A stretch of 64,000 nucleotides of DNA from Natronomonas marina (GTDB lineage Archaea > Halobacteriota > Halobacteria > Halobacteriales > Haloarculaceae): the NCBI RefSeq assembly GCF_024298905.1, contig NZ_CP101154.1, forward strand, positions 620,001 to 684,000, read 5' to 3'. Positions 1-64,000 of the stretch are shown piece after piece. Positions within the stretch are counted from its first letter, which is position 1; every line of letters starts with the position of its first letter. Position numbers and translations under genes: made by a program. The notes under the pieces are model-generated. The model saw nothing but the letters and a program-made list of their open reading frames with translations, ran no database searches and was not told where the DNA came from.

Positions 1-1
1 C

Positions 2-64
2 GAGATCGTCGAGCAGTACCCCACCTACGACGGGACGGTCGTCGAGCGGACGCCGCTGGCGTAG
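2..64 (+). CDS. C-terminal end of a gene cut by the window edge
   Basis: An open frame enters from the left edge and ends at a TAG at 62-64. It gives 20 residues ending in DGTVVERTPLA with haloarchaeal codon use (almost every third base is G or C). No domain can be recognised from so little. It lies tail-to-tail with the SDR gene on the other strand, 556 bp away. Its identity cannot be told from this window. Confidence 0.5.
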   Translation, partial: EIVEQYPTYDGTVVERTPLA

Positions 65-154
65 CGGTCGGGCGCGGCCGTCTTTTTCGTCGACGTTCGG
101 AAGGCGCCCGTGGCGTCTTCCCCAGCCCATCAGAAGTGCCGTGCGCTTGTAACC

Positions 155-525
155 GACCCCTCCCTACTTCGCTCGGTCTTGCGACCTCGCTCGTTGAGGG
201 AGGGGCTTTGATGTGGGACTCGCCGTCAATTGTCGCCGGGGAGGAAGGTCGTTCCTCACCCGTACCGAACGACCGTCGGGGTCAACATCCCCACCATTCG
301 GGGGCCGGGCTACTGCGGCCCGTGATACCGGCGACGTGTGCGCAGCGGTATCACTAGGCACTGGTATGGTTGCCCCCGGAAAAAGTGTATCGGGTGGCGA
401 GTCGAACAGCAGCAACAACGGTACCTGATTCCCAGCGTGTCGGCTTCCTCCCCGGCCTACTCGCGTCGTCCTTCCGACTGGCGTCGGAAGTCCTCGCTTC
501 TTGAGGCCGGAGGCTCCGCCTCGAA
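155..525. repeat. Possible non-autonomous IS200/IS605-type remnant in a 556-bp gap
   Basis: The stretch 65-620 has no convincing gene. It holds a hairpin at 155-207 (ACCCCTCCCT pairing with AGGGAGGGGC) whose loop reads like the subterminal hairpins of the TnpB element at 42.6-44.1 kb, which also have a cccctYcctact... ...gaggnagggg pattern. A second, weaker hairpin of similar style lies near 442-525 (ggcctactcgcg... cgcttcttgaggcc). Two end-type hairpins enclosing about 230 bp with no transposase would fit a palindrome-associated derivative of an IS1341-type element. Short frames inside show no recognisable TnpB residues, so this is only suggestive. Confidence 0.3.
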
Positions 526-620
526 ACCGCTGAGGACGTTCTCGCGCGGAGGTGTCGTCGCCGCGACCCCGAGGCGGAAAAATGTTGGATTGCACCGTGG
601 TCGAACGGGCGCCCCCGAAG

Positions 621-1403
621 TCACTCCGCCGTGTTGAGGTCCCGCGCCGATTTCCGCGTGAGGCGGTTCGGCAGCACGTTCGACACCTTCGTCAGGAGCC
701 TGTACTTCCAGCCGGTGACGACGACGGTGTCGCCGTCCTGCAGACCCTCGTAGCCGGCGCGTGCGACCGTCTCGACGTCCTGCATCTCGCCGCTGCCGAG
801 CGGCGTGTCCTCGTTGTCGGCCCGCTCCTGGAACTCCGTGTCCACCGGCCCGGGACACAGCACCGTCACGTCGACGCCCTCCGGCCGGAGTTCCTCGGCG
901 ATGCCCTCCGAGAAGTTCTTCATGTAGGCCTTCGAGGCGTAGTAGATGGCCATGAACGGCCCGGGGAACCAGGCGGCCGTCGAGGCGACGTTGAGGACGC
1001 CGCCGTGGCCCCGATCGGCCATGTCGCCGCCGTAGCGGTGGGTCAACTGGGTCGGCGTCACGACGTTCAACTGCATCTGGTCCAGTTCGCGGCCGAGGTC
1101 GTTCTCGACGAAGGCCCCCTGGGTACCGATGCCGACGTTGTTCACGAGGACGTCGACCTGGATGTCCCGCGCCTCGGTCGTCTCGTACAGTTCGTTCGGG
1201 GCGTCCACCGAGGCCAGGTCCATGTCGATGGCGTGGGCCCTGACCCCGTGGTCGTCCTCGAGTCGGTTGGCGAGTTCGAGCAACTCGGTTTCGCGGCGCG
1301 CCACGAGAGCGACGTCGTGGCCGTTGGCCGCGAACTCCGTCGCCAGTGCGCGGCCGATGCCTGCCGAGGCACCGGTTATCAGCGCCGTTCCGTCGACTGT
1401 CAT
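621..1403 (-). CDS. SDR-family NAD(P)-dependent oxidoreductase
   Basis: A 260-residue classical short-chain dehydrogenase/reductase. The cofactor-binding glycine motif TGASAGIG is near residues 10-17, NNVG near residue 88, and the catalytic Tyr-x-x-x-Lys is in YYASKAY near residues 155-160, with a preceding Ser in NVASTAA. The PGPV(D)TEF segment after the active site is also typical. Length is normal for the family and there is no signal peptide, so it is cytoplasmic. The substrate cannot be deduced. The start ATG is the only one ahead of the Rossmann motif. It faces the same way as rdgB, about 100 bp downstream of that gene. Confidence 0.9.
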   Translation of the reverse strand: MTVDGTALITGASAGIGRALATEFAANGHDVALVARRETELLELANRLEDDHGVRAHAIDMDLASVDAPNELYETTEARDIQVDVLVNNVGIGTQGAFVENDLGRELDQMQLNVVTPTQLTHRYGGDMADRGHGGVLNVASTAAWFPGPFMAIYYASKAYMKNFSEGIAEELRPEGVDVTVLCPGPVDTEFQERADNEDTPLGSGEMQDVETVARAGYEGLQDGDTVVVTGWKYRLLTKVSNVLPNRLTRKSARDLNTAE

Positions 1404-1505
1404 ACTCGTGTAACGCCCCTGACCCGTTTATTCGTGTGGGATCTCGACCGGCTGTGGCGACCGCTCGTCACGCGTGGCGTCGGTCGACGGCGGCGGAGAC
1501 CCGGC

Positions 1506-2147
1506 TCAGCGACCCTGGAACCACTCCGCGAAGGCGCCCAGTGCCCGCCCGCGGTGGGAGACGGCGTTCTTCTCCTCGGGGCTCATCTCCGCGAACGTCC
1601 GGCCGTCGTGTTCGAAGATGGGGTCGTAGCCGAAGCCGCCCTCGCCCCGCGGTTCGACGATGCGGCCGGGGACGGCGCCGGTGAACAGCTTCACCGGGAG
1701 CGCGCCCTCAGCGACGGAGTCGTCGGTCGCGGCGGTGGCGCGCTCGTCGGCGGCCAGGTCCCGGCCCCGTCTGTCCGTGGTGTCGACCGGCTCCGGCGAG
1801 GCCTCGAACGGCTCGCCGTCGCAGTAGGCGACGACGCACCGGAACCGCGCGCGGGTGGCGTCCTCGCGGCGCGCGAGCCGACCCACCCGCTCGACGCCGA
1901 GGGTGTCCTCGACGTACGCCGAGTAGGGGCCGGGGAAGCCCTCGAAGTCCTCGAGGAACAGGCCGGCGTCGTCGACGATGACCGGCGCGTCGGCGTGGCG
2001 GTGGGCCGCCCGCGCGCCCTCCGCGGCGATGGCCGCCATCGAGTCGGACTGTATCTCCGGGTAGTCGTAGTCCAGCGCGACCACGTCGTCGAGGTACTCC
2101 TCGGCCTCCCTGACCTTCCCCTCGTTCGTCGTCACGTAGTAGAGCAT
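1506..2147 (-). CDS. rdgB: RdgB/HAM1-type XTP/dITP pyrophosphatase
   Basis: A 213-residue non-canonical purine NTP pyrophosphatase. The enzyme hydrolyses ITP, dITP and XTP to monophosphates, cleaning the nucleotide pool. Family signatures are present: the N-terminal TTNEGKVREAEEYL loop that binds triphosphate, the DDAGLFL segment with catalytic acidic residues near position 80, and the C-terminal GFGYDPIF ... FAEMSPEEKNAVSHRGRAL block that recognises the purine base. A charged stretch around residues 120-150 lengthens it slightly compared with bacterial homologues (about 197 aa), common in haloarchaeal versions. The next gene upstream is divergent. Confidence 0.93.
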   Translation of the reverse strand: MLYYVTTNEGKVREAEEYLDDVVALDYDYPEIQSDSMAAIAAEGARAAHRHADAPVIVDDAGLFLEDFEGFPGPYSAYVEDTLGVERVGRLARREDATRARFRCVVAYCDGEPFEASPEPVDTTDRRGRDLAADERATAATDDSVAEGALPVKLFTGAVPGRIVEPRGEGGFGYDPIFEHDGRTFAEMSPEEKNAVSHRGRALGAFAEWFQGR

Positions 2148-2231
2148 ACCGGGCGTTGCGGCCCGCGAGGAAAAGCCCCTCCGATACCGCGACCCGGAGG
2201 CTTATGAGTGTGTGAGGCGTACTCACGGCAA

Positions 2232-2621
2232 ATGAGTGACGCGGACGACGACCTCCGGTCGGTACTTCTGGACCACTCGGACCACCGGGCGGTCCGGAAC
2301 GTCTTCGGGGCCTACACCGGCGGAGGGACGGCGACGCTCGACGACTACGTCGAGGCGATGCGGGCGACCGACGGGGAACTTGCGGTCGTCGCCGACGACG
2401 GCGCCGCCGACGTCTACGCCCGCTGGAACGGCAACGGTGGCCGCTTCGAGCACCTCACCATCTGGCCGCCGTGGTCCATCGGTGGCTTCGACCACAAGGA
2501 CGGCGACCGACTGGCGACGTTCCTCGAGGAGAAGGACGACCTCCGGCCGACGCCCCACAGCGAGACGCCCTTCGAGGACCAGCAGGTGCTGTCGAGTCTC
2601 GCCCACCGTATCTGGCCCTAG
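2232..2621 (+). CDS. Haloarchaeal protein of unknown function
   Basis: A 129-residue acidic soluble protein with no recognised domain. It contains a compact W-rich segment (HLTIWPPWSIGGFDH) near the middle and an HxxxPFEDQQVL segment near the end. I start at the ATG at 2232 because a TATA-like gcttatga sits about 28 bp before it, which fits the nearly leaderless transcripts common in haloarchaea; an in-frame start 24 bp upstream would fall inside the promoter. The gene is divergent from rdgB and is followed five bases after its stop by a long hairpin repeat. Confidence 0.75.
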   Translation: MSDADDDLRSVLLDHSDHRAVRNVFGAYTGGGTATLDDYVEAMRATDGELAVVADDGAADVYARWNGNGGRFEHLTIWPPWSIGGFDHKDGDRLATFLEEKDDLRPTPHSETPFEDQQVLSSLAHRIWP

Positions 2622-2625
2622 GACA

Positions 2626-2756
2626 CCCACTTTTTACACGACCCCCTTCGGGGGTCGGCAAAAACGTGGGGAAAATATGCGCGAGAGCCTCCAGCCGCGC
2701 GGCTTCGCCGCACGTTAGTCGGCTCTCGCTACGGCGACTCGACGGCTCCGCCGTCT
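2626..2756 (+). repeat. 3'-end hairpin repeat, copy 1
   Basis: Directly after the stop codon comes CCCAC-TTTTT-acacg, a stem-loop GACCCCC-TTC-GGGGGTC, then cggc-AAAAA-c-GTGGG. The flanks pair with each other, so 2626-2670 can fold into one long hairpin. It is followed by the box GGAAAATATGCGCG and, near 2710-2735, a cgttagtcggctctcgctacggcg segment. The same architecture recurs inverted after the aceB gene. It could act as a terminator or 3' RNA element for the upstream gene, or be a dispersed intergenic repeat; the sequence alone does not separate these. Confidence 0.7.
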
Positions 2757-2789
2757 CGTCGCCGCGTGGTTCGAAAGACGCCTTAGTGA

Positions 2790-3185
2790 TTAGCGGATCT
2801 TATTGAGGAATCCACTGAGGTGATTGTCAATCCACGATGCAGCGAAGCTCAGTTGCTCGGTCAGTTCTTCGAACAGATCGTCAAGGAGTGTTCGGTACTC
2901 GTCTTCATCTTCGACAATCAGCGGTGATGACTCCCACTTGAGACTTTTCCAGACTGGCTCGATTGGATTGAGATGCGGCGATCCAACCGGAAGGAATACG
3001 AGATCAATTCCTAGTTCGTGGGCACGCTTGCGAGTGTACTTGCAAATGTGAGATGAGAAGTTATCTAAAACGAGCAGAATCCGGGTACGCGGATTCTGCT
3101 CGCGGATCGTCTCGAAGCACTCACAGATCTGTTCTTTCTCCTGGTTCGGCGGGAAACGACAGTACACTCTCACCGTTGAGTGCAT
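2790..3185 (-). CDS. IS630 transposase, downstream frame (DDE catalytic end)
   Basis: The C-terminal half of the same transposase, 131 residues if started at its own ATG. It carries the second and third catalytic residues: LVLDNFSSH (Asp) and SPHLNPIEPVWKSLK (Glu), the IS630 signature. Its first residues (STVRVYCRFPPN) continue the protein that the upstream frame leaves, so a full enzyme needs a +1 shift in the overlap at 3121-3185. Its stop codon lies inside the terminal repeat. Either programmed frameshifting or a one-base lesion explains the split. Confidence 0.85.
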   Translation of the reverse strand: MHSTVRVYCRFPPNQEKEQICECFETIREQNPRTRILLVLDNFSSHICKYTRKRAHELGIDLVFLPVGSPHLNPIEPVWKSLKWESSPLIVEDEDEYRTLLDDLFEELTEQLSFAASWIDNHLSGFLNKIR

Positions 3186-3897
3186 AGAACCCGGCCGCTG
3201 GTGTGTCGATTTTCACCAGCGGCCGGGTGATGTGTGGGTCATCAACTGTGTACATCCGCTGAGAATTGTCCCACGGCTGTGGATGTGACAGGTCGAAAAA
3301 CCCGATGACTGTGCCACCATCTGTTCGAATATCCTCGTCACGGTCCCAGTCTTCGTCGTCTTGATCTTTCTCTCGTTTGTTGTGAGGCTGATCGTCGGCA
3401 TCCTCGTCGAACGCGTACTCGACGCGTTCGTCGAGAATCCCTTCGGCGTCGTCTGGTCGATCAGGACGTTTCGTCCGTGGAATAGCGTACGAGAGGCCGA
3501 GGTTGTCCAGAAACGTCGGTAGATAGTGTGGATGATACTCGATATTGAATTCCTCGTTGAGGAGATGCTGAATCTCCTGTTTTTTCCAGGGCTGGCCCTC
3601 ACGGAGTCGCTCGATCAGTCGCTGCTGTTCGGCCTCGCCGAGCTTCGGGGGCCTGCCGCCCCCGAAGTTCGGCGTGAGTTTGCCCAGTCCTCCTTCATTC
3701 CAGCGTTCGACCCAGTTGTCAGCTGTCCCCTCTGATCGCCCAACGTCATCAGCGGCTTCAGCGAGCGTCGCTCCCTTGTATAGCCGTTTGATGAACACGA
3801 GCCGTTCGTGTTGCTTCACGTCGTCAGTTTCCGTGAGCAGTCTATCCAGGTCTTCCTCGCTCAGGTGGCGTACAACTTCTTTCTCACGGCCAGTCAT
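3121..3897 (-). CDS. IS630 transposase, upstream frame (HTH and first catalytic Asp)
   Basis: A 258-residue N-terminal part of an IS630-type transposase. Residues about 20-135 form two helix-turn-helix units (TLAEAADDVGRSEGTADNWV and a second near PWKKQEIQHLLNEEF) that bind the element ends. The first DDE aspartate is in VIGFFDLSHP near residue 202. A very acidic linker (DDQPHNKREKDQDDEDWDRDED) lies between. The frame ends after FPAEPGERTDL, overlapping the downstream frame by 65 bp. The downstream frame is +1 relative to this one, and the overlap contains tcg-ttt-ccc-g, where a tRNA-Phe on TTT could slip to TTC. Confidence 0.85.
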   Translation of the reverse strand: MTGREKEVVRHLSEEDLDRLLTETDDVKQHERLVFIKRLYKGATLAEAADDVGRSEGTADNWVERWNEGGLGKLTPNFGGGRPPKLGEAEQQRLIERLREGQPWKKQEIQHLLNEEFNIEYHPHYLPTFLDNLGLSYAIPRTKRPDRPDDAEGILDERVEYAFDEDADDQPHNKREKDQDDEDWDRDEDIRTDGGTVIGFFDLSHPQPWDNSQRMYTVDDPHITRPLVKIDTPAAGFYALNGESVLSFPAEPGERTDL

Positions 3898-4159
3898 TAC
3901 ATCGAAAAGACGGTTTTCCTCAATAACTTCCCCGAATGACTATGGCGTCTTTCGTCATGCGAAACGAGCGCTCCGCGCTCGTTTCAGCAAACCGCTCGCT
4001 GTCGCTCGCGGATGCTTGTCCCCTTCGGGTCCCAAGGCGGGACCGGAAACGTTCTCCCCGGATTTTCGTCCAGTGGTCCCTACTCGTGGACAGACACACC
4101 GAACGGGAATCGGAGCAAGCATCCGCCGAGGGGGCGTTCGGAGAACGCTCCCGAGGCGG

Positions 4160-4302
4160 TTCGCGGCGCCGAACGAAGTGAGGCGCCGTAGCGCGCGCGG
4201 ACTAACGCGCTCGACCGCAGGGAGAGCGCGGCAGGAGCACGCGCGCATATTTTCCCCACGTTTTTGTCGGGCCGGCCGCAGGCCGGCCCGTGCAAAAAGT
4301 GG
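4160..4302 (-). repeat. 3'-end hairpin repeat, copy 2 (inverted)
   Basis: Read on the minus strand, the same layout as copy 1 starts directly after the aceB stop: CCAC-TTTTT-gcacg, a different but perfectly pairing stem GGGCCGGCC-TGC-GGCCGGCCC, then cgac-AAAAA-c-GTGG, GGAAAATATGCGCG and later gcgttagtccgcgcgcgctacggcg. The hairpin itself is 4256-4302. The stem sequence differs from copy 1 while pairing is kept, pointing to selection for structure. The rest of the gap (3955-4160) holds no gene; it contains short inverted repeats such as ggatgcttg / caagcatcc. Confidence 0.7.
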
Positions 4303-5622
4303 TTAGTTACCGACGTTCATCGCCCGCTCGACGACGTCGTCGCTGTAGATTTCGGCGAGGTCGTCGTGCTGGTCGGGTCGGTTCTCGTAGACGTCCTGGA
4401 ACAGCGTGATGGGCGTCTGCAGGGCTTGGTAGGTCGCCTCGTCCCACATGCGGTCGCTGGCGACGTCGACCCGAACGCCGTCGATGTCGACCGTGGCGGC
4501 GCGGGTCATGGCGATGGCGCCCTTGCCGGCCTCCTTCGCGGCCTCGAACTCCTCCATGGAGTCGACGATGTCGTCGAGGCTGGGGACGTAATCGAGGAGG
4601 TCCAGCAGTTCCTCGGCCAGTTCCTCCTCGGTCTCGAGGAAGTACTCGTCGCCGGCGACTTCGAGTTCGTAGCCGCCGTCCTCGGCCTCGAGGTCGACGG
4701 TCTCGCCGGTGTAGACCTCGACGCCGTCCTCGCTTTCGAGTTCGGCCGTGCGGCCGCCAGCCGACAGCGTCCAGTAGCCCTCGGCGGGCGGCAGGGGACT
4801 CCGGTTGGCCTCGACGACCTGGCCGGGCGTCAGCGACCAGATGCCGAGCATGCCCATGGCATTGTTGGCGGTGATGCGGTCGTGGTAGCCCTCGACGTCG
4901 CGGATGTCGTCGTAGGGGCCGTCGACGGAGATGAGGCCGGCGGCGCTGGCCGCCCGGGAGGTGTTGTGCCGCAGTTCCTTCCACTCCGGCAGGCCGCCCG
5001 TCGGCGTGATGGCGCGCATGTCCTTGGTGTAGTCGACCTCGCCGTCGACGAGCAGGAACAGTCGCTCGAGGTTGTTGGTGGCCTTGCCCATCTCCTCGCG
5101 GAGCTTGCCCATCGCGAGTTCGGCGGAGCCGGACTCGATGATGACGGACATGGCGAGGCTACCCTCCTCCAGGCCGTACTCGTTTTCGACGATGGTGATG
5201 AACTCGTCGGCCTTCTTCCAGTCGTCGATGTCGCCCACCTCGGGGATGACGAACCCGTCGATGTGTTCGACGGCGCCGTTTTCGGGGTCGGCGATTTCGA
5301 GCATGTGCTGGAAGCCCTTGTAGCGGGTCTCGGGACTGTCACGGTGCCAGACGACGCGGGGGTGAATCTCGCCGGGGAAGTCGGCGCCGCCCTCGGCGAC
5401 GACGTCGGCGATGTTTTCGGCACCCTCGTCGCGCATGTTCGGCGCGGTGGCGTCCTCGTTGTCCGGCACCCAGACGTCGGGCGCCTGCATCCCGCGCAGG
5501 CCGATGGCACTGCGGAGCTTCTTCGCGGAGTCCTCCTGACCCTGCTCTGCGGTCGGCGTCGTGAAGAACGTCCGCACGAACGTCCGGTCGTGCGTGCGCT
5601 CGTCGATTGCGGTCATGGTCAC
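4303..5622 (-). CDS. aceB: Malate synthase, haloarchaeal type
   Basis: A 439-residue protein matching the distinct halophilic malate synthase class, which is related to the CitE/HpcH lyase fold and shorter than bacterial isoforms A and G. It condenses glyoxylate with acetyl-CoA to malate, the second step of the glyoxylate bypass used on acetate or fatty acids. Recognisable segments are RSAIGLRGMQAPDVW near the start, FVIPEVGDIDDW, AMSVIIESGSAEL (acidic metal ligand) and the NNAMGMLGIWSLTPGQV block. It is cytoplasmic. Isocitrate lyase, its partner enzyme, lies 3 kb upstream on the same strand. A second ATG two codons inside the start is an alternative. Confidence 0.9.
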   Translation of the reverse strand: MTMTAIDERTHDRTFVRTFFTTPTAEQGQEDSAKKLRSAIGLRGMQAPDVWVPDNEDATAPNMRDEGAENIADVVAEGGADFPGEIHPRVVWHRDSPETRYKGFQHMLEIADPENGAVEHIDGFVIPEVGDIDDWKKADEFITIVENEYGLEEGSLAMSVIIESGSAELAMGKLREEMGKATNNLERLFLLVDGEVDYTKDMRAITPTGGLPEWKELRHNTSRAASAAGLISVDGPYDDIRDVEGYHDRITANNAMGMLGIWSLTPGQVVEANRSPLPPAEGYWTLSAGGRTAELESEDGVEVYTGETVDLEAEDGGYELEVAGDEYFLETEEELAEELLDLLDYVPSLDDIVDSMEEFEAAKEAGKGAIAMTRAATVDIDGVRVDVASDRMWDEATYQALQTPITLFQDVYENRPDQHDDLAEIYSDDVVERAMNVGN

Positions 5623-5747
5623 TCGAAGGGTGCAGTCGCCCGGTATTAAAGATGGCCGAATCGGTTCTATTGACGTTTCCGCCTGAGGTCCCTGAATGCG
5701 CCGCCGGTCGTGCTCGCACCGTCAGGTTTCGACTCGTCGACCGGGGG

Positions 5748-7523
5748 TCACTCTTCGCCGCCGTCGGTCGCGACATCGCTTTCGGGACCGTCGCCGCCGT
5801 CGGTGGTGGCGAGTTTGCCCTCGGTAGCGAGTTGCTCTTCGAACCACGCGAACTCCCGGCCGTGGAGACCGTCTGACTTCGTGTTCCAGGGATCGGGGTC
5901 GGTGACTTCGGGCCCTTCGAGGTAGGAGCTAACGACGTTCCATATCCAGATGATCTGTCCGAAGAGGATGACGAACGCGCCGACGGTAGTGATCTGGTGC
6001 AGCAGATTCACAGAGGCAAGCGGCGCAAGTCCTGGGTCGAACGCGTAGGTCGCGTACTTGCGGGGCATGCCGAGGTAGCCGAGGACGAGCATGGCGAAGA
6101 ACGTGACGTTGACGCCGATCATCGACAGCCAAAAGTGCCACTTCGCCAGCGTCCGCTGGTACATCCGCCCGGTGACGATGGGGAACCAGTAGTAGATGCC
6201 GGCGAAGACGGCGAAGACCGTCCCGCCCATCAGGAAGTAGTGGAAGTGCCCCACGATGTAGTACGTCTCGTGGAGGAGGAGGTCGACGGGCGTCGACGCC
6301 AGGAAGACGCCGGTGACGCCACCGATTATCAGATTCGAGACGAAGCCAAGACAGAACAGCATCGGCGCAGTCAGCCGGATTCGGCCGTTCCACAGCGTCG
6401 TGATCCAGTTGAACGTCTTGACTGCAGTGGGCACGGCGATGGCCAGCGTGACCGCCATGAACGACGCGCGGATGCGGGGGTCGATGCCGCTGCTGAACAT
6501 GTGGTGGCCCCAGACGCCAAACGAGAGGACGCCGATGGCCAGCGTCGAGTAGACGACGTACTTGAAGCCGAACAGCTTCCGGCCCGCAAACTTCGGCAGT
6601 ATCCACGAGACGATGCCCATCGCTGGGAGGATGAGGATGTACACCTCGGGGTGGCCCCAGAACCAGAAGAGATGCTGGTACAAGATGGGGCCGCCCCCCT
6701 CGACGGCGAAGAACGTCGTCCCGAAGTTCCGGTCCATGAGCAGCATGATGAAGACGCTACCCAGGAGCGGGAACGCAAAGAGGATCTGTCCGGACTGGAC
6801 CAGAACCGTCCACGAGAAGATGTCGAGGTTGGCCCAGGTGACGTCCTCGCCGCGCTCGGTGAAGATTGTCGTCGTGAAGTTGATGGCGCCCATCGTCGCC
6901 GAGACGCCGGTGAGGTGCAACCCGAGCAGCATCAGGTCGACCCCCGGGTTCGGCTGCTCGACCGACAGCGGGGCGTACATCGTCCAGGAGGTCGCCGCCG
7001 GGCCGACGGCACCGCCGGTCACCGGCCCGAGAAAGAACCCCGCCCACACGAGCAGCGCCCCCGGCGGCAGCAGCCAGAAGGCGATGGCGTTGATGCGGGG
7101 AAAGGCCATGTCGTCGGCGCCGACCAGAATCGGGATAAAGTAGTTCGAGAAGGCCGCCAGGACCGGCGTCCCGAACAGGATGAGCATCGTCAGCCCGTGG
7201 CTCGTCAACAGTGCGTTGTAGAAGGACGGCGAAATCACCGTCTCGGTCGGCGTTACCAGCTCCGTTCGCATCAGCATCGCCGCACCACCGGCCCACGCGA
7301 ACATCAGCACGCTGTAGCCTCCGTACAGGATGCCGATGTCCTTGTGATCGACGGTGGTCAGCCACCGGAGGGCGCCCGACGGTTTGTCGCGGGCCTCCGC
7401 ACTACTGCGGGTGGTCCCTGGCGTCGAAACGCCCGTCCAGCCTTCCGCTCGGGCGATAGCGGCGACCACCGCCACGAGAAGCACGCCCATCAGCACCGTC
7501 AGCGCGAGTCGTTCACCGGCCAT
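5748..7523 (-). CDS. coxA: Haem-copper (cytochrome c type) oxidase subunit I
   Basis: A 591-residue polytopic membrane protein, the catalytic subunit of an aa3-type terminal oxidase that reduces oxygen to water and pumps protons. After an extra N-terminal membrane helix, the TVDHKDIGILY motif begins the 12-helix core. Ligand histidines are visible in TSHGLTM (low-spin haem), WGHPEVYILILP (CuB His with the cross-linked Tyr), WGHHMFSSG (two CuB His) and VGHFHYFLMGG (haem ligands). The HPEVY tyrosine and the LILP run mark an A-type enzyme. The C-terminus is short and acidic. No subunit II or III gene is next to it, so partners must be elsewhere. The 281-bp gap upstream shows no gene and presumably holds its promoter. 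Confidence 0.93.
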   Translation of the reverse strand: MAGERLALTVLMGVLLVAVVAAIARAEGWTGVSTPGTTRSSAEARDKPSGALRWLTTVDHKDIGILYGGYSVLMFAWAGGAAMLMRTELVTPTETVISPSFYNALLTSHGLTMLILFGTPVLAAFSNYFIPILVGADDMAFPRINAIAFWLLPPGALLVWAGFFLGPVTGGAVGPAATSWTMYAPLSVEQPNPGVDLMLLGLHLTGVSATMGAINFTTTIFTERGEDVTWANLDIFSWTVLVQSGQILFAFPLLGSVFIMLLMDRNFGTTFFAVEGGGPILYQHLFWFWGHPEVYILILPAMGIVSWILPKFAGRKLFGFKYVVYSTLAIGVLSFGVWGHHMFSSGIDPRIRASFMAVTLAIAVPTAVKTFNWITTLWNGRIRLTAPMLFCLGFVSNLIIGGVTGVFLASTPVDLLLHETYYIVGHFHYFLMGGTVFAVFAGIYYWFPIVTGRMYQRTLAKWHFWLSMIGVNVTFFAMLVLGYLGMPRKYATYAFDPGLAPLASVNLLHQITTVGAFVILFGQIIWIWNVVSSYLEGPEVTDPDPWNTKSDGLHGREFAWFEEQLATEGKLATTDGGDGPESDVATDGGEE

Positions 7524-7804
7524 CGTCGTTCACCTCCGGTCACCGTTGTCGGACGGCGGGTCTCCGTTCTCGAACGCGTCGACCATGTCGCGAGGACGTA
7601 CTTCGTGGTCGGTATTCAGCGCTAGTTTGGCGAGCGACAACTCCCCCGGTCGTCCCCTGAGGCCGCGCCGTCGTTTCGCGGGACTCCGAAGACAGGGGCT
7701 CACCGTTGCGAGGGTGATTGACGCGTACCGAACCGAGGCCGGCCGTCTTCGTGGACGCCGTCCGGGCCGGGGTCCGCCCACCGCGACCCGTCGTGGGGGG
7801 ACGG

Positions 7805-8533
7805 CTACCAGTCCCTCGACCCCTCGACGTACCGAGCGACGAGTTCGGCCTCCGCCCGGCGAAGCCGGTAGGAGAGCGTCGACCTGGGGACGTCCAGCCG
7901 GTCGGCGATCTCGTCGAGGGTCGTCCGGCGCGGCGTCTCGTAGTAGCCCGACTCGACGGCGGCCTCGAGTGCGTCCCGCTGTTCGACCGGGAGCGACGTC
8001 GACTCGAGGACGCCGGCCCGCCAGTCGGTGGTCTCTCCGAGGTTCCGATACCGGAACCTGAGCCCGGACCGCAGTCGCGCCCCGAGGGTGTCGTACAGCA
8101 GACCGACCTTCTCGTCGGAGCGCGCCAGGACGCGCCACTCGTGGCGGTCCTCCCTGCGCCGCGTCTCACAGACGGTTCCTGGCGGCAGATACCGCCTGAC
8201 CAGCGTCTGGACGGTGCTCTTCGGCCTGGCCCCCTCGACGTAGGTGTACAGTACCATCGTGCCGTCGGTCGCTTCGAGGACGTCGTGGTGGTGGTCGCCG
8301 CCGCAGTCGGAGGTTTCGATGCTCTCGGTACAGACCGACCCGTCGAACCGACACCGCCGGACCGCCTCGAGGGCGGCCGCCGGCCCGGTGTACCGCTCGA
8401 TACGGAAGAACCGCTCGGCGGTCAGACACCCCTCGAAGGACCGGGCCGCCAGCTCCGGATGCCGCAGGAACACGTCCGCCAGCGGGTCGGCCCCTTCCTC
8501 GTACTCGATGTCGAAGACGAACTCCCGCATCAC
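7805..8533 (-). CDS. Bacterio-opsin-activator type HTH regulator
   Basis: A 242-residue transcription regulator. The C-terminal HTH_10 domain is clear (TLDEIADRLDVPRSTLSYRL followed by RRAEAELVARY), preceded by the usual LPVEQRDALEAAVESGYYETPRRT lead-in. The N-terminal 160 residues are the variable sensing part and contain CGGDHHHD plus scattered Cys, which could bind metal, but no named domain. It lies between aceA and coxA on the same strand, so it may control one of them; that is inference. Two adjacent ATGs compete for the start. Confidence 0.87.
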   Translation of the reverse strand: MMREFVFDIEYEEGADPLADVFLRHPELAARSFEGCLTAERFFRIERYTGPAAALEAVRRCRFDGSVCTESIETSDCGGDHHHDVLEATDGTMVLYTYVEGARPKSTVQTLVRRYLPPGTVCETRRREDRHEWRVLARSDEKVGLLYDTLGARLRSGLRFRYRNLGETTDWRAGVLESTSLPVEQRDALEAAVESGYYETPRRTTLDEIADRLDVPRSTLSYRLRRAEAELVARYVEGSRDW

Positions 8534-8701
8534 TACTCACCCTGGGCGTGTCGCAAGCGACGTCCGTCCCCGCGCGGGGGTGCGTCGGGGCGGACTGTCG
8601 GGGTCGTCGCCAGCACGGCGACAGCTACTCGGCGAAAAACAATAAACCGTCCGCGCCGGACCGGCGCAGGTCCGGTCGACTACTCCGGTTCGGCGGACCG
8701 C

Positions 8702-9781
8702 TCAGTCGTCGTCCTGCTCGGACGTGAGCGGCTCGTTCTCGTCCTCGGTGAAGCCCTCGCTGGCCTCCATCCGGGCCTGGGCCTCGGGGTCGTACTGCGC
8801 CTCGATGTCCTGGAACCGGGAGACGAACGAGAGCTCGTGGTGGCTCTCGGTCTCGTGGCCCAGGTAGCGGTCCTCGAGGTCCCACTGGGCGGCCTCGTCG
8901 TTCTCGGAGATGTTCTTCATGTCCTCGTAGACCGCGTGCGCGCCGGAGTGCAGCGCGTACAGCGTGATGAAGATGTACTGGTAGCCGAGGTCACCCAGCT
9001 CCTGGAACGTGAGCGGGTCCTCCTCCTCGCTCCAGGCGAAGGAGCTGGAGTAGTTGAACGCGAGGTCGATCTCGGGGTGGGTCTCGTGGAGTTCCTCGGC
9101 GTAGGCGACGGCGTCCTCGCGGGACGGGTCGGGCATCTCGGGCCACACCAGGTCGACGCCGCAGTCGGCGTACAGCCGGCCGCGGGCGACGTGCTCTTCC
9201 CAGTCGCCGTTGGCGGAGCCGTAGGCGTCCGTCCGGGCGATGACGATGGTGTCGTCGGACTGCTTGGCGTCGACGGCCGCCGAGAAGCGCGCCTCGGCGT
9301 CCTCGCGGGAGACGATCTTCTTGCCGGCGATGTGCCCGCAGCGCTTCGGCGTCGTCTGGTCCTCGATGTGGACGGCGGCGACGCCGGCCTTCTCGTACTC
9401 GCGGACCGCGCGGCGGACGTTGTGGATGCCGCCGTAGCCGGTGTCACAGTCGGCGACGACCGGCAGGTTCGTCGCCTCGACGATGCGCTTTGCGTTCTCG
9501 ACCATCTCGGTCATCGAGACCATCTCGAGGTCCGGGAAGCCGAACTGGCCCAGGACCGTCGAGTAGCCGGACATGTACGCGGCGTCCAGGCCGGCCATCT
9601 CGGCCAGCCGGGCGTCCAGCGCGTGGTACAGGCCCGGCGCGAAGGTGAAGTCCTGCTCCTCGAACTTCTGGCGCAGTTCGCGCGCGGCGGGGTTGTCGAC
9701 GTCTCGAACGATCGATTCGGTGTTCTGGACTCGGCTTGCGACCTTGTCCTCTCCGTCGTTGTCGTGTGCCATGTGTATCAC
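8702..9781 (-). CDS. aceA: Isocitrate lyase
   Basis: A 359-residue member of the isocitrate lyase/PEP mutase superfamily. It splits isocitrate to succinate and glyoxylate, the first step of the glyoxylate bypass. The active-site loop with catalytic Cys is [19 protein letters not shown] (Mg/substrate binding) and VHIEDQ precede it, and [10 protein letters not shown] and [10 protein letters not shown] follow, as in the family. Length matches the short haloarchaeal form. Malate synthase is 3 kb downstream. Upstream, 9782-10075 has no gene; the AT-rich stretch around 9935-9962 (aaacctttatgatctttaatgttaat) is the likely promoter, giving a leader of roughly 130-150 nt. Confidence 0.92.
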
Positions 9782-10075
9782 GTAGTAGGACCGGCGCCGA
9801 GCGGCCGTCCGCCCGGGAGACCGGCAGTCGTTCCTGAGCGAACGCAGTCGGCACCGACGGCGTCAGGTCGGCCAGTTCGGAACCGGGACTGCGGGTCACT
9901 CATCGTGTGCACTCGACCCGAAACGCGACGGCTACAAAACCTTTATGATCTTTAATGTTAATACTCGTTAGACTGTTTTCAGTCCTAAAGGGAGTGGGAA
10001 TCTCTAGCAGTCGTGTTCGGTCGGACGGTGCTCGAGAGTCGCTGGACGGCGGCGGGAAAAGACGGCGGGCGGTCG

Positions 10076-11020
10076 TCAGTCCGCGGCGGCGGGTTCGTCG
10101 TCCAGTGCGACCAGTTCCTCGACGTCCGGAATCGTCGCCTCGCGGTCGGTGATGATGTCGATGCGGCGAGTGAGTTTCTCGCGGGCGTACTCGACCAGCG
10201 GCATCGGCTCGGCGACCTCGCCGGTGGCGCTGACCGTCTCGGCGACCAGCGGCATCAGGTCCTGGAGGGTGTCCCGGACGACCGCCTCGTCGACGCCGTC
10301 CTCGGCGAGGTGGTGCTGGACCTTCTGCATCCCGAAGCCGACGTGTCGTCCCTCGTCGCTCCGGATGTAGGAGATACCCTCGACCAGTCCCTCGACGTGG
10401 GGGAAATCGCCGGTCGGGACCGCGTCGCTGCCGCGCGGCGACAGCGCCGACGTGATGCCGTAGTAGCCGGTCTGTGCCAGCACCGATTCGACGACCAGGT
10501 GGTAGTGCGAGTACGCCTTCACGCGGTTCTCAGGGGTGTCGTCGGTCAGGAGCCGTTCCATCGCGTCCTCGGTGCGGTCGAACAGTTCGACGTAGCCGTC
10601 GGGGAAGAACCGCTGGTCGGTCGGCGCCACCCGCTCGAAGCCCTTCGCGTCCGCCACCGGGTGGACGACCTCCCGCCAGTAGCGGTCGAAGAACTGGGTG
10701 TGCTTGGCCTCCTCGTAGATCTGACTGGAGACGAACATCTGGTCGTCGATGTCGTCGACGGCCAACATCAGCGGCGCGAGGTCCTCGGTGACGGCTTCCT
10801 CGCCGGCACCGAACAGCGCCAGCGTCTGCATCAGGTCCTCGAACTCCGTCTCGCCGAGGGCGTCGGCCGCCGCCAGGCGCTCGCGGTCCTGCTCCAGGAG
10901 CGTCCCGTCGACGTCCTCGTAGGGGTCCCAGTGGTTGTAGACGGCGTGTTTGAAGTAGCCGCCGCCGACCGAGTCGGGGTCGATTCGCAACTCTCGGCTC
11001 GCGTCCCGTATCTGCGTCAT
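10076..11020 (-). CDS. R2-like (R2lox type) ferritin-fold di-iron oxidase
   Basis: A 314-residue helical protein of the ribonucleotide-reductase R2 superfamily. All six metal ligands can be placed: Glu in LFGAGEEAVTEDL, Glu and His in YEEAKHTQFF, Glu in SHYHLVVESVLAQTG, Glu and His in SDEGRHVGFG. Length and the absence of a nearby R1 gene fit the R2-like ligand-binding oxidases, whose substrate is unknown, better than a true RNR small subunit. I use the ATG at 11020; the in-frame TTG 27 bp upstream is less likely. It is divergent from an HTH gene, and a palindromic gtttaaac at 11077-11084 could serve as TATA region for both. Confidence 0.82.
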   Translation of the reverse strand: MTQIRDASRELRIDPDSVGGGYFKHAVYNHWDPYEDVDGTLLEQDRERLAAADALGETEFEDLMQTLALFGAGEEAVTEDLAPLMLAVDDIDDQMFVSSQIYEEAKHTQFFDRYWREVVHPVADAKGFERVAPTDQRFFPDGYVELFDRTEDAMERLLTDDTPENRVKAYSHYHLVVESVLAQTGYYGITSALSPRGSDAVPTGDFPHVEGLVEGISYIRSDEGRHVGFGMQKVQHHLAEDGVDEAVVRDTLQDLMPLVAETVSATGEVAEPMPLVEYAREKLTRRIDIITDREATIPDVEELVALDDEPAAAD

Positions 11021-11138
11021 GGGCGATACTGTGGGCGAGCGGCCCAATCGTCGTATCGCCCGCGATTCGAGGGGTGTTTAAACGAGGTGGGCGGCCGGCA
11101 GCGAAACGCGTATGCTCCTCGGTGTCACATTCGCGGGT

Positions 11139-11786
11139 ATGCGCTACGCGACCGTCGTCATCTCCCCGAACGGTGGCGGCCTCCAGCCCACCGACGAGTC
11201 GCTCACCGCCGACCCGACGGTCACGCGCGACGCCATCCACCAGATCAACCTCCTGTCGGACGACACCTGCGTGACCCTCTACAGCGTCCGCGGGAACCTC
11301 GACCGGGCCGCCGCCATCCTCGACGACCAGTCGGACGTCATCGCTCACGACGTCTCCGGCGACCGCGAGGGACTGGCCTACATCCACTTCCGGCCGACCG
11401 AGACGGTCGCTCGCCTGCTGTCCATCGTCGGCGACAACGAGATCGTCCTCAAGACGCCCATCGACTGCCTCGACGACGGCGGTGTCCGCGTCACACTGGT
11501 CGGCGACGACGAGACCATCCAGCGGGTCGTTGACTCTATCCCGGACTCGTTGCGTCTCTCGCTGGAGGGCATCGGCGACTACCACCCCGACTCCGAACAG
11601 CTCTTTTCGGTCCTCACCGAGCGCCAGCAGGAGATCCTGGAGGCCGCCGTCGAGCTGGGCTACTACGAGGAGCCACGGCAGGCCACCCACGAGGAGATAG
11701 CCCGGACCGTCGACGTCTCCGCTGGCACCGTCGGCGAGCACCTCCGGAAGGTCGAGGGGAAGGTGCTGGCCTCGCTCGTCCAGTGA
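11139..11786 (+). CDS. Bacterio-opsin-activator type HTH regulator
   Basis: A 215-residue haloarchaeal regulator from MRYATVVISPNGGG. The C-terminal HTH_10 domain is complete (THEEIARTVDVSAGTVGEHL), preceded by LTERQQEILEAAVELGYYEEPRQ. The N-terminal domain (about 150 residues) matches the general layout of this regulator group, which often controls the divergent neighbour. Here that neighbour is the R2lox-like gene, a reasonable guess for its target. An ATG at 11112, about 30 bp after gtttaaac, would add nine residues and suit a leaderless transcript; I prefer 11139 because homologous starts usually read MRYATVV. Confidence 0.87.
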   Translation: MRYATVVISPNGGGLQPTDESLTADPTVTRDAIHQINLLSDDTCVTLYSVRGNLDRAAAILDDQSDVIAHDVSGDREGLAYIHFRPTETVARLLSIVGDNEIVLKTPIDCLDDGGVRVTLVGDDETIQRVVDSIPDSLRLSLEGIGDYHPDSEQLFSVLTERQQEILEAAVELGYYEEPRQATHEEIARTVDVSAGTVGEHLRKVEGKVLASLVQ

Positions 11787-11850
11787 CGGGTGCGTGTCAC
11801 TCCGGCGACGAATCGGCGCCGTTTTGAGTCGGGAGCGTCGAACCGCGAGC

Positions 11851-12225
11851 ATGTCGATTGCGGGCTTCGAGTTGCGCCCCGTCGAGTGGACGCCGGCGAA
11901 GGGGCTGCTGGTCACCTCGGCGCTCGTCACCGCGGCCATCCACCTCGCGCTGGCGACGACGACCGGCCGGAACGTCTTCGCCGTCCTCGGACTCGGTCTC
12001 CTCGTCGGGTTCGTCGTCTTCTTTACCGATCTCTGGCAGCCGGTCCTCTACCTGGTCGGCGCCGTCTACGCCGGCGTCACGACCGTCGTCTGGGTGCTGG
12101 CCGGCATGCCGAATCCGCTGCTCGGCGCCGTCGACAAGGCCGTCCAGTTCGTCCTCGTGGTGCTTTTCGTCTACCTGCTCGTCGAGGAGTTGCGGGAGCC
12201 GGCGTCCGACTCCAGCGGCGAGTAG
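11851..12225 (+). CDS. Four-helix membrane protein of unknown function
   Basis: A 124-residue integral membrane protein starting MSIAGFELRPVEWTPAKG. Four hydrophobic helices are evident (GLLVTSALVTAAIHLAL, VFAVLGLGLLVGFVVFF, PVLYLVGAVYAGVTTVVWVL, AVQFVLVVLFVYLLV), with a short acidic C-terminus. It looks like one of the common small haloarchaeal membrane proteins with no assigned role. It follows the HTH gene by 65 bp on the same strand and could be cotranscribed. The ATG at 11851 is chosen because the longer frame begins with a basic stretch unlike haloarchaeal protein. Confidence 0.75.
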   Translation: MSIAGFELRPVEWTPAKGLLVTSALVTAAIHLALATTTGRNVFAVLGLGLLVGFVVFFTDLWQPVLYLVGAVYAGVTTVVWVLAGMPNPLLGAVDKAVQFVLVVLFVYLLVEELREPASDSSGE

Positions 12226-12235
12226 CGGGTCCGAC

Positions 12236-12478
12236 TCAGCCGCTCAACACCCACGCCGTCTCGCACTCCCGACAGACGGCCTTGGCCCACGAGAGACCGG
12301 AGCGCCGCACGAGCGTCCCCTCGCCGCACTCCGGACACGCCGGATCTTCGAGGGCGTCGACGTCCACCTCCGCCAGGAGCAGCGCGTGCTGTCTCCGGTA
12401 GCGGTCCAGGCTCTCCTCGACCGCCTCGAGTCGCCCTTCGAGCCGCTCGACGCGCCGTTCGAGGCTGTCGTCGGCCAT
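12236..12478 (-). CDS. Small coiled-coil plus zinc-ribbon protein
   Basis: An 80-residue protein. Residues 4-40 are a charged coiled coil (LERRVERLEGRLEAVEESLD). Residues 46-80 form a one-finger zinc ribbon with CPECGEGTLV and CRECETAW. Such proteins in haloarchaea are unassigned and may bind nucleic acid or a partner through the coil. It is convergent with the membrane protein gene, 10 bp apart. An upstream in-frame Met would add eight residues of no clear character. Confidence 0.75.
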   Translation of the reverse strand: MADDSLERRVERLEGRLEAVEESLDRYRRQHALLLAEVDVDALEDPACPECGEGTLVRRSGLSWAKAVCRECETAWVLSG

Positions 12479-12612
12479 GACGGTGGGTACGGCCGGCGAC
12501 ACAAACCCGTTGCGCCGTCGGCGGGCCGTTCCGGGAGCCGCTGGCCGTCCCCTATAAACTCCCAGCGTACTGGGGGTGCTAACTGTTCACACTCCGCGGT
12601 GTAGACACCCGT

Positions 12613-12822
12613 ATGCGTTCGAACGAGAAGGGGCGCAGATCGCCCTGCCAGCAGGTGATCGCGTGGCGTATCGACCAGCCGGACTGTGACGAGGCGGAGG
12701 CGCGCAAACTCCGTACGATACGGGAAAACGGCGTCACCGAGGCCGAGGAGGCGGAACTCCTGGCCAGCGCGTGCAAGACGAGCGGGATGCGGGCGGAATG
12801 CGAGCACGCCGACGAGTGTTGA
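12613..12822 (+). CDS. Small cysteine-containing hypothetical protein
   Basis: A 69-residue charged protein with four Cys (SPCQQ, PDCDE, SACKT and a C-terminal EC). Third codon positions are mostly G/C, as in real genes of this genome, and a TATA-like cctataaac lies about 60 bp before the ATG, with the start itself shortly after a plausible transcript start. No family is recognised. The gap to the next gene (12823-13056) shows no further gene. Confidence 0.5.
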   Translation: MRSNEKGRRSPCQQVIAWRIDQPDCDEAEARKLRTIRENGVTEAEEAELLASACKTSGMRAECEHADEC

Positions 12823-13056
12823 GGGCGGTCCATCGCCGTTCCGAGCCGGACTCCTCGTCCTTCCGTCGGCCGTGACCCCGCCGGTCGTCGGCGAACTGCT
12901 GTACGTTCCCACGACCCGGTCGGTCGCGGCCGACGACGGCTCCCTGGGGGTCGCAGGCCGCCTCCCGTGATCGGCGGTTTCGCTGAACGCTCCCGGCTAC
13001 CGACGTTCGAAGGGAGTGTCACCGGCGGCGCCGCGGCCCGTGGTGGACAGGTCCGG

Positions 13057-13644
13057 CTACCGGTCGGCCAGTTCCGGGTACGATAGCCGGAATTCCCCGT
13101 CGAGCGTGTACCCACCGTCGAGGAGACCGCCACCGGAGAGGTCGATAGTCGCGTGAATCTTCAGGTCCGTGGCCGTGTCCGTCCCCGGGACGACGACGAG
13201 GTCGAGCGTGCTGATCGTCTCGTCGGCGAGGTCGTCCAGGTCGGTGATCTCGACGACCGTCCCGACTTTCCGGTCGGGCGTGTAGAGGGACAGCGACGGG
13301 GGCGGGGAACTGTCCCCCTCGACCGGGGAGACGACGGCGACCTTCGCGGGTGATTCCGTCGCCGTCTCCGGCATCCAGAGCCGCAACTCGACGGAATCCA
13401 CGGTCGTCCCGTCCCGGTGCCATATCTCGGTCGAGAGGTCGACTCGGTCGGCGACCACGCTCCCGTCGACGCCGAAATGCCCCACCTCCTCCCCGTCCGA
13501 GGTGAATGCGATGGCCTTCCGCCCCGGCGCGTCCTCGTTTACCGTCGGATCGGAGAGCGTCTCGCTCTCCGACACGGCGCTACAGCCCGCCGTTGCCGTG
13601 ACGCCGGCGGCGCACGCTGCCGCGAGATACGTCCTTCGGTCCAT
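13057..13644 (-). CDS. Tat-exported lipoprotein of unknown function
   Basis: A 195-residue protein starting MDRRTYLAAACAAGVTATAGCSA. The twin arginines, hydrophobic core and lipobox (TAGC) mark a haloarchaeal Tat lipoprotein anchored on the outer face of the membrane. The mature part is beta-rich and acidic (EEVGHFGVDGSVVADRVDL, TVDSVELRLWMP), with no named domain. The start at 13644 places the RR three residues from the N-terminus, as usual; an upstream in-frame start would add seven residues. Confidence 0.8.
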   Translation of the reverse strand: MDRRTYLAAACAAGVTATAGCSAVSESETLSDPTVNEDAPGRKAIAFTSDGEEVGHFGVDGSVVADRVDLSTEIWHRDGTTVDSVELRLWMPETATESPAKVAVVSPVEGDSSPPPSLSLYTPDRKVGTVVEITDLDDLADETISTLDLVVVPGTDTATDLKIHATIDLSGGGLLDGGYTLDGEFRLSYPELADR

Positions 13645-14003
13645 ATCGGGACCCACTCTACCCACCTACAAAGGCGTGGCCGAGGCTCAAATAGACGCTT
13701 GTGTGTCACCCGGTCTCGGGGCCTGACCTGGCGCTTCACTGACGGAGTGGAGCAGGGGCTCCTATCAACGGTCAGCCGGTGGTACCAAACGCCGTGCGGT
13801 GGTCTCGAATAGCCGCGAACGAATCGTCCCGGGCCTTTTGAGTGGCGAAATACGCGCACGAAGATAGTGAAAAGAGCCTAGGCCGAGCTAACAAGCAGTA
13901 TTTTATATATGAAGAGGATTCACCCAAAGTTAATATTCCAAAATATCGGCGTATGAAGCGCTAATACTCCACTTCCGATCTTGTACAGACTATCGTATCC
14001 GGA
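13645..14003. other. Intergenic stretch without a gene
   Basis: No convincing gene. The left part is the promoter side of the lipoprotein gene. Around 13895-13965 it becomes markedly A+T-rich (tattttatatatgaagagg, gttaatattccaaaatatc), marking the switch from core DNA to the lower-G+C island on the right. The AT-rich run could be a promoter or simply the edge of acquired DNA. Confidence 0.5.
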
Positions 14004-14975
14004 CTACCCCTGCATCTGTGTTCCCGTACTGAAACTGGTGAGGTCGTCGATGCGTTCCTCGAGGGCTTCGATCTCCTGGCGGAGTTCGTCGGATTCCGCC
14101 TCGCTACTGGCCGCAAGCCGGTCTTTCAACCCCTGGAGTCGTGACTCTTTGACCTCCTCGTCGACTTCCGCCTTCCGGACGTATTCGCTCTCATCTACCT
14201 CGTACACGTCGGTTTCCGAGAGTTCCGTCACTTCCAGTGCCTCGTTCACCTTCTTCGAATCGACGCTCGTGACGCGCTCACGGTCGATCCCTGCGTCTTC
14301 CAGCGTGGCCAGTACCTCTTCCTCGTCTCTCAGCGATCGATTGCGGCGCGACGTTCGCTGGACCGATCCGTACTGTCCGTGCACTGGTTGGTCGTGGTGG
14401 AGTTTATCGAGTAACACGTCGGCGATGTCCTGCCGGAAGTCGTTCGCGTTCCGTTGGACGTCCGAACAGAGCGTGTAGAGGTTCACCAGCGCATCCGTCT
14501 CCAACGCTGTGAGATCGGAGACGTCCTGACGTTCCAGCGCATCGATGAGGAGGAGCGCATCGGAGTACACGTCGAGCCCATCAGGTTCGACACGGTCGCT
14601 CTCGGCAGCCGCCGGTTCGTCACTCAGGAGTTGCGTATCGGTCGCCTCCTCTTTTTCGATGATAATGTCCTGCTCTTCGTCCACCTCGAATCGTGGATGC
14701 AGGCTCAGTACCGCCGGATACGGGTCGGCATCGGGTGGGAGCCGGTCGAGTTCGAATGTACCGTTCGAGTCCTGGATTCGGCGGTAGAGGGTCTCGAACT
14801 GATCGCGCTGAAGCGGGCGACGCTCTCCAGTATTACCGAACGTCACGACGACGCGGTGTTCCTGTACGTCCGTGACGCGGAACGTATCGTGAGAAAGCGG
14901 TGTGACAAGTTCGGCATCGTCGGGCACCTCGTCAAGTTCCTCAAGCAGCGTGTTCCAGCTGACGCTGAACGGCAT
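14004..14975 (-). CDS. Coiled-coil protein of unknown function (repair-island neighbour)
   Basis: A 323-residue, very acidic soluble protein. Residues 1-75 look like a small beta/alpha domain (LVTPLSHDTFRVTDVQEHRV). Residues 110-215 are mostly helical, and residues 245-315 form a coiled coil (LQGLKDRLAASSEAESDELR). No family is recognised. It is 48 bp downstream of the HhH gene on the same strand, so the two are likely one transcript, divergent from the helicase gene. Its role is unknown; by position it belongs to the nucleic-acid-processing island. Confidence 0.7.
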   Translation of the reverse strand: MPFSVSWNTLLEELDEVPDDAELVTPLSHDTFRVTDVQEHRVVVTFGNTGERRPLQRDQFETLYRRIQDSNGTFELDRLPPDADPYPAVLSLHPRFEVDEEQDIIIEKEEATDTQLLSDEPAAAESDRVEPDGLDVYSDALLLIDALERQDVSDLTALETDALVNLYTLCSDVQRNANDFRQDIADVLLDKLHHDQPVHGQYGSVQRTSRRNRSLRDEEEVLATLEDAGIDRERVTSVDSKKVNEALEVTELSETDVYEVDESEYVRKAEVDEEVKESRLQGLKDRLAASSEAESDELRQEIEALEERIDDLTSFSTGTQMQG

Positions 14976-15023
14976 GAAAACGGGTACGACTGCTTGATTG
15001 AAAACGTTCAGGACCGTCGGCGT

Positions 15024-15716
15024 TCAGTTCTCGAAGAGGTCACTGAACGGACGCAGGTCGCTGGTATCGACGACGAGCGGATCGTCGGCACAGTCGGCCG
15101 CTCGGTCGCCGTGAGCATCCGGGACTGTCCCGTCGAACTGCTCGGCAGCTTCCACTACCTCTGACGCCAAGTCGTCAGTGACGTACGGAATGTCGGTCAG
15201 TTCGGCTTCGGTCGCCGAAGCGACTGCATCCAACGACTCGTATTCCCCGTACAGATTGCCAATCTCTTGCTGCCCGAGACCGTGGATATCCGAGAGCGCC
15301 ACCCAGGAGCGGCGTCGATGGTCCATCTCACGTTCGACCCGTGGCATGGCCCGTTCCAGCCAGTCACGAGCGTCTGGAGCCGTCTCGATCAGTCCTTCGT
15401 CGAACGCTGCTCTGACTCCGAACGCATCCTGTTCGGCTGCGTACTCGATCACCAGTTGGCGTTCGCTGTCCATCGGCCGGTCGATACCGGGGTCGTAGCC
15501 GGCGAGATACGTGAAGATGACTGCGTTCGAGGTTGGTGTCGAGTCAGGCTTCGATCCCGTGAGTGCCTCGAACAGCGCACTCTCCAGCGGGTCGTCCGAT
15601 TGGAATGGCCCCGATAGCGGTTCGAGAAGGCCACGAACCCATCCCGAGGGAAGTTCCAGGGCGAGAAACGGGTCAAGTTCGTCCGCGTACGAAATCGGAG
15701 CAGCCATTACGCTCAC
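15024..15716 (-). CDS. Helix-hairpin-helix protein of unknown function
   Basis: A 230-residue protein. Residues about 140-195 look like tandem HhH motifs as in DNA-repair nucleases and RuvA-like proteins: LSDIHGLGQQEIGNLYGEY, then SLDAVASATEAELTDIPYVTD. The N-terminal 135 residues contain no recognised catalytic site. DNA binding is likely; a nuclease role cannot be claimed. It is head-to-head with the interrupted helicase gene (100 bp between starts) and cotranscribed with the coiled-coil gene downstream. Confidence 0.7.
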   Translation of the reverse strand: MSVMAAPISYADELDPFLALELPSGWVRGLLEPLSGPFQSDDPLESALFEALTGSKPDSTPTSNAVIFTYLAGYDPGIDRPMDSERQLVIEYAAEQDAFGVRAAFDEGLIETAPDARDWLERAMPRVEREMDHRRRSWVALSDIHGLGQQEIGNLYGEYESLDAVASATEAELTDIPYVTDDLASEVVEAAEQFDGTVPDAHGDRAADCADDPLVVDTSDLRPFSDLFEN

Positions 15717-16076
15717 CGGATTGTTGTCCGAGCACCTAAATAAGAACCTCGTTCACCGAGGGCGGTGGATCGAGGACCGTATCTCTATATGCGGGCACGC
15801 AGTATCCACGGGGTAGTGAACGACTTCGTCGAGTGGGTACAGCATCGTGACTACTACCGCGATCAGATCCGGTTCCAGCGGGATATACCCGCCCGAAGTC
15901 CCGTCACTCGGTCCTGTGAGATGGAACCCCAGATCACGGATTATAGATTGAACAAGCGCAATACCACGGCCTTCAGGCCGTGGATACGCGCCGTCAGTCT
16001 GAGTAACTAGCAACGGCATAGCCATCCTTGGATATTCCAAGTATTTAATCCGAGCCATTTCATAAGAATAAACGAG

Positions 16077-17351
16077 ATGGCGACCACTCGGCGTACACAC
16101 GTCTGTCGCATCCAAAACCACTCGCAAGTGGCGGATGCGTTGGACCGACACGGGTGGTCGGCATCCAAATTGTGGAACGTCGCACTATACCACGCCCGGG
16201 AAGTATGGGACGAAACCGGTGAGATTCCCGATGAAGGCGATCTGAAAGACGAACTGAAGACCCACTCCAAATACGACGGACTGCACAGTCAGTCCAGTCA
16301 GAAAGTTCTCGAAGAGCTTTCTGAAGCCTTCAGTTCGTGGTACGGTTCCGACGACAACCGGGACAATCCGCCGGGCTACCGCAAGGAGAACTACTACGAC
16401 GAGGACGGCAACCGCGTCCACGAAGCACACCCACGATCAACAGTCACCTGGAAGCAGAACGGCATCCGACACGATGACAAACACGGCCGCCTCCGCCTCA
16501 GCAAAGGCTCCAACCACAAGGATGGACGCGACTTCATCCTTTGTGAATACGAAGCTCCACCAGAGGTCGAACTAGAAGATGTCCAGCAAGTCCGGGCTGT
16601 CTGGAGCTCGGGTAAACGGCGGTGGGAGCTGCACGTCGTCTGTGAACACGACATCGCACCCGAATCACCGGGCGAGAAGGTCGCCGGTGTTGACCTCGGC
16701 ATCTGCAATCCCGCCGTCGTTGCGTTCCCCGACGATGCCCTGCTGTATCCAGGCAACAGACTGCGAGAAGACAAACACTACTTCCAACGGGAAGAATACC
16801 AGACCGAGGGAGTCCACGGCCCATCGCAGAAAGCACAGTGGGCGCGTGAGAAACTCTCTCGGCGGAAAGACCATTTCCTGCACGCCCTCTCGAAAGACAT
16901 CGTCGAGCGATGCGTTGAACACGATGTTGGCACACTCGTCGTGGGTGATCCAAGTGGTGTAGACGATGATGATTGGGGTCGTCACGGGAACAAGCGATTA
17001 GACAATTGGGCGTACAAGCGTGTAATGAACCTGTTGGACTACAAGGCCCGTGAGCGTGGTATTGAGGTGGAGATGCGAGACGAACGCGGGACGTCCTCGA
17101 AGTGTAGTGTTTGTGGGGACGAAGACGATGAGAGTCGCGTTGAACGTGGGCTGTGGAAGTGCGACCGATGTGGAGTGGTCATTCACGGCGACGTGAACGG
17201 TGCAGACAACATCAGACAGGAAACGCTAACCATGACTCCCCCATTGGGGGATAGTGGTAACGGCTGCTTGGCTCAGCCTCGCGTCATCCACTTCGACCGG
17301 ACTCGCGGATTCCAACCGCGAGATTCCCGTACGGATGCCGCGAAACCCTAA
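16077..17351 (+). CDS. tnpB: TnpB RNA-guided nuclease homologue with an unusual RuvC-II site
   Basis: A 424-residue TnpB. The RuvC-I aspartate is in VAGVDLGICNPAVV, the zinc finger is CSVCGDEDDES ... CDRCG, and the RuvC-III aspartate is in HGDVNGADNI. Where other TnpBs, including the one at 42.6 kb (VAVESLV), have the RuvC-II glutamate, this protein reads LVVGDPSGVDDDDWG, so the position is Gly followed by Asp. It may use a different acid or be weakened. The start ATG follows aataaacgag. The 3' end overlaps the predicted guide-RNA region, as in active TnpB systems. Confidence 0.85.
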   Translation: MATTRRTHVCRIQNHSQVADALDRHGWSASKLWNVALYHAREVWDETGEIPDEGDLKDELKTHSKYDGLHSQSSQKVLEELSEAFSSWYGSDDNRDNPPGYRKENYYDEDGNRVHEAHPRSTVTWKQNGIRHDDKHGRLRLSKGSNHKDGRDFILCEYEAPPEVELEDVQQVRAVWSSGKRRWELHVVCEHDIAPESPGEKVAGVDLGICNPAVVAFPDDALLYPGNRLREDKHYFQREEYQTEGVHGPSQKAQWAREKLSRRKDHFLHALSKDIVERCVEHDVGTLVVGDPSGVDDDDWGRHGNKRLDNWAYKRVMNLLDYKARERGIEVEMRDERGTSSKCSVCGDEDDESRVERGLWKCDRCGVVIHGDVNGADNIRQETLTMTPPLGDSGNGCLAQPRVIHFDRTRGFQPRDSRTDAAKP

Positions 17352-17400
17352 TATCCCAACGCTCGGGATTCCACGGCCTTTAGACCGTGGAGGAAGTCAA
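17230..17400 (+). ncRNA. Putative omega (reRNA) guide RNA at the element right end
   Basis: TnpB elements make an RNA that overlaps the tnpB 3' end, covers the right end and continues into flanking DNA as guide. This stretch is rich in stems (actcccccattgggggat, ggattccaaccgcgagattcc, the terminal ccacggcctttagaccgtgg hairpin) and stops exactly at the element boundary. The guide would be the host sequence starting ctggcggaccgtggc at 17401. Prediction from position and stems only. Confidence 0.35.
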
Positions 17401-19655
17401 CTGGCGGACCGTGGCATCAACGAACTCTACGCACACCAGACCGATGCAATCGAAGCGGTTCGCGACGGACAGAACGTCGTACTCGCGACACCGACAGCGA
17501 GCGGAAAGAGTCTCGCGTACACGATTCCCGCCATCGAACGCGCCCACGACCACGACGGTCGGACGCTGTATATCGGTCCGCAGGTCGCGCTGATCAACGA
17601 CCAGGAAGCGACCCTGTCTGATTTCGCTGCACCGTTCGGCGATCTCTCCGTGACTCAGTACACAGGCTCGCTCTCTTCGAACGAGCGCCAGCAGGCACGT
17701 GACGAAGACCCGGGCATCGTCTTGACGACGCCGGATATGCTCCACTGTGGACTGCTCAGTCACGCGAGTGACATCTGGCGAGCTTTCTTCCATTCTCTGG
17801 AGCTCGTCGTCGTCGACGAAGTCCACGAGTACCGCGGTGTCTTCGGCAGTCACGTCGGTCTCGTCTGCCGTCGGTTGGCGCGAATCTGTGACCGTCTCGG
17901 TGCTGATCCGCAGTTCGTGTGCTGTTCCGCGACGATCGGAAATCCCCGGGAGCACGCAGCGACGATCACCGGCCAACCGACCGACTCGTTCGAACTCGTC
18001 GACGAGGACACCAGTGAAACGGGTCCGACGCACTGGCTGTTCTGGCAACCACCGGAATACGACGAGGGCGATGCACCGGTCGGTGCAGGACAGCGCCGCT
18101 CCCACCACGGGGAAACCATGCGACTGTTCGTCGACCTCGTGATGCAGGGATATCAGACGGTAGCGTTCACGCGCGCGAGGCAGACAGCAGAGCGGTATGC
18201 CACCATCAGCAGCGATACACTCGCAGAGCGCGGGCAGGCCGATATCGCCCAGAGCGTAACTGCGTACCACGCAGGACTGCGCGACGACCGGCGGGCGACA
18301 ATCGAGACTGCCCTGCACTCCGGTGACTGTGCCGGCGTCTGGAGCACGAGCGCGCTGGAACTCGGCGTCGACATCGGCAGCCTCGACGCGGTCCTGTTAG
18401 ACGGGTACCCCGGAACACAGATGGCAACGTTCCAGCGCGCGGGCCGCGCCGGCCGCGGGACCGACCCGAGTCTCGTCGCGCTCGTCGCCAGTGAGGATCA
18501 ACTCGATCAGTACATAATCAAACACTCTCACGAACTGTTCGAGCAGACACCCGAGCGGGCCGTCGCCAATCCCTCGAATCCGCATCTCCTGAAACTGCAT
18601 GCACACGCCGCGGCCATGGAAGGACCACTCCGAACCGCGGACGAGGCGTATTTCGGTCCTACTTTCCCTGACATCGTCAGTGCGCTCACGGACGAGGGCG
18701 AACTGACTCGCCAGCAGACAGACCAGGGACTCGAATGGCGACGCACCGCCAGTGGACGAACGGTGAACCCGTACGAACAGGGGCTCCGAACCATCACTGA
18801 ACGCACGGTCACCCTCCGGGTTCGAGGCGGAGCGACTGACGAACTCGGGGAGTTGCCGCTCGACGCTGCACTGCGGGACGTACATCCGGGCGCTATCTAC
18901 CACCATCAGGGCCAGAACTACGAAGTCCAGTCATTCGACCTGGACCGTGACGTTGCGTGGCTCACCCCGACAGACAGCGACCACCAGACGCGCGTGCAGT
19001 ACGAGGAGTCGATGACCATCGAGGAGGACATCGCCACGAAACCACTGGCGACCCGTGACGACGTCACCGTTCACTTCGCGGACGTGACGCGACGGAAGCA
19101 GGTCACCGGCTTCCAGCGACGCGACCACCGAACTGGTGAGATCATGACCGAGGAGTCACTCGATCTGCCCGAGACGACACTCTCGACCCGTGCACTGTAC
19201 GTGACGCTGCCGATGGGACTGGAAAGCCTGATGCAGACGATGTCCGGGTCGTTCGAGGGTGGCCTCCACGCCGTCCAGCACGCCCTCGTCGCCACGTTCC
19301 CGCTGGTCATCCTCTGTGACCGGCGAGACGTCGGAAGCGTCTCGACGGCCGAACACCCACAGACCGAGACGAGCGCGCTGTTCATATACGACAGTTACCG
19401 CGGTGGCGTCGGACTGGCCCGCAACGGATACGACCACATCGAGGAACTCTTCCAGCACACGTGGGAACTGCTCGCCGATTGTGGCTGTTCGGACGGCTGT
19501 CCGGCGTGTATCCAGTCACCCCATTGCGGTCAGGCGAACGAACCGCTCGACAAGCGCCTCGCGGCGACGCTGACGATGGCGCTGGCCGATCCGAGCCGGC
19601 AGGCCGCTGATTCGACACCGTAATCGAATTCTACGCCCGTGTCGAAAGACAGTAT

Positions 19656-20453
19656 ATGAACGTCGATAGAGATACCATCCGGAGTCGAACCACCGACGCA
19701 GTGTTCGAGCGCGGGGTGAACTACCGTGACGAGGGACGCATTCAGCAACTCGACCGATTCGATGACCTCGTGACCGCGAGCGTCAGCGGCTCAAAACTGT
19801 ACGACGTGACTGTCGAATTCGGCGGACGGAGTATCGACACACAGTGTACCTGTCCGTACGACGGTGGCGGCGACTGCAAGCACGTCGTCGCCGTACTACT
19901 GGATATCGCCGCCAACCCGCCACAGGACGAGAGCGAGCGTGTCGAGGCAGTCATCGACGACGTATCGACTGACGACCTGCGAGGATTCATCCGTGACGCA
20001 CTCGCCGAACACCCGGAGTTGCGCGAGCAGTTTCTCGCACAGTTCGGGGACGATCACAAATCGGTCGAGGAGTACCGCGAGGAAATCGTGCAGTTGTTCG
20101 AGCAACACGCCGACCCGGTCGTGTTCGAAGCCATCGACTTCTCGCAGTTTTTCGAGATCGCCGAGCAGTACCGTGACCGCGATCGGTATCTGGCAGCTGC
20201 GACTGTGTATCGAGCCGTATTCGAGGAGATCGACGAGAAGTACAACTGGATCAACGGTGCCTACGACCACTACGCAAAGACCATCCAGACTGCGCTCGAT
20301 GGCTACGCCGACTGCGTGCTCGCGACCGATCCGACTCCCGAAGAGTTCGACACGTACGCTGGCGTGCTGGAGAAACGGGCGACGACAGAGCCTCGAATCA
20401 ACGACGAGCAGTTCTGGCGGGCACTCGACGATCTGGAGGAGCGATACGAATGA
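19656..20453 (+). CDS. SWIM zinc-finger protein (short paralogue)
   Basis: A 265-residue acidic protein. The SWIM motif CxCx7CxH is at residues 64-76 (CTCPYDGGGDCKH), following the conserved FERGVNYRDEGRIQ lead. The remainder is helical. Residues 1-240 align with the long SWIM protein at 25941-27935, including EDFSQFF-like and YRAVFEEI segments, so the two are paralogues. SWIM domains bind DNA or protein and often accompany helicases. It lies 32 bp after the helicase gene and overlaps the next start (ATGA), forming a tight operon. Confidence 0.88.
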   Translation: MNVDRDTIRSRTTDAVFERGVNYRDEGRIQQLDRFDDLVTASVSGSKLYDVTVEFGGRSIDTQCTCPYDGGGDCKHVVAVLLDIAANPPQDESERVEAVIDDVSTDDLRGFIRDALAEHPELREQFLAQFGDDHKSVEEYREEIVQLFEQHADPVVFEAIDFSQFFEIAEQYRDRDRYLAAATVYRAVFEEIDEKYNWINGAYDHYAKTIQTALDGYADCVLATDPTPEEFDTYAGVLEKRATTEPRINDEQFWRALDDLEERYE

Positions 20454-21226
20454 GCGAACCAACAGACCGATTCGTGATCGAGATCGGAAGCGGAACAGCA
20501 GCACACATCATCGACATGGACGCCGACCAAAGTGAGACGGACTCGCGCTTCTCGTTCGGCCTCACTGGCCCCGGGGAGATGATGTGTAGTCGGGGCAACC
20601 GCTCTCCGAGAGGTCGGCAAGTCCCGTTTGCGGAGTTTGCCGACCACCACGACATCGATAAAACGGGCTTCAAGGGCGATGCCCCGGACGAGATCTGCTC
20701 GTACTGCTGGTCGAACACGCGTGAAGCAGTCGAAAAAGACCAGCAAGCGGATGCTGGTGACATCTCCGAGCAGATCGGAACTGTCGGGTATCGGCTCCGG
20801 TGGAAGCAGAAAGGGCGTGCGCGGGAGGAGTGGTACGATATCGTCGTGAAACCGGAGACGTCGATGGCGGAACTGGACAGGCTCGTGTGTCGAATGTCCA
20901 CGCTCGACGACTTCCACCTCCGGATGTACGGCCTTGAAGACGAATACCTCGATTCCAGTCTCAACGTCCTGCCCGACCACCAGTACGAGGAAGCGGGCGA
21001 CCGGACGTACACGAGAGCGAGCGAGATGACGATGGCGGAGGTCGCCGAACGGGCCCGACTCCGAGAGGGCGACAGACTCAGCCTCGTCTACGACTTAGGG
21101 ACGCCCTCGCATTACTACTGCATCGTCAAGGAGGTCTACGAACCAGACAGACTTGACGAGGTGCTCGACGAAGACGTGATCACGTCGACCGACACGGCCG
21201 CGATCGTCAAGGAGAAACGACCGTGA
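20450..21226 (+). CDS. pRiA4b ORF3-like protein
   Basis: A 258-residue protein starting inside the stop of the SWIM gene (ATGA overlap). Residues about 110-235 resemble the plasmid pRiA4b ORF-3/IS1096 TnpR-like domain: an opening strand WYDIVVKPETSMAELDRL, DDFHLRMYGLEDEY, MTMAEVAERARLREGDRLSLVYDLG followed by SHYYCIVKEVYE. The N-terminal 100 residues contain CSYCW and another Cys (MMCSRG), possibly a metal site. The domain occurs on mobile elements and near repair genes but has no established activity. The 3' end overlaps the next gene by four bases. Confidence 0.65.
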   Translation: MSEPTDRFVIEIGSGTAAHIIDMDADQSETDSRFSFGLTGPGEMMCSRGNRSPRGRQVPFAEFADHHDIDKTGFKGDAPDEICSYCWSNTREAVEKDQQADAGDISEQIGTVGYRLRWKQKGRAREEWYDIVVKPETSMAELDRLVCRMSTLDDFHLRMYGLEDEYLDSSLNVLPDHQYEEAGDRTYTRASEMTMAEVAERARLREGDRLSLVYDLGTPSHYYCIVKEVYEPDRLDEVLDEDVITSTDTAAIVKEKRP

Positions 21227-21542
21227 CACGGGAGACAGACGAAGAGCGGGACAAACGCATTCGGAGAGAGATACTCACCGACGCCTACACCGCCGACGAG
21301 CAAGAAATCAGTTGGTGCTATCACCTCGAACGCGAAATGAACTTTCCGTTCCAGGCGCGGTGTGTCGAGGAGCGAACGATATCACCACTGCGAGAGGGCG
21401 AAGAAGTACCTGTCGTCGGGATGACTGACGAAGTCGTCAGCAGCAGGGAGATGTTCGTCCTCGTGGAATGGAAGGACAGGCAATTCGGTGTCCCGTTGTC
21501 ACAACTCGAAGTACTCGACGTTGATCAGGATACCCGGGAGGC

Positions 21543-22985
21543 CATTCGTTCTAGTTTAGGGGCGGTCAAAGCCGAACTCACCCCGTTCAACCTGCTCACG
21601 TAACCGATTTCTGTGTGGATTTGGATTTCGTGATGCCCACAGCAACAGCTCGTCCAAATCCGGCAGTTCGTAGCCCAACTCAACCATGAGATACAGCTGG
21701 ATCAGATGAGCGTGGCGTTCGACGGCTAGCGAACAGCGACGACGAGGGAGCCGCGACGCCGACTCGTCGGCGTCTGCGGCGGCTTCGACCTCACGCTGTC
21801 TTGCCTCAATCGACCGTAACTCATCCACGATCACACGACTCATCAACAACGAAATCGCCGCCATGATGATCAGTGCCTTGATGATGTAGGCGTCGGTCGT
21901 GTTGATCTCGTCCAAGCCGAACCGCGATTTCAACTCCTTGAACAGCAGTTCGACCTCCCAGCGCGCCCGATAGAGCTGCGCGATATCGGGCGCGCTGTAC
22001 TCCTCACGCGCTAGATTCGTTAGATACAGATGGTACTCTTCGGTCGCCTCGTTGCGCAGCCCGACCAGTCGAAACGTCCGGGTCGCGCTGGCGCCCGACC
22101 CTCGCTTGCGCTCGAACGAGAGCGTGATGCGGACGTCGATTTCCTGTCGCTGCAGGTCGTCAAGGACGGCCTGCAGCGACTCTCCTTCCAGCGGAATGCT
22201 GTTGCCTCGCCACGTTCGCAGTTCCTCGACGATCTCGAAGTTTGCGTTGTCCTTGGCTCGGGAGACGAACCAGCCGCCGTTCTGGTCGATTCGGTCGAAC
22301 AACCAGAAGTCGTAGAAGCCTAAATCAAGCAGGATGAGGGCGTCAGCTACCCACTCGCCGGTGGGTAGCTGACTCCGTTCATGAGTGGTGCCGTCAGTTG
22401 TGCGGAACCGTGTTGGAAGACCTGTCGAGAGTGACTCCGTGAGGTGGAGTTTCAGTTCAGCTTGGTCTTCGCCAGTTGCTGCGTAGATATCAGCGGCGTC
22501 TTGGTACGGCGAAACGATAGTTGCGTCGGCGATGAGGACGTCTCGAAATCGTTCGAGACGTCCGTTGAACTCGGTTCGTCCGGTATCGAGATTCTCGATG
22601 GCGTCATCGAGAATCTCTCGAAGGAGTGCAACGAAGCCCGGTTCGAACCAGTCGTGGAATGCCGCGTAAGAGAGTTCGTCGCAGTCAGCCATCTCGACGT
22701 AGCGGTCGAGAAATGCTTGCAGGGAGCGGTCTGAGCCAGCGGCGAAGCCAAACGAGAGCGTGTAAAACAGCGCAACGATGTCGAACTTCCGCTCACGCTC
22801 AACGAGATTCGTTGCGCGAGCGCGCTCGCGCAACTCATCAGAGGGAAACGCTCTTTGAATTCGGTCAACAACTACCGAGTCCGGTGGAGAGTACACACTT
22901 CCCACCGGGTTCTTCAACCGGGTAGTTGCGACGATATCTAATCAACAGATAGCAACAGGATTCTCCACTAAACTAGAACGGATGG
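21543..22985 (-). mobile_element. IS4-family (ISH8-type) insertion sequence
   Basis: A 1443-bp element with terminal inverted repeats CATYCGTTCTAGTTTAG (17 bp, one mismatch) and a 9-bp target duplication CCGGGAGGC at 21534-21542 and 22986-22994. It carries one intact transposase gene. The perfect duplication and intact transposase suggest a recent insertion. Confidence 0.92.
21556..22917 (-). CDS. IS4-family (ISH8-type) transposase
   Basis: A 453-residue DDE transposase. The first catalytic Asp is in DVLIADATIVSPYQDA, the second in ILLDLGFYDFWLFDRI, and the IS4 YREK signature is intact: YRARWEVELLFKELKS (Tyr-2-Arg-3-Glu-6-Lys). N- and C-terminal helical regions are of normal length for ISH8-type proteins. 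It lies antisense to the gene it interrupts. Confidence 0.92.
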   Translation of the reverse strand: MKNPVGSVYSPPDSVVVDRIQRAFPSDELRERARATNLVERERKFDIVALFYTLSFGFAAGSDRSLQAFLDRYVEMADCDELSYAAFHDWFEPGFVALLREILDDAIENLDTGRTEFNGRLERFRDVLIADATIVSPYQDAADIYAATGEDQAELKLHLTESLSTGLPTRFRTTDGTTHERSQLPTGEWVADALILLDLGFYDFWLFDRIDQNGGWFVSRAKDNANFEIVEELRTWRGNSIPLEGESLQAVLDDLQRQEIDVRITLSFERKRGSGASATRTFRLVGLRNEATEEYHLYLTNLAREEYSAPDIAQLYRARWEVELLFKELKSRFGLDEINTTDAYIIKALIIMAAISLLMSRVIVDELRSIEARQREVEAAADADESASRLPRRRCSLAVERHAHLIQLYLMVELGYELPDLDELLLWASRNPNPHRNRLREQVERGEFGFDRP

Positions 22986-23051
22986 CCGGGAGGCAGTCGA
23001 TGACTGGCACTACTGGAACGGCGACGGCGGCCGTTTGGCTTGAACACCCGA

Positions 23052-24404
23052 TCAGTCGGGCGCTGTTTCGACGGGCGAGGCGTACTCCTCGGCCAGTTCG
23101 ACCACGTCGTAGACGTGCATCCCGGTTTTGAACCACAGCACCCGATCCGCGGCGTCTCCGAAGTCCTCGTCGGAACAGTCCAATCGCTCCGAGACCGCCA
23201 ACACGAAGTTGTCGGCCTCGACCTGCCGGATCTTCGCCAGTTTCGACGCCAGGTACTCCGGTGTCCAGAACCCCACGATTTCCATGATCGCCCGCCGCCC
23301 GTCGGGATGTTCGATGGCGAAATCGGGAATCATAACCTCCGAGCCGAGGTCGAAGACGTCGTCTTCGCGCTGGAGATTCCACTCGGTAGTCGCCCGCTCC
23401 CACTTCCGGGCGAGTGTGCGCTCGACGTCACTATCGAATCGCTGGCCGGTGCTGTAGTGTGAGACTAGCCCATCGGTGTGGTCGAGCGTGAACTGGTTGC
23501 TGTCGCTGGCCGATTTCTCGTCGATAATCTCGGCGCGCATCTCCCACCGGTCGCATAAGGGGAGCGCCGGCAGGAAGTTCGCCATCCGGATGCCGTACTT
23601 CTGTGACTTCCGGAATAGTGAGACTGGCCCGTCGAGTTCCGCCTCGTAGCCCGCTGCCACGTCCGTGCTTGCGACGCGGTTGCCGTCCTCGTCGATGGGG
23701 TAGATCCGGTGCATCAACCCAAACAGTTTCATGTAGCTGAACACTGTTCCGAAGTGGTCCCACACCCGGACGTGCATCGTCGAGGCGTCGTAGAGCACGG
23801 CCTGTGCCAGTGCCAGGTTGTAGCGGGCCAGCAGCCAGTCGACCGTCTGGTCGCGCTGGTCGTACGCCTGCTTGCTATTTCCCGTCAGTTTCGTCGTTGT
23901 CGTCGTGGACTCCTCTCCGTCGCTGTCGTCGCGCACCGACTGGTCGCCGAACCGGACGAGCCGTTTATTGTCCTCCAGATCCGCGTACATCGCCCGATAG
24001 CACTCTTCGAGGGTGATACCCGACTCGTCGGCGACCGCGCTGTAGATTTCCAGTTTCTGCGTGTCTTCGCCGAGCGTTGGCTGGCGAACGATCGGATAGC
24101 GGTCGTTGGCTCGTTCGAACAGTCGCTTTCGGATCTCACGTGGCTCGGCGGCCGCCTGTTGCTCGAACTCACACTCGTCTCTGAGGAGTTTCGCCAGCCC
24201 CTGGACGATCTTGTAGTCGGTATCGGCGACGGTGAGTTCGTCGATCGCATCGTCGAGTTCGCCTTTGGGTTCGCCGAGGTAGTCCTCGAACAGCGCTATC
24301 AGGGTGGCCGCTGTCTCTCGGTACCGCTCGTCGGAGATGTCGATGAACAGGGGGCGAACTTCACCATCGCGTATGTGCGACCGGGCGAGGTCAGCCGTCA
24401 GCAC
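23052..24404 (-). CDS. Bax1 nuclease (DUF790), XPB partner
   Basis: A 450-residue protein of the DUF790 family. In archaea this is Bax1, a flap/bubble endonuclease that binds and stimulates XPB helicase. The N-terminal region (VRPLFIDISDERYRETAATLI) and the conserved WLLARYNLALAQAVLYDAS block fit. The nuclease-fold region is EVMIPDFAIEHPDGRRAIMEIVGFWTPEYLASKL, resembling PD-(D/E)xK with IMEIVGFW. Its start overlaps the XPB gene by 14 bp, so the two are translationally coupled. It is convergent with the ccbP-like pseudogene. Confidence 0.88.
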   Translation of the reverse strand: MLTADLARSHIRDGEVRPLFIDISDERYRETAATLIALFEDYLGEPKGELDDAIDELTVADTDYKIVQGLAKLLRDECEFEQQAAAEPREIRKRLFERANDRYPIVRQPTLGEDTQKLEIYSAVADESGITLEECYRAMYADLEDNKRLVRFGDQSVRDDSDGEESTTTTTKLTGNSKQAYDQRDQTVDWLLARYNLALAQAVLYDASTMHVRVWDHFGTVFSYMKLFGLMHRIYPIDEDGNRVASTDVAAGYEAELDGPVSLFRKSQKYGIRMANFLPALPLCDRWEMRAEIIDEKSASDSNQFTLDHTDGLVSHYSTGQRFDSDVERTLARKWERATTEWNLQREDDVFDLGSEVMIPDFAIEHPDGRRAIMEIVGFWTPEYLASKLAKIRQVEADNFVLAVSERLDCSDEDFGDAADRVLWFKTGMHVYDVVELAEEYASPVETAPD

Positions 24405-25806
24405 TGCTACTCACCCCCTCGCGCCGCCGCTGTGAGACGTACGTCTCCATCGTGTCGGTCGCGATGATCTCGTAGAGCCGCGCTGGCTGGCGGTCGTCAG
24501 TCGGGCGGAGGATGCGGCCGAGTCGTTGGGCATACTGTCGTTTCGATGCACTCCCCGAGAGAATGATGCCGACGTTGGCCGCTGGCACGTTGATGCCCTC
24601 GTCGAGTACCTGTGAGGTGGCGAGCATCGAGTACTCGCCGCTGCGGAACCGTTCGAGAATCTCGGTGCGTTCGTCGGTGTCGGTCTGGTGTGTGATACAT
24701 GGGAGGATGAACTCCCGGGAGATGTCGTAGGCGAAGTCGTTGTTGGCGGTGAAGACGATGACGCGGTCGTCGTGGTGGCGTTTGAGCAGATTGTCGAGCG
24801 TGTCGAGCTTCTTCGTCGCCGTCCGGGCGATACGCTCGGCCCGCTGCTTTGCGATCAGCGCCCGCCGTCCCTGTGGATCGTAGGACGTGCGCTTGAGAAA
24901 TTCCGAGTAGCCCTGTTCCTTCCAGAGGTCGAAGTCGTGACTGTCGACGTAGTCCCGGTAGATTTGGTACTCTTCGTCGTATTCCGTGCGTTCCGCTGTC
25001 GTGAGACCGACGGACATCTGTATGGTTTCGTATTCGCTGAGGAACTCACCAGCAAGCTCGTCGACTGCTTCTTCGTAGACGACCGGCCCCATGCGGTCTT
25101 CGAGTAGTGCCTCCCGTCCGTCGGCACGCTCGTAGGTCGCCGTCAGACCGAGGCGATAGGGTGCGAGCGTCATCTCGGGGATCTGGAGATAGGTTTCGGC
25201 CGCCAGGTGGTGGGTTTCGTCGGTGACGAGCAGGCCGAACCGGTCGCCGTACTCGTCAATATACCGATAGGCGCTGTCGTAGGTCGTAACTGTGAGCGCG
25301 CCAATCTCGTGACTCCCGCCACCGAGAACGCCGACCTCGTCGGTGAGTTGCTCGCCGAACGCGTTGGTGAGCGTGGCGTGCCACTGGTTCATCAGGTCGA
25401 TCGTCGGGGTGACGACGAGCGCGCTGACGCCGGCGTCAGCAATCGCCTGCAACCCGAGGAAGGTCTTCCCGCTGCCGGTCGGGAGGACGACCGTGCCCTG
25501 TCGGTCGTGCGTACGCCACGAGTCGAGTGCGGCCTGCTGATACTCTCGCGGTTCGATCTGGAGCGCCGGCGTCAGAGCGAGATCCGGGTATGCTCTGGCT
25601 TCGTCTTCGACACCATCGTGGCTGAATGCGCTGTCGAGGGTGGCCTGGCCATCGCCGTCGCTCCACTGTCCGGCCCACTCTAGGAGTGCCCGGTATCGAT
25701 AGGCTTGAACGCGGTACGTATCGACGCGATCGTCCCACTCCGCGTAGGGCACTGTCTCGGGTGCATTGTGGAGCAAGAGCGTCCCATCGTCGAATTCGAT
25801 CCGCAT
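24391..25806 (-). CDS. XPB-type superfamily 2 DNA helicase
   Basis: A 471-residue archaeal XPB/Rad25-like helicase. Motifs: VLPTGSGKTFLG (Walker A), LLVTDETHHLAA (DETH box), LGLTATYERADGRE, and LATSQVLDEGINVP plus AQRLGRILRP in the second RecA domain. With Bax1 it forms a helicase-nuclease pair implicated in nucleotide excision repair. I start at MRIEFDDGTLLL (25806), the usual N-terminus; a longer frame up to 25935 adds 43 residues that are basic and unlike haloarchaeal protein. It is divergent from the long SWIM gene, 134 bp apart. Confidence 0.92.
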   Translation of the reverse strand: MRIEFDDGTLLLHNAPETVPYAEWDDRVDTYRVQAYRYRALLEWAGQWSDGDGQATLDSAFSHDGVEDEARAYPDLALTPALQIEPREYQQAALDSWRTHDRQGTVVLPTGSGKTFLGLQAIADAGVSALVVTPTIDLMNQWHATLTNAFGEQLTDEVGVLGGGSHEIGALTVTTYDSAYRYIDEYGDRFGLLVTDETHHLAAETYLQIPEMTLAPYRLGLTATYERADGREALLEDRMGPVVYEEAVDELAGEFLSEYETIQMSVGLTTAERTEYDEEYQIYRDYVDSHDFDLWKEQGYSEFLKRTSYDPQGRRALIAKQRAERIARTATKKLDTLDNLLKRHHDDRVIVFTANNDFAYDISREFILPCITHQTDTDERTEILERFRSGEYSMLATSQVLDEGINVPAANVGIILSGSASKRQYAQRLGRILRPTDDRQPARLYEIIATDTMETYVSQRRREGVSSSADG

Positions 25807-25940
25807 TCGGTACCTGAATCCACGAGCGAAGCACGATTCAATCTGTCGGGATTTCCGTCGAGAGACATACCGCCTGTCATCGACCAGTGACAGTGCAGCG
25901 TCAGGTTTTCGGTCGGTACCACAGTAGGCATGCACAAAGG

Positions 25941-27935
25941 ATGGACTACCCGACCCGCGAAGACATCCGGTCTCTCTGTACCGAACAGTCTTTCGAACGC
26001 GGTGTCAACTATTACCACCAGGATCGGGTGCAGGAACTGGAGGTCGACGGTGACGAGATCAGAGCTACTGTTCGCGGATCCAGCTACTACGACGTCGCTA
26101 TCGACATCGTGGACGATACGGTCCAGTCTCATTGCAATTGTCCGTACGACTACACAGGTGACTGCAAACACATCGTCGCGGTCCTGCTCGCTGTCGACGA
26201 CCGAGACACCAAGAGGGTGAACGACACGGATCCCGAACGAAATGAAACAGTGCCTGAAACGGTCGACATCGAATCACTGGTTGAGCAGACGACCGCCGAG
26301 GACCTCCGGGCGTTTCTGTTTGACATCATTGCCGACGATCAAGATATCCGTGACCGCTTCGTAGCGTTCGTCGGTGAGGACACAGGCAAGACAATCTACG
26401 ACTACAAACAGGAAATCGATCGACTGTTCGACGATGCCGTCAGCCGCCGGAGAATGGTCGAACACGACACGTACATCGACTTCTCGCAATACACCGACCT
26501 CGCGGAAACGCATCGAGAGCGGGGCCACGTCGATACGGTGACGGATATCTACCGGGCGATTTCCGAGGCGATACGTGAGAATCTGGACCGGGTCGACGAC
26601 AGCGGGGGGTACTACGGCCGCGAGTTGGAACGCGCTATCGAGTCGTATGCAGAGACGGTCGCAGAACAGGACCTCGACCACGAGCGAAAGCGGCCGTACA
26701 TCCAGTATCTCTGTGAGGAGTTCGTCGAGGCAGACTACGGGTTCGCCAGCGACTACTACGACGACGCACTCCGAACGCTCTGCACGACGGACGAAGACCT
26801 CGAATACTGGCTGGAACAACTCGACACACACGTCTCCGGTGTCACACTCGACGCAGTGCTCTCGGGTGACCCCTCCTCGGAAGCGGACGACCGACGCGAT
26901 CAGAGTGCGGACAGCGTTGATACATCTGACGGACCAGCGAGAGCCGACGAGTTCACAAGCCATTCCGAGCGCACGGACGACGTTCTCTACGTATCCGATT
27001 TCACCGACGGTCCGCTCAGAACCGACGATTTCACCGGCGGAACGCTCGATGTCGAACACTTGGCCGTCGGGACACTGAAATTCGAATACTTCGTCGGTGA
27101 CGCTTTCGAGGAGTTACGCGTCGATGAACAGACGACCGTCGAGAAACACACCGCAAGCGTCGAACCGACCGAGTCAGGGACAGCCGACACAAACACCTCT
27201 TCGTCACTGGAAAAACGGCGGCTGTTCTCGACGTACATCTACGTCCTCGAAGAACTCGGTGACGAAGACGCCCTCTCGAAACTCTACGAGGAGATCTACC
27301 TCGAAAGCGACCGTTTCTGCAAGGAGTACGCTCAACGGCTGATCGACGAGGGCAACGAAAGCCGGGCGATCGAAGTGATCGAAGACGGGATCCATACCTT
27401 CCGGTCACCCCGTAACCTTCGCTGGCTCGCCGCCGATCTCTACGAAGACCGGGATATGGACGAGTACCGTGACACGCTGAAACAGTTGTTTCTCGATCAC
27501 ACGGAGTGGGCGGCGTACGACGATCTGAAAGCGGTCTGTGACGATCAAGATTGGCAGTCGATCTACGAAGAATTCGAACGATACTTCGAGAGAGACGACC
27601 GAAAAGACCTCGTCTCGCTCTACGTCCACGACGACGACCTCGAAAAAGCGTTTGCCGAACTGAAAGACAGTGCGGACCTCTCGTCGGTTCGCCGGTATCG
27701 AGATCCGGTCGCAACCACTGCTCCGGTCGAATACTTCGAGCTCTATCGAGAGCTGCTCGTCCCGTTTGCCGCTGGCGACACCGGCCGACGCCACTACCGA
27801 GAAATCGCCGACCACCTCGAAGAGATGCAAGGACTGGTCCCCGAAGCGCGGTTCAAGGAGTTCGTCGATTTCCTGAAGGACAAACACTCGAACCGGCCAG
27901 CGTTCCTGGACGAACTGGAGAAAGCCGAGTTCTGA
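25941..27935 (+). CDS. SWIM zinc-finger protein with decapeptide repeats (long paralogue)
   Basis: A 664-residue protein starting MDYPTREDIRSLC after aaagg. SWIM motif at residues 65-77 (CNCPYDYTGDCKH). Residues 1-240 match the short SWIM protein. Around residues 350-395 is a run of degenerate 10-residue repeats: VSDFTDGPLR, TDDFTGGTLD, VEHLAVGTLK, FEYFVGDAFE. The last 250 residues are helical, TPR-like (RAIEVIEDGIHTF, HTEWAAYDDLKAVCDD), suggesting a protein-interaction scaffold. It is divergent from XPB-Bax1 and probably shares their promoter region. Confidence 0.88.
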   Translation: MDYPTREDIRSLCTEQSFERGVNYYHQDRVQELEVDGDEIRATVRGSSYYDVAIDIVDDTVQSHCNCPYDYTGDCKHIVAVLLAVDDRDTKRVNDTDPERNETVPETVDIESLVEQTTAEDLRAFLFDIIADDQDIRDRFVAFVGEDTGKTIYDYKQEIDRLFDDAVSRRRMVEHDTYIDFSQYTDLAETHRERGHVDTVTDIYRAISEAIRENLDRVDDSGGYYGRELERAIESYAETVAEQDLDHERKRPYIQYLCEEFVEADYGFASDYYDDALRTLCTTDEDLEYWLEQLDTHVSGVTLDAVLSGDPSSEADDRRDQSADSVDTSDGPARADEFTSHSERTDDVLYVSDFTDGPLRTDDFTGGTLDVEHLAVGTLKFEYFVGDAFEELRVDEQTTVEKHTASVEPTESGTADTNTSSSLEKRRLFSTYIYVLEELGDEDALSKLYEEIYLESDRFCKEYAQRLIDEGNESRAIEVIEDGIHTFRSPRNLRWLAADLYEDRDMDEYRDTLKQLFLDHTEWAAYDDLKAVCDDQDWQSIYEEFERYFERDDRKDLVSLYVHDDDLEKAFAELKDSADLSSVRRYRDPVATTAPVEYFELYRELLVPFAAGDTGRRHYREIADHLEEMQGLVPEARFKEFVDFLKDKHSNRPAFLDELEKAEF

Positions 27936-28267
27936 TCTTGACTTGTGAGTTCACAACCCCGAGTGGATGTGGTAAAATCCCACAATCTGACAGAATTGCC
28001 GTGAAACACTCAGAGGCTGAGTTCAGCAGACGGGCTCTGTTCATTCCAACCACTCTGCGGTGAATCAGCTGTGAGAACGCGCTTGCGTATTGACCGACGA
28101 AAATCATACCAGTTCCAAGTGATATTCTGAGCGCCATGCAAGATACAGAGCGCGAATCCTTCAGACTCCACACTCACGCGGTTTCCTGAAGTGTATAGTA
28201 TTGGTTCCACGTTACGGCCCGTGTCGAGGCAGCCAAACGTAAACTGATTCAGGCCTAACGTGCTTGT
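27936..28267. other. Intergenic stretch without a gene
   Basis: 332 bp, A+T richer than flanking genes, no convincing gene on either strand. It contains a segment near 28135-28160 (gatacagagcgcgaatcc) faintly like the end of the repeat pair at 28.9 and 29.4 kb. The right end presumably holds the promoter of the next membrane protein gene. Confidence 0.5.
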
Positions 28268-28804
28268 ATGGTCCCCGTCCCTCGACTCGTTGTTTCCCCC
28301 TTCAAGCACCTCGATCGGCTCCCATGTGGCGGAGATCGTGACGTTGGTGCAGGATACGTGATGGCGATTACGGCAGTCGGGGTCACGACTCTCTACTATC
28401 TCGTTGTCGGGGTTGGGATCCTACTGATCGGGGTGGGTTTTGGTGGTGCTCCGTTCGTTACCAACGCTGTAGTCGGACTCCTGTCGGGTGCTATCAGTCT
28501 CTCCGCCGTCGTTGCCCCACTGTTGTTCGTCACCGGGATCGCGGCGTGGCGACTCGTCCCCCCGTCACAGCGCTATGGGGGTGCGATCGGCGGTCTGTTG
28601 GCGATGGCGCTGGCCTATCTCGTCGCCGGCACAGTTGCAGTTGGCCTCGCCCCGATTTACACCATAGCCACCGGCAGTCCCCTCCTCGACACCGTCATCG
28701 GTGGTATTGGTATCATCGTCGTTGCGTTCCTCGCTTCGTCATGGATCGCGTTGCCGGCCAGCGTCCTAACTGGAACGCTATACGAGCGCTCGCTTGATGA
28801 GTGA
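28268..28804 (+). CDS. Polytopic membrane protein of unknown function
   Basis: A 178-residue protein with about five membrane helices (VTTLYYLVVGVGILLIGVGF, VVAPLLFVTGIAAWRL, GGAIGGLLAMALAYLVAG, DTVIGGIGIIVVAFLASSWI). A basic N-terminal 25 residues precede the first helix; a start at MAITAVGV (residue 32) is also possible. No family recognised. Confidence 0.65.
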   Translation: MVPVPRLVVSPFKHLDRLPCGGDRDVGAGYVMAITAVGVTTLYYLVVGVGILLIGVGFGGAPFVTNAVVGLLSGAISLSAVVAPLLFVTGIAAWRLVPPSQRYGGAIGGLLAMALAYLVAGTVAVGLAPIYTIATGSPLLDTVIGGIGIIVVAFLASSWIALPASVLTGTLYERSLDE

Positions 28805-28926
28805 GTCGGGAATCTCTCCAATGACCGTCTCGTAACGTTCTGAAACCGTTGACCCGAGACGGCTGTCCGGTGAGCGCTGAATTTCGGTTGAGCTCACCAC
28901 TTCTGTCTCTTGTGTATCCAGGCTCT

Positions 28927-29007
28927 ATATCGGCCAGACCGTTTCTGACAGCAGCTGAGTAGGTCTGCAGCGGCCTTCTGAATAGAGGGCGCGAATGCAG
29001 CATGAGA
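28927..29007 (+). repeat. Dispersed 81-bp repeat, copy A
   Basis: Aligns without gaps to copy B at 29359-29439, with roughly three quarters of positions identical. Both copies begin at a TATA-like element (ctctatatcgg / ctctttatcgg) and contain cagctgagtaggtctgcag and an identical tagagggcgcgaatg near the end. The two copies flank a small membrane protein gene. They could be duplicated promoter-leader segments or ends of a lost mobile element. Confidence 0.6.
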
Positions 29008-29036
29008 TGAGTACGGTCACATCGGAGAATTCGTGA

Positions 29037-29228
29037 TCAGTTCTCTTTCTCCCGGTAGGCGGCCGCATAGAGCGCAAGTGCGGAGAGAATCGTCACAACC
29101 GCTGCACCGAACATCACACCTGAAAACAGTCCATCGGTCGTTGCTGCAGCAGCGAACATAACTGCAGCACTGCCAGCGACGACGCCTGCCTGCTGTGTCC
29201 TGTTCCCACTCTCTGTCTGGAGGACCAT
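29037..29228 (-). CDS. Small two-helix membrane protein
   Basis: A 63-residue protein starting MVLQTESGNRTQQAG. Two hydrophobic helices follow (VVAGSAAVMFAAAATTDGLF and VMFGAAVVTILSALALYAAAY), ending in a charged REKEN tail. The ATG at 29228 is preferred to an in-frame GTG three codons upstream. Function unknown; it resembles the other tiny membrane proteins found from 34 to 46 kb. Confidence 0.6.
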   Translation of the reverse strand: MVLQTESGNRTQQAGVVAGSAAVMFAAAATTDGLFSGVMFGAAVVTILSALALYAAAYREKEN

Positions 29229-29358
29229 ACTCTCCACTAGCGGGGCCCGATAATAAATTCAGCAACCGAATTTCTGCTACCTGCAAACGCACAATGGGTA
29301 CAAGTGACTGAGACAATGGATAACATCAACCGTCCCTACCAGTGCCGTATATGCTCTT

Positions 29359-29439
29359 TATCGGTCAGGCTGTTTCTGCCAACAGGTGAATAGGGTTGCA
29401 GAGGTCTGCTGCATAGAGGGCGCGAATGTGGCATGCCAA
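29359..29439 (+). repeat. Dispersed 81-bp repeat, copy B
   Basis: Second copy of the repeat described at 28927-29007, same orientation, 432 bp further on. It sits about 90 bp left of the ISH51-like element. The rest of the gap 29238-29518 shows no gene. Confidence 0.6.
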
Positions 29440-29527
29440 GAGAGCGGACACCGGAGAAGATCGGATCGGTCGATGTATAGAATCCAATCAGCAAGGCAAC
29501 TCGACGTCGTTCATTCACCCTCTATTA

Positions 29528-30595
29528 GGCGGTGGTGCAGAAGTCCTCACAAGGAAGCGGTAGGACGAAATTGATGTGTCCAGCAGCAAGTCCGTCCTAC
29601 CGAGTAACGATACGGTCGAACAGGTTTTCAAAGCACTGGAGACGGAGACAACGGCACTGTTCGAACACCTCGATGTCTCGTTTCTCACCGACTATCCCGT
29701 GTTCGCCCCCGATCCGAGGGGGCGAACACGGGTGCACGACCCACCAGAACTCCTGAAAGGTGTCCTCCACTGCTTCTACCACGATATCTACGGTCCTCGT
29801 CCGATGGCACGGGAACTCCACAACGAGGACGTCTGGCGACAGTGTGGCTTCGAGCGTCCGCCGTCCCGGCGGACACTCTCAAGATTCATCACCGACTTCG
29901 AACTGGTCGCCGAGGACGTATTCATCGAGTTAGTCCACGAGCTTGCCGAGCAAGTCCCGCTCGGCAAGCTCTTCCGCATCGACGGCACAGACATCCCCGT
30001 CGATCACCGTGACGAGGACGCTGACTGGAACTACGATCACGCAGAAGACGCCTACTACTACGGCTACGGTTGCTGTGTCGTCACTGCAGCAGACAATATT
30101 CCGGTTGCAGCGGCGTTCACTCCTGGGAAGAAGGTCGATGAGGAGACGGCGATGCGCGTCACGCGTGACGCGCTCGCCGTCGACACGCCACGCTGGTTCC
30201 TCGGTGATTCTGAGTTCGATATGCTGGGGTGGCACGACTGGCTGCTGGAGCAGTCAGTCGTGCCGATATCACCGTACAACCCACGGAATACAGACGATCC
30301 TCCAGACATAGAATACCGCGTCGAAGAACGAATCAAAGCACACAGCGACACAGTTCGTCTCTGGCAGCGCCAACTCGACGAGACGTATGCAGAACGCTCA
30401 CGGGTTGAAACAGCGATTGGCGTCTGCAAGGATCTCGGCCTCGGGACCCCGCGGGTCCGAGGCCGAGTACGCGTCAAAGCACACGTCTTCATCGCTCTTT
30501 GCCTTCGATTGGCCGTTGCACTCGCTAATCACCATCGAGGAAACGATGTCGCCAGCCCAACCATCACGCTATGAGAACAGTTCTGCGCCACCGCC
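29528..30595 (+). mobile_element. ISH51-like insertion sequence
   Basis: A 1068-bp element with terminal inverted repeats GGCGGTGGYGCAGAA at both ends and an exact 9-bp direct duplication CCTCTATTA at 29519-29527 and 30596-30604. It contains one intact transposase gene filling nearly its whole length. The insertion lies between genes. The name ISH51-like rests on my recognition of the transposase; the boundaries are read directly. Confidence 0.9.
29576..30574 (+). CDS. ISH51-like DDE transposase
   Basis: A 332-residue transposase starting at GTG. Catalytic acids are visible in LFRIDGTDIPVD, FLGDSEFDMLGWHD and RSRVETAIGVCKDLG. The N-terminal helical part (VEQVFKALETETTALFEHLD) and RPPSRRTLSRFITDFE are as in haloarchaeal ISH51 proteins. 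No internal stop is present, so the enzyme looks complete. Confidence 0.87.
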   Translation: MSSSKSVLPSNDTVEQVFKALETETTALFEHLDVSFLTDYPVFAPDPRGRTRVHDPPELLKGVLHCFYHDIYGPRPMARELHNEDVWRQCGFERPPSRRTLSRFITDFELVAEDVFIELVHELAEQVPLGKLFRIDGTDIPVDHRDEDADWNYDHAEDAYYYGYGCCVVTAADNIPVAAAFTPGKKVDEETAMRVTRDALAVDTPRWFLGDSEFDMLGWHDWLLEQSVVPISPYNPRNTDDPPDIEYRVEERIKAHSDTVRLWQRQLDETYAERSRVETAIGVCKDLGLGTPRVRGRVRVKAHVFIALCLRLAVALANHHRGNDVASPTITL

Positions 30596-30755
30596 CCTCT
30601 ATTAAATTAAAAACACAATTCACTGACTGTATCCCGCACAATATCAAAAAGCCCGTTCTCATGTCGGTACTGTCAAAATTAATGTTATGATGCGTATCTA
30701 GAGGTGAAAACCAGCTATTACATTTTTTCTGCCACCGCACTTGGCTCCTCTAAAG

Positions 30756-31574
30756 ATGGTCGAAATCGACCAGTTGGTGTTCGGGGCGCTCATTGCTGCT
30801 CTCGCTCTCGTTGCAATCTGGCGAATGTCCGGCGCAATAAAAGCGCTCGTCGCCCTGTGGCGACGACCGCAGGTAACTGAAACAGATATTTCTACAGAGG
30901 AAACAGTTTCTGTGAAGGGAGAGGCGTTTGTCGAGGAGTCGGCAATGGCAACAGACCGGGTGTTCGACGATAATCCCCGAGATATAGGCTCGTACGTCTG
31001 GCGAGCAACATTTATTAGCGGCGGAAATTACACGTACGACTTCGACCGTGGTGAGTTCCGGAAGGCCCGCCGTTCGTTCGCATCGGGTATCGAGACTGGA
31101 CGGTTCGGTGTTTCAATTGGTAAGAAGGATGTATACGTTGACCCATCGTGGCTGGGTCAGGCATACGACTCAAAACCGCTCTCAGAAGTTACGATCGGCG
31201 AACACCGTAGTAACGTATCGCTTCCGTTGCGCCTCTCGCAGCAGCTGTTCGACTCACCGTATCTCAATCTCACGACCGCCGGTGAGTGTCAGTCGGGGAA
31301 ACTGTCTGACATTCTTGAGGTGAAGATCCACGACAATCGTACCGACGAGTTCATTATTGACGGCCGTGGGATTCCTGCAGGCGAGCAACTTTTCGTGAGT
31401 GGAACGGTAAGGGTCGAGGACGGCAGGCTTACTTTAGTCGGGACTGAAGACGCCCCATTGCTGATTTCTGATACCGGCCGGAAGGGACTCAGACGTCGGC
31501 TTGTCTGGAGGATACTGAAGAAGACGCTCCTGCTTTCTCTGGTAATTGGACTGGGTGTGCTATTCCTTGGCTAA
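30756..31574 (+). CDS. GIDE-domain-like (E3 ligase-like) membrane protein
   Basis: A 272-residue protein starting MVEIDQLVFG. One helix at the N-terminus (VFGALIAALALVAIW) and one at the C-terminus (TLLLSLVIGLGVLFL) bracket a beta-rich core. The order of elements, an ALVALWRRP stretch, an EETVSVKGEAFV strand, a YVWRA..F strand, IPAGEQLFVSGTVRVEDGRL and ISDTGRKGLRRRL, resembles the GIDE domain of MULAN-type E3 ubiquitin ligases, found in archaea without the RING finger. No RING cysteines are present. Role unknown. I start at the ATG at 30756; a TTG 15 bp upstream is the alternative. The gap 30605-30755 is AT-rich promoter-like sequence. Confidence 0.6.
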   Translation: MVEIDQLVFGALIAALALVAIWRMSGAIKALVALWRRPQVTETDISTEETVSVKGEAFVEESAMATDRVFDDNPRDIGSYVWRATFISGGNYTYDFDRGEFRKARRSFASGIETGRFGVSIGKKDVYVDPSWLGQAYDSKPLSEVTIGEHRSNVSLPLRLSQQLFDSPYLNLTTAGECQSGKLSDILEVKIHDNRTDEFIIDGRGIPAGEQLFVSGTVRVEDGRLTLVGTEDAPLLISDTGRKGLRRRLVWRILKKTLLLSLVIGLGVLFLG

Positions 31575-31767
31575 GAACGCTAAGAACGCGACCTTGATTG
31601 GGCTGAGTTCATGGAAAATAAGCGCTAGTGTTCAGCAGGAGGGCTGAAACATATCACCTATTGGGGGTTTCAACAAGGCCAAAAATACATACTGTCTCTC
31701 AAGGAGAGACGCTGTTCGGTGGCTAATGAGAGTAGCACTCGTATACCTTGTAGAGGCGTTCATCAGT

Positions 31768-33495
31768 ATGCACCCATGCTTTGCCAACAACAACGATGAC
31801 AACGCGACACAGACGAGTCAGAGTCGACGCCGATTCCTGCTCGGGACAGGCGCCCTGACAGCAGCTCTGGCGGGTTGCAGCGGCGATGACGTTCAAAGAG
31901 CAAACGACACTCCGACCGACGCCACTCCGACCGACGACCCCTCAACGGACACGTTCGATCCGGCGAGCAGCCTCCCCTACGGCCGGTGGTTAACGACAGA
32001 TCAGAGTGGGCTGTTTTTTTCCTACGCTAATCTGGACAATTTCCCCAAGGACATCGTCGCTGGCTCGGGAAACCCGTCGGACCTATCCGTCGATGATCCG
32101 CTGGCTCTGTATCCGCTCTTAATAGGCGGAGCAGCCGTCGGTGTCTGTCAATTGTCACTTTCGTTTACTGGGCTCACCCAGGCTGTGAGCCCCACGGCAA
32201 CGTCCGACTCGACAATAAACGAGGTGACTGTCGCCAATGAGACCATAATCGCTGAGGGATCCTTCGCAACCAACCAACTAGATGAACGATTGGTCGAGCC
32301 TACAGACGAAACATTTGGTATCGCCTACGAACAAACCGGCACGGATCGTGGGTACGACCGATACGAGGCCGTTGACGTCCCCGATTCAGTGAGCGATCCA
32401 CCTTCGGTAGCAGTCACAGACGAGACAGTCATCGTCGGGCCAGACGCCAGTCGACTCGACCAGGCGATCGCCGCCGGCGACGGGAATCGTTCTCGTGTCT
32501 TCGAGACCGATGAAACCGCTGCAGAACTGCTCGAACAGGCCGGCTCTGGTGATCTCGTGGTCGGTCGGTTCGGGTCAGCAACACCTGAGCAACTGTTCGG
32601 GGACCTCCAGCCCGACCCTGACCCGCAGTTCAGGCCGCACTCCGGTGAAAATGTGGTTACGGCAGTGGATTTCGACGCGAGCGGGGAGACGTTCGAGTCG
32701 CAGTTCGCCCTTGCCGCGGCCGACCTCGGTGAGGACAGGCGAGAGACGATCGAGACTTCGTTCGGGACAGCGGCCGTCGACGGCTCGCGATCAGTCGAGG
32801 TGAGCGACGACCGCATCACCGCTATTGGGACGTACGATGTCGACCAACTGTCTGCGGACCCCGCAGGGCAGGAGCTTTCGCAGGCAGCGGCTGCGGAGCT
32901 GGTGTCGCCGGAGGCGCTGACGTTCCAGTATGAGCCGCCACGTGGTCAACAGTTCGGTGAACTCTGGGTACGAGTAACCGAAGATACCGACGCCGCAGGG
33001 ATCCGGATAGAGGCTGATTCGGGCGGATACACCGAGATGCAGCCACAGGACCGGTCTGTCAGTGCCGATGACCGCGTTGCGGTCCAAGTTGATCCGGACG
33101 GGGACTCGGTAACTGTCTTTGCGGTCAACGCCGAGGGTGCGGCCGGTGAACTCACGACTTTCTCCGTCCCCACGGACGAATTGTCCGAGACAGCGGCCAG
33201 CGAGGCGGTTCCGGCAGATGCGCTGTCGTTTAGTTACGAGTCCCCTGATGGTGGCGATCTCGGGTCACTCACGGTCGAAGTCGTTGCAGACACGGACGCC
33301 AAGACACTCGTCGCGCAACCACAGGAGGCACCGGGTCTGTTCACCGACCGTGTCGGTTCGCTGACCAGTGAACAGTCGGTCGATGCTGGGACAACGCTCG
33401 AAACAGCCGTAGAGCCAGCGGGCGACGAGGTCGTCGTTTACGCGACTGTCGACGGTGCCACTGGTGAGGTTGCCCGCTGGCAAGGTCCCAATTGA
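31768..33495 (+). CDS. Large Tat lipoprotein with two C-terminal beta repeats
   Basis: A 575-residue protein starting MHPCFANNNDD, with SRRRFLLGTGALTAALAGCSG as Tat signal and lipobox, then a Thr/Asp-rich tether. The middle (residues 60-370) is unrecognised. The last 190 residues contain two similar units of about 90 residues, starting SPEALTFQYEPPRG and PADALSFSYESPDG and each ending with a V(F/Y)A(V/T)...GE(L/V) strand, which look like tandem immunoglobulin-like folds. An outward-facing membrane-anchored protein. An earlier in-frame start adds 14 hydrophobic residues in front of the Tat motif and is unlikely. Confidence 0.8.
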   Translation: MHPCFANNNDDNATQTSQSRRRFLLGTGALTAALAGCSGDDVQRANDTPTDATPTDDPSTDTFDPASSLPYGRWLTTDQSGLFFSYANLDNFPKDIVAGSGNPSDLSVDDPLALYPLLIGGAAVGVCQLSLSFTGLTQAVSPTATSDSTINEVTVANETIIAEGSFATNQLDERLVEPTDETFGIAYEQTGTDRGYDRYEAVDVPDSVSDPPSVAVTDETVIVGPDASRLDQAIAAGDGNRSRVFETDETAAELLEQAGSGDLVVGRFGSATPEQLFGDLQPDPDPQFRPHSGENVVTAVDFDASGETFESQFALAAADLGEDRRETIETSFGTAAVDGSRSVEVSDDRITAIGTYDVDQLSADPAGQELSQAAAAELVSPEALTFQYEPPRGQQFGELWVRVTEDTDAAGIRIEADSGGYTEMQPQDRSVSADDRVAVQVDPDGDSVTVFAVNAEGAAGELTTFSVPTDELSETAASEAVPADALSFSYESPDGGDLGSLTVEVVADTDAKTLVAQPQEAPGLFTDRVGSLTSEQSVDAGTTLETAVEPAGDEVVVYATVDGATGEVARWQGPN

Positions 33496-33911
33496 GCAAC
33501 TGAACTGGTTTCTGTGAGCGATACGTGGTCTTTCCTGTCCCTTCGACGTCCGTGAGCGCAGAGTGCCGTAAGAGGTGGCTCTCGGCCTTCCAGAGGTTTG
33601 TCTGGGGGCACCCAAAACGGAGGCGTCGGTACGCGTTCCGCGGGTGTCGGAGTCCTTCACCGGCAGAAACCAGGGAGGGCAGCGGGGAACGCAGGGGTGT
33701 CAGAGGGCAGATGGCCGGATACTCAACCGCCTCCGGCCGCGGACGGGGCAGTGGGTCAAACGGGACCGGATGGGTGGGGGTGACAGTGTCGGATACTTTT
33801 TGGGGACCGCCTCCGACCGGCGGCTACGTGCTTCTACCGGCGGATGGATAATCAACACCTGTGGCGCGTTTCTGGCTCTGAAACACTGTGTGACCGCGAA
33901 CCGCTGCCCAG
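33496..33911. other. Intergenic stretch without a convincing gene
   Basis: 416 bp. Purine-rich plus-strand sequence with several open frames of basic composition that do not look like haloarchaeal proteins. A short hairpin after a T-run (ctttttggggaccgcctccgaccggcggctacg, 33797-33829) might end transcription of the lipoprotein gene, though it is 300 bp downstream. May be decayed coding DNA. Confidence 0.4.
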
Positions 33912-34115
33912 TCAGTCGGCCCCGCCGGTATTGGCGTAGACGACACCGAGTAGCATGAGGAGTATTCCGAAGACGACAATAGCGGTCGAAACCAAGTCGG
34001 TTCCGCGAGCTGCGCCGAACACCCACACTGCGAAGCCGAGCCAGACACCACATGGCGTCCCTCCGGCGTCGGTTCCGAGCCATTCGATCACGGGATTGTG
34101 ATATACGTATTCCAT
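33912..34115 (-). CDS. Small two-helix membrane protein
   Basis: A 67-residue protein starting MEYVYHNPVIEWLGTD. Two helices (VWLGFAVWVFGAA and LVSTAIVVFGILLMLLGVVY) and a short GGAD tail. Chosen start is the ATG at 34115. Function unknown. The 297-bp gap to the right shows no gene; its end carries caattaaatcc, a probable TATA region for the PQQ-repeat lipoprotein. Confidence 0.6.
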   Translation of the reverse strand: MEYVYHNPVIEWLGTDAGGTPCGVWLGFAVWVFGAARGTDLVSTAIVVFGILLMLLGVVYANTGGAD

Positions 34116-34412
34116 GTCAGTCACACCGCGAGTCGCCCGAGTGCAACCGCGACGGGTAGCGGATACCGATACGTACTCGATGACGGCCCATCAAGTCTGA
34201 CAGCACATCTCTGACTCTGAAACACTGGGTTACGACAACACACCTTGCCGCCGAGATCGGCTTGCGACAGAGAGCGTGGACTTCCCTCTGACCTCAACAG
34301 GCGGGGTACCCGCTTTCACGGCAGCCGAAAATGCACACTTGAGTGGTGAAGAACTGTTTCTGCCTCCGAGACAGCTTGAAGCAATTAAATCCGGTGGTGA
34401 CTGAGTTGGCGT

Positions 34413-35642
34413 ATGGACTGGAGTCGGCGTCGGGTACTCGCGTCCGTAGCCGGTGTCTATGCGGTCTCGGGGTGTCTCGGTTTGACAAGCGACAGCGGTC
34501 GACCGCTTCCGGAGACACCGGAGGGAACGTGGAGTCAGTCCGGATATGACGCACAGAACACGTGGGCGGCTGATGTCACGGTCCCCGCTCGCGGGACACC
34601 GGCCTGGAGCGGCGGTAGCGGGTTGATCACGCCGCTGGTCGTCGACGGAACGGTGTACACCGTCGACGACGCCCTGACCGCACTGGACGCACGAACCGGC
34701 GAACGCCAGTGGCAGACGGACCTCGGCATAGAGGAGTCGCCGAACTCTGCCACACAGCCAGCGGTTGCCGACGGGTATCTGATACTCGCTTCTGACGGCA
34801 GACTCCGCTCGTTCGACACTGCTGACGGTAGTAAGCGGTGGGAACGGACCATCACTGGCTCACCAGCACAACCGATAACGGTTGCCCCCGACCAGCAGGT
34901 GGGATTCACGTTCTTCAGACGTCCCAAGGGCGACGAACTCCCGACCGAACTCGTTGTCTTCGGGGTCGAAACGGGCGAAACTGAGTGGACGGCCCCAGTA
35001 CGTGCCCCCGGAGCTCCGCCAGCGGTGTTCGGCGATCATCTATACGTTGCCGGATGGAGTGGGCCGGAGACGCAGGTTCTTCGATGTCTCAGACTGGACG
35101 ACGGCAAGCCGGTCTGGGAGCGGGAAATTGGAGACCGAAAGACACCGCCGATCAGTGCAGATACGGGTGTGTTGATCGGCGATGGGGCAGACATCACTAT
35201 CTATAATCATCCCGACGGAGAGCGCCTGGCCTCGATCGGCGTGTCACTCGGACAGATCCGTGCGCTCGCTATCGACGACGGCACCGCCTTCGTGCTCGGG
35301 GAATCCGGTCTCTCGGCGGTTTCGGTGCCAGACGGGGGCGAGCAGTGGTCTCGTTCAGAGGGAGAGTCGTCGGACTACGCGCAGGCTGACGGTCTCGCAG
35401 TTGGGCGTGAGGCCGTCGTGGCACCGGTGTTTCCCGACTCCGAAAGCTCCCCGTCCATCGCTGCGTTCGAGAGAACCGACGGCGCGCCACGGTGGTACTA
35501 TACCGTCGATGACGGATGGAGTCCGACGATCGTCTCCCCACCAGTCATCGCCGACGGCGCAGTATTCGCGATGAGCAACACGAAAAACGGGGTGACTGCC
35601 CTGGGCGACATCCCGCCTCGGACCGAAGAGACTGACTCGTGA
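34413..35642 (+). CDS. Tat lipoprotein with PQQ-like beta-propeller
   Basis: A 409-residue protein. The N-terminus WSRRRVLASVAGVYAVSGCLG is a Tat signal with lipobox Cys. The rest is a series of propeller blades with the repeating pattern of a strand, VDGTVYTV-like turn and LDARTGERQWQTDLG-type closing strand (blades near residues 75, 120, 170, 215, 260, 310, 365). Such proteins in haloarchaea sit on the outside of the membrane; no enzyme activity can be assigned, and PQQ binding is not implied. An ATG start 24 bp after the AT-rich promoter is well placed. Confidence 0.85.
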   Translation: MDWSRRRVLASVAGVYAVSGCLGLTSDSGRPLPETPEGTWSQSGYDAQNTWAADVTVPARGTPAWSGGSGLITPLVVDGTVYTVDDALTALDARTGERQWQTDLGIEESPNSATQPAVADGYLILASDGRLRSFDTADGSKRWERTITGSPAQPITVAPDQQVGFTFFRRPKGDELPTELVVFGVETGETEWTAPVRAPGAPPAVFGDHLYVAGWSGPETQVLRCLRLDDGKPVWEREIGDRKTPPISADTGVLIGDGADITIYNHPDGERLASIGVSLGQIRALAIDDGTAFVLGESGLSAVSVPDGGEQWSRSEGESSDYAQADGLAVGREAVVAPVFPDSESSPSIAAFERTDGAPRWYYTVDDGWSPTIVSPPVIADGAVFAMSNTKNGVTALGDIPPRTEETDS

Positions 35643-35711
35643 TTTCGTATACAGGCCCCTCATAACAACGAGCGAGTCAGTCACAAGCGCTCAATCGACA
35701 GCCAGTACCGT

Positions 35712-36368
35712 TCAGATGGCGACACCGTACTGTTCGTCACGGTCGACCACGATGTACCCTTGCGCGTTGAGTGCTTCGTCCCGATATCGATTCGCGACGA
35801 TCCGCTGAGGGATACGTCGTAGGCCGAACCGTCGATCGGCGGTGTACTCGTACTCAACGACTGTTCGGCCGTCTCTCGTTTCGATGGTTGCGACGTACGT
35901 CGACCATGGCTGGCCACTCACCGTGAGCTCCAGTTCGATCCGGGGGTCACCAGCGGGCGTGTGACCCGTCTGTGTTTCGACCGTCACCTCGACCGACCGC
36001 AAGCCGAACAGATACGAGAGCCGGTACTTGACCGTTCCATCTCCGGTGGTAATCTCGTCTGCGATTCCCCACTGGAAGACGAGAATTGGCGGTGTCGGTC
36101 CCGTGAACGATTCGACGACGGACTGAGCGTCCTCGTCAGTTCGAAGCCGGACGGTCCCCTATGACTCGATAATCGGGACACGCGCGACCACGATCAACAG
36201 TGTACCGACGACCACGGCAGGCACCAACGAGGTTGCAACGAACGTGCCGAGGAAGACGACCGTGGCGAGCACGACAACCAGCGCACTCAGCGGGCGTTCG
36301 CGTCTGAGGTATCGCTTCGCGACGGCGAGTGCCTCCTCTGGTCGGTCGACGGTTCGTGCGGAGGGCAT
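35712..36368 (-). pseudogene. Two-domain membrane protein gene with an in-frame amber stop
   Basis: One continuous frame codes for about 218 residues but is broken by TAG at 36159-36161. Before it: MPSARTVDRPEEALAVAKRY, two membrane helices (ALVVVLATVVFLGTFVATSL, AVVVGTLLIVVARVPII). After it, in the same frame and without any nearby start codon: GTVRLRTDEDAQSVVESFTG, PPILVFQWGIADEI and a beta-rich domain to EQYGVAI. The conserved look of the residues right after the stop shows they belong to the same protein. A nonsense mutation or sequencing error is likeliest; no pyrrolysine system is expected in this group. Confidence 0.65.
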
Positions 36369-36575
36369 CAACCATCAGCACGGGGGTCAGTTAGGGGTAT
36401 TGAATCCGCTACACAGAGACAGCGCGAGAAAAATCACTCGTGGGGTTTCGGTCACCCTCGCCGTCGACTCGTGGGTTCGAACGGTAGGGCTCTCCCAGAC
36501 CACCAGCAGGATCCCTCCGGACGAGATGAGCCCCGTAGAGTGACTGACACTGGCGGGACGCCGGACCGACGACCC

Positions 36576-37394
36576 CTACAGGTCTGCCGGCTCGAATCGG
36601 CGAAAGCCAACCATCAGCGGCACCACAAACCAGACCATGAGGACGACGATCCCCATCCACCAATCGACGTAGACCGGGGCACCGTCGGCGATGTACCGTG
36701 TTGCGAGGTCAACGTCGAACCCGGCCCGGAGGAGGCGGTCGTAGGCCTCGTTCGGTCCGAGAAGTCGGAACAGCAGCGCCCAGTCGGGCATGTTCGAGAG
36801 GACCGAGACGTCGAACCGGTGCAGGATCACCAGGATCAGCGAGTGTAACCCACCCCAGAGCGTCACCAAGGCGAAGTAGCCGCCGAAGGCGCCCAGCGTG
36901 ATCCACCGGTTGACGGTCGTCGCCATCGAGAGACCGACGGCGAGGCCGACGAACGCCAGTCCGTACAGCGCCGTCGCGACCAGGAACCAGGGGAAGAGGA
37001 CGGCCCCGTCAGTCCCATACCGGATGGCACCGACGACGCCCGCGACGGTGAGTGCGACGAGCGTCGGACCAAGGAGGACTGCCGACCGTCCGACGAGTTT
37101 CCCGGCGAGGAAGTCCTGGCGCGAGTGGGGGAAGGAGAGCGTGAGAAAGAGGCTCCCGCTGGTGCGCTCGTGGACGACAGACTTGTAACCGACGAGCAGT
37201 GCGAGCAAGGGCAGGGTCACGCCGACCACGCCCGCCAGCCCGCCGAGGAAGGCCGGGAACGTGCCCTCGCCCAGATACGAGTGAGCGAGCGCGTACCCGA
37301 CGGACAGGACAGTCAGGAGGGCAAAGAGGACCCAGAGACCACGTGACCGACTGGCGTCGTTGATATCCTTGTACGCGATATCGCGCCAGGTCAC
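36576..37394 (-). CDS. ABC-2 type exporter permease
   Basis: A 272-residue permease with six membrane helices, starting MTWRDIAYKDINDASRSRG. The VVHERTSGSLFLTLSFPHSRQDFLAGK segment is the hallmark cytoplasmic loop of this ABC-2 (NosY/YhaP-like) group. It overlaps the preceding permease gene by four bases, so the three genes ATPase-permease-permease form one operon. Substrate unknown. The gap downstream (36372-36575) holds no gene. Confidence 0.88.
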   Translation of the reverse strand: MTWRDIAYKDINDASRSRGLWVLFALLTVLSVGYALAHSYLGEGTFPAFLGGLAGVVGVTLPLLALLVGYKSVVHERTSGSLFLTLSFPHSRQDFLAGKLVGRSAVLLGPTLVALTVAGVVGAIRYGTDGAVLFPWFLVATALYGLAFVGLAVGLSMATTVNRWITLGAFGGYFALVTLWGGLHSLILVILHRFDVSVLSNMPDWALLFRLLGPNEAYDRLLRAGFDVDLATRYIADGAPVYVDWWMGIVVLMVWFVVPLMVGFRRFEPADL

Positions 37395-38200
37395 GAGAGA
37401 TCACTCCCGGCGAAACGCAGGAAGGCCAGTCCGAGCGGCCCGACGGCCCAGCAAGCGAACAGGACCAGCGCGACCCACTCGTTGAGGTACCACGGTCCCT
37501 CGACGCCGGCACCCGGCGTGACGAACCCATCTACGACGCGACCGAAGACGCGACCCGGTTCGAGACCCACGAGGAACCGGATCGGTCCGGGTAACCCCCC
37601 GTCGGCGAGGCCGGCCGCCGCGAGACCGAGTGCGAGTGCGTCGGCGATCGCGTCCCAGACGACGACGAACAGGAAGACCAGTCCGAACCCGAAGACGAGC
37701 GCGCGCCGCCGCGTCGCGGACACGAGCGAGACGGCGGTTCCTAATCCGGTCCAGACGACGCCGAACGTGACCGTCAGTGCCAGGAACTCGACGAACGGGA
37801 GGAGAGCGAGTTCGCCCAGCGGGTAGACGACCAGGGCACCGGCGCCGACCGTCGCGGTGACGAGCGCCCCGACCACGACTGCGGTCCGACTAAGGAACTT
37901 CCCGAGAACGACATCCCGGCGGCTCTGCGGGAGCGACAACGAGAGACGGATCGACCCCGACTCGCGCTGGCTCGCGATGGCGTTGTAGGTCACGAGCATC
38001 CCGACGAACGGCACGAGCGTCGTGAGCCACCCGTGGACGAACCCCGGGAAGTGTGCCGTCGTGATCGGACCACTCGTGAGCAGCGGGTAGATGTACCCCG
38101 CGAGGAGGACGACCGACACCAGTAATCCGGCCAGAAGTTTGACTGACCGCGCTCCCACAGTAAGAGAGAGGTCCTGTCTGGCGACGACTCGCCACGTCAT
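37391..38200 (-). CDS. ABC-2 type exporter permease
   Basis: A 269-residue permease, six helices, starting MTWRVVARQDLSLTVGARSV. The loop IASQRESGSIRLSLSLPQSRRDVVLGK matches its partner gene, so the two permeases are likely a heterodimer. The start at 38200 overlaps the ATPase stop by four bases; the longer frame upstream is basic and overlaps the ATPase in another frame, so it is rejected. Confidence 0.88.
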   Translation of the reverse strand: MTWRVVARQDLSLTVGARSVKLLAGLLVSVVLLAGYIYPLLTSGPITTAHFPGFVHGWLTTLVPFVGMLVTYNAIASQRESGSIRLSLSLPQSRRDVVLGKFLSRTAVVVGALVTATVGAGALVVYPLGELALLPFVEFLALTVTFGVVWTGLGTAVSLVSATRRRALVFGFGLVFLFVVVWDAIADALALGLAAAGLADGGLPGPIRFLVGLEPGRVFGRVVDGFVTPGAGVEGPWYLNEWVALVLFACWAVGPLGLAFLRFAGSDLS

Positions 38201-39108
38201 CGTCCCGACCCAGTGTACTCGATGAACATGTCTTCGAGCGATGCCTCTTCCGTGCGGAAGTTCACCACCTCGACGCCCGCGTCGTTGAGTTCGACGAGAA
38301 TGTCCATCTTCGCGTCGTTTGTGCACGTGACCTCAATCGTCGAGTCGTCCTCGCTCACCGCCGTCTCGACGCCCGCGACGGACCTGACACTCTCCAAGGT
38401 CCCGTTGTGGAGGCCGTCGACGGTGATGACCAATTTTGTCCCACCGCCCATCGAGGCGCGCAGTCCCTCGATGGTGTCGATGGCCACGAGTTCGCCGTCT
38501 TGCAGGATGCCGACGCGGTCACAGACCGCCTCGACCTGTTCGAGGATGTGCGACGAGAAGAAAATCGTCGCCCCGCGCTCGTTTTCCTCGCGGAGGATCT
38601 GCCGCATCTCCGCGGCACCGTTCGGGTCCAGTCCCGTCGAAGGTTCGTCGAGGACGAGCAGGTCGGGTTCCCCGACCAGCGCCATGCCGAGCACGAGTCG
38701 CTGTGCCATCCCCTTGGAGTAGTCGCTGGCTTTCCGGTCGGCGTCCTCGCGGATGCCCACCCTGTCGAGTACCTCGATAGGGTCGGCCTCGACACCTTTC
38801 GACCGGATGGCGTACTCGACGTGCTGGCGGCCGGTGAGTCGCTCGAAGACCGAGTAGCCCTCCGGGAGGACGCCAACCCGATCGCGAGCGGCGACCCCCT
38901 CCTGCTGGCAGTCGTGGCCGAATATCTCGACCGACCCCTCGGTCGGCGTCACGAAATCGAGCAAGGTGTTGATGAACGTTGACTTCCCCGCGCCGTTTGG
39001 ACCGAGAAAGCCGAACGTCTCGCCCTCATCGACAGTCAGATCAACCCTGTCGAGGGCGATCTCCGTCCCGTACTGTTTCGATACAGCCGTCGCATCGATC
39101 GCTGGCAT
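38197..39108 (-). CDS. ABC exporter ATP-binding protein
   Basis: A 303-residue ATPase. Walker A is GPNGAGKST, the signature is YSKGMAQRL, Walker B is LLVLDEPSTGLDP, and the switch His is in SSHILEQV. The C-terminal 80 residues (ELNDAGVEVVNFRTEEASLEDMF) are the usual regulatory tail of ABC-2 exporters. It is first in a three-gene operon with two permeases. The 296 bp on its promoter side contain no gene. Confidence 0.93.
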   Translation of the reverse strand: MPAIDATAVSKQYGTEIALDRVDLTVDEGETFGFLGPNGAGKSTFINTLLDFVTPTEGSVEIFGHDCQQEGVAARDRVGVLPEGYSVFERLTGRQHVEYAIRSKGVEADPIEVLDRVGIREDADRKASDYSKGMAQRLVLGMALVGEPDLLVLDEPSTGLDPNGAAEMRQILREENERGATIFFSSHILEQVEAVCDRVGILQDGELVAIDTIEGLRASMGGGTKLVITVDGLHNGTLESVRSVAGVETAVSEDDSTIEVTCTNDAKMDILVELNDAGVEVVNFRTEEASLEDMFIEYTGSGR

Positions 39109-39404
39109 ACTACCACCGACGCCTCACAGCGTCATAACCCACCAGCGAGACTCTCCGATCAAGAAGCACGAGGGACACAGTTATAAGTCAGTAATTCTGG
39201 GTGCCGTACCGGTTCGTGGCTGTCAGAGCGACCTCGGTAGCTCCTTCGCCGTTCTGCTGGCCTCTCGCTAAAGCAGGCAATGACTGGAAAGTGGTGAGTC
39301 GTCGACGCCGCTCCTATCGATAGCGACACGCATGAGTCAGGAAAAACTGGGCCGAAGAGTGGTATCTGGAGGCGGCAGTGAGGCCCGATTCGATCGAGCC
39401 AGAC

Positions 39405-40568
39405 CTACTCGCAGTTGAGCGAGTCGGCGACCCCGACGGTCTCGTCCTTCGAGCGGTCGCCGGACACGCGGTAGGTGGTGTCCTCACAAGGTACGACGAC
39501 GACCGACGTCGTGTTTCCGTCGTACTCGTACTCAGTGTAGTACCCGGTGTGGTTGCCGACGTCTATCGTCTCGTATCTGTCGCTCTCGCTGAAGTTGTAC
39601 TCCATCGGCAGGTGTTTCACAACGGTGAGACTCTCGTCGTCCTCGGTCACGTAGCGCAGCGTGACGGAGTGATAATCGTCATCCGCGATCACGTACCCTT
39701 CCTCGAAGGTGTACGCATCGGGGATGTCGGCCGAGGGCACCGACTGGTTCGTGTCCTCCCGCAGCGACGACAGCGAATCGTACTCCGTCACTTTCGGGAG
39801 CGACTGCTCCGGTTCGGTGGCGTTGTCGGGGACGTCGATCGTGAACCGGTCGTCGGGGATCGACGCGTTCAGACTGACATTCCGGAAGCGTGTGGTCTGC
39901 TCGAAGTCCGTCTCGCCGTCGTCGAGTTCGCTCGTCATTACAGTCGGGAAGTAGGTGTCCGTGTCCAGCCAGACGGTCACGTTGGGAGAACCGAGGGGGT
40001 CGCTCGCGTTCGTCGGCGTCACGGTCAGCAGGTAGGCTTCCTCGCCGTCGATGCGGTCTCTTCCCTCGTAGGCGATCTCGGTATCGGTAACGAGGCCGTC
40101 GACCGGCGTCACATCGGCCATATCGACGGACACGTTGAAGCGGTTGACCTGGTTGTTCTCGACGTCGTAGGACATCATCCCGCTCTCGTTGCGAACGGTG
40201 ATCACGTGCGTCCGATTGGTCTCCCACTCTGTCCGGACACGGTCGTTCTCGTAGTCGACCCACATCCGCCGTTCGCTCGTTATCGTCGTGTTACCGTTGA
40301 TCGTCGTGTTCGTTTCGTAGGCCATCACGACAGATTCGAGTGACTCGATACGCTCTTCGAACCGGTCGACGACCTCGTCACCGGCAGGGGTCGACGAGTC
40401 CTTCGTTTCGTCCGGGTCATCGGACAGCGCGTGTGCGAGTTGTGTAGGCGGTACGTCGTCGGAAGGTTGCTGGGCGGCGACTACCCCGCCGATACCGACG
40501 ACGGAGAGGGCGACCAGCGAGCCGAGCGTGACTGCCACGAGGGCACCACGCAAGTTGTCAGGGACCAT
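39405..40568 (-). CDS. Secreted LolA/DUF4367-type protein
   Basis: A 387-residue protein. A Sec-type signal helix (LVAVTLGSLVALSVVGIGGVVAA) is followed by a LolA-like half-barrel (residues 65-235: RFEERIESLESVVMAYET, RMWVDYENDRVRTEWE, TVTPTNASDPLGSPNVTVWLDTDTYFP) and a C-terminal DUF4367-like domain (residues 260-387, ADDDYHSVTLRYVTEDD, GYYTEYEYDGNTTSVVV). Many N-x-T/S sites suggest surface glycosylation. Haloarchaeal members are annotated as outer-membrane lipoprotein-sorting-like but have no known cargo. Upstream, 40569-40914 shows no gene. Confidence 0.75.
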   Translation of the reverse strand: MVPDNLRGALVAVTLGSLVALSVVGIGGVVAAQQPSDDVPPTQLAHALSDDPDETKDSSTPAGDEVVDRFEERIESLESVVMAYETNTTINGNTTITSERRMWVDYENDRVRTEWETNRTHVITVRNESGMMSYDVENNQVNRFNVSVDMADVTPVDGLVTDTEIAYEGRDRIDGEEAYLLTVTPTNASDPLGSPNVTVWLDTDTYFPTVMTSELDDGETDFEQTTRFRNVSLNASIPDDRFTIDVPDNATEPEQSLPKVTEYDSLSSLREDTNQSVPSADIPDAYTFEEGYVIADDDYHSVTLRYVTEDDESLTVVKHLPMEYNFSESDRYETIDVGNHTGYYTEYEYDGNTTSVVVVPCEDTTYRVSGDRSKDETVGVADSLNCE

Positions 40569-40914
40569 TGCACTCCGGCGTTCGAACGGGAGTATCTTGT
40601 ACCCGGCCCCACCGTCGCCAGTCTGGAGACGTGCGAAAAGATATTTACAACTTCGGTCAAGCGTCGGCCGAATCCTGACGCCGGGTGAGAGCGTGACCTC
40701 GTGGCACGTCCGTCGAACATCGGTCGCTGTTGGCGTCGGGCGGCCCTATGATTACGACTAAATGATACTATCTGTGGCCACGACCTCATCTACGCCGTTT
40801 ACGCCGATGATAAAACAGTATACCGGCTCACATTCCGTCTCTACGAACAGTACAAGTTGTCGGAGAAGGTTTGCAAGTGACGTTCTGATTTTCGGCATAC
40901 TGCCGATATCGTGG

Positions 40915-41108
40915 TTATAGCCATCTGTGTGCGGCTTCGTGTGCGACAGTTGTCGGAATGAGAACCCAGAGGAGAACGAATCCAATCGTCTCGGGAGATG
41001 GCGCGGAGTCCACGAAGCCACTAACAACGCTCCTGTGGCAATAACTCCGACAAAGGTCGAGATGTACTGCGGATCAAGCCACGAGTTCGGAACGTCCGTC
41101 TCGGACAT
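40915..41108 (-). pseudogene. Small two-helix membrane protein gene, probably frameshifted
   Basis: From the ATG at 41108 the frame gives MSETDVPNSWLDPQY and one helix (ISTFVGVIATGALLVAS). At about 41013 the protein-like reading moves to another frame, giving VDSAPSPETIGFV, a second helix (LLWVLIPTTV) and the end AHEAAHRWL with a TAA at 40915. Staying in the first frame instead yields 80 residues of basic, non-haloarchaeal sequence. So a one-base lesion near gcttcgtggac is likely. The upstream ccatttatcatc is a good TATA box. The HEAAH string resembles a zinc-protease motif but the protein is far too small to claim that. Confidence 0.4.
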
Positions 41109-41311
41109 TGGCGGCCCTTCGACATAGAGATGATAAATGGTTACCACATCTAACGACGACTGCACGGAATCACTCTCGGAAGACGTGAAACCGGTACCGC
41201 CGAGGAAGAGACCGTAGTCGGCTATAATTGTCGCAGTACTCGGTTGGTGGGAGTTGCTGGCTGTGATACCGTGGACAAGGTCTTTCCATACCACAACCAA
41301 ACATCGAATTG

Positions 41312-41506
41312 ATGTCAAAACAGTCCTCCAAACAGTCGAATAGCCTGGTCAGTACAGAAACCAAGATCACCGCTATCTTTGTGATACTTGCTATCATTTC
41401 GGTGTTCGGTACGACAACCGTAACCGACCGTCAATGGATTCACTTCGCCGTACTCCTCGGCGTTGGCGTCGTCGTTCCGACACTCATCAACGAATGGCGT
41501 GACTGA
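41312..41506 (+). CDS. Small two-helix membrane protein
   Basis: A 64-residue protein starting MSKQSSKQSNSLVSTE. Two helices (ITAIFVILAIISVFGTT and WIHFAVLLGVGVVVPTLI) and an NEWRD tail. Codon use is less G/C-rich than core genes. Function unknown; one of a cluster of similar tiny membrane proteins. Confidence 0.6.
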   Translation: MSKQSSKQSNSLVSTETKITAIFVILAIISVFGTTTVTDRQWIHFAVLLGVGVVVPTLINEWRD

Positions 41507-41733
41507 TCGGAGTTCGGGCGCGAGATACACCATTATAATCACTGCGGAGTTTTCGCTGACACGCTCGTTTCCAAGCACGAAACCATGACCCGAGTTCTTT
41601 ACTAGCCGATGGTGTCATAGAATGGTTACCACACCATATCTGCGACCGCCTGTGGACGATATAGAGGGTGCAACCAACACGTTGATGATTCCGACGAAGA
41701 TTCGGTTGCCGCCAGTTGTGGCACTGGCTGATC

Positions 41734-41976
41734 TCACGGTTTCAAGCGGTCGAGCAACCGAATGATCCAGCCGGCGGCGAACCCGATGAGGATGAAGACA
41801 GCAATCCCGAGCAGTGGATGAATATCGAAGAGCGCATCCATTGGCAACACCGGGTCACCGTACACCCGCCAGGTGAGGTAGTCCCCGGTGAGGGCGGTGT
41901 AGATCCCGCCGAACAAACCAAACAGGGCGCCGATCCACGGTGACCAGCGACCGTCCCAGCGATGACGGTCCACCAT
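41734..41976 (-). CDS. Small two-helix membrane protein
   Basis: An 80-residue protein starting MVDRHRWDGRWSPW. Helices at GALFGLFGGIYTALTG and LLGIAVFILIGFAAGWII, with a DALFDIHP loop. The ATG at 41976 lies about 25 bp after a TATA-like ttttattt, so a near-leaderless transcript; a longer upstream frame lacks such support. Function unknown. Confidence 0.6.
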   Translation of the reverse strand: MVDRHRWDGRWSPWIGALFGLFGGIYTALTGDYLTWRVYGDPVLPMDALFDIHPLLGIAVFILIGFAAGWIIRLLDRLKP

Positions 41977-42238
41977 AACCAGTTCAGGCGTGGGCCGAAA
42001 TAAAACCGGTTGTGATTCTGTGGCTGTCGGAGAGAGGGACCGTCTCTGACTCGGAGCCACCGACTGTCCACTGGAGTGTACAGGATTCGCAGGCTTGTTC
42101 TGACAGTTGGTTCACCGGGTGATATATGAAATCAAGTCCTTGTGAATCGTTCTATGACACCCTCTACTGGCCAGGAACAGGATGTCACAGAACGGGTGTC
42201 ACACCAGTCTTTCCACACTTCGTCGCTCAGTGTAATTC

Positions 42239-42454
42239 CTACATAGCCGAAGAACGCTGGTACCGAAGATACGCTCCGCTACCGATGCAAATTGTGGCGA
42301 TAAGCAACAATCCACCGCTGAGGACACCCCTCAGCGTGCCTGAAACTCCGGGGTTTTCGACTATGTTGAAAGCCCGCTGAAACACAATTAGTTGAAATAC
42401 TAATAGAAGGCTTCCGCCGGATACCAACAGCCGACTTTTCAAAATTTCGCTCAT
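42239..42454 (-). CDS. Small two-helix membrane protein
   Basis: A 71-residue protein, MSEILKSRLLVSGGS, with helices LLLVFQLIVFQRAFNIV and VLSGGLLLIATICIGSGAYL. A+T-richer codon use than core genes. It lies 118 bp from the right end of the TnpB element, same strand. Function unknown. Confidence 0.6.
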   Translation of the reverse strand: MSEILKSRLLVSGGSLLLVFQLIVFQRAFNIVENPGVSGTLRGVLSGGLLLIATICIGSGAYLRYQRSSAM

Positions 42455-42576
42455 ATTTCAGCCAGCACCCGGCAACTATATACGCGTTACCCACGCTCTC
42501 TATCTCGGAAACGCGAAAATATAGACGGTGTTTCTTCAGGCACTCCTGCTGAGTAACGTATACAGGCTTCTGTGAA

Positions 42577-43836
42577 CTACCCCTTCCTACTCGCCGCCAT
42601 CGGCGGCTCCGTGAGGCAGGGGCTTCCTGCTTCCACGACACGCTTTGCAGACACAACCGCAGTGTCCACAGGGAGCGCAGTCTCCACAGGCGTTCCTTCG
42701 GAGTATCCCACTCCTAATTCGGTGAGTCCGCGAAAAAGAATGTTCCACGCCGCGTTTGCGTCTCTATCCGCTTCGAAGCCACAGGCAGGACAGGAATGTT
42801 CACGCACCCACAGCGGTTTGTCTGTTTTGACTCCACATGACGCACATTCCTTGGTCGTGTCTTCCGGATCAACCTCCACGAAGTGCGTGCCTTCGCGCTT
42901 GCACTTGTATTCGAGCAGATTGGTGAAGGTGTCCCACGCCGCCGACGCCGTGTTGCGCCTGTTGCGCGGCGATTCCAGCATCCCTTTCACGACGAGGGAT
43001 TCGACGGCCACCAAGTCGTACTCCAGAGCATAGTAGGCCGAGAGTTTGTGTAGGAAGTCACGCCGCTTGCGCTTGAGTTGCTGGTGGCACTCGGCAACAC
43101 GCCGACGTTGCTTCTCCCAGTTGTTCGACCCGTACTCTTTGCGCGAGAGGTTCCGTTGCTCTCGTTCAAGCCTGTCGCGTTCGTCCGAGAGGTCAGGTGA
43201 ACCAACTGCCGTTCCGTCAGTGTCGTGGGCATACTTCAGAATCCCCACATCGATGCCAACCATTTCGTCGGCGTCAATCTCCTCAAGCGGCGGTTTGGCC
43301 GGTTCCTTTTTGTCGGAAACGCCGAAAGAGGCATACCACTCTCCTGTGGGTTCTTTCTTGAGTGTGACTTCTTTGACTGTTTCATTGTCGGGAATGTCTC
43401 GGTGGCACTCAATGGGAATATCCGCAAGTTTCGACAGCGAGAGGACAGCCTGACCGTTCTTCTTGTCGAACTCGAAGCCAGACTGGACATAGGTAAAACT
43501 GCGGAACTCTCTGGGCGCCTTCCAGTTGAGACTCCCGACGTTGTAGCCCTTCTCTTTCAGTTCTGAGAGTGCTTTGATGTTGTCCTCGATCCGCATGACA
43601 GCGGCCTGTGCGACCGTCGAGTACAGGTCATTCAACTCGTCCCACCACTCTTTCAGGTCGGTGAGTTGGTCTCGAACTTGTCGCACTCGTTGGTTGAGCG
43701 TTCCCGCAGACTCAGAGATCTCGTTAAACTCTCCGAGCGCGTGGTTGTAGAGTTGCCTGCAGGTGTCCCGGTGGTAGTCCAACAACTCATGCTGTTGGGC
43801 GGTTGGCTTGAGACGATACCTGTAGGCGTAGTGCAT
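42577..43836 (-). CDS. tnpB: TnpB RNA-guided nuclease homologue
   Basis: A 419-residue TnpB with the canonical catalytic set: VGIDVGILKYAHD (RuvC-I Asp), YDLVAVESLVVKGML (RuvC-II Glu), CGFEADRDANAAWNI (RuvC-III Asp), and zinc finger CASCG ... CPACG. It cuts DNA guided by an RNA from the element's right end; that RNA would overlap the 3' end of this gene and the hairpin at 42578-42623. The N-terminal helical part (YRYRLKPTAQQHELLDYHRD) is complete. It starts three bases after the DUF2080 stop. Confidence 0.92.
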   Translation of the reverse strand: MHYAYRYRLKPTAQQHELLDYHRDTCRQLYNHALGEFNEISESAGTLNQRVRQVRDQLTDLKEWWDELNDLYSTVAQAAVMRIEDNIKALSELKEKGYNVGSLNWKAPREFRSFTYVQSGFEFDKKNGQAVLSLSKLADIPIECHRDIPDNETVKEVTLKKEPTGEWYASFGVSDKKEPAKPPLEEIDADEMVGIDVGILKYAHDTDGTAVGSPDLSDERDRLEREQRNLSRKEYGSNNWEKQRRRVAECHQQLKRKRRDFLHKLSAYYALEYDLVAVESLVVKGMLESPRNRRNTASAAWDTFTNLLEYKCKREGTHFVEVDPEDTTKECASCGVKTDKPLWVREHSCPACGFEADRDANAAWNILFRGLTELGVGYSEGTPVETALPVDTAVVSAKRVVEAGSPCLTEPPMAASRKG

Positions 43837-43839
43837 TGG

Positions 43840-43983
43840 TTAATCGGTTGGGTCTGACGTTCTGACGATTTTCACGTCTGCGCCGCGCCAGTCTTTGGGG
43901 ACGAGGACGTGTGCGCCGTTGCCGGTGGGTTTTACTTCGCCCTCGATGACTTCGTGGCCTTCAATTTCGTGTCTATCCATCAT
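43840..43983 (-). CDS. DUF2080-family transposon-associated small protein
   Basis: A 47-residue protein, MMDRHEIEGHEVIEGEV then KPTGNGAHVLVPKDWRGADV. It matches the short DUF2080 proteins found directly upstream of tnpB in haloarchaeal IS1341-type elements. The fold looks like a small swapped-hairpin (AbrB-like) DNA-binding unit (VIEGEVKPTGNGAHVLVPKDW), so it may act as a regulator of tnpB or its RNA; this is inference. Three bases separate it from tnpB. Confidence 0.8.
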   Translation of the reverse strand: MMDRHEIEGHEVIEGEVKPTGNGAHVLVPKDWRGADVKIVRTSDPTD

Positions 43984-44213
43984 TTTTGTTTCGACATTGT
44001 TTCAACATAAACGTATCGGTTCGTGGGCCTGTGGGCCAGCAGCAAGCAGGCGGAAAAAAATGATGACGGCGCTGTATCCCCTCCCTACTGCGCTACTCGG
44101 TCGCTCCGCTCCCTGCGTTGCTCCTTGAGGAAGGGGGCTTAGCGCCTGTGATCAGCTAAAATAACCACCCTGTCAAGAGTTCTATGACTCCCTTTCACCG
44201 TTCAATATGTCTA

Positions 44214-44414
44214 CTATGATCGATACCAGACAGGATTCCACCGTTTTAGAATGGCGGTTACAGCCGTTGCAAAGGCAATACTCACGAGAAATGCGATAGT
44301 GGCGTTAGTCCATCGCTGGATTCCAGTCATATCCGCCCGATACCAGGCGAACACTGCGACAGTGACGCCGATAATTACGATACTCGCAGTCTCGTCTCTG
44401 GAAAATCCGTCCAT
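44214..44414 (-). CDS. Small two-helix membrane protein
   Basis: A 66-residue protein, MDGFSRDETASIVIIG, with helices IVIIGVTVAVFAWYRA and TIAFLVSIAFATAVTAIL. It starts two bases after the stop of the next upstream gene, which codes for a similar protein, so the two are one operon. Function unknown. Confidence 0.6.
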   Translation of the reverse strand: MDGFSRDETASIVIIGVTVAVFAWYRADMTGIQRWTNATIAFLVSIAFATAVTAILKRWNPVWYRS

Positions 44415-44416
44415 CG

Positions 44417-44638
44417 TTAGTACCCTTTGTCTGAATATACGCGGCTATACAGTGTCCACCCGATTGCCGAAGCCGCGACGATAACACCGATGACTGTCGG
44501 GATGATGGCACTGTCACCGTCGAACGACCACCCAAAGAGAAGATAACCGCCGACAGCGACCACTGCGACGCTGTAACCGATAGTTCTGATTACCGCTGAC
44601 TCTGAACGACCTGCGCCGGGCATACGAGTGTCTAACAT
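44417..44638 (-). CDS. Small two-helix membrane protein
   Basis: A 73-residue protein, MLDTRMPGAGRSESA, with helices IGYSVAVVAVGGYLLFGW and IIPTVIGVIVAASAIGWTLY. A second ATG five codons in is possible. It heads a two-gene operon of tiny membrane proteins, divergent from the gene at 44726 with 87 bp between. Confidence 0.6.
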   Translation of the reverse strand: MLDTRMPGAGRSESAVIRTIGYSVAVVAVGGYLLFGWSFDGDSAIIPTVIGVIVAASAIGWTLYSRVYSDKGY

Positions 44639-44725
44639 CCCGATAAAGTGTTAATTCCGGGGGCGAGTTGTGAAGTCTGAAACTGTCCCACGCGCTTTTT
44701 TATACACGCTTCTTACACGTCTTCC

Positions 44726-45127
44726 ATGCCCGAGTCCCCGTCTCTCCGTAATCGACTGCGTGCTGACCTGACAGACAATCAGTGGGTGACGGTAACAGCG
44801 ATTGGACTGGCTTTGGTGGCGTTCGCATTGGTGTCGCTCGATAGTAGTCCACTCCCTGTATCAGCCGACTTCGGTGCCGAGTTCCTGCTGTCATTGAGTC
44901 TCATGGACATGGCCTTTGCCTATGACGACTACTGGCCGGTCGAGTACCGGCCGATGTACGCGGTCATGTGGACGCTCTTGTTCGGGGTAGTCACGGTTGT
45001 CGTCTTCTTGAGCGTCTACGAACTCGGACTGTCGCAGGTCGGAAATACGACTGCGAGTATTGCGGCGTTCTTGATAACGGTCGGCGTTCAGTTCGGGAGC
45101 GCAATCCTGTACGCTCGCATTCGTTGA
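44726..45127 (+). CDS. Four-helix membrane protein of unknown function
   Basis: A 133-residue protein. Helices at VTVTAIGLALVAFALVSL, FLLSLSLMDMAFAY, YAVMWTLLFGVVTVVVFLS and IAAFLITVGVQFGSAIL; a conserved-looking DDYWPVEYRP loop in the middle. A TATA (ttttttatac) lies about 30 bp before the ATG, so the transcript is nearly leaderless. Function unknown. Confidence 0.7.
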   Translation: MPESPSLRNRLRADLTDNQWVTVTAIGLALVAFALVSLDSSPLPVSADFGAEFLLSLSLMDMAFAYDDYWPVEYRPMYAVMWTLLFGVVTVVVFLSVYELGLSQVGNTTASIAAFLITVGVQFGSAILYARIR

Positions 45128-45267
45128 CGACACCGATTTTTTCTCGTGTTTTCATTGAGGGCGTAACAGAATCATTGTCACACCTCGACTGATGTCTTTC
45201 CCGGGTTAGCATCGCGTTCGTAATTGGCGATAGCTATAACGAGTCGGAGACAGAGCGCCAAGAACAC

Positions 45268-45699
45268 GTGTGTTTTCACACATTCGAGTATGTCGAGTAC
45301 GAAGGCGAAACGTTCCGCGCCGTGACCCAGGAGCGAACAGTTAGTGTTCCCGAATGGACTTATAAGCTGGAGGAGGTCCGCGACTCGCGGGAGCGTCTTG
45401 AGACGTACGCTACCGAGGCCGTTCCCGATGCCCGATTGGATGCACCATCGCTGTCGGACGACGGCCGCGAAGTGCTGGACGCCGCCGTCAACGAAGAAGA
45501 CGGGCGGCCCACGTACGAAGAAGATGCCCCACTCTCGGACGGGCTCGCTTCAGTGCTTGAACAGCTGGGTATCGCAGCTGACCTTCAGTCACTGGATGCG
45601 TATGATGGCCTGACACGGTTCACTGATATTGTCGCATTGTACGACGGGACGTGGTACAGGTTCAGGCTCGTCATCGACCCCCAATCCGGATTGTTATAG
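45268..45699 (+). CDS. Acidic soluble hypothetical protein
   Basis: A 143-residue protein beginning at GTG. The open frame extends back to 45193 without ATG or GTG, so the 5' end may have been trimmed by a past rearrangement; a TATA-like agctataac 30 bp before the GTG nevertheless fits a leaderless start. Content: EYVEYEGETFRAVTQERTV, a DSRERLETYATEAV helix, and a C-terminal ALYDGTWYRFRLVID. No family recognised. Confidence 0.5.
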   Translation: MCFHTFEYVEYEGETFRAVTQERTVSVPEWTYKLEEVRDSRERLETYATEAVPDARLDAPSLSDDGREVLDAAVNEEDGRPTYEEDAPLSDGLASVLEQLGIAADLQSLDAYDGLTRFTDIVALYDGTWYRFRLVIDPQSGLL

Positions 45700-45802
45700 T
45701 GTCTTTAGGGTTGTTCGACTCCTACTCCTCATCCACACTGGCGCGTGAAATAGCCGGACAGTAGCCATCACCATCGGGACGAATCGCAGCATCGAGTCCA
45801 CG

Positions 45803-46009
45803 TCACTCAAGCAGCTCGGGGTGGCCGGCTTCGGTTCGGTCGACACGAGGCGGATAATCCGTTCCGGCGGCCCAGTACCGGTAGCCGCCTATCGCCACCC
45901 CGTAGATGCACGCCGTTCCGACCCAGAAGCCAACGAGTGGGGTCCCAGACCAGGACGCCCAGTCGATCACGAGTGGCCAGGTGTTCCCGAGGCCGTGGAA
46001 CATGGCCAT
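45803..46009 (-). CDS. Small membrane protein
   Basis: A 68-residue protein starting MAMFHGLGNTWPLV with helical stretches VIDWASWSGTPLVGFWVG and ACIYGVAIGGYRYWAAG and a charged tail. The frame stays open upstream (HELTHNVYLMAMFHG), so it could be the C-terminal end of a longer protein lost when the IS1595-type element arrived. Function unknown. Confidence 0.5.
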   Translation of the reverse strand: MAMFHGLGNTWPLVIDWASWSGTPLVGFWVGTACIYGVAIGGYRYWAAGTDYPPRVDRTEAGHPELLE

Positions 46010-46208
46010 CAGGTAGACGTTGTGGGTTAGTTCGTGCCGCGTGGTTTCCGCGCGGCACGCGGCCCTCTGTCGAACTTTCAGGCCAACGTGATTGGACGTG
46101 TCTGCTGGGCGCGATCACCGAGGACGGTGATCGCTTCTTCTCTCGATTTACCGAGTACGTCACGGCCGAACACGCGAAGCATTTCATTTTAGCATTACGC
46201 TCATCCGT

Positions 46209-47200
46209 AGGAGATTGTGGATACTGCTGAGCGGTCGCTGTAGAGTCAAAGAGGACAAGGGCACCGCGTCAGCGGTGCCCGACACGAATGATTCCGCTCG
46301 ATGTGTTTGGGTCGGAATCGGTCGCAGCGGACCTGCTGCAACAGGTCCGCTGGCGTGACGGTGTTACTTGTCCTCGCTGCCGTTCTGACCGGACGGTCAG
46401 AAACGGCAGCTACAGAGAGTTTCAGCGGTATCTCTGTAAGAATTGCGACCGCACGTTCAACGACAAGACCGGCACGATCTTCGCTCACTCGAAGGTTGCA
46501 CTCCGCCGGTGGTTGTTCTCGATCTACGCGTTCCTTCGGTTCAACACGAGTCTTAGACAGCTACAGTGCGAAATCGAGGTGACTCACAAGACGATCCACC
46601 GGCGCATCGAGCGCTTCGCCAGAGCGCTCGATGCGCCTTCCCTCGATCTCGTTGGGCCGGTCGAAATCGACGAAGTGTACGTCTCTGCCGGGAAGAAAGG
46701 CCGCGAGCGCGACGGTCCGTCGCGCTCGCGTGGCCTGTCCACGCGCGGGCGTGGTTCGTACGATGGCGACAAGCCGCCCGTGTTCATCCTCGCCGATCGC
46801 GGCACCGGACAGCGGTACGTGATTCCGGCGAAAGCCGCAGACTAATCGACGATTCGACTCCTGCTCGCCGACCGCCAGCAGGAGTCGCTCACTGTCTATA
46901 CCGACGGCTTTCGGGCGTACGAACCACTCGAAGAAGATGCCACGTTCGACCGCGAATACGTCGTCCACGGCGACGGTGAATACGCCGACGACGAGGTCCA
47001 CATCAGCACCTGCGAGAGCCACGCGTCGCTGACGCGACGGTGGCTCTCGCCCCATCGTGGCGTCTCGAAAGACAAATTGACACAGTATCTCAGAGCGTTT
47101 CAACTACGTCGAGAACTGTTTCGGAAACCCGGACGAGACGCTCTCAAACACGCTGTTCAAGCAACGCTGTGAAATCAACAACGTGCTACGCAAGAGCGTC
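46209..47200 (+). mobile_element. Truncated IS1595-family (ISH4-like) element
   Basis: The left end (ggagattgtggatactgctgag near 46209-46230) looks like an ISH4-type terminal repeat, but its inverted partner is not found after the transposase: sequence runs ctacgcaagagcgtc into unrelated DNA near 47200. So the right end appears deleted. Together with the internal stop in the transposase this is a dead element. The left boundary is approximate. Confidence 0.6.
46288..47172 (+). pseudogene. IS1595-family (ISH4-like) transposase with an in-frame stop
   Basis: One frame of 295 codons interrupted by TAA at 46843-46845. Before it: zinc ribbon CPRCRSDRTV ... CKNCDRTF, the catalytic EIDEVYVSAGKKGRERDG. 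After it, still in frame: STIRLLLADRQQESLTVYTDGFRAYEPL (second Asp), HISTCESHASLTRRWLSPHRG (His/catalytic end) and QLRRELFRKPG, ending in TGA at 47170-47172. In homologues the stop position is glutamate, so GAA to TAA is the simplest event. Confidence 0.85.
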
Positions 47201-47437
47201 GTTTAATATCCCCTGTTCCTGCCAACGTTCCTGGAACCCCGGATCGTTTGCCTGTCGGAGCGGCTCTTGTCGCGTCCGACGCCAGTTGGCTTGTTCTCTG
47301 GCGAACCACTCATCCGAGGGATACTCCGGATCATCATACGGGTCTCCGTTGAATTCGGTATCCGATGCAGAGGCTGTTCCGACTATCCCCATAGCACTGG
47401 CAGCGGTGCCAGATCCTGCAAGCTGCAGTAATTGACA
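47186..47437 (-). pseudogene. Remnant of a Tat-secreted protein gene
   Basis: An open frame from a stop near 47440 reads CQLLQLAGSGTAASAMGIVG then TASASDTEFNGDPYDD. This is the hydrophobic core and cleavage region of a Tat signal (normally RRxFLQLAGSGTAASA), but the twin-arginine N-terminus is missing, replaced just after ttaaacatgt. The other end runs into the IS1595 remnant. So both ends of the gene are lost. A Met inside the signal core allows a 68-residue frame that is unlikely to be functional. Confidence 0.5.
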
Positions 47438-47757
47438 TGTTTAAAGTTGACCCTTATTATCGGGCCTTCTTATTGTCGAACCAAATCTAAGATAACCACT
47501 AAACAGTAGTGCCGGAGTATAACGGTTTATTACCTGACACTCCCCGGTAGGTGATCGTAGATACAGGTCTCGGCCTAGGCTCTAGCACTCTTCCCTAAAG
47601 CCCAAGACGATGTTGTCTTGGCACGTCTCTTCTCTGATCTCAATATTCGGGTGATCAGACAGTGAGAGTACGCTGTTGATTAGCCGCTTTGCCTCCGAAT
47701 TCTGGGAATATACCGGTCTCGAAAAGATTTATTCCGACAGAGCGTCGTTCATTGGGT
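47438..47757. other. Intergenic stretch without a gene
   Basis: 320 bp, A+T-rich, no gene seen. A short hairpin (ccaagacgatgttgtcttgg, 47602-47621) lies in the middle. Near the right end aaaagatttattcc, about 30 bp before the ATG at 47758, is the TATA box of the HTH gene. Confidence 0.55.
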
Positions 47758-48333
47758 ATGGAAGACCCAAGTCCCGAACTGAAGGCAGGGGCTGACGAGC
47801 GTCGGGACTCGCCAGACTTCGACGATCTCGTCCCGCCGGAAGAAGTCGTTTCCGGGGACCGCACTCGGGACGACTTCTTCGACGCCGTGCTCGGACTCGA
47901 CAGTCCCGCGACAGCCAGCGAGGTCGCCGAACTCGCGGGGCACGGAGTAGACGCCGCTCGGGAGTACCTAGATTGGTTCGAACGCATGGGAATCGTCACA
48001 CGAGTCACTGACTCTCCTGCGACGTACGAGCGGAACCAAGCATACCTGAACTGGCGGCGTATCCAGCAACTTCGGAACAGGTACGATGACGACGAACTCC
48101 TCGCGTTTCTGGACGATGCGGCAGAGCGCGACGCGTCGTTCGCCGAGACGTTTGGCGTCCCCTCGCCGGATGCAGTAGCTATCACCACCCACGCGGCTGA
48201 TACTGGGCGGTCTGTCGAAGCAGTGTGGCAGGACGTCTCCGCGTGGAAGACGACTCGCCGTCGGATTGCTCTGCTCGAACGAGCGTTGCAGACTGACTCG
48301 GACGGTACTGCCGATCGACGTACTGTCGCATGA
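47758..48333 (+). CDS. Winged-helix regulator, likely antitoxin partner
   Basis: A 191-residue protein starting MEDPSPELKAGAD. Residues 40-90 are a winged HTH (LDSPATASEVAELAGHGVDAAREYLDWFERMGIV), residues 110-190 are helical (IQQLRNRYDDDELLAFLDDAAE). It resembles haloarchaeal DUF7342-type HTH proteins. Its stop overlaps the next start (ATGA), so the two are coupled, the layout of a toxin-antitoxin pair with the regulator first. The TATA box 30 bp upstream fixes the start. Confidence 0.75.
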   Translation: MEDPSPELKAGADERRDSPDFDDLVPPEEVVSGDRTRDDFFDAVLGLDSPATASEVAELAGHGVDAAREYLDWFERMGIVTRVTDSPATYERNQAYLNWRRIQQLRNRYDDDELLAFLDDAAERDASFAETFGVPSPDAVAITTHAADTGRSVEAVWQDVSAWKTTRRRIALLERALQTDSDGTADRRTVA

Positions 48334-48779
48334 GTGGCGGACGCGACGACGCTGGCTCGACCGACGATGTCAGCGGCGCACCGATCGATTTCGACCGCCT
48401 GAACGCCATTGAAGAGCGATTCATCACCGACGACCGCTTCACAGAGGTCGAACGCCAGCCGGAATTCGCGCCGGATCGAATCGTCTGCCGCTACGATCCG
48501 GGGTTCTATCCACAGCGAGTGCAGAGCGCTCGGCTGGAGGTGGTGTGGTTCGAGAACGGTGACTTGTCGCTGCACTACCACGAAGAGCACCGGGATGGTG
48601 AGTTCGACCATCGGTGGGATCGGCACCCCTCGGATCACAACGCGCGTGATCACGTCCACCCCGGACCCGACGCGCCGACACCCGGCGACGACGCCTCACA
48701 TCCGGCGGAGTGGCGCGACGTGCTGTCAATGGTTCTCGGCGAGATCGAAGACCGACAGCGAGCTTTCTGGGCTGAGTGA
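48330..48779 (+). CDS. TumE-like (DUF6516) protein, possible toxin
   Basis: A 149-residue protein. The central part, ARLEVVWFENGDLSLHYHEEHRDG then FDHRWDRHPSDHNARDHVHPGPDA, resembles the TumE/DUF6516 toxin family, in which a YxYHLxD strand is followed by FRYDNAPHHPE and HHKH. The His-rich end would be the functional site. Coupled to the HTH gene by a four-base overlap. The assignment is by pattern and context and needs a profile search. Confidence 0.5.
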   Translation: MSGGRDDAGSTDDVSGAPIDFDRLNAIEERFITDDRFTEVERQPEFAPDRIVCRYDPGFYPQRVQSARLEVVWFENGDLSLHYHEEHRDGEFDHRWDRHPSDHNARDHVHPGPDAPTPGDDASHPAEWRDVLSMVLGEIEDRQRAFWAE

Positions 48780-48786
48780 GTTCGCG

Positions 48787-49296
48787 TCAGATTTGTTCAC
48801 ATCGTCGTCGTAGACTGTGGCGGACGAGGAGGAGAAACGCACATAACTCGGCTCGTCTACGGGAGTCGGCGAAACGGAACGCGACGTTGTAGTGACGTGT
48901 CCACGCCGAGAGCGTCCCGACGACCTGGTTCGGATGGATATCCCGCCGCCGCATACAGCCCCGGTTGCGAAGGAGGGTTTGCCAGGATGTCTCTACGACG
49001 ACCGCGAGGGGCTGTGGCCACTCGGTCGCCCGCCGTAGCTCGGACGTGAATCGGTCCCGTTCCCACGTGAGGGCGGTGAGGAAGTCGTCTCCGGACTTGC
49101 GTTCGACCGCGAACTGTGGGTGGTAGGTATCCGAATCCGGGTCGTGAGTACAGGCAGTCGGGACGGTGTAGTCCCCGGTCGAGAGCGTCACGTCGCGCGT
49201 TTCGACCCCACACCCGTCGAACGTCCAGGGGCGCTGCTCGCGGGTATCTCGCAGTACTGTGGTGGGAATGGAACTACCGTGTCGCGTCTCGTCCAT
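48787..49296 (-). CDS. ERCC4/XPF-fold nuclease
   Basis: A 169-residue stand-alone ERCC4 domain. Catalytic motif residues are visible: VLRDTREQRPW (Asp, with GDY in LSTGDYTV), FAVERKSGDDFL (ERKxxxD), and a helix with ELRRATEW. The XPF family cuts branched DNA; this short form lacks helicase and HhH parts. It is convergent with the putative toxin gene, seven bases apart. Its target is unknown. Confidence 0.85.
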   Translation of the reverse strand: MDETRHGSSIPTTVLRDTREQRPWTFDGCGVETRDVTLSTGDYTVPTACTHDPDSDTYHPQFAVERKSGDDFLTALTWERDRFTSELRRATEWPQPLAVVVETSWQTLLRNRGCMRRRDIHPNQVVGTLSAWTRHYNVAFRFADSRRRAELCAFLLLVRHSLRRRCEQI

Positions 49297-49470
49297 CTAC
49301 CGCGTTTTGGGACCGATATCGGAGATAAACCCTCGCAGCGAGGTAATCGGATTCGTGAGGGAGACATGAACTACCGCTAGAGAGTGCCCGGCGAACGGGC
49401 TTCTCAACTGACAGCTGTGTCCCTACTGAGTCCCAGATACACTACAACCGACCGTATCGGGCCTCGAGAG

Positions 49471-51108
49471 TCACTCGCCGGTTGGCGGAGCGTCGGGGAC
49501 GGATATCGTGACAGTGGTACCATCTGACGTGTCGAACGACACCTCGCCGCCGAGCGTACGGGTAGCCCAGGTAAGTTGCCACAGTCCCAGTCCGGTCCCG
49601 TGTCGGAGTGGCGCCTCGGACCCGGTTTCGAGCGCGGACAGTTCCGACTCGGGGATTCCAGGACCATCATCGATGACCTGCAATTCGCACCCGTCTGGAG
49701 TCGACTGAAGCGCGACGGCCACGTCCGTAGCGTGCATGACCGCATTATCGACGGCGCTTTCTATCGCCGCTTCGAGAGCGACGCCGTCCGTCGTTATCAC
49801 TAGCGACTCAGTCGCCTCGACGGTGACCGAAGAGTCGTAGGTCGCGACGGTGGCGCGAAGCAGTTCGGCGACGTCGACCGGGGCGTTTTCCCGCGACTCC
49901 GAGAGGAGTTGGTCGATCGTCCGTGCGTGGTCGCTCATGCGTGCGATACGATCCGTCGTCTCGATAGCCGTGTCCGCGTGGTCGTCGTCGATGGCATCGA
50001 GATGCGCGTTGAGGACATCGAGTTGGTTGCGCAGATTGTGTCGGAGAACCCTGTTGAGGACTGATAGGCGTTCCTTGCGGAGTTCGCGCTCGGTTACCTC
50101 GCGGAGACTGACCACGGTTCCCAGATGCCGGTCGCCCCGGTCGACTACTGTCGACACCTGCGCATCGTACTTCGCCGACACGCCCGCGACACTGAGCGTG
50201 ACCGTCTCGGCTGCTCGCAAACCGTCAACGTCGGTCCCGAACATGTCTTCGACGGTAACGGTACCAGCTGCGGGGTCCGTCCCGTCCGAAGCGATGCGCA
50301 TACGTTCGTTCGCACGTACGACTCGGTGCTCCTCGTCCGCGATCAACACCAGGTCGTCTGTCTCCTCGACGATATCCCGTTCACCGACGACGCCGACGGT
50401 CGGGGCTATGTCGAACGCGTCGAGTCGGAATACCGCGAGTCCGAACCCACACACTGCGCCGAGTGATCCCAGTACGTAGGCGGCTCCACCTGCCGTCCGG
50501 CCGAGTTGAGCGATATACGGAATACTGCTCCAGAACAACCACATCGCCGCCGGTGCCCCAGCGAGGGCAACACCTTGCCACACCGCGGTGTGGTCATATC
50601 GGCGCGTCGTCCGGACTACTAACACCATCCCGGCGACGACCAGCGTTAGTGCGTAATACCTGGCAGTAATACCAAGCAACCCGACAGCCTGCGTCGGCAC
50701 GCCTGACACACCAGATAGGATAAACTGAATGATTAATACGAGAAGCGGGAAGGCGACCAGTATACTTGTTTTGAGCGTTAACGAGACGGGCCGGCCCGTG
50801 TACCGGAGTGCAAACATTGCCCACAAGCCGACGGGGAGTATCCAGACGAACGCCAGCCACTGCCCAACTTGACCCGTAAAATCAGTTACCGGAGCGAATC
50901 CAGTGAGGACGCCGACGCTGAGTACTCCGAGACCGACTCCGACCAGCGCGGTATATCCCGAGAACCACGCGGCTCCCGGCTTATCGTATCTGCGGGCGAC
51001 CGTCGCACTAATCGCCAGGAGCCCCGCTGCGCTTGAAATACCTTGGGCCCCGACGATTTTGACGAGCATGAATTGGGTGTACGGTCGTTGGATATCAACG
51101 GGGAACAC
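49471..51108 (-). CDS. Histidine kinase with N-terminal 7TM sensor
   Basis: A 545-residue kinase. Residues 1-230 have seven membrane helices as in the histidine-kinase 7TM sensor domain. Residues about 245-345 form a PAS-type domain (ETDDLVLIADEEHRVVRANERM). The phosphorylated His is in RVLRHNLRNQLDVL, followed by an ATPase domain with DNAVMHA (N box), DDGPGIPE (G1) and GTGLGLW (G2). The signal and partner are unknown. A later ATG (residue 14) is an alternative start. Upstream 180 bp contain no gene. Confidence 0.9.
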   Translation of the reverse strand: MFPVDIQRPYTQFMLVKIVGAQGISSAAGLLAISATVARRYDKPGAAWFSGYTALVGVGLGVLSVGVLTGFAPVTDFTGQVGQWLAFVWILPVGLWAMFALRYTGRPVSLTLKTSILVAFPLLVLIIQFILSGVSGVPTQAVGLLGITARYYALTLVVAGMVLVVRTTRRYDHTAVWQGVALAGAPAAMWLFWSSIPYIAQLGRTAGGAAYVLGSLGAVCGFGLAVFRLDAFDIAPTVGVVGERDIVEETDDLVLIADEEHRVVRANERMRIASDGTDPAAGTVTVEDMFGTDVDGLRAAETVTLSVAGVSAKYDAQVSTVVDRGDRHLGTVVSLREVTERELRKERLSVLNRVLRHNLRNQLDVLNAHLDAIDDDHADTAIETTDRIARMSDHARTIDQLLSESRENAPVDVAELLRATVATYDSSVTVEATESLVITTDGVALEAAIESAVDNAVMHATDVAVALQSTPDGCELQVIDDGPGIPESELSALETGSEAPLRHGTGLGLWQLTWATRTLGGEVSFDTSDGTTVTISVPDAPPTGE

Positions 51109-51288
51109 CTTGGTAAAGGATATGATTTCCGAGTAGCGACGTTCAGCCGCTGGAGCGAGCGTACGACGACGCTGTCAGAAACCGCTCGGTGAACCAAAGC
51201 GCAACGAGAGACCCCAATACAGTTCGCGGGAATTCAAATTAGTCGCTTCGAATCCCGCCCGAGTGGCAACTCGAAACACAGAAATGAC

Positions 51289-52116
51289 TTACTCCGGGAT
51301 AGATTCATCCCCGGGGTATTCGTCTTCGGTCGTGACTTCGAGGAAGACATCTTCGAGCGTGTGCTTCCCGTCGATCTCTCTGTCGCCTGTGAGTTCGCCC
51401 GGTGGACCCTCCGCGACGAGGTCACCATCGTAGAGGATACCGATGTCGGTCGCTATCTCTTCGACGACGGGGAGGATATGCGTCGAGAGGAAGACGGTGG
51501 TGTCCGCTGCAGCCAGGTTCGTGATAGTCTCCCGGACTGTTCGGGCGGCACGCGGATCGAGCCCGGACGTCGGCTCGTCGAGAAAGACCACGTCGGGATC
51601 GTGCATGATCGCCTGGATCAGTCCGGTCTTCTGTCGCATTCCTTTCGAGTACGTGGTGATCCGTTCGTCGGCAGCATCGGCCAGTTCAAACCGGGCCAAA
51701 AGCGTCTCGATCCGGTCGTCGATGGCTGCTGGAGACATGTTTCGGAGCCCGCCGTGGTATTCGAGCTGTTCGCGGGCGGTGAATTCCTCGTGGATCGGCG
51801 GTGATTCGGGTAAGTATCCGATGTGTTCGATGAGTGTCTCGCGGTCAGTAACTGAAGTCCCTGCGACACGTCCGGTGCCACTGGTCGGTGGGAGCAATCC
51901 TGTCAGCATCCGGATCGTCGTCGTCTTTCCCGCCCCGTTCGGACCGAGAAACCCGTATACTGCGCCCCGTTCGACGGTGAGGTCGAGGCCGTCGACGGCC
52001 GTCGTCTCACTGTACGTCTTCGTCAGGTCGCTCGTGCTGATCGCGGGTTGCCTGTCCGTTTCGATGGTGGCTTCTCGCTCGTTCGATGCCGACGTGTCGT
52101 TGCTGGTATTTGTCAT
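51289..52116 (-). CDS. ABC exporter ATP-binding protein
   Basis: A 275-residue ATPase. Walker A GPNGAGKTT, signature YSKGMRQKTGL, Walker B VVFLDEPTSGLDP, switch His in STHILPVVEE. A 30-residue acidic N-terminal extension precedes the domain. It starts ten bases after the stop of the permease gene upstream, so both form one operon. Confidence 0.92.
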   Translation of the reverse strand: MTNTSNDTSASNEREATIETDRQPAISTSDLTKTYSETTAVDGLDLTVERGAVYGFLGPNGAGKTTTIRMLTGLLPPTSGTGRVAGTSVTDRETLIEHIGYLPESPPIHEEFTAREQLEYHGGLRNMSPAAIDDRIETLLARFELADAADERITTYSKGMRQKTGLIQAIMHDPDVVFLDEPTSGLDPRAARTVRETITNLAAADTTVFLSTHILPVVEEIATDIGILYDGDLVAEGPPGELTGDREIDGKHTLEDVFLEVTTEDEYPGDESIPE

Positions 52117-52126
52117 TGTTCGGAGA

Positions 52127-53776
52127 TCACCCGAGTTGGTAGTCTCGAAACCGCTGGACTGCGATCCTCGCGGCGGTTCTCGTGATGGCGACGGCGAGCA
52201 AAAGCGCGAGGAGCAGTGACCCGACCTGGATGCCGGCGGTCGGCACCCCGAGAGCCGCGATGCGCTCGGAGACGGACGGCGCCGTCCCCACGAAGGCCGG
52301 GAGACTGGCGAGAACCCCGATGGCGAGCACCAGCCCCTGACGGAGAAACGCCGTCGCGCCCAGTTCCCCGTAAACCGGGGTTTCCGTGAAGAAAAAGGGG
52401 ACTGGAGCGTATTCTATACGCTCGATCCCCAGTCCGACCATGGTCGCGACCGACGCGGTACACGGGCAGATGACGCTACCGAGGAGCGCGATCAGGGCCG
52501 TCTGTGCGACTCCGACGGAGCCGACGAACCCGAGCGGGACGATGACGAGGGCGACGAGCGGGGCACCGACTACTGTTGCAGCGAGGAGCACTCCGCCGAC
52601 GAACTGTCGCCCGGTAACCGACGTGAACAGCATGGGCAATGCACGATATTCGGTCCCGATCGGATCCGACCCGAAGGCGACACCAGCGACGAGGCCGAGC
52701 GTGACCGCGAAATACACCAGTAGCAAGGCCCTCCCACCGGCGAGCGCGACCAGCGGGAATCCGACCGCGCCCATGAACACGAGCGCGTACCCCGTGGACA
52801 GAAGCCCCCGTGGGACGCGTCGCTCCATCAACCATCGCTCCCGAGCGACCGTGTACATGGCACGCGGGATGCGATCACCGACGACTCGCTCTACTACCCC
52901 TGTTTCGAGCAGTGAATGCGAACCGCGAGAGCCTATCGAACTGGCAGAATCCTGTTCCCAGATGCGGCGTATGAAGACTGTCGCTCCGACCGCGAAGACG
53001 GGAACTGTGGTAGCGAGAAGACCGAACACGCCCACTGTGTGACGGACCGCCTCGCCTGTCCCGTCGAACGCGCCGACGAGCGCCATATCCACGAACCACG
53101 CCAGCGGCAACGCACCGAAGACTCCGGTCAACGGAGCGAGCGACAGCGACAGTTCCTCTAGGAGCATCGCACCGATCACGAGCGGGATCCAGCCGAAGAC
53201 GATGAGGAGGTCTCTGTAGTACCGTGCGCGGACGAATCGGATTGCGACGAGTCGAGCCGCGAGCCTGCTGGTGGTCCCGAGTGCAGCGGCGAGCATGCCC
53301 ATGCACCCGATCGCGAGGGTGACCGTGAGTACGGCCGTCGGCGCTCGGAGTCCGATGGCGGTGCCGATGGCGATGCCGAGCGTCGGCACGGCGAGCGTGG
53401 TGAGCAGGCGAGCGTAGACGAACCCCAGCAGGCCGAGTGCAGCCGTTCTGACCGGGACAGTCGTCAACAGCAGGTCCGGGTTCAGCCGCTCGAAGCGAAC
53501 GTGTGTGTACTTCGAGCTGCGCCAGACCATCCACAGAAACGCGACGCTCACGGCGAAACCCACCAGGTCATCTGGAAACGGCTGTCCCGCAGCGATGTCG
53601 CGTCCCAATGCGTGTGCGAGCCATCCGAGGCCGCTGGCGAATCCGAGGAGGACGACAAGGAAGACAGGCTTTCCCGTCGACGGGATTCCGAATTCACGAC
53701 GGTGGCGCGTCCACTCCGCACGGGTGATTTTCGCACCCTGTCGGATATCTGTGGGTATGCGAGTGAGCCGGGTCAT
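52127..53776 (-). CDS. Large ABC exporter permease-like membrane protein
   Basis: A 549-residue protein with about 12 membrane helices, twice the usual ABC-2 permease, so probably two permease halves fused. The N-terminus ITRAEWTRHRREFG and SSKYTHVRFERLNPDLLLTTVPVRT correspond to the loop contacting the ATPase; a second similar region is YTVARERWLMERRVPRG. Ten bases from the ATPase gene. Substrate unknown. Confidence 0.8.
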   Translation of the reverse strand: MTRLTRIPTDIRQGAKITRAEWTRHRREFGIPSTGKPVFLVVLLGFASGLGWLAHALGRDIAAGQPFPDDLVGFAVSVAFLWMVWRSSKYTHVRFERLNPDLLLTTVPVRTAALGLLGFVYARLLTTLAVPTLGIAIGTAIGLRAPTAVLTVTLAIGCMGMLAAALGTTSRLAARLVAIRFVRARYYRDLLIVFGWIPLVIGAMLLEELSLSLAPLTGVFGALPLAWFVDMALVGAFDGTGEAVRHTVGVFGLLATTVPVFAVGATVFIRRIWEQDSASSIGSRGSHSLLETGVVERVVGDRIPRAMYTVARERWLMERRVPRGLLSTGYALVFMGAVGFPLVALAGGRALLLVYFAVTLGLVAGVAFGSDPIGTEYRALPMLFTSVTGRQFVGGVLLAATVVGAPLVALVIVPLGFVGSVGVAQTALIALLGSVICPCTASVATMVGLGIERIEYAPVPFFFTETPVYGELGATAFLRQGLVLAIGVLASLPAFVGTAPSVSERIAALGVPTAGIQVGSLLLALLLAVAITRTAARIAVQRFRDYQLG

Positions 53777-53812
53777 CGTGTCTATGAGGCCATCTTTCAG
53801 CTGACTCGGTCG

Positions 53813-54652
53813 TTAGATTCGGCCGCCTCCGGAACCGCCGAACCCGCCGAAGTCCATGTCGTCGAAGAACGCCGGTGTGGTGCTCTCGGTCGCGTAGACG
53901 TACAGCGCCGTCTTGGCGACACCACTGAGCGCTTTCCCGACCAGCAGGCCGAAGACGAATCCGGAGCCACCGATCACGACCGCTGCCAGCAGCTGGACCC
54001 CCGTGCCCGCGGTCACGACGAACGTGAGGACACCGAGCGCGAGGCCGGCGAGCGCCAGCAGGAACGAGAAGACGTCGATTGTGGCCATCGCACCGATTGA
54101 CTCCCCCCATGTGTTTTTGAACGTGGTAGCGCTCTCCGAGAACATCTCCGTGAGAGACGGGTCACGGAAGACGATCACGGGGACGACGAAGTAAGTCATC
54201 ACGCTCCATGCCACCGCGAAGACGCCGGCGAGGATCTGCGCGACGAGGCTGTCTTCCGACTCGATGATGCGGATGATCACGCCGACGACCGCGGCGACCA
54301 CCGACCAGGCTAACAGCGGTAATTTCCGCTGCCAGGCGGCGGCGAGCGCGCCACGGATCGACGGTTCCTCGCCGTGGAAGACAGTGCGAGTCGCTGCGAC
54401 GAGGGCCGCAGTAAAAAACGACGCGACGAACGTCTCGACGAGATAGGCGAGGAACAACGCGCCGTACAGTAACACCCCGGGATCCCGAATGGAGTCCGTG
54501 ACGAGCAGGCTTCCGAAGAGCGTTGCAATGAATGCGATCCCGGAGATCCCGCCGATCAACGGGAAAACCAACAGTTTCGGATGGACTCTGAGCACGCGAC
54601 CGCTCCGGCGTGCCATCCCGAATCCGATTTTGAGTCGACTGAACACTCTCAT
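53813..54652 (-). CDS. DUF6159-family membrane protein
   Basis: A 279-residue protein with six membrane helices. N-terminal FSRLKIGFGMARRSGRVLRVHPKLLVFPLI and the GEEPSIRGALAAAWQRKLPLLAWS and FVVPVIVFRDPSLTEMFSESA blocks mark DUF6159. The C-terminus is glycine-rich (FGGFGGSGGG). It precedes the ABC exporter genes on the same strand by 36 bp and may be in their operon. No known activity. Confidence 0.83.
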   Translation of the reverse strand: MRVFSRLKIGFGMARRSGRVLRVHPKLLVFPLIGGISGIAFIATLFGSLLVTDSIRDPGVLLYGALFLAYLVETFVASFFTAALVAATRTVFHGEEPSIRGALAAAWQRKLPLLAWSVVAAVVGVIIRIIESEDSLVAQILAGVFAVAWSVMTYFVVPVIVFRDPSLTEMFSESATTFKNTWGESIGAMATIDVFSFLLALAGLALGVLTFVVTAGTGVQLLAAVVIGGSGFVFGLLVGKALSGVAKTALYVYATESTTPAFFDDMDFGGFGGSGGGRI

Positions 54653-54815
54653 ACTTGATGGGCGTCTCCCGTGGTATTGACAGCTGTCCTGCTGTTCGGA
54701 GTCGGAGACGCGCCGAAAATTTTATTCCCTGAAACGACCCGTGAGCCGACACTTCCTCTGGGTCTGAAACATGCAGAACTCAGTTTCCGACCCCGGACTC
54801 CTGTTATCCGCTTTA

Positions 54816-55175
54816 TTACACACCGGGGACTCGTGCCGTCCCTGAACGACGGTAGGGCTCATGGAGGCGGTCAAGCCAGTCCGGGGAGTGATGAAAGTCA
54901 TCGTCGGTCCAGACAAGACGGTCGTGGCTGGCGGCTTCCATCCCAGCTGCGATAGCATTTGTTTTCCCGGAACACCCGCCAGGGTCGCCGGCAGGGATCA
55001 ACTGGACGTTCCCTGGGAGGAGTTTTCGGTCCGCAACCGGGTTTTCTTCGCTATCGTGGACGATGAGCAGTTCATCTTCGGGTCCCAGCTGTGCGGTGAC
55101 CTCGTCACAGGCGTCAGTCCAAGAAGCCGTCGGGAGGAGTACGCTTGTTGGTGTCCGAGTCTGTGTGTTAGACAT
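54816..55175 (-). pseudogene. Truncated family-2 glycosyltransferase
   Basis: 119 residues corresponding to the N-terminus of a GT2 enzyme: SVLLPTASWTDACDEV, DELLIVHDSEEN, CSGKTNAIAAGMEAASHDRL and the metal-binding VWTDDDFHHSPDWLD. It stops after YRRSGTARVPGV, where a full enzyme would continue for 100-200 residues. Downstream sequence does not continue the protein in any frame I could see, so this is a 3'-deleted gene. Confidence 0.65.
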
Positions 55176-55298
55176 CCGTACTCGAAACGTGAGCGTGGAT
55201 ATGGATGGTAGTTTCCTGTGGCTTCTCTGACTGAAGCCAGACAGAAAGCCTAGAACGGGACAACCTATATTGACGAAAGAAGAGATGGCCCACGTACA

Positions 55299-55640
55299 GT
55301 GTCCGACGTGCGGGATCCTGAAGCACTCGCAGACCTACTCGGTGACGAGTGTGCGCGCACGATTCTCGTCGAGGCAAAAAAAGAGCCTCGCTCGGCAGCA
55401 GAGCTCAGCGACTGCGCCGGGGTCTCGGAGCCGACGGTCTACCGCCGACTCGAACGCCTCCGCGAGTACGATCTTGTCACCGAAGATATCCAGCCAGTCA
55501 CCGATGGGAAGAATTACAAGCTCTATCGGACAGAACTCGACGGCATCGAACTCGATCTTAACGAGGACGGCTTCGAGATTACGGTTTCACGTCGGGAACG
55601 GATGGTCGACCGCTTCACACAGTTCGTAGAGGGTACCTGA
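55299..55640 (+). CDS. ArsR-like winged-helix regulator
   Basis: A 113-residue protein starting with GTG (MSDVRDPEALADLLGDECA). The winged helix is SAAELSDCAGVSEPTVYRRLERLREYDLV, followed by the wing and DGFEITV. A TATA (cctatattga) lies about 33 bp upstream, so the GTG is at or near the transcript start. It is followed two bases later by a DUF7521 gene, the common haloarchaeal pairing. Confidence 0.85.
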   Translation: MSDVRDPEALADLLGDECARTILVEAKKEPRSAAELSDCAGVSEPTVYRRLERLREYDLVTEDIQPVTDGKNYKLYRTELDGIELDLNEDGFEITVSRRERMVDRFTQFVEGT

Positions 55641-55641
55641 C

Positions 55642-55956
55642 ATGCTCGACACGCTACTCCAGATCGATCTCGAAACGCTGCGCACGATTCGACAGGTGAG
55701 CGAGGTGATTCCGATGCTCCTCGGATTGGCGATTAGTTACCTCGCCTACACTGCATACCGTCAAAACCAGAGCCGTCCGATGTTATACATCGCGGCCGGC
55801 TTTGTGCTCGTGTTGTTCGTTCAGGCTCCGCTGGCCCTGATACTGATTTACGTGCTGGAGCTTCCAACTCCGGTTCTCAACAGCATTATTCAGATTCCGG
55901 AGTTCATCGGTCTGGGCCTGATCCTCTACGGGCTGTGGATGCCGCGTCGGGACTGA
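55642..55956 (+). CDS. DUF7521-type small membrane protein
   Basis: A 104-residue protein with three helices (VIPMLLGLAISYLAYTAY, MLYIAAGFVLVLFVQAPLALILI, FIGLGLILYGLW). It starts one base after the stop of the HTH gene. HTH plus DUF7521 pairs are common in haloarchaea, and the membrane protein probably passes a membrane-related signal or is the regulated product; function unproven. Confidence 0.8.
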   Translation: MLDTLLQIDLETLRTIRQVSEVIPMLLGLAISYLAYTAYRQNQSRPMLYIAAGFVLVLFVQAPLALILIYVLELPTPVLNSIIQIPEFIGLGLILYGLWMPRRD

Positions 55957-56051
55957 TATTGGTGGTTCACGTGTGTGTCAGTTACGGCCAGACGAGACCT
56001 GGTCGTGCGTCTTTCCAGACGGATCAAGCGTGTCATAGAATCAATCACAGA

Positions 56052-56267
56052 TCACGAGAGCCACTCGGTTATTGAATGGTCTGCATACGCGATACCCACG
56101 GTCAGCACGAACAGTCCTGCTACCATGAGATACACCAGTACAATATATTGTGCGGAGTGGTCGTCGATCTGTGTAGCGAAGCCAATTCCAGTGAGTGGAA
56201 TCACTAAGAGAGCGACTGCGTACCGTGCTTTTCGAAACCAATCATCAGTCCGGAATCGAAGAGCCTG
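56052..56267 (-). pseudogene. Remnant of a small membrane protein gene
   Basis: An open frame without ATG or early GTG reads LRFRTDDWFRKARYAVALLV, IPLTGIGFATQIDDHSA, a helix QYIVLVYLMVAGLFVLTVGI and ends AYADHSITEWLS. Two helices and a WFRKARYA start look like a genuine small membrane protein that has lost its start codon. An internal GTG could give a shorter product. Confidence 0.35.
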
Positions 56268-56530
56268 TCATATCAGACTTCGGCCTCAAGCTGTTCATAA
56301 ATGCATGAGCGTCTTACTGTGACAGGCTCAGATCAGTTATCGGTCATTCTTATACAATTAGGGCCGCCAGAGTCAACTAGTCCAGAGAGACACTCTCCTC
56401 ATTGGATATCCTGAACAGCATATCAAGAAGCTACACCCCACATCCGCTATTCACGAAAGCTCAGTACGGTCCCGATTGCTATCAGTTCACAGGCAGAGCG
56501 GGGACGTGCCCTGGGCTATTGTTACGATTC

Positions 56531-56611
56531 ATACTGATTATTGTAGATCATTTCCGGATCGCGCCGACCCGGGGTCGGCGTGCACCGGTACATTGCTACA
56601 ATAATCAGTAT
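56531..56611. repeat. Nested palindrome with perfect 16-bp arms
   Basis: ATACTGATTATTGTAG at 56531-56546 and its exact complement CTACAATAATCAGTAT at 56596-56611 enclose 49 bp containing a second hairpin, CGCCGACCC / GGGTCGGCG. It begins four bases after the stop of the 54-residue gene on the minus strand, so it could terminate that transcript, or be a small MITE-like element. The remaining gap 56268-56530 shows no gene. Confidence 0.85.
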
Positions 56612-56615
56612 CAGT

Positions 56616-56780
56616 CTAGCTATTCTGGAACACACGAACACCCCGAATCAACACCCCCAAACCAAATAGCGCGACTATGCCTTGAGCCGCAAGCGGTTCA
56701 ATTAGCAGCGCAGCACCCAAAATACCGATGCTGCTCAAAATCAAGCCTATTGCGCCGTGCCCTTTGATCGGTTTGTTCAT
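56616..56780 (-). CDS. Very small two-helix membrane protein (54 aa)
   Basis: MNKPIKGHGAIGLILSSIGI, then LGAALLIEPLAAQGIVALFG and LGVLIRGVRVFQNS. Two glycine-rich helices joined by an IEPLAAQG turn, with a basic start and end. The coding look is good though codons are A+T-richer than core genes. The nested palindrome follows its stop directly. Function unknown. Confidence 0.6.
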   Translation of the reverse strand: MNKPIKGHGAIGLILSSIGILGAALLIEPLAAQGIVALFGLGVLIRGVRVFQNS

Positions 56781-57186
56781 ATAACAAATTAGTGATCTCT
56801 CATATCGGAGTGTCGTTTATACATCTCACAGCTCCGGGCCGTCTCCGCATGCGAATCACAACTGGCTGTGTTTTACCCAGGCTAATAACTCGTCGCACGA
56901 AGTTTCGCTCTCTGAGATTGCGCCGTGGAGCATCTTCTATGACACGTGTACCGTGGAAGGGAGTCCACTCTTTCGATCCGTGGATGTCGAGGTAATCAGC
57001 GAGTGCCACGACCGCGACGACATCCTGACCGTCGGCTCACAAACGCCCTCGTGTATCGGGAGCGAGGTATGTTCCCAGCGAGTAGAGTGACGCCACGCCC
57101 TAACCCATATGGCATAGTAGGTTAACTTCAGCGAGTGAAGCCAGGAACACCGCCCTTTTCACATGCATCCATAGGTGTAGCTGTCG
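56781..57186. other. Intergenic stretch with weak open frames only
   Basis: 406 bp. On the plus strand a start-less frame ending at 57090 (HNWLCFTQANNSSHEV ... DVEVISECHDRDDILTVGSQ) looks like the end of a decayed secreted protein; on the minus strand 56800-57009 is open but has atypical codon use. Neither is strong enough to call. The right end is the promoter region of the CPBP gene. Confidence 0.35.
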
Positions 57187-58197
57187 ATGCCCGAAACGGA
57201 GACTGACAGCGACCTCGAACGGACCGCATCCCGGTCGGCCGATACCGACCGGCGAGCCAACGGCGATGGAATCACTGGACACGTCGTCTCGGTGCTGTGG
57301 AATCGAACCGAGGGTCGCCCCCGTGCACTCTGGCGGATTTTCGGAGTTTACGTCGCCTCGTTCGTGGGGATATTCATCCTTCCGGCACTGGCACTTGCGG
57401 GGACCGAACTTCCGCCCTCCGTGACCGGAGCCGCGACCAACGTGATTGGTGCGCTCGTTGGACTTCTCGTTGCGATTGTGTTCGCGAAGTACGTCGATCG
57501 GCGACCGTTGACCGACTACGGACTCGCGTTTGGCCCGTCTTGGCTGAAGGACTTCGGCGCTGGCAGCGTCATCGCCCTGGTGGGGATGGCGGTGGCGCTT
57601 CTCGTGAATCTGCTCGCCGGGTGGGCGACCGTCTCCGAACTGTTCTCGGGCGGCGCTGGTGCGAGCGTGTTGCCGTTCGCCGCCGCGTTCGGAGTGTACA
57701 CTATCCAGTGGGCGTTTACAGCCTTCTGGGAAGAGCTGATCTTTCGGGGCCTCATTCTGACGAGCGCCGTCGAAGGGCTCCGGAGCCGGTGGCTGTCCGA
57801 CCGTGGCGCAGTCCTGCTGGGAGTAGTGGTGTCCTCGCTGATCTTCAGCATTGGCCACTTCCCGGGCTCGCTGGAAACGTTCGGATTCCGGGTAGTGCTA
57901 GGGATTCTGCTCGGCGCCGCGTACGTGTGGACCGACTCGCTGGCACTGCCGATTGGCCTCCACTTCCTGCTAAACTTTACAATAAATAATATCTACGGGC
58001 TGGCGAATTTCGGTGAGGCTGCGGAGGTTCTACCGATGCTGATCCGGCCGACGTTCACTGGCCCGTCACAGTTCGTGCAGGTGTTCGGGTTGGTTAACCT
58101 CGGAGCGATGCTCTGTGTTGCTGCCCTCACCGTCGGATACGTTGCTCTCCGGAACGGTGACTTCGAATCGCGGCTGTCGTCGGCATACATACAGTGA
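57187..58197 (+). CDS. CPBP-family intramembrane metalloprotease
   Basis: A 336-residue membrane protein with about eight helices. The CPBP (Rce1-like, ABI) motifs are present: FWEELIFRGLI (EExxxR), IFSIGHFPG (FxxxH) and LPIGLHFLLNFTINN (HxxxN), forming the active site inside the membrane. The first 35 residues are hydrophilic. Family members cleave prenylated proteins, process peptides or give bacteriocin immunity; the target here is unknown. Confidence 0.9.
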   Translation: MPETETDSDLERTASRSADTDRRANGDGITGHVVSVLWNRTEGRPRALWRIFGVYVASFVGIFILPALALAGTELPPSVTGAATNVIGALVGLLVAIVFAKYVDRRPLTDYGLAFGPSWLKDFGAGSVIALVGMAVALLVNLLAGWATVSELFSGGAGASVLPFAAAFGVYTIQWAFTAFWEELIFRGLILTSAVEGLRSRWLSDRGAVLLGVVVSSLIFSIGHFPGSLETFGFRVVLGILLGAAYVWTDSLALPIGLHFLLNFTINNIYGLANFGEAAEVLPMLIRPTFTGPSQFVQVFGLVNLGAMLCVAALTVGYVALRNGDFESRLSSAYIQ

Positions 58198-58542
58198 GAG
58201 TGACCTGAACACCTCCGACGTAGGACGCGCGCATTGACGTGCAATTGGTCGACGAGTCGTCAGGTCGAAGACGTGCTATCGGTGCGCCTGTCAGGGCGTT
58301 GGAGAGGCGTGTTACGTATCCCGAATGCGGACTACACGACAACGCGGACAATCAAAGGTACGCTCACTATTGATGAGCCAACTGCTGATAAGTGGCTGTC
58401 GACATGGATCGATAGAATCGGGTACTACGCGCCATACCAGTCGATTTCGGAATATCGGTGAGATACGCAGACCGCCCCCTCCATAGCGGGTGTAGTCTCA
58501 AAACATGGACAACAGGGCGTATCTGAGTACTGGCCACTCCGC
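58198..58542. other. Intergenic stretch without a convincing gene
   Basis: 345 bp with no clear gene. A plus-strand frame at 58234-58461 (LSVRLSGRWRGVLRI, TIDEPTADKWLSTWID) lacks a recognisable family, promoter or typical codon use. It may be eroded coding DNA, like the kinase remnant beside it. Confidence 0.4.
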
Positions 58543-58790
58543 CTATTGTGACATCACGAGCTCGAACCACTCCCGGCCCTCAGACCCGTCTGTCACAGAC
58601 ACCGCCCACCCGTGATCTTATACGATTTGCTTCACGATGGTTAGTTCGAATCCGATGCCGTCACCCGTCGAAGAATGGTCCCGTCCGAAAATCTCCTCGC
58701 GCCGTTCTGCGGGAATCCCAGACTCATCGTTTTCAACGTAGCTAGTGCAACTGGTGAGACCGCCCGGTCCCAGTCGCCCCGGTCAGTTGT
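58543..58790 (-). pseudogene. C-terminal remnant of a histidine kinase, with an in-frame stop
   Basis: Reading the minus strand: SYVENDESGIPAERREEIFG (G1 box with ENDESGIP for DDGPGIP), STGDGIGFELTIVKQIV (G2 box), then TAA at 58618-58620, then in the same frame DHGWAVSVTDGSEGREWFEL and a stop at 58543. Intact kinases read IVEAHGW here, so the stop replaces the glutamate. Everything upstream of the G1 box is gone or replaced by the P450 gene end. Confidence 0.7.
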
Positions 58791-58817
58791 GTGCTGGAGC
58801 CGTCTGGAGAGCGGCGG

Positions 58818-60161
58818 TCACTCGCGCCCGGAGAAGGTGGCACGGATCGGCTCACCGGGGTGAACCGTCGACCCGACATCAACGGTGACGTCGTCCCGGT
58901 CGTGAGTGACCCGACAGTGCCCTGCGATAGTCGCGAGCGCGAGCGTGAGCTCCATCCGTGCGAAACGCATCCCGATGCAGTGGCGCGGCCCGCCCCCAAA
59001 CGGGAAGTAGGAGTACTCCGGTCGGTCACCCGGCGGTTCCTCGATACCGTCCCACCGGGAGGGGTCGAACCGGTCCGGGTCGGTCCACCACCGGTCATCG
59101 GTGTGGACGTAGAACTGCGGGAGCACGACGAACGTGTCCGCCGGCACGCGGTACTCGCCGACGACGACGTCCTCGTCGGCCTCCCGGAAGATGGCAGCGG
59201 CCGGCGGGTATCGCCGGAGTGTCTCTCTGAGTACCTGCTTCGTGTACGTCAGGTCGGGAAGGTCCGCCAGCGTCGCGGTGGCACCGTCCACGATGTCGTC
59301 GACCTCCGCGTAGAGCCGGTCGGCAACCGCTGGTTTCCTGCCGAGTTCGTAGAGCGCCCACGTCAACGCGGTGGCGCTGGTCTCGTGACCGGCGAACAGG
59401 AAGGTGATGAGCTGGCTCCGTAGCTCCGATTCGGTGGGACCCTCGTCCGACCGCTCGCTGGCGGTGACGAGTGTCGACAGGATGTCCTCTCCGTCGCCGT
59501 CTGGCTCAGTTTCCGCGACGAGGTCGTCCACGACGGTCTCCAGCTGTTCGACGCCGCGACGGTACCGGCGGTTACCGGGTGTCGGCAGCCAGTCGGGAAG
59601 ATCCACCGAAACCGGATTCTGACTGCTGCGTTCGCGGATCGCTTCGGCGCCCGCCCGGACCGCACGTCGGTGCTCGTCCGTGTCGACGCCCAGCAGCGTC
59701 TTCCCGAGGACCCGTAGCGTGTACGTCGATGTCGCCTCCGTCAGGTCGACAGCCTCCGGAGTCGCCGCCCGTTCCTCGGCCATCGCGGCCGCGTACGTCG
59801 CCATCGTCTCCGCGTAGTTCTCGATACGCTCCCGGTAGAACAGCGGCTGGAGGCGGGTCCGCTGTGTCTGCCACCGCTCGCCGTCTGCCAGTAACAGACC
59901 GTCGGAGAGAACGTCCACGCCGCCGGCACGTTCCGGTTTCCGGAAGCTGTCGAACTTCTCCACCAGGACTTCCTCGATAGCGTCGGGGTCCAGTACGCCG
60001 ACCATGTCGTGGGTGCCCATCGAGAACCGAACCACGTCGCCGTGACTCGCGACGTCGTCGTAGAACGCATACGGGTCGCGGCCGAACGAAACCGCGCTTC
60101 CGAGGACTGGCAGACCAGTCCGCTTGGGTGGCAGGGTTCGCTCGCTGTTGCGTTCACTCAT
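58818..60161 (-). CDS. Cytochrome P450
   Basis: A 447-residue soluble haem monooxygenase. The haem-binding loop is FPFGGGPRHCIGMRFA with the ligand Cys near residue 393. The I-helix motif is FLFAGHETSATAL, the K-helix ETLRRYPP, and the PERF-like segment DPDRFDPSRW. No membrane anchor, as in prokaryotic class I enzymes; ferredoxin partners are not adjacent. Substrate unknown, though haloarchaeal relatives are often near carotenoid or steroid-like metabolism genes. It is divergent from the DUF5518 gene with 268 bp between. Confidence 0.93.
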   Translation of the reverse strand: MSERNSERTLPPKRTGLPVLGSAVSFGRDPYAFYDDVASHGDVVRFSMGTHDMVGVLDPDAIEEVLVEKFDSFRKPERAGGVDVLSDGLLLADGERWQTQRTRLQPLFYRERIENYAETMATYAAAMAEERAATPEAVDLTEATSTYTLRVLGKTLLGVDTDEHRRAVRAGAEAIRERSSQNPVSVDLPDWLPTPGNRRYRRGVEQLETVVDDLVAETEPDGDGEDILSTLVTASERSDEGPTESELRSQLITFLFAGHETSATALTWALYELGRKPAVADRLYAEVDDIVDGATATLADLPDLTYTKQVLRETLRRYPPAAAIFREADEDVVVGEYRVPADTFVVLPQFYVHTDDRWWTDPDRFDPSRWDGIEEPPGDRPEYSYFPFGGGPRHCIGMRFARMELTLALATIAGHCRVTHDRDDVTVDVGSTVHPGEPIRATFSGRE

Positions 60162-60429
60162 ATCACTATCTGGCCGACACTGCCCGGTCGACGGACCTCA
60201 ACGGGGCTGACCGTGGTCGGGACGGGGGCGATACCAGCGATGGGTTTCGTATCGGGCGAAATCACAGTTTAGAATCCGAGCCATACGTACTTGAATCGGT
60301 GTCGAGAATTTCAGACCCAGAGACGAACACCCCACTGACGGGCGGTGAGAACCCTAAGCCATTTCACCGCGTCTCAGTCTCTGAAACGGTGCTATACGGT
60401 ACATGACCCGGTCGCTCGTCACTTCTGGT

Positions 60430-61146
60430 ATGGGTGATGCGAAGACTGCAGCGAATCCCGGTCGAACCGACGCGAAACCGCCGACGGCGAGCCGTGACCC
60501 CGTTCCAGCGGTGGTCGACTGGGTCCTGGGCGTCGTCGCTGCCGTGGCCGGGTTCGCCCTAACCGCGGTCGGCGCTGGACTGTATACCCGGGTCGACCGG
60601 GCCGTGATAGCGGAGTTCATCGCCGCCGACAGTACCGAGGTGAACGGACTCACGCCTGCTGAGGCGGTCACCGCTGGGGTGCCGTTCGTCGACTGGTTCT
60701 CGGTGGGGGTTGCACTGACCGGCCTCGGACTGGTCGCCGTCGCCGCGGTGTTCGTCCGCGCACGCCGGCGGACCCGTCGTCGGGTCGCCGGCGAGGGCGG
60801 GACGACCGCCACGTTCTGGGCCAGCGCCGTCTACGGCGCAGCCGTGACTGCGCTGATTTCGTTCGTCCCCGGGTCGGGAGTCGTCGGCGGAGCTCTCGCT
60901 GCGTATCTTCACGAGGGCGAGTCCGGCCTGCGGGTCGGCGCCACGACGGGACTGGTCGGCTGGGCCCTGACAGTTCCGCTGTTAGTGTTTCTCGCGGTCG
61001 CGTTCCTCGCAGGAGCCGGGGCGATAGACAGGCTCGCGGGGGGCGTCGTCCTCGTCGGCATCACGCTTGTCGGCGAACTCGCCGCGCTCGCGCTCAAGGC
61101 CGGGTTCGGTGCGCTCGGCGGCTTCCTCGCCGACCGTTTCGTCTGA
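60430..61146 (+). CDS. DUF5518-family membrane protein
   Basis: A 238-residue protein starting MGDAKTAANPGRTDA. A soluble N-terminal region, one or two helices (GVVAAVAGFALTAVGAGLY, VGVALTGLGLVAVAAVFV), then the DUF5518 core SFVPGSGVVGGALAAYLHEG followed by GLRVGATTGLVGWAL and more helices. Function unknown but common in haloarchaea. The promoter has gctatacggtac close upstream of an earlier in-frame ATG at 60403, an alternative start. Confidence 0.82.
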   Translation: MGDAKTAANPGRTDAKPPTASRDPVPAVVDWVLGVVAAVAGFALTAVGAGLYTRVDRAVIAEFIAADSTEVNGLTPAEAVTAGVPFVDWFSVGVALTGLGLVAVAAVFVRARRRTRRRVAGEGGTTATFWASAVYGAAVTALISFVPGSGVVGGALAAYLHEGESGLRVGATTGLVGWALTVPLLVFLAVAFLAGAGAIDRLAGGVVLVGITLVGELAALALKAGFGALGGFLADRFV

Positions 61147-61604
61147 CGGTCGACGGCGACGACAGACCTCCCGTCGCCCCTGGCGTTCGCATCGCTATCG
61201 AGATGAGGGGAGTCGATGACCCGCTTACCGGTCGTCGCCAGTTCTGTCGTGACTACTGCCGAACACAGCGCGCGTCACAGAGACCACTCGCACATGACAA
61301 AACTGGATCGACGTCGAGACTCCACACACAGACACCCGGAGCGGGTTCCTGTCGTGGATAGCGACCGCCCGCTGCATGCTCCTCTCGAAGAGTACGCTTC
61401 CGCCCCGAGAGCGGTACGACCGCTCAAAACAGGTCGAGAAACTCGTCGACGACGATAGCGCCGAGTTCCAGCACCACGCCTTCGCATCGTTCGAATCGAC
61501 TAGATTGCTCGCCTTCCGTCTGACATTCGTGGTTGTTTTTCATGAGTTCTGAGTCTCTCAGAGAACTGTTCGAACCGTGAGATGCCGCATTATCGCGGTC
61601 TCGG
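61147..61604. other. Gap with possibly decayed coding DNA
   Basis: 458 bp without an intact gene. A plus-strand frame near 61376-61553 (PPRERYDRSKQVEKLVDDDS, AEFQHHAFASFESTRLLAFR) has haloarchaeal character but no upstream part that makes sense, so it may be the tail of a lost gene. Confidence 0.35.
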
Positions 61605-61724
61605 TCAGGGTTCCGGTGACTGGGCTGTGGATTGCTCTCCGTCGTGTGTGTCTCTGACGTGAGTGCGTGACTGCCGTACCGAGTCGAACTGGCGCGGACA
61701 GTGGGGACACGTGATCAGGGTCAT
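61605..61724 (-). CDS. Single C2H2 zinc-finger miniprotein (39 aa)
   Basis: MTLITCPHCPRQFDSVRQSR followed by THVRDTHDGEQ. It is a complete C2H2 finger with spacing Cys-2-Cys-12-His-4-His and a short polar tail. Third codon positions are G/C-rich and a ccttatcg TATA-like box lies about 30 bp before the ATG, implying a leaderless transcript. Haloarchaea encode many such micro zinc fingers; a regulatory nucleic-acid or protein contact role is plausible but unproven. Confidence 0.6.
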   Translation of the reverse strand: MTLITCPHCPRQFDSVRQSRTHVRDTHDGEQSTAQSPEP

Positions 61725-62145
61725 GAGGCGTCCCCCTGTTCGCTGTTCGATAAGGCCGGCACAATCGGCTCTATCACCGAAATGAATCCGGGTCTATTCT
61801 GAAGCGGTATCGTACTATCAGTTACACCGAGAAGGGTCGTGGAGAACACTCGTGTGACCGTGTTCATACTCGTTCACTGGGACGGAGACAGTATAACCAT
61901 CCAGCAGTGTCTCCCGTCCTGAGACGCCTGCTGGAGGCCGGACTGCAGAAACTCGGACCCGATATACGCGCAGTTAGCCCGGTCCGTGAGCGGCGTATCA
62001 GAGGAGAAGTACGTCCCGGAACGAGATCTCCGGGAGTCGTTGGACCCGGCGGTGACGATGAATACGTTCTCGTCAGAATATCTGCTACCGCGCGAACCGA
62101 AAACGGTGGAGGGCGGACAGGGACCAACAGGGGTGTCTGGTCGGC

Positions 62146-62385
62146 GGACTGACCGGACTTCTCCCGTCGGTGGTCCCGTTCTACACCGAACAGGCGGCAT
62201 GGGCCCAGACCCCATTTCTGTGCTGGTTTGTCGCGACGCTGCCCTGATTCGTATTCACGGTGACCTACATGGGCACGCGAACCCGGATCCGCAAAGGGAC
62301 GGTCGCACTGCTCGCCGCGCCGTATTTGATCCTCGTCACGGACCTGCTCCTGTCGCTCCTCCGGGACAGTGACCTGCCGCTTTAG
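62146..62385 (+). pseudogene. Remnant of a membrane protein gene
   Basis: One frame reads GLTGLLPSVVPFYTEQAAWA, FLCWFVATLP, a TGA at 62245-62247, then FVFTVTYMGTRTRIRKGTVA, LLAAPYLILVTDLLLSLLRD and TAG at 62383-62385. Helices are intact in character but the frame has no good start and an internal stop. It could come from a sensor kinase membrane domain; too little is left to say. The surrounding 61725-62145 and 62386-62482 have no gene. Confidence 0.5.
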
Positions 62386-62482
62386 AACACCGTCGGCTCG
62401 CTGGTGTTCGTCTACGTCACGTAAACCCCGCCAGCGTCTCCGCGTCTGAGACGCTTGCAGCGGTCGTCGGTCGCCCGACGGA

Positions 62483-63021
62483 TCAGGGCGTGGTATCCGT
62501 CGACGTCGTCGGAACGAAGTCGGAAAAGTTCTCGCCGACCCGGAAGGCGACCGGGTCGTCCATACCGGCGCCACCGACCACGACTGCCAAGCGCTGGTCG
62601 TTGGGCGTGTCTATCTCGACAGTCTCGGTCGCCCGGGATTCACCACCGACGTCGTCGTCCAGGTCGACGGTGACCTCGTACCCGCCCGACCCGCCCCACA
62701 CGTCGAGTACGCCGCGAACGACTGGCCGTCACCGGTGTCGGTACGCGAGGAGATCAACTCGAGTGTCTCGTCGAGGTGAGACTCGTCGTCGGGACCCGCT
62801 ACCGCGACCGAACCGGCGAGTCGCCGGTCGATCTCGTTGAACACGTTGACCTGGTCGTGGAACTGGTTACCGAGAGCGTCGAGCGCACCGCCACACCCTG
62901 CTGTCGCCGCGGTCACTGTCGTCCCGATGGCGGCGAGAAACGCTCGTCGAGAGACTGGACCACTACTGGAGGAGATTCTGGGGGACAACGTTGCGTGTGG
63001 TCGGATCCACACTCCTGCCAT
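62483..63021 (-). pseudogene. Tat lipoprotein gene with a one-base frameshift
   Basis: The first part has a Tat lipoprotein signal (SRRAFLAAIGTTVTAATAGC) after a long N-terminal region and continues to DGQSFAAYS near 62703. The protein then continues in another frame as DVWGGSGGYEVTVDLDDDVG to EIDTPNDQRLAVVVGGAG, AFRVGENFSDFVPTT and a stop at 62483. Inserting one base in tactcgacgtgtgg restores one protein of about 180 residues. Either a real lesion or a sequencing error. The start at 63021 is uncertain. Confidence 0.65.
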
Positions 63022-63067
63022 ATGTAAATCAGAGCGGTGAATGTCGCCCCGAGAAACACCGGAGCCG

Positions 63068-64000
63068 TTATCCGTCCGCCTTGACGGATTCTCTGCGGTC
63101 GTCAGACGCGTATTCGGCGTCGTGGAGTCGAACGGTCACGACGCTGCCCTCGGGGTCGTTCGCCTCGAAAGCGAGTTCGCCGCCGAGTTGCGTGACCGCC
63201 CACTTGACGGTCCAGAGTCCGACGCCTCGCCTGTGTTCGAGCGACGTTTCGGTCCCGTCGGTCAGGATCTCTCGCTCACGTTCCGGGATCCCGGGCCCGT
63301 CGTCCGCGACGGCGACCTCAGCGGTGGCCTCGCCACGAAACCGCACGCTGATCTCGACACGCGGGGACGACCCGTCGGTGTGTTTGACAGCGTTATCGAC
63401 CAGTTCCGAGAGGAGTTTTCGAACGACGGCCTCGTGAGACGAGATCTTCACTTCGTCGGGATATGAGAGCGTTATATTGCTCTCTGGAACGGCAGTCCGG
63501 TACTGCTCGGCGACGTCTCTCGCGATGGCCACGAGGTCTATGCGTTCGGGGATCTCAGTGCTGGCCTGCATGACCTCCTCGGCTTCCCTGGCTCTCTCGC
63601 TGAGATCGACGAGGTCTGTCGCGCTGTCGCGTATCCCGGCCCGTAGCGTCTCGTCCTCGATGCGGTTGGCGTGGGCGAGGACGACGTCCAGTTCGTTGCG
63701 GACGTTGTGCCGGAGGACTCGATTGAGCACCGTGAGCCGCTGTTCACGGGTTTCTCGGTCGGTCACGTCCCGGAACACGACGGCCCTGGCGACCGGGTCG
63801 CCATGCGCCTCATCGTTGTCCCCCGTAGAATCGACCGCCGACACGCTGTATTGGAACTGGCGGCGTCCTTTCGTCGTCTGTAGTGGGACCGTCCCAGTCG
63901 CGCCCGCAGAGAGGTCGGTTCCCTCGATACCGTCGACAATCGACTCGATCGGTTCGCCGACGATAGCGTCCGAAGACCGGTCGAACAGTCGCGCCGTCGT
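63068..64000 (-). CDS. Histidine kinase, N-terminus beyond the window
   Basis: The C-terminal 310 residues of a kinase that continues past the right edge. The visible start is a PAS-domain end (LFDRSSDAIVGEPIESIVDG ... GRRQFQYSVSAV). The phospho-acceptor is in RVLRHNVRNELDVVLAHANR, then DNAVKHT (N box), DDGPGIPERE (G1) and RRGVGLWTVKW (G2). It is closely similar in layout to the kinase at 49.5 kb. A possible internal start at 63844 is not the true one, since the frame is open to the edge. Confidence 0.9.
   Translation of the reverse strand, partial: TTARLFDRSSDAIVGEPIESIVDGIEGTDLSAGATGTVPLQTTKGRRQFQYSVSAVDSTGDNDEAHGDPVARAVVFRDVTDRETREQRLTVLNRVLRHNVRNELDVVLAHANRIEDETLRAGIRDSATDLVDLSERAREAEEVMQASTEIPERIDLVAIARDVAEQYRTAVPESNITLSYPDEVKISSHEAVVRKLLSELVDNAVKHTDGSSPRVEISVRFRGEATAEVAVADDGPGIPEREREILTDGTETSLEHRRGVGLWTVKWAVTQLGGELAFEANDPEGSVVTVRLHDAEYASDDRRESVKADG

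What the first reader, a model, noticed from the sequence alone, without database searches (positions are those of the whole stretch)
15816..19623. MrfA-like helicase split by a TnpB element; empty site can be rebuilt exactly
The 43 N-terminal codons (15816-15944) and 740 downstream codons (from 17401) rejoin in frame at ...TDY/LADRGI with the helix register of related helicases. The right end closes in TCAA exactly at the codon boundary. The predicted TnpB guide would be the helicase's own sequence starting ctggcggaccgtggc, so TnpB could cut an uninterrupted allele and drive gene conversion.
Basis: partly seen in the sequence, partly recalled or inferred. Interest (0 to 1): 0.65.

Follow-up and report, generated by a model that had tools for sequence, protein, structure and literature searches.

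The report
TnpB element inserted in helicase gene
A 1.46-kb jumping gene that carries an RNA-guided DNA cutter (TnpB) sits inside a DNA-helicase gene of a salt-loving archaeon; the exact pre-insertion site can be read from uninterrupted relatives, and the event is a clean but ordinary example of a well-known kind of mobile element.

Summary
A 1,456-bp tnpB-only IS200/IS605-type element (15945-17400) follows the motif TTAT (15941-15944) and splits a YprA/MrfA-family helicase gene (15816-15944 + 17401-19623). Eighteen other copies have TTAT at the same left border in unrelated flanks, and related copies end in the same ...GTCAA. Seven uninterrupted close homologues (80-92% nt identity) and ten more distant ones align across the join without a gap. 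TnpB lacks the canonical RuvC-II Glu (Gly290) but has the known relocated Glu (Glu336) with Asp206 and Asp372, so it may be active. The gene-conversion drive is plausible and precedented, but not shown. No sequenced intact allele has the TTAT motif, so only a same-species empty allele would be a target, and none is held. The helicase remnant shows no decay (740 codons without a stop, dN/dS about 0.1), so the insertion is probably recent. New member of a known kind; low interest.

The parts
15816..15944 (+). N-terminal 43 codons of the YprA/MrfA-like helicase gene (GTG start, conserved in relatives), ending in the TTAT motif
   Evidence: ungapped alignment with intact homologues
15941..15944 (+). 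TTAT, predicted target/transposon-adjacent motif (TAM), host side of the left border
   Evidence: present before base 1 of 18 other elements with unrelated flanks
15945..17400 (+). tnpB-only IS200/IS605-type element, 1456 bp
   Evidence: both borders shared by independent copies and by the empty sites
15964..15983 (+). left-end subterminal hairpin CCACGGCCTTCAGGCCGTGG
   Evidence: sequence; conserved place in related left ends
16077..17351 (+). tnpB, 424 aa, TnpB endonuclease; Asp206, Glu336 (alternative RuvC-II Glu), Asp372; canonical Glu position is Gly290
   Evidence: NF040570 and Pfam PF07282/PF01385; alignments; AF2 model matches Cas12f/TnpB
17223..17400 (+). omega-RNA scaffold (sense overlapping transcript, Rfam RF02656 sot0042 match at 17223-17391)
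   Evidence: cmscan E 8.6e-13, below the curated score; covariation in 30 right ends
17268..17273 (+). 5' side of omega-RNA pseudoknot (TTGGCT), pairs with 17395-17400
   Evidence: 179 of 180 cells paired, 12 compensatory cells, 0/500 shuffles (coordinates)
17371..17390 (+). right-end terminal hairpin CCACGGCCTTTAGACCGTGG
   Evidence: compensatory changes in 6 of 8 pairs
17395..17400 (+). 3' side of pseudoknot AGTCAA, last six bases of the element
17401..17420 (+). predicted guide segment, helicase codons CTGGCGGACCGTGGCATCAA
   Evidence: inferred from the element border and pseudoknot; exact 3' limit not determined
17401..19623 (+). remaining 740 codons of the helicase (DEAD, Helicase_C, MZB) with stop
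   Evidence: Pfam; dN/dS about 0.1 and no stops
17335..17400 (+). 22 in-frame codons of the element, beginning ATG, that run into the helicase frame (possible chance fusion start)
   Evidence: sequence only

Best explanation
This is a tnpB-only (IS1341-type) element of the IS200/IS605 family that inserted directly 3' of a TTAT in codons 42-43 of a YprA/MrfA-family helicase gene, without target duplication. Movement was presumably single-stranded 'peel and paste' by a Y1 transposase acting in trans (inferred; one Y1 gene is present in the genome). TnpB and its omega-RNA, which overlaps the 3' part of tnpB, form a ribonucleoprotein whose guide is the first bases of helicase sequence after 17400 (inferred from the anatomy). 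Insertion separates the TTAT from the guide match, so the occupied locus is protected. An empty allele on another chromosome copy, or one restored by excision, would carry TTAT plus a perfect match; it could be cut there and repaired from the occupied copy, which would keep the element in place (inferred; known for other TnpB elements). The helicase loses its first 43 residues, among them the N-terminal region described for this family, so it is probably impaired. Paralogues remain in the genome and the insertion looks recent.
For: Exact borders in independent copies. Seven close intact alleles and ten distant ones in register. TnpB family match and fold match to Cas12f, ISDra2 TnpB and Fanzor2. 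Asp206 and Glu336 invariant and Asp372 in at least 90% of 26 aligned proteins; ExxxxxxCxxC is the published alternative-glutamate signature (PMC10711439). Rfam sot0042. Covarying pseudoknot and hairpins. One Y1 transposase against 37 TnpB C-terminal domains. No other TTAT-plus-guide site in the genome. TnpB gene drive of an IS200/605 element in plasmids is experimentally reported (PMC11870625). Intermolecular gene conversion in a polyploid haloarchaeon is reported (PMC8223754, PMC11276520).
Against: No expression, small-RNA or cleavage data for this locus. No empty allele of the same species is held, and the close relatives lack the TTAT. The canonical RuvC-II Glu is absent, and the AF2 model is only moderate (mean pLDDT 68), without coordinates to measure the active site. 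Whether the single Y1 transposase acts on these ends was not tested.
Confidence: 0.9

Rival explanations
1. TnpB here is a nuclease-dead relative used for RNA-guided binding or repression (TldR-like), because the canonical RuvC-II Glu is replaced by Gly290.
For: Gly or Ser at the canonical position in the own-genome copies compared.
Against: Glu336 at the published alternative position is invariant, with Asp206 also invariant and Asp372 in at least 90%. Element ends and omega-RNA are maintained and many copies with new flanks exist, as for a moving element and not a domesticated regulator.
Confidence: 0.08
2. The helicase is not really disrupted: it is expressed from within the element as a fusion beginning at ATG 17335, with the omega-RNA and the helicase mRNA sharing a transcript.
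For: The helicase frame is open from 17254 through the right end, with ATG at 17335. All helicase domains found by Pfam lie downstream of the join. No decay in 740 codons and no excess amino-acid change on this lineage.
Against: The 43 lost residues hold the N-terminal region common to YprA-family helicases (PMC12458937). The in-frame ATG is not conserved among related right ends. Lack of decay is equally explained by a recent insertion.
Confidence: 0.15
3. The two helicase pieces are unrelated to the element and the gene was always split, or the borders lie elsewhere.
For: None found.
Against: Seventeen uninterrupted homologues in register, and borders fixed by independent copies.
Confidence: 0.01

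Closest known systems
Haloarchaeal IS200/IS605 tnpB elements with sense overlapping transcripts (Halobacterium salinarum sotRNAs = omega-RNAs; PMC12558985, Rfam RF02656)
   Different: different genus and element; expression not tested here; score below Rfam's curated threshold
ISDra2 TnpB (Deinococcus radiodurans), RNA-guided endonuclease
   Same: fold, guide taken from the right flank, fixed motif left of the element
   Different: TTAT instead of the ISDra2 motif (from memory TTGAT); RuvC-II Glu relocated
Alternative-glutamate (Ealt) TnpBs and Fanzors (PMC10711439)
   Same: ExxxxxxCxxC placement of the RuvC-II Glu
   Different: RuvC-I is DLG, not the DPG of Fanzors and pro-Fanzors; IS605-type ends, not IS607
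MrfA / YprA-family helicases
   Same: DEAD, Helicase_C and MZB domains, best NCBIfam profile TIGR03817
   Different: below the TIGR03817 cut-off; no MrfB-like exonuclease domain among the neighbouring genes scanned; neighbours are SWIM and XPB/DUF790 proteins

Membership tests
IS200/IS605 family (tnpB-only, IS1341-type) | tnpB gene of the TnpB family | tested here: met
   NF040570 192.5 bits, cut-off 100; PF07282 and PF01385 above cut-off
IS200/IS605 family (tnpB-only, IS1341-type) | subterminal hairpins near both ends, no terminal inverted repeats | tested here: met
   15964-15983 and 17371-17390
IS200/IS605 family (tnpB-only, IS1341-type) | insertion 3' of a fixed short motif without target duplication | tested here: met
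   TTAT at this and 18 other copies; empty sites show no duplication
IS200/IS605 family (tnpB-only, IS1341-type) | mobilisation by a Y1 (TnpA) transposase | tested here: inconclusive
   none in the element; one Y1 gene elsewhere in the genome, next to another TnpB; action on these ends not testable
TnpB RNA-guided endonuclease | complete RuvC acidic triad | tested here: met
   Asp206, Glu336 (alternative position), Asp372; canonical Glu position is Gly290
TnpB RNA-guided endonuclease | omega-RNA scaffold ending at the element border, guide from the flank | tested here: met
   as anatomy only: sot0042 match, covarying pseudoknot with the last six bases
TnpB RNA-guided endonuclease | motif- and guide-dependent DNA cleavage | not testable with these tools
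   needs an experiment
YprA/MrfA-family helicase | SF2 helicase core with C-terminal MZB (DUF1998) domain | tested here: met
   Pfam DEAD, Helicase_C, MZB above cut-off
MrfAB repair pair | adjacent MrfB-type 3'-5' exonuclease gene | tested here: not met
   no exonuclease domain in the neighbouring genes scanned; so filed as YprA-family helicase, not as MrfAB
Fanzor / pro-Fanzor | DPG motif in RuvC-I together with alternative Glu | tested here: not met
   DLG at 206-208

The most novel reading that the evidence does not exclude
One transcript that starts inside the element serves both as omega-RNA (guide at 17401) and as mRNA for an element-fused helicase, so that the element both guards its site and keeps or alters expression of the gene it interrupts.
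Probability: 0.06. Interest if true: 0.55.

Novelty: new member of a known kind. Interest (0 to 1): 0.25.

Why it matters
It gives a base-exact occupied site with its empty counterparts, a motif (TTAT), a guide and an omega-RNA model for a haloarchaeal TnpB with a relocated catalytic glutamate. In a group where a model species is polyploid with strong intermolecular gene conversion, that is a convenient test case for chromosomal TnpB-driven retention. The kind of element and the proposed mechanism are already known.

Tried and rejected
(1) A left border after ...TTGAAC (nine bases further right): rejected, because it would leave three extra codons that no relative has, and related elements are conserved up to TTAT. 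(2) An empty allele by exact junction search in genome contigs: none; one genome per species is held, and records very near the window may be left out. (3) Dead-nuclease reading from the missing canonical Glu: set aside after finding the alternative Glu. (5) Defence-system membership of the helicase: PADLOC gives only generic helicase matches; not assigned.

Full report
WHERE IT IS. The window is bases 620001-684000 of contig 1 of a 3.99-Mb, two-contig genome. Its genus contains a genome whose contig matches Natronomonas aquatica F2-12 in length (84,628 bases), so the host is a Natronomonas-like haloarchaeon.

THE OBSERVATION. GTG at 15816 opens 43 codons that end ...ACG GAT TAT (15944); the frame resumes at CTG 17401 and runs 740 codons to the stop at 19621-19623. 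Between them lies tnpB (16077-17351). Joining the flanks gives a continuous gene. The nearest gene in the genus (N. aquatica, 88% amino acid identity) aligns across the join without a gap at DNA level. A scan of named genomes found seven intact close homologues: Halapricum hydrolyticum (92% nt), Salinibaculum, Halorubrum alkaliphilum, Halorubrum sp., Haloarcula vallismortis, a MAG and N. aquatica. All are in register over the 43 codons and across the join. Nine genus genes at 54-57% identity and an intact 54% paralogue in the same genome are also ungapped over the first 75 residues. A second, more distant paralogue (40%) lies on the small contig.

BORDERS FROM THE ELEMENT'S SIDE. The borders do not depend on the helicase. 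Eight other copies in the same genome with unrelated flanks are collinear with the right end up to the base corresponding to 17400 and end GTCAA; a further one ends GTCAC. A search of 146 genomes of the family gave near copies at up to 86% identity. Eighteen other left ends (17 in the family, one in the same genome) carry TTAT directly before the first element base in otherwise unrelated sequence; in L081 this requires a 3-bp deletion in the element. More distant own-genome copies have TTAC in the same place. The element is therefore 15945-17400, 1456 bp, with no target duplication.

WHAT IT ENCODES. The protein matches the guided_TnpB model (192.5 bits, cut-off 100) and Pfam OrfB_IS605 and Cas12f1-like_TNB. 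The AF2 model (mean pLDDT 68, pTM 0.55) finds Cas12f, ISDra2 TnpB, ISFba1 TnpB and mimivirus Fanzor2 structures. RuvC Asp206 (GVDLGI) and Asp372 are present. The usual RuvC-II glutamate is not: the aligned residue is Gly290, and Gly or Ser in the other own-genome copies. Glu336, with six residues between it and the first CxxC, fits the published alternative-glutamate signature ExxxxxxCxxC (PMC10711439) and is invariant in an alignment of 26 proteins. The enzyme is therefore probably active, although this was not measured and no coordinates were available for distances.

THE GUIDE RNA. Rfam's sot0042 family, the haloarchaeal sense overlapping RNA now known as omega-RNA (PMC12558985), matches 17223-17391 over its full length at E 8.6e-13, below the curated score. 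On 30 right ends the consensus structure has 98.3% paired cells and 86 compensatory cells (shuffled mean 24, 0/500 shuffles reach it). [quoted passage not shown] This fixes the scaffold end at 17400 and hence the guide start at 17401. The guide-start inference is structural; no RNA data were available.

HOW IT MOST LIKELY WORKS. Shown: insertion next to TTAT, no duplication, intact tnpB, conserved omega-RNA, guide-side flank equal to helicase codons. Inferred: transposition by a Y1 transposase in trans. The genome has one Y1 gene, beside a different TnpB, against 37 TnpB C-terminal domains. Also inferred: cutting of empty alleles and repair from the occupied copy. A TnpB-dependent gene drive of IS200/605 elements in plasmids has been shown experimentally (PMC11870625), and strong intermolecular gene conversion is known in polyploid Haloferax (PMC8223754, PMC11276520). 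At the occupied locus the guide match is preceded by TCAA instead of TTAT, and no other site with TTAT and the guide's first 16 bases within 3 mismatches has the TTAT, so the host is not expected to be cut elsewhere. The intact relatives have CCAC, CCTG, CTAC, ACGG or ACAA in place of TTAT and several mismatches in the guide region. Homing into them is not expected; only a same-species empty allele would be a target, and none is held.

THE HELICASE. It is a YprA/MrfA-family SF2 helicase (DEAD, Helicase_C, MZB). The lost 43 residues include the N-terminal region that this family inserts into RecA2 (PMC12458937), so function is probably impaired. The remaining 740 codons have no stop and dN/dS about 0.1 against seven relatives. 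Lineage-specific changes show no excess of amino-acid changes in the window lineage (9 N: 15 S against 13 N: 12 S in Halapricum). That means a recent insertion or retained function through another start; an in-frame ATG at 17335 inside the element exists, but looks accidental. Its neighbours are SWIM proteins and an XPB-like helicase with a DUF790 protein, a repair-like neighbourhood.

VERDICT. It is a clean, ordinary instance of a known kind of element.

Noticed in passing
window 21542-22985: A second insertion sequence (DDE_Tnp_1 transposase 21556-22917, inverted ends CCATTCGTTCTAG...CTAGAACGGATGG) with an 8-bp duplication CCGGGAGG; Halapricum hydrolyticum (L106) has the uninterrupted site. 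It cuts the CcbP-domain gene 21223-21603.
   Followed up: partly
window 13994-25935: Gene set shared in part with Halapricum, Halorubrum, Haloarcula, Salinibaculum and N. aquatica, with a patchy distribution (closest helicase lies in another genus): YprA-like helicase, SWIM protein, CcbP-domain protein, and further on DUF790 (Bax1-type) and XPB-like helicase; possibly a mobile repair cassette.
   Followed up: partly
window 15024-15716: Helix-hairpin-helix protein gene upstream of the helicase, aligned here with Halorubrum alkaliphilum (L108) but absent or replaced in N. aquatica and Halapricum.
   Followed up: no
G000 contigs 1 and 2, 37 places: 37 TnpB C-terminal domains but only one Y1 TnpA in the genome, including two near-identical TnpB copies (L061, L068) at different sites: a heavy tnpB-only load.
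   Followed up: partly
L062 (G000:C1 about 1,250,000), L064 (1,518,600), L060 (728,000): Partial or decayed sister copies of this element: L062 has the TTAT left end and only the N-terminal half of tnpB similar, L064 keeps mainly the right end, L060 the C-terminal half.
   Followed up: no
window 25887-27935 and 19656-20453: Two SWIM zinc-finger proteins in the same neighbourhood; in N. aquatica the sequence similarity jumps from the start of the first to the end of the second, as if recombined or deleted between them.
   Followed up: no
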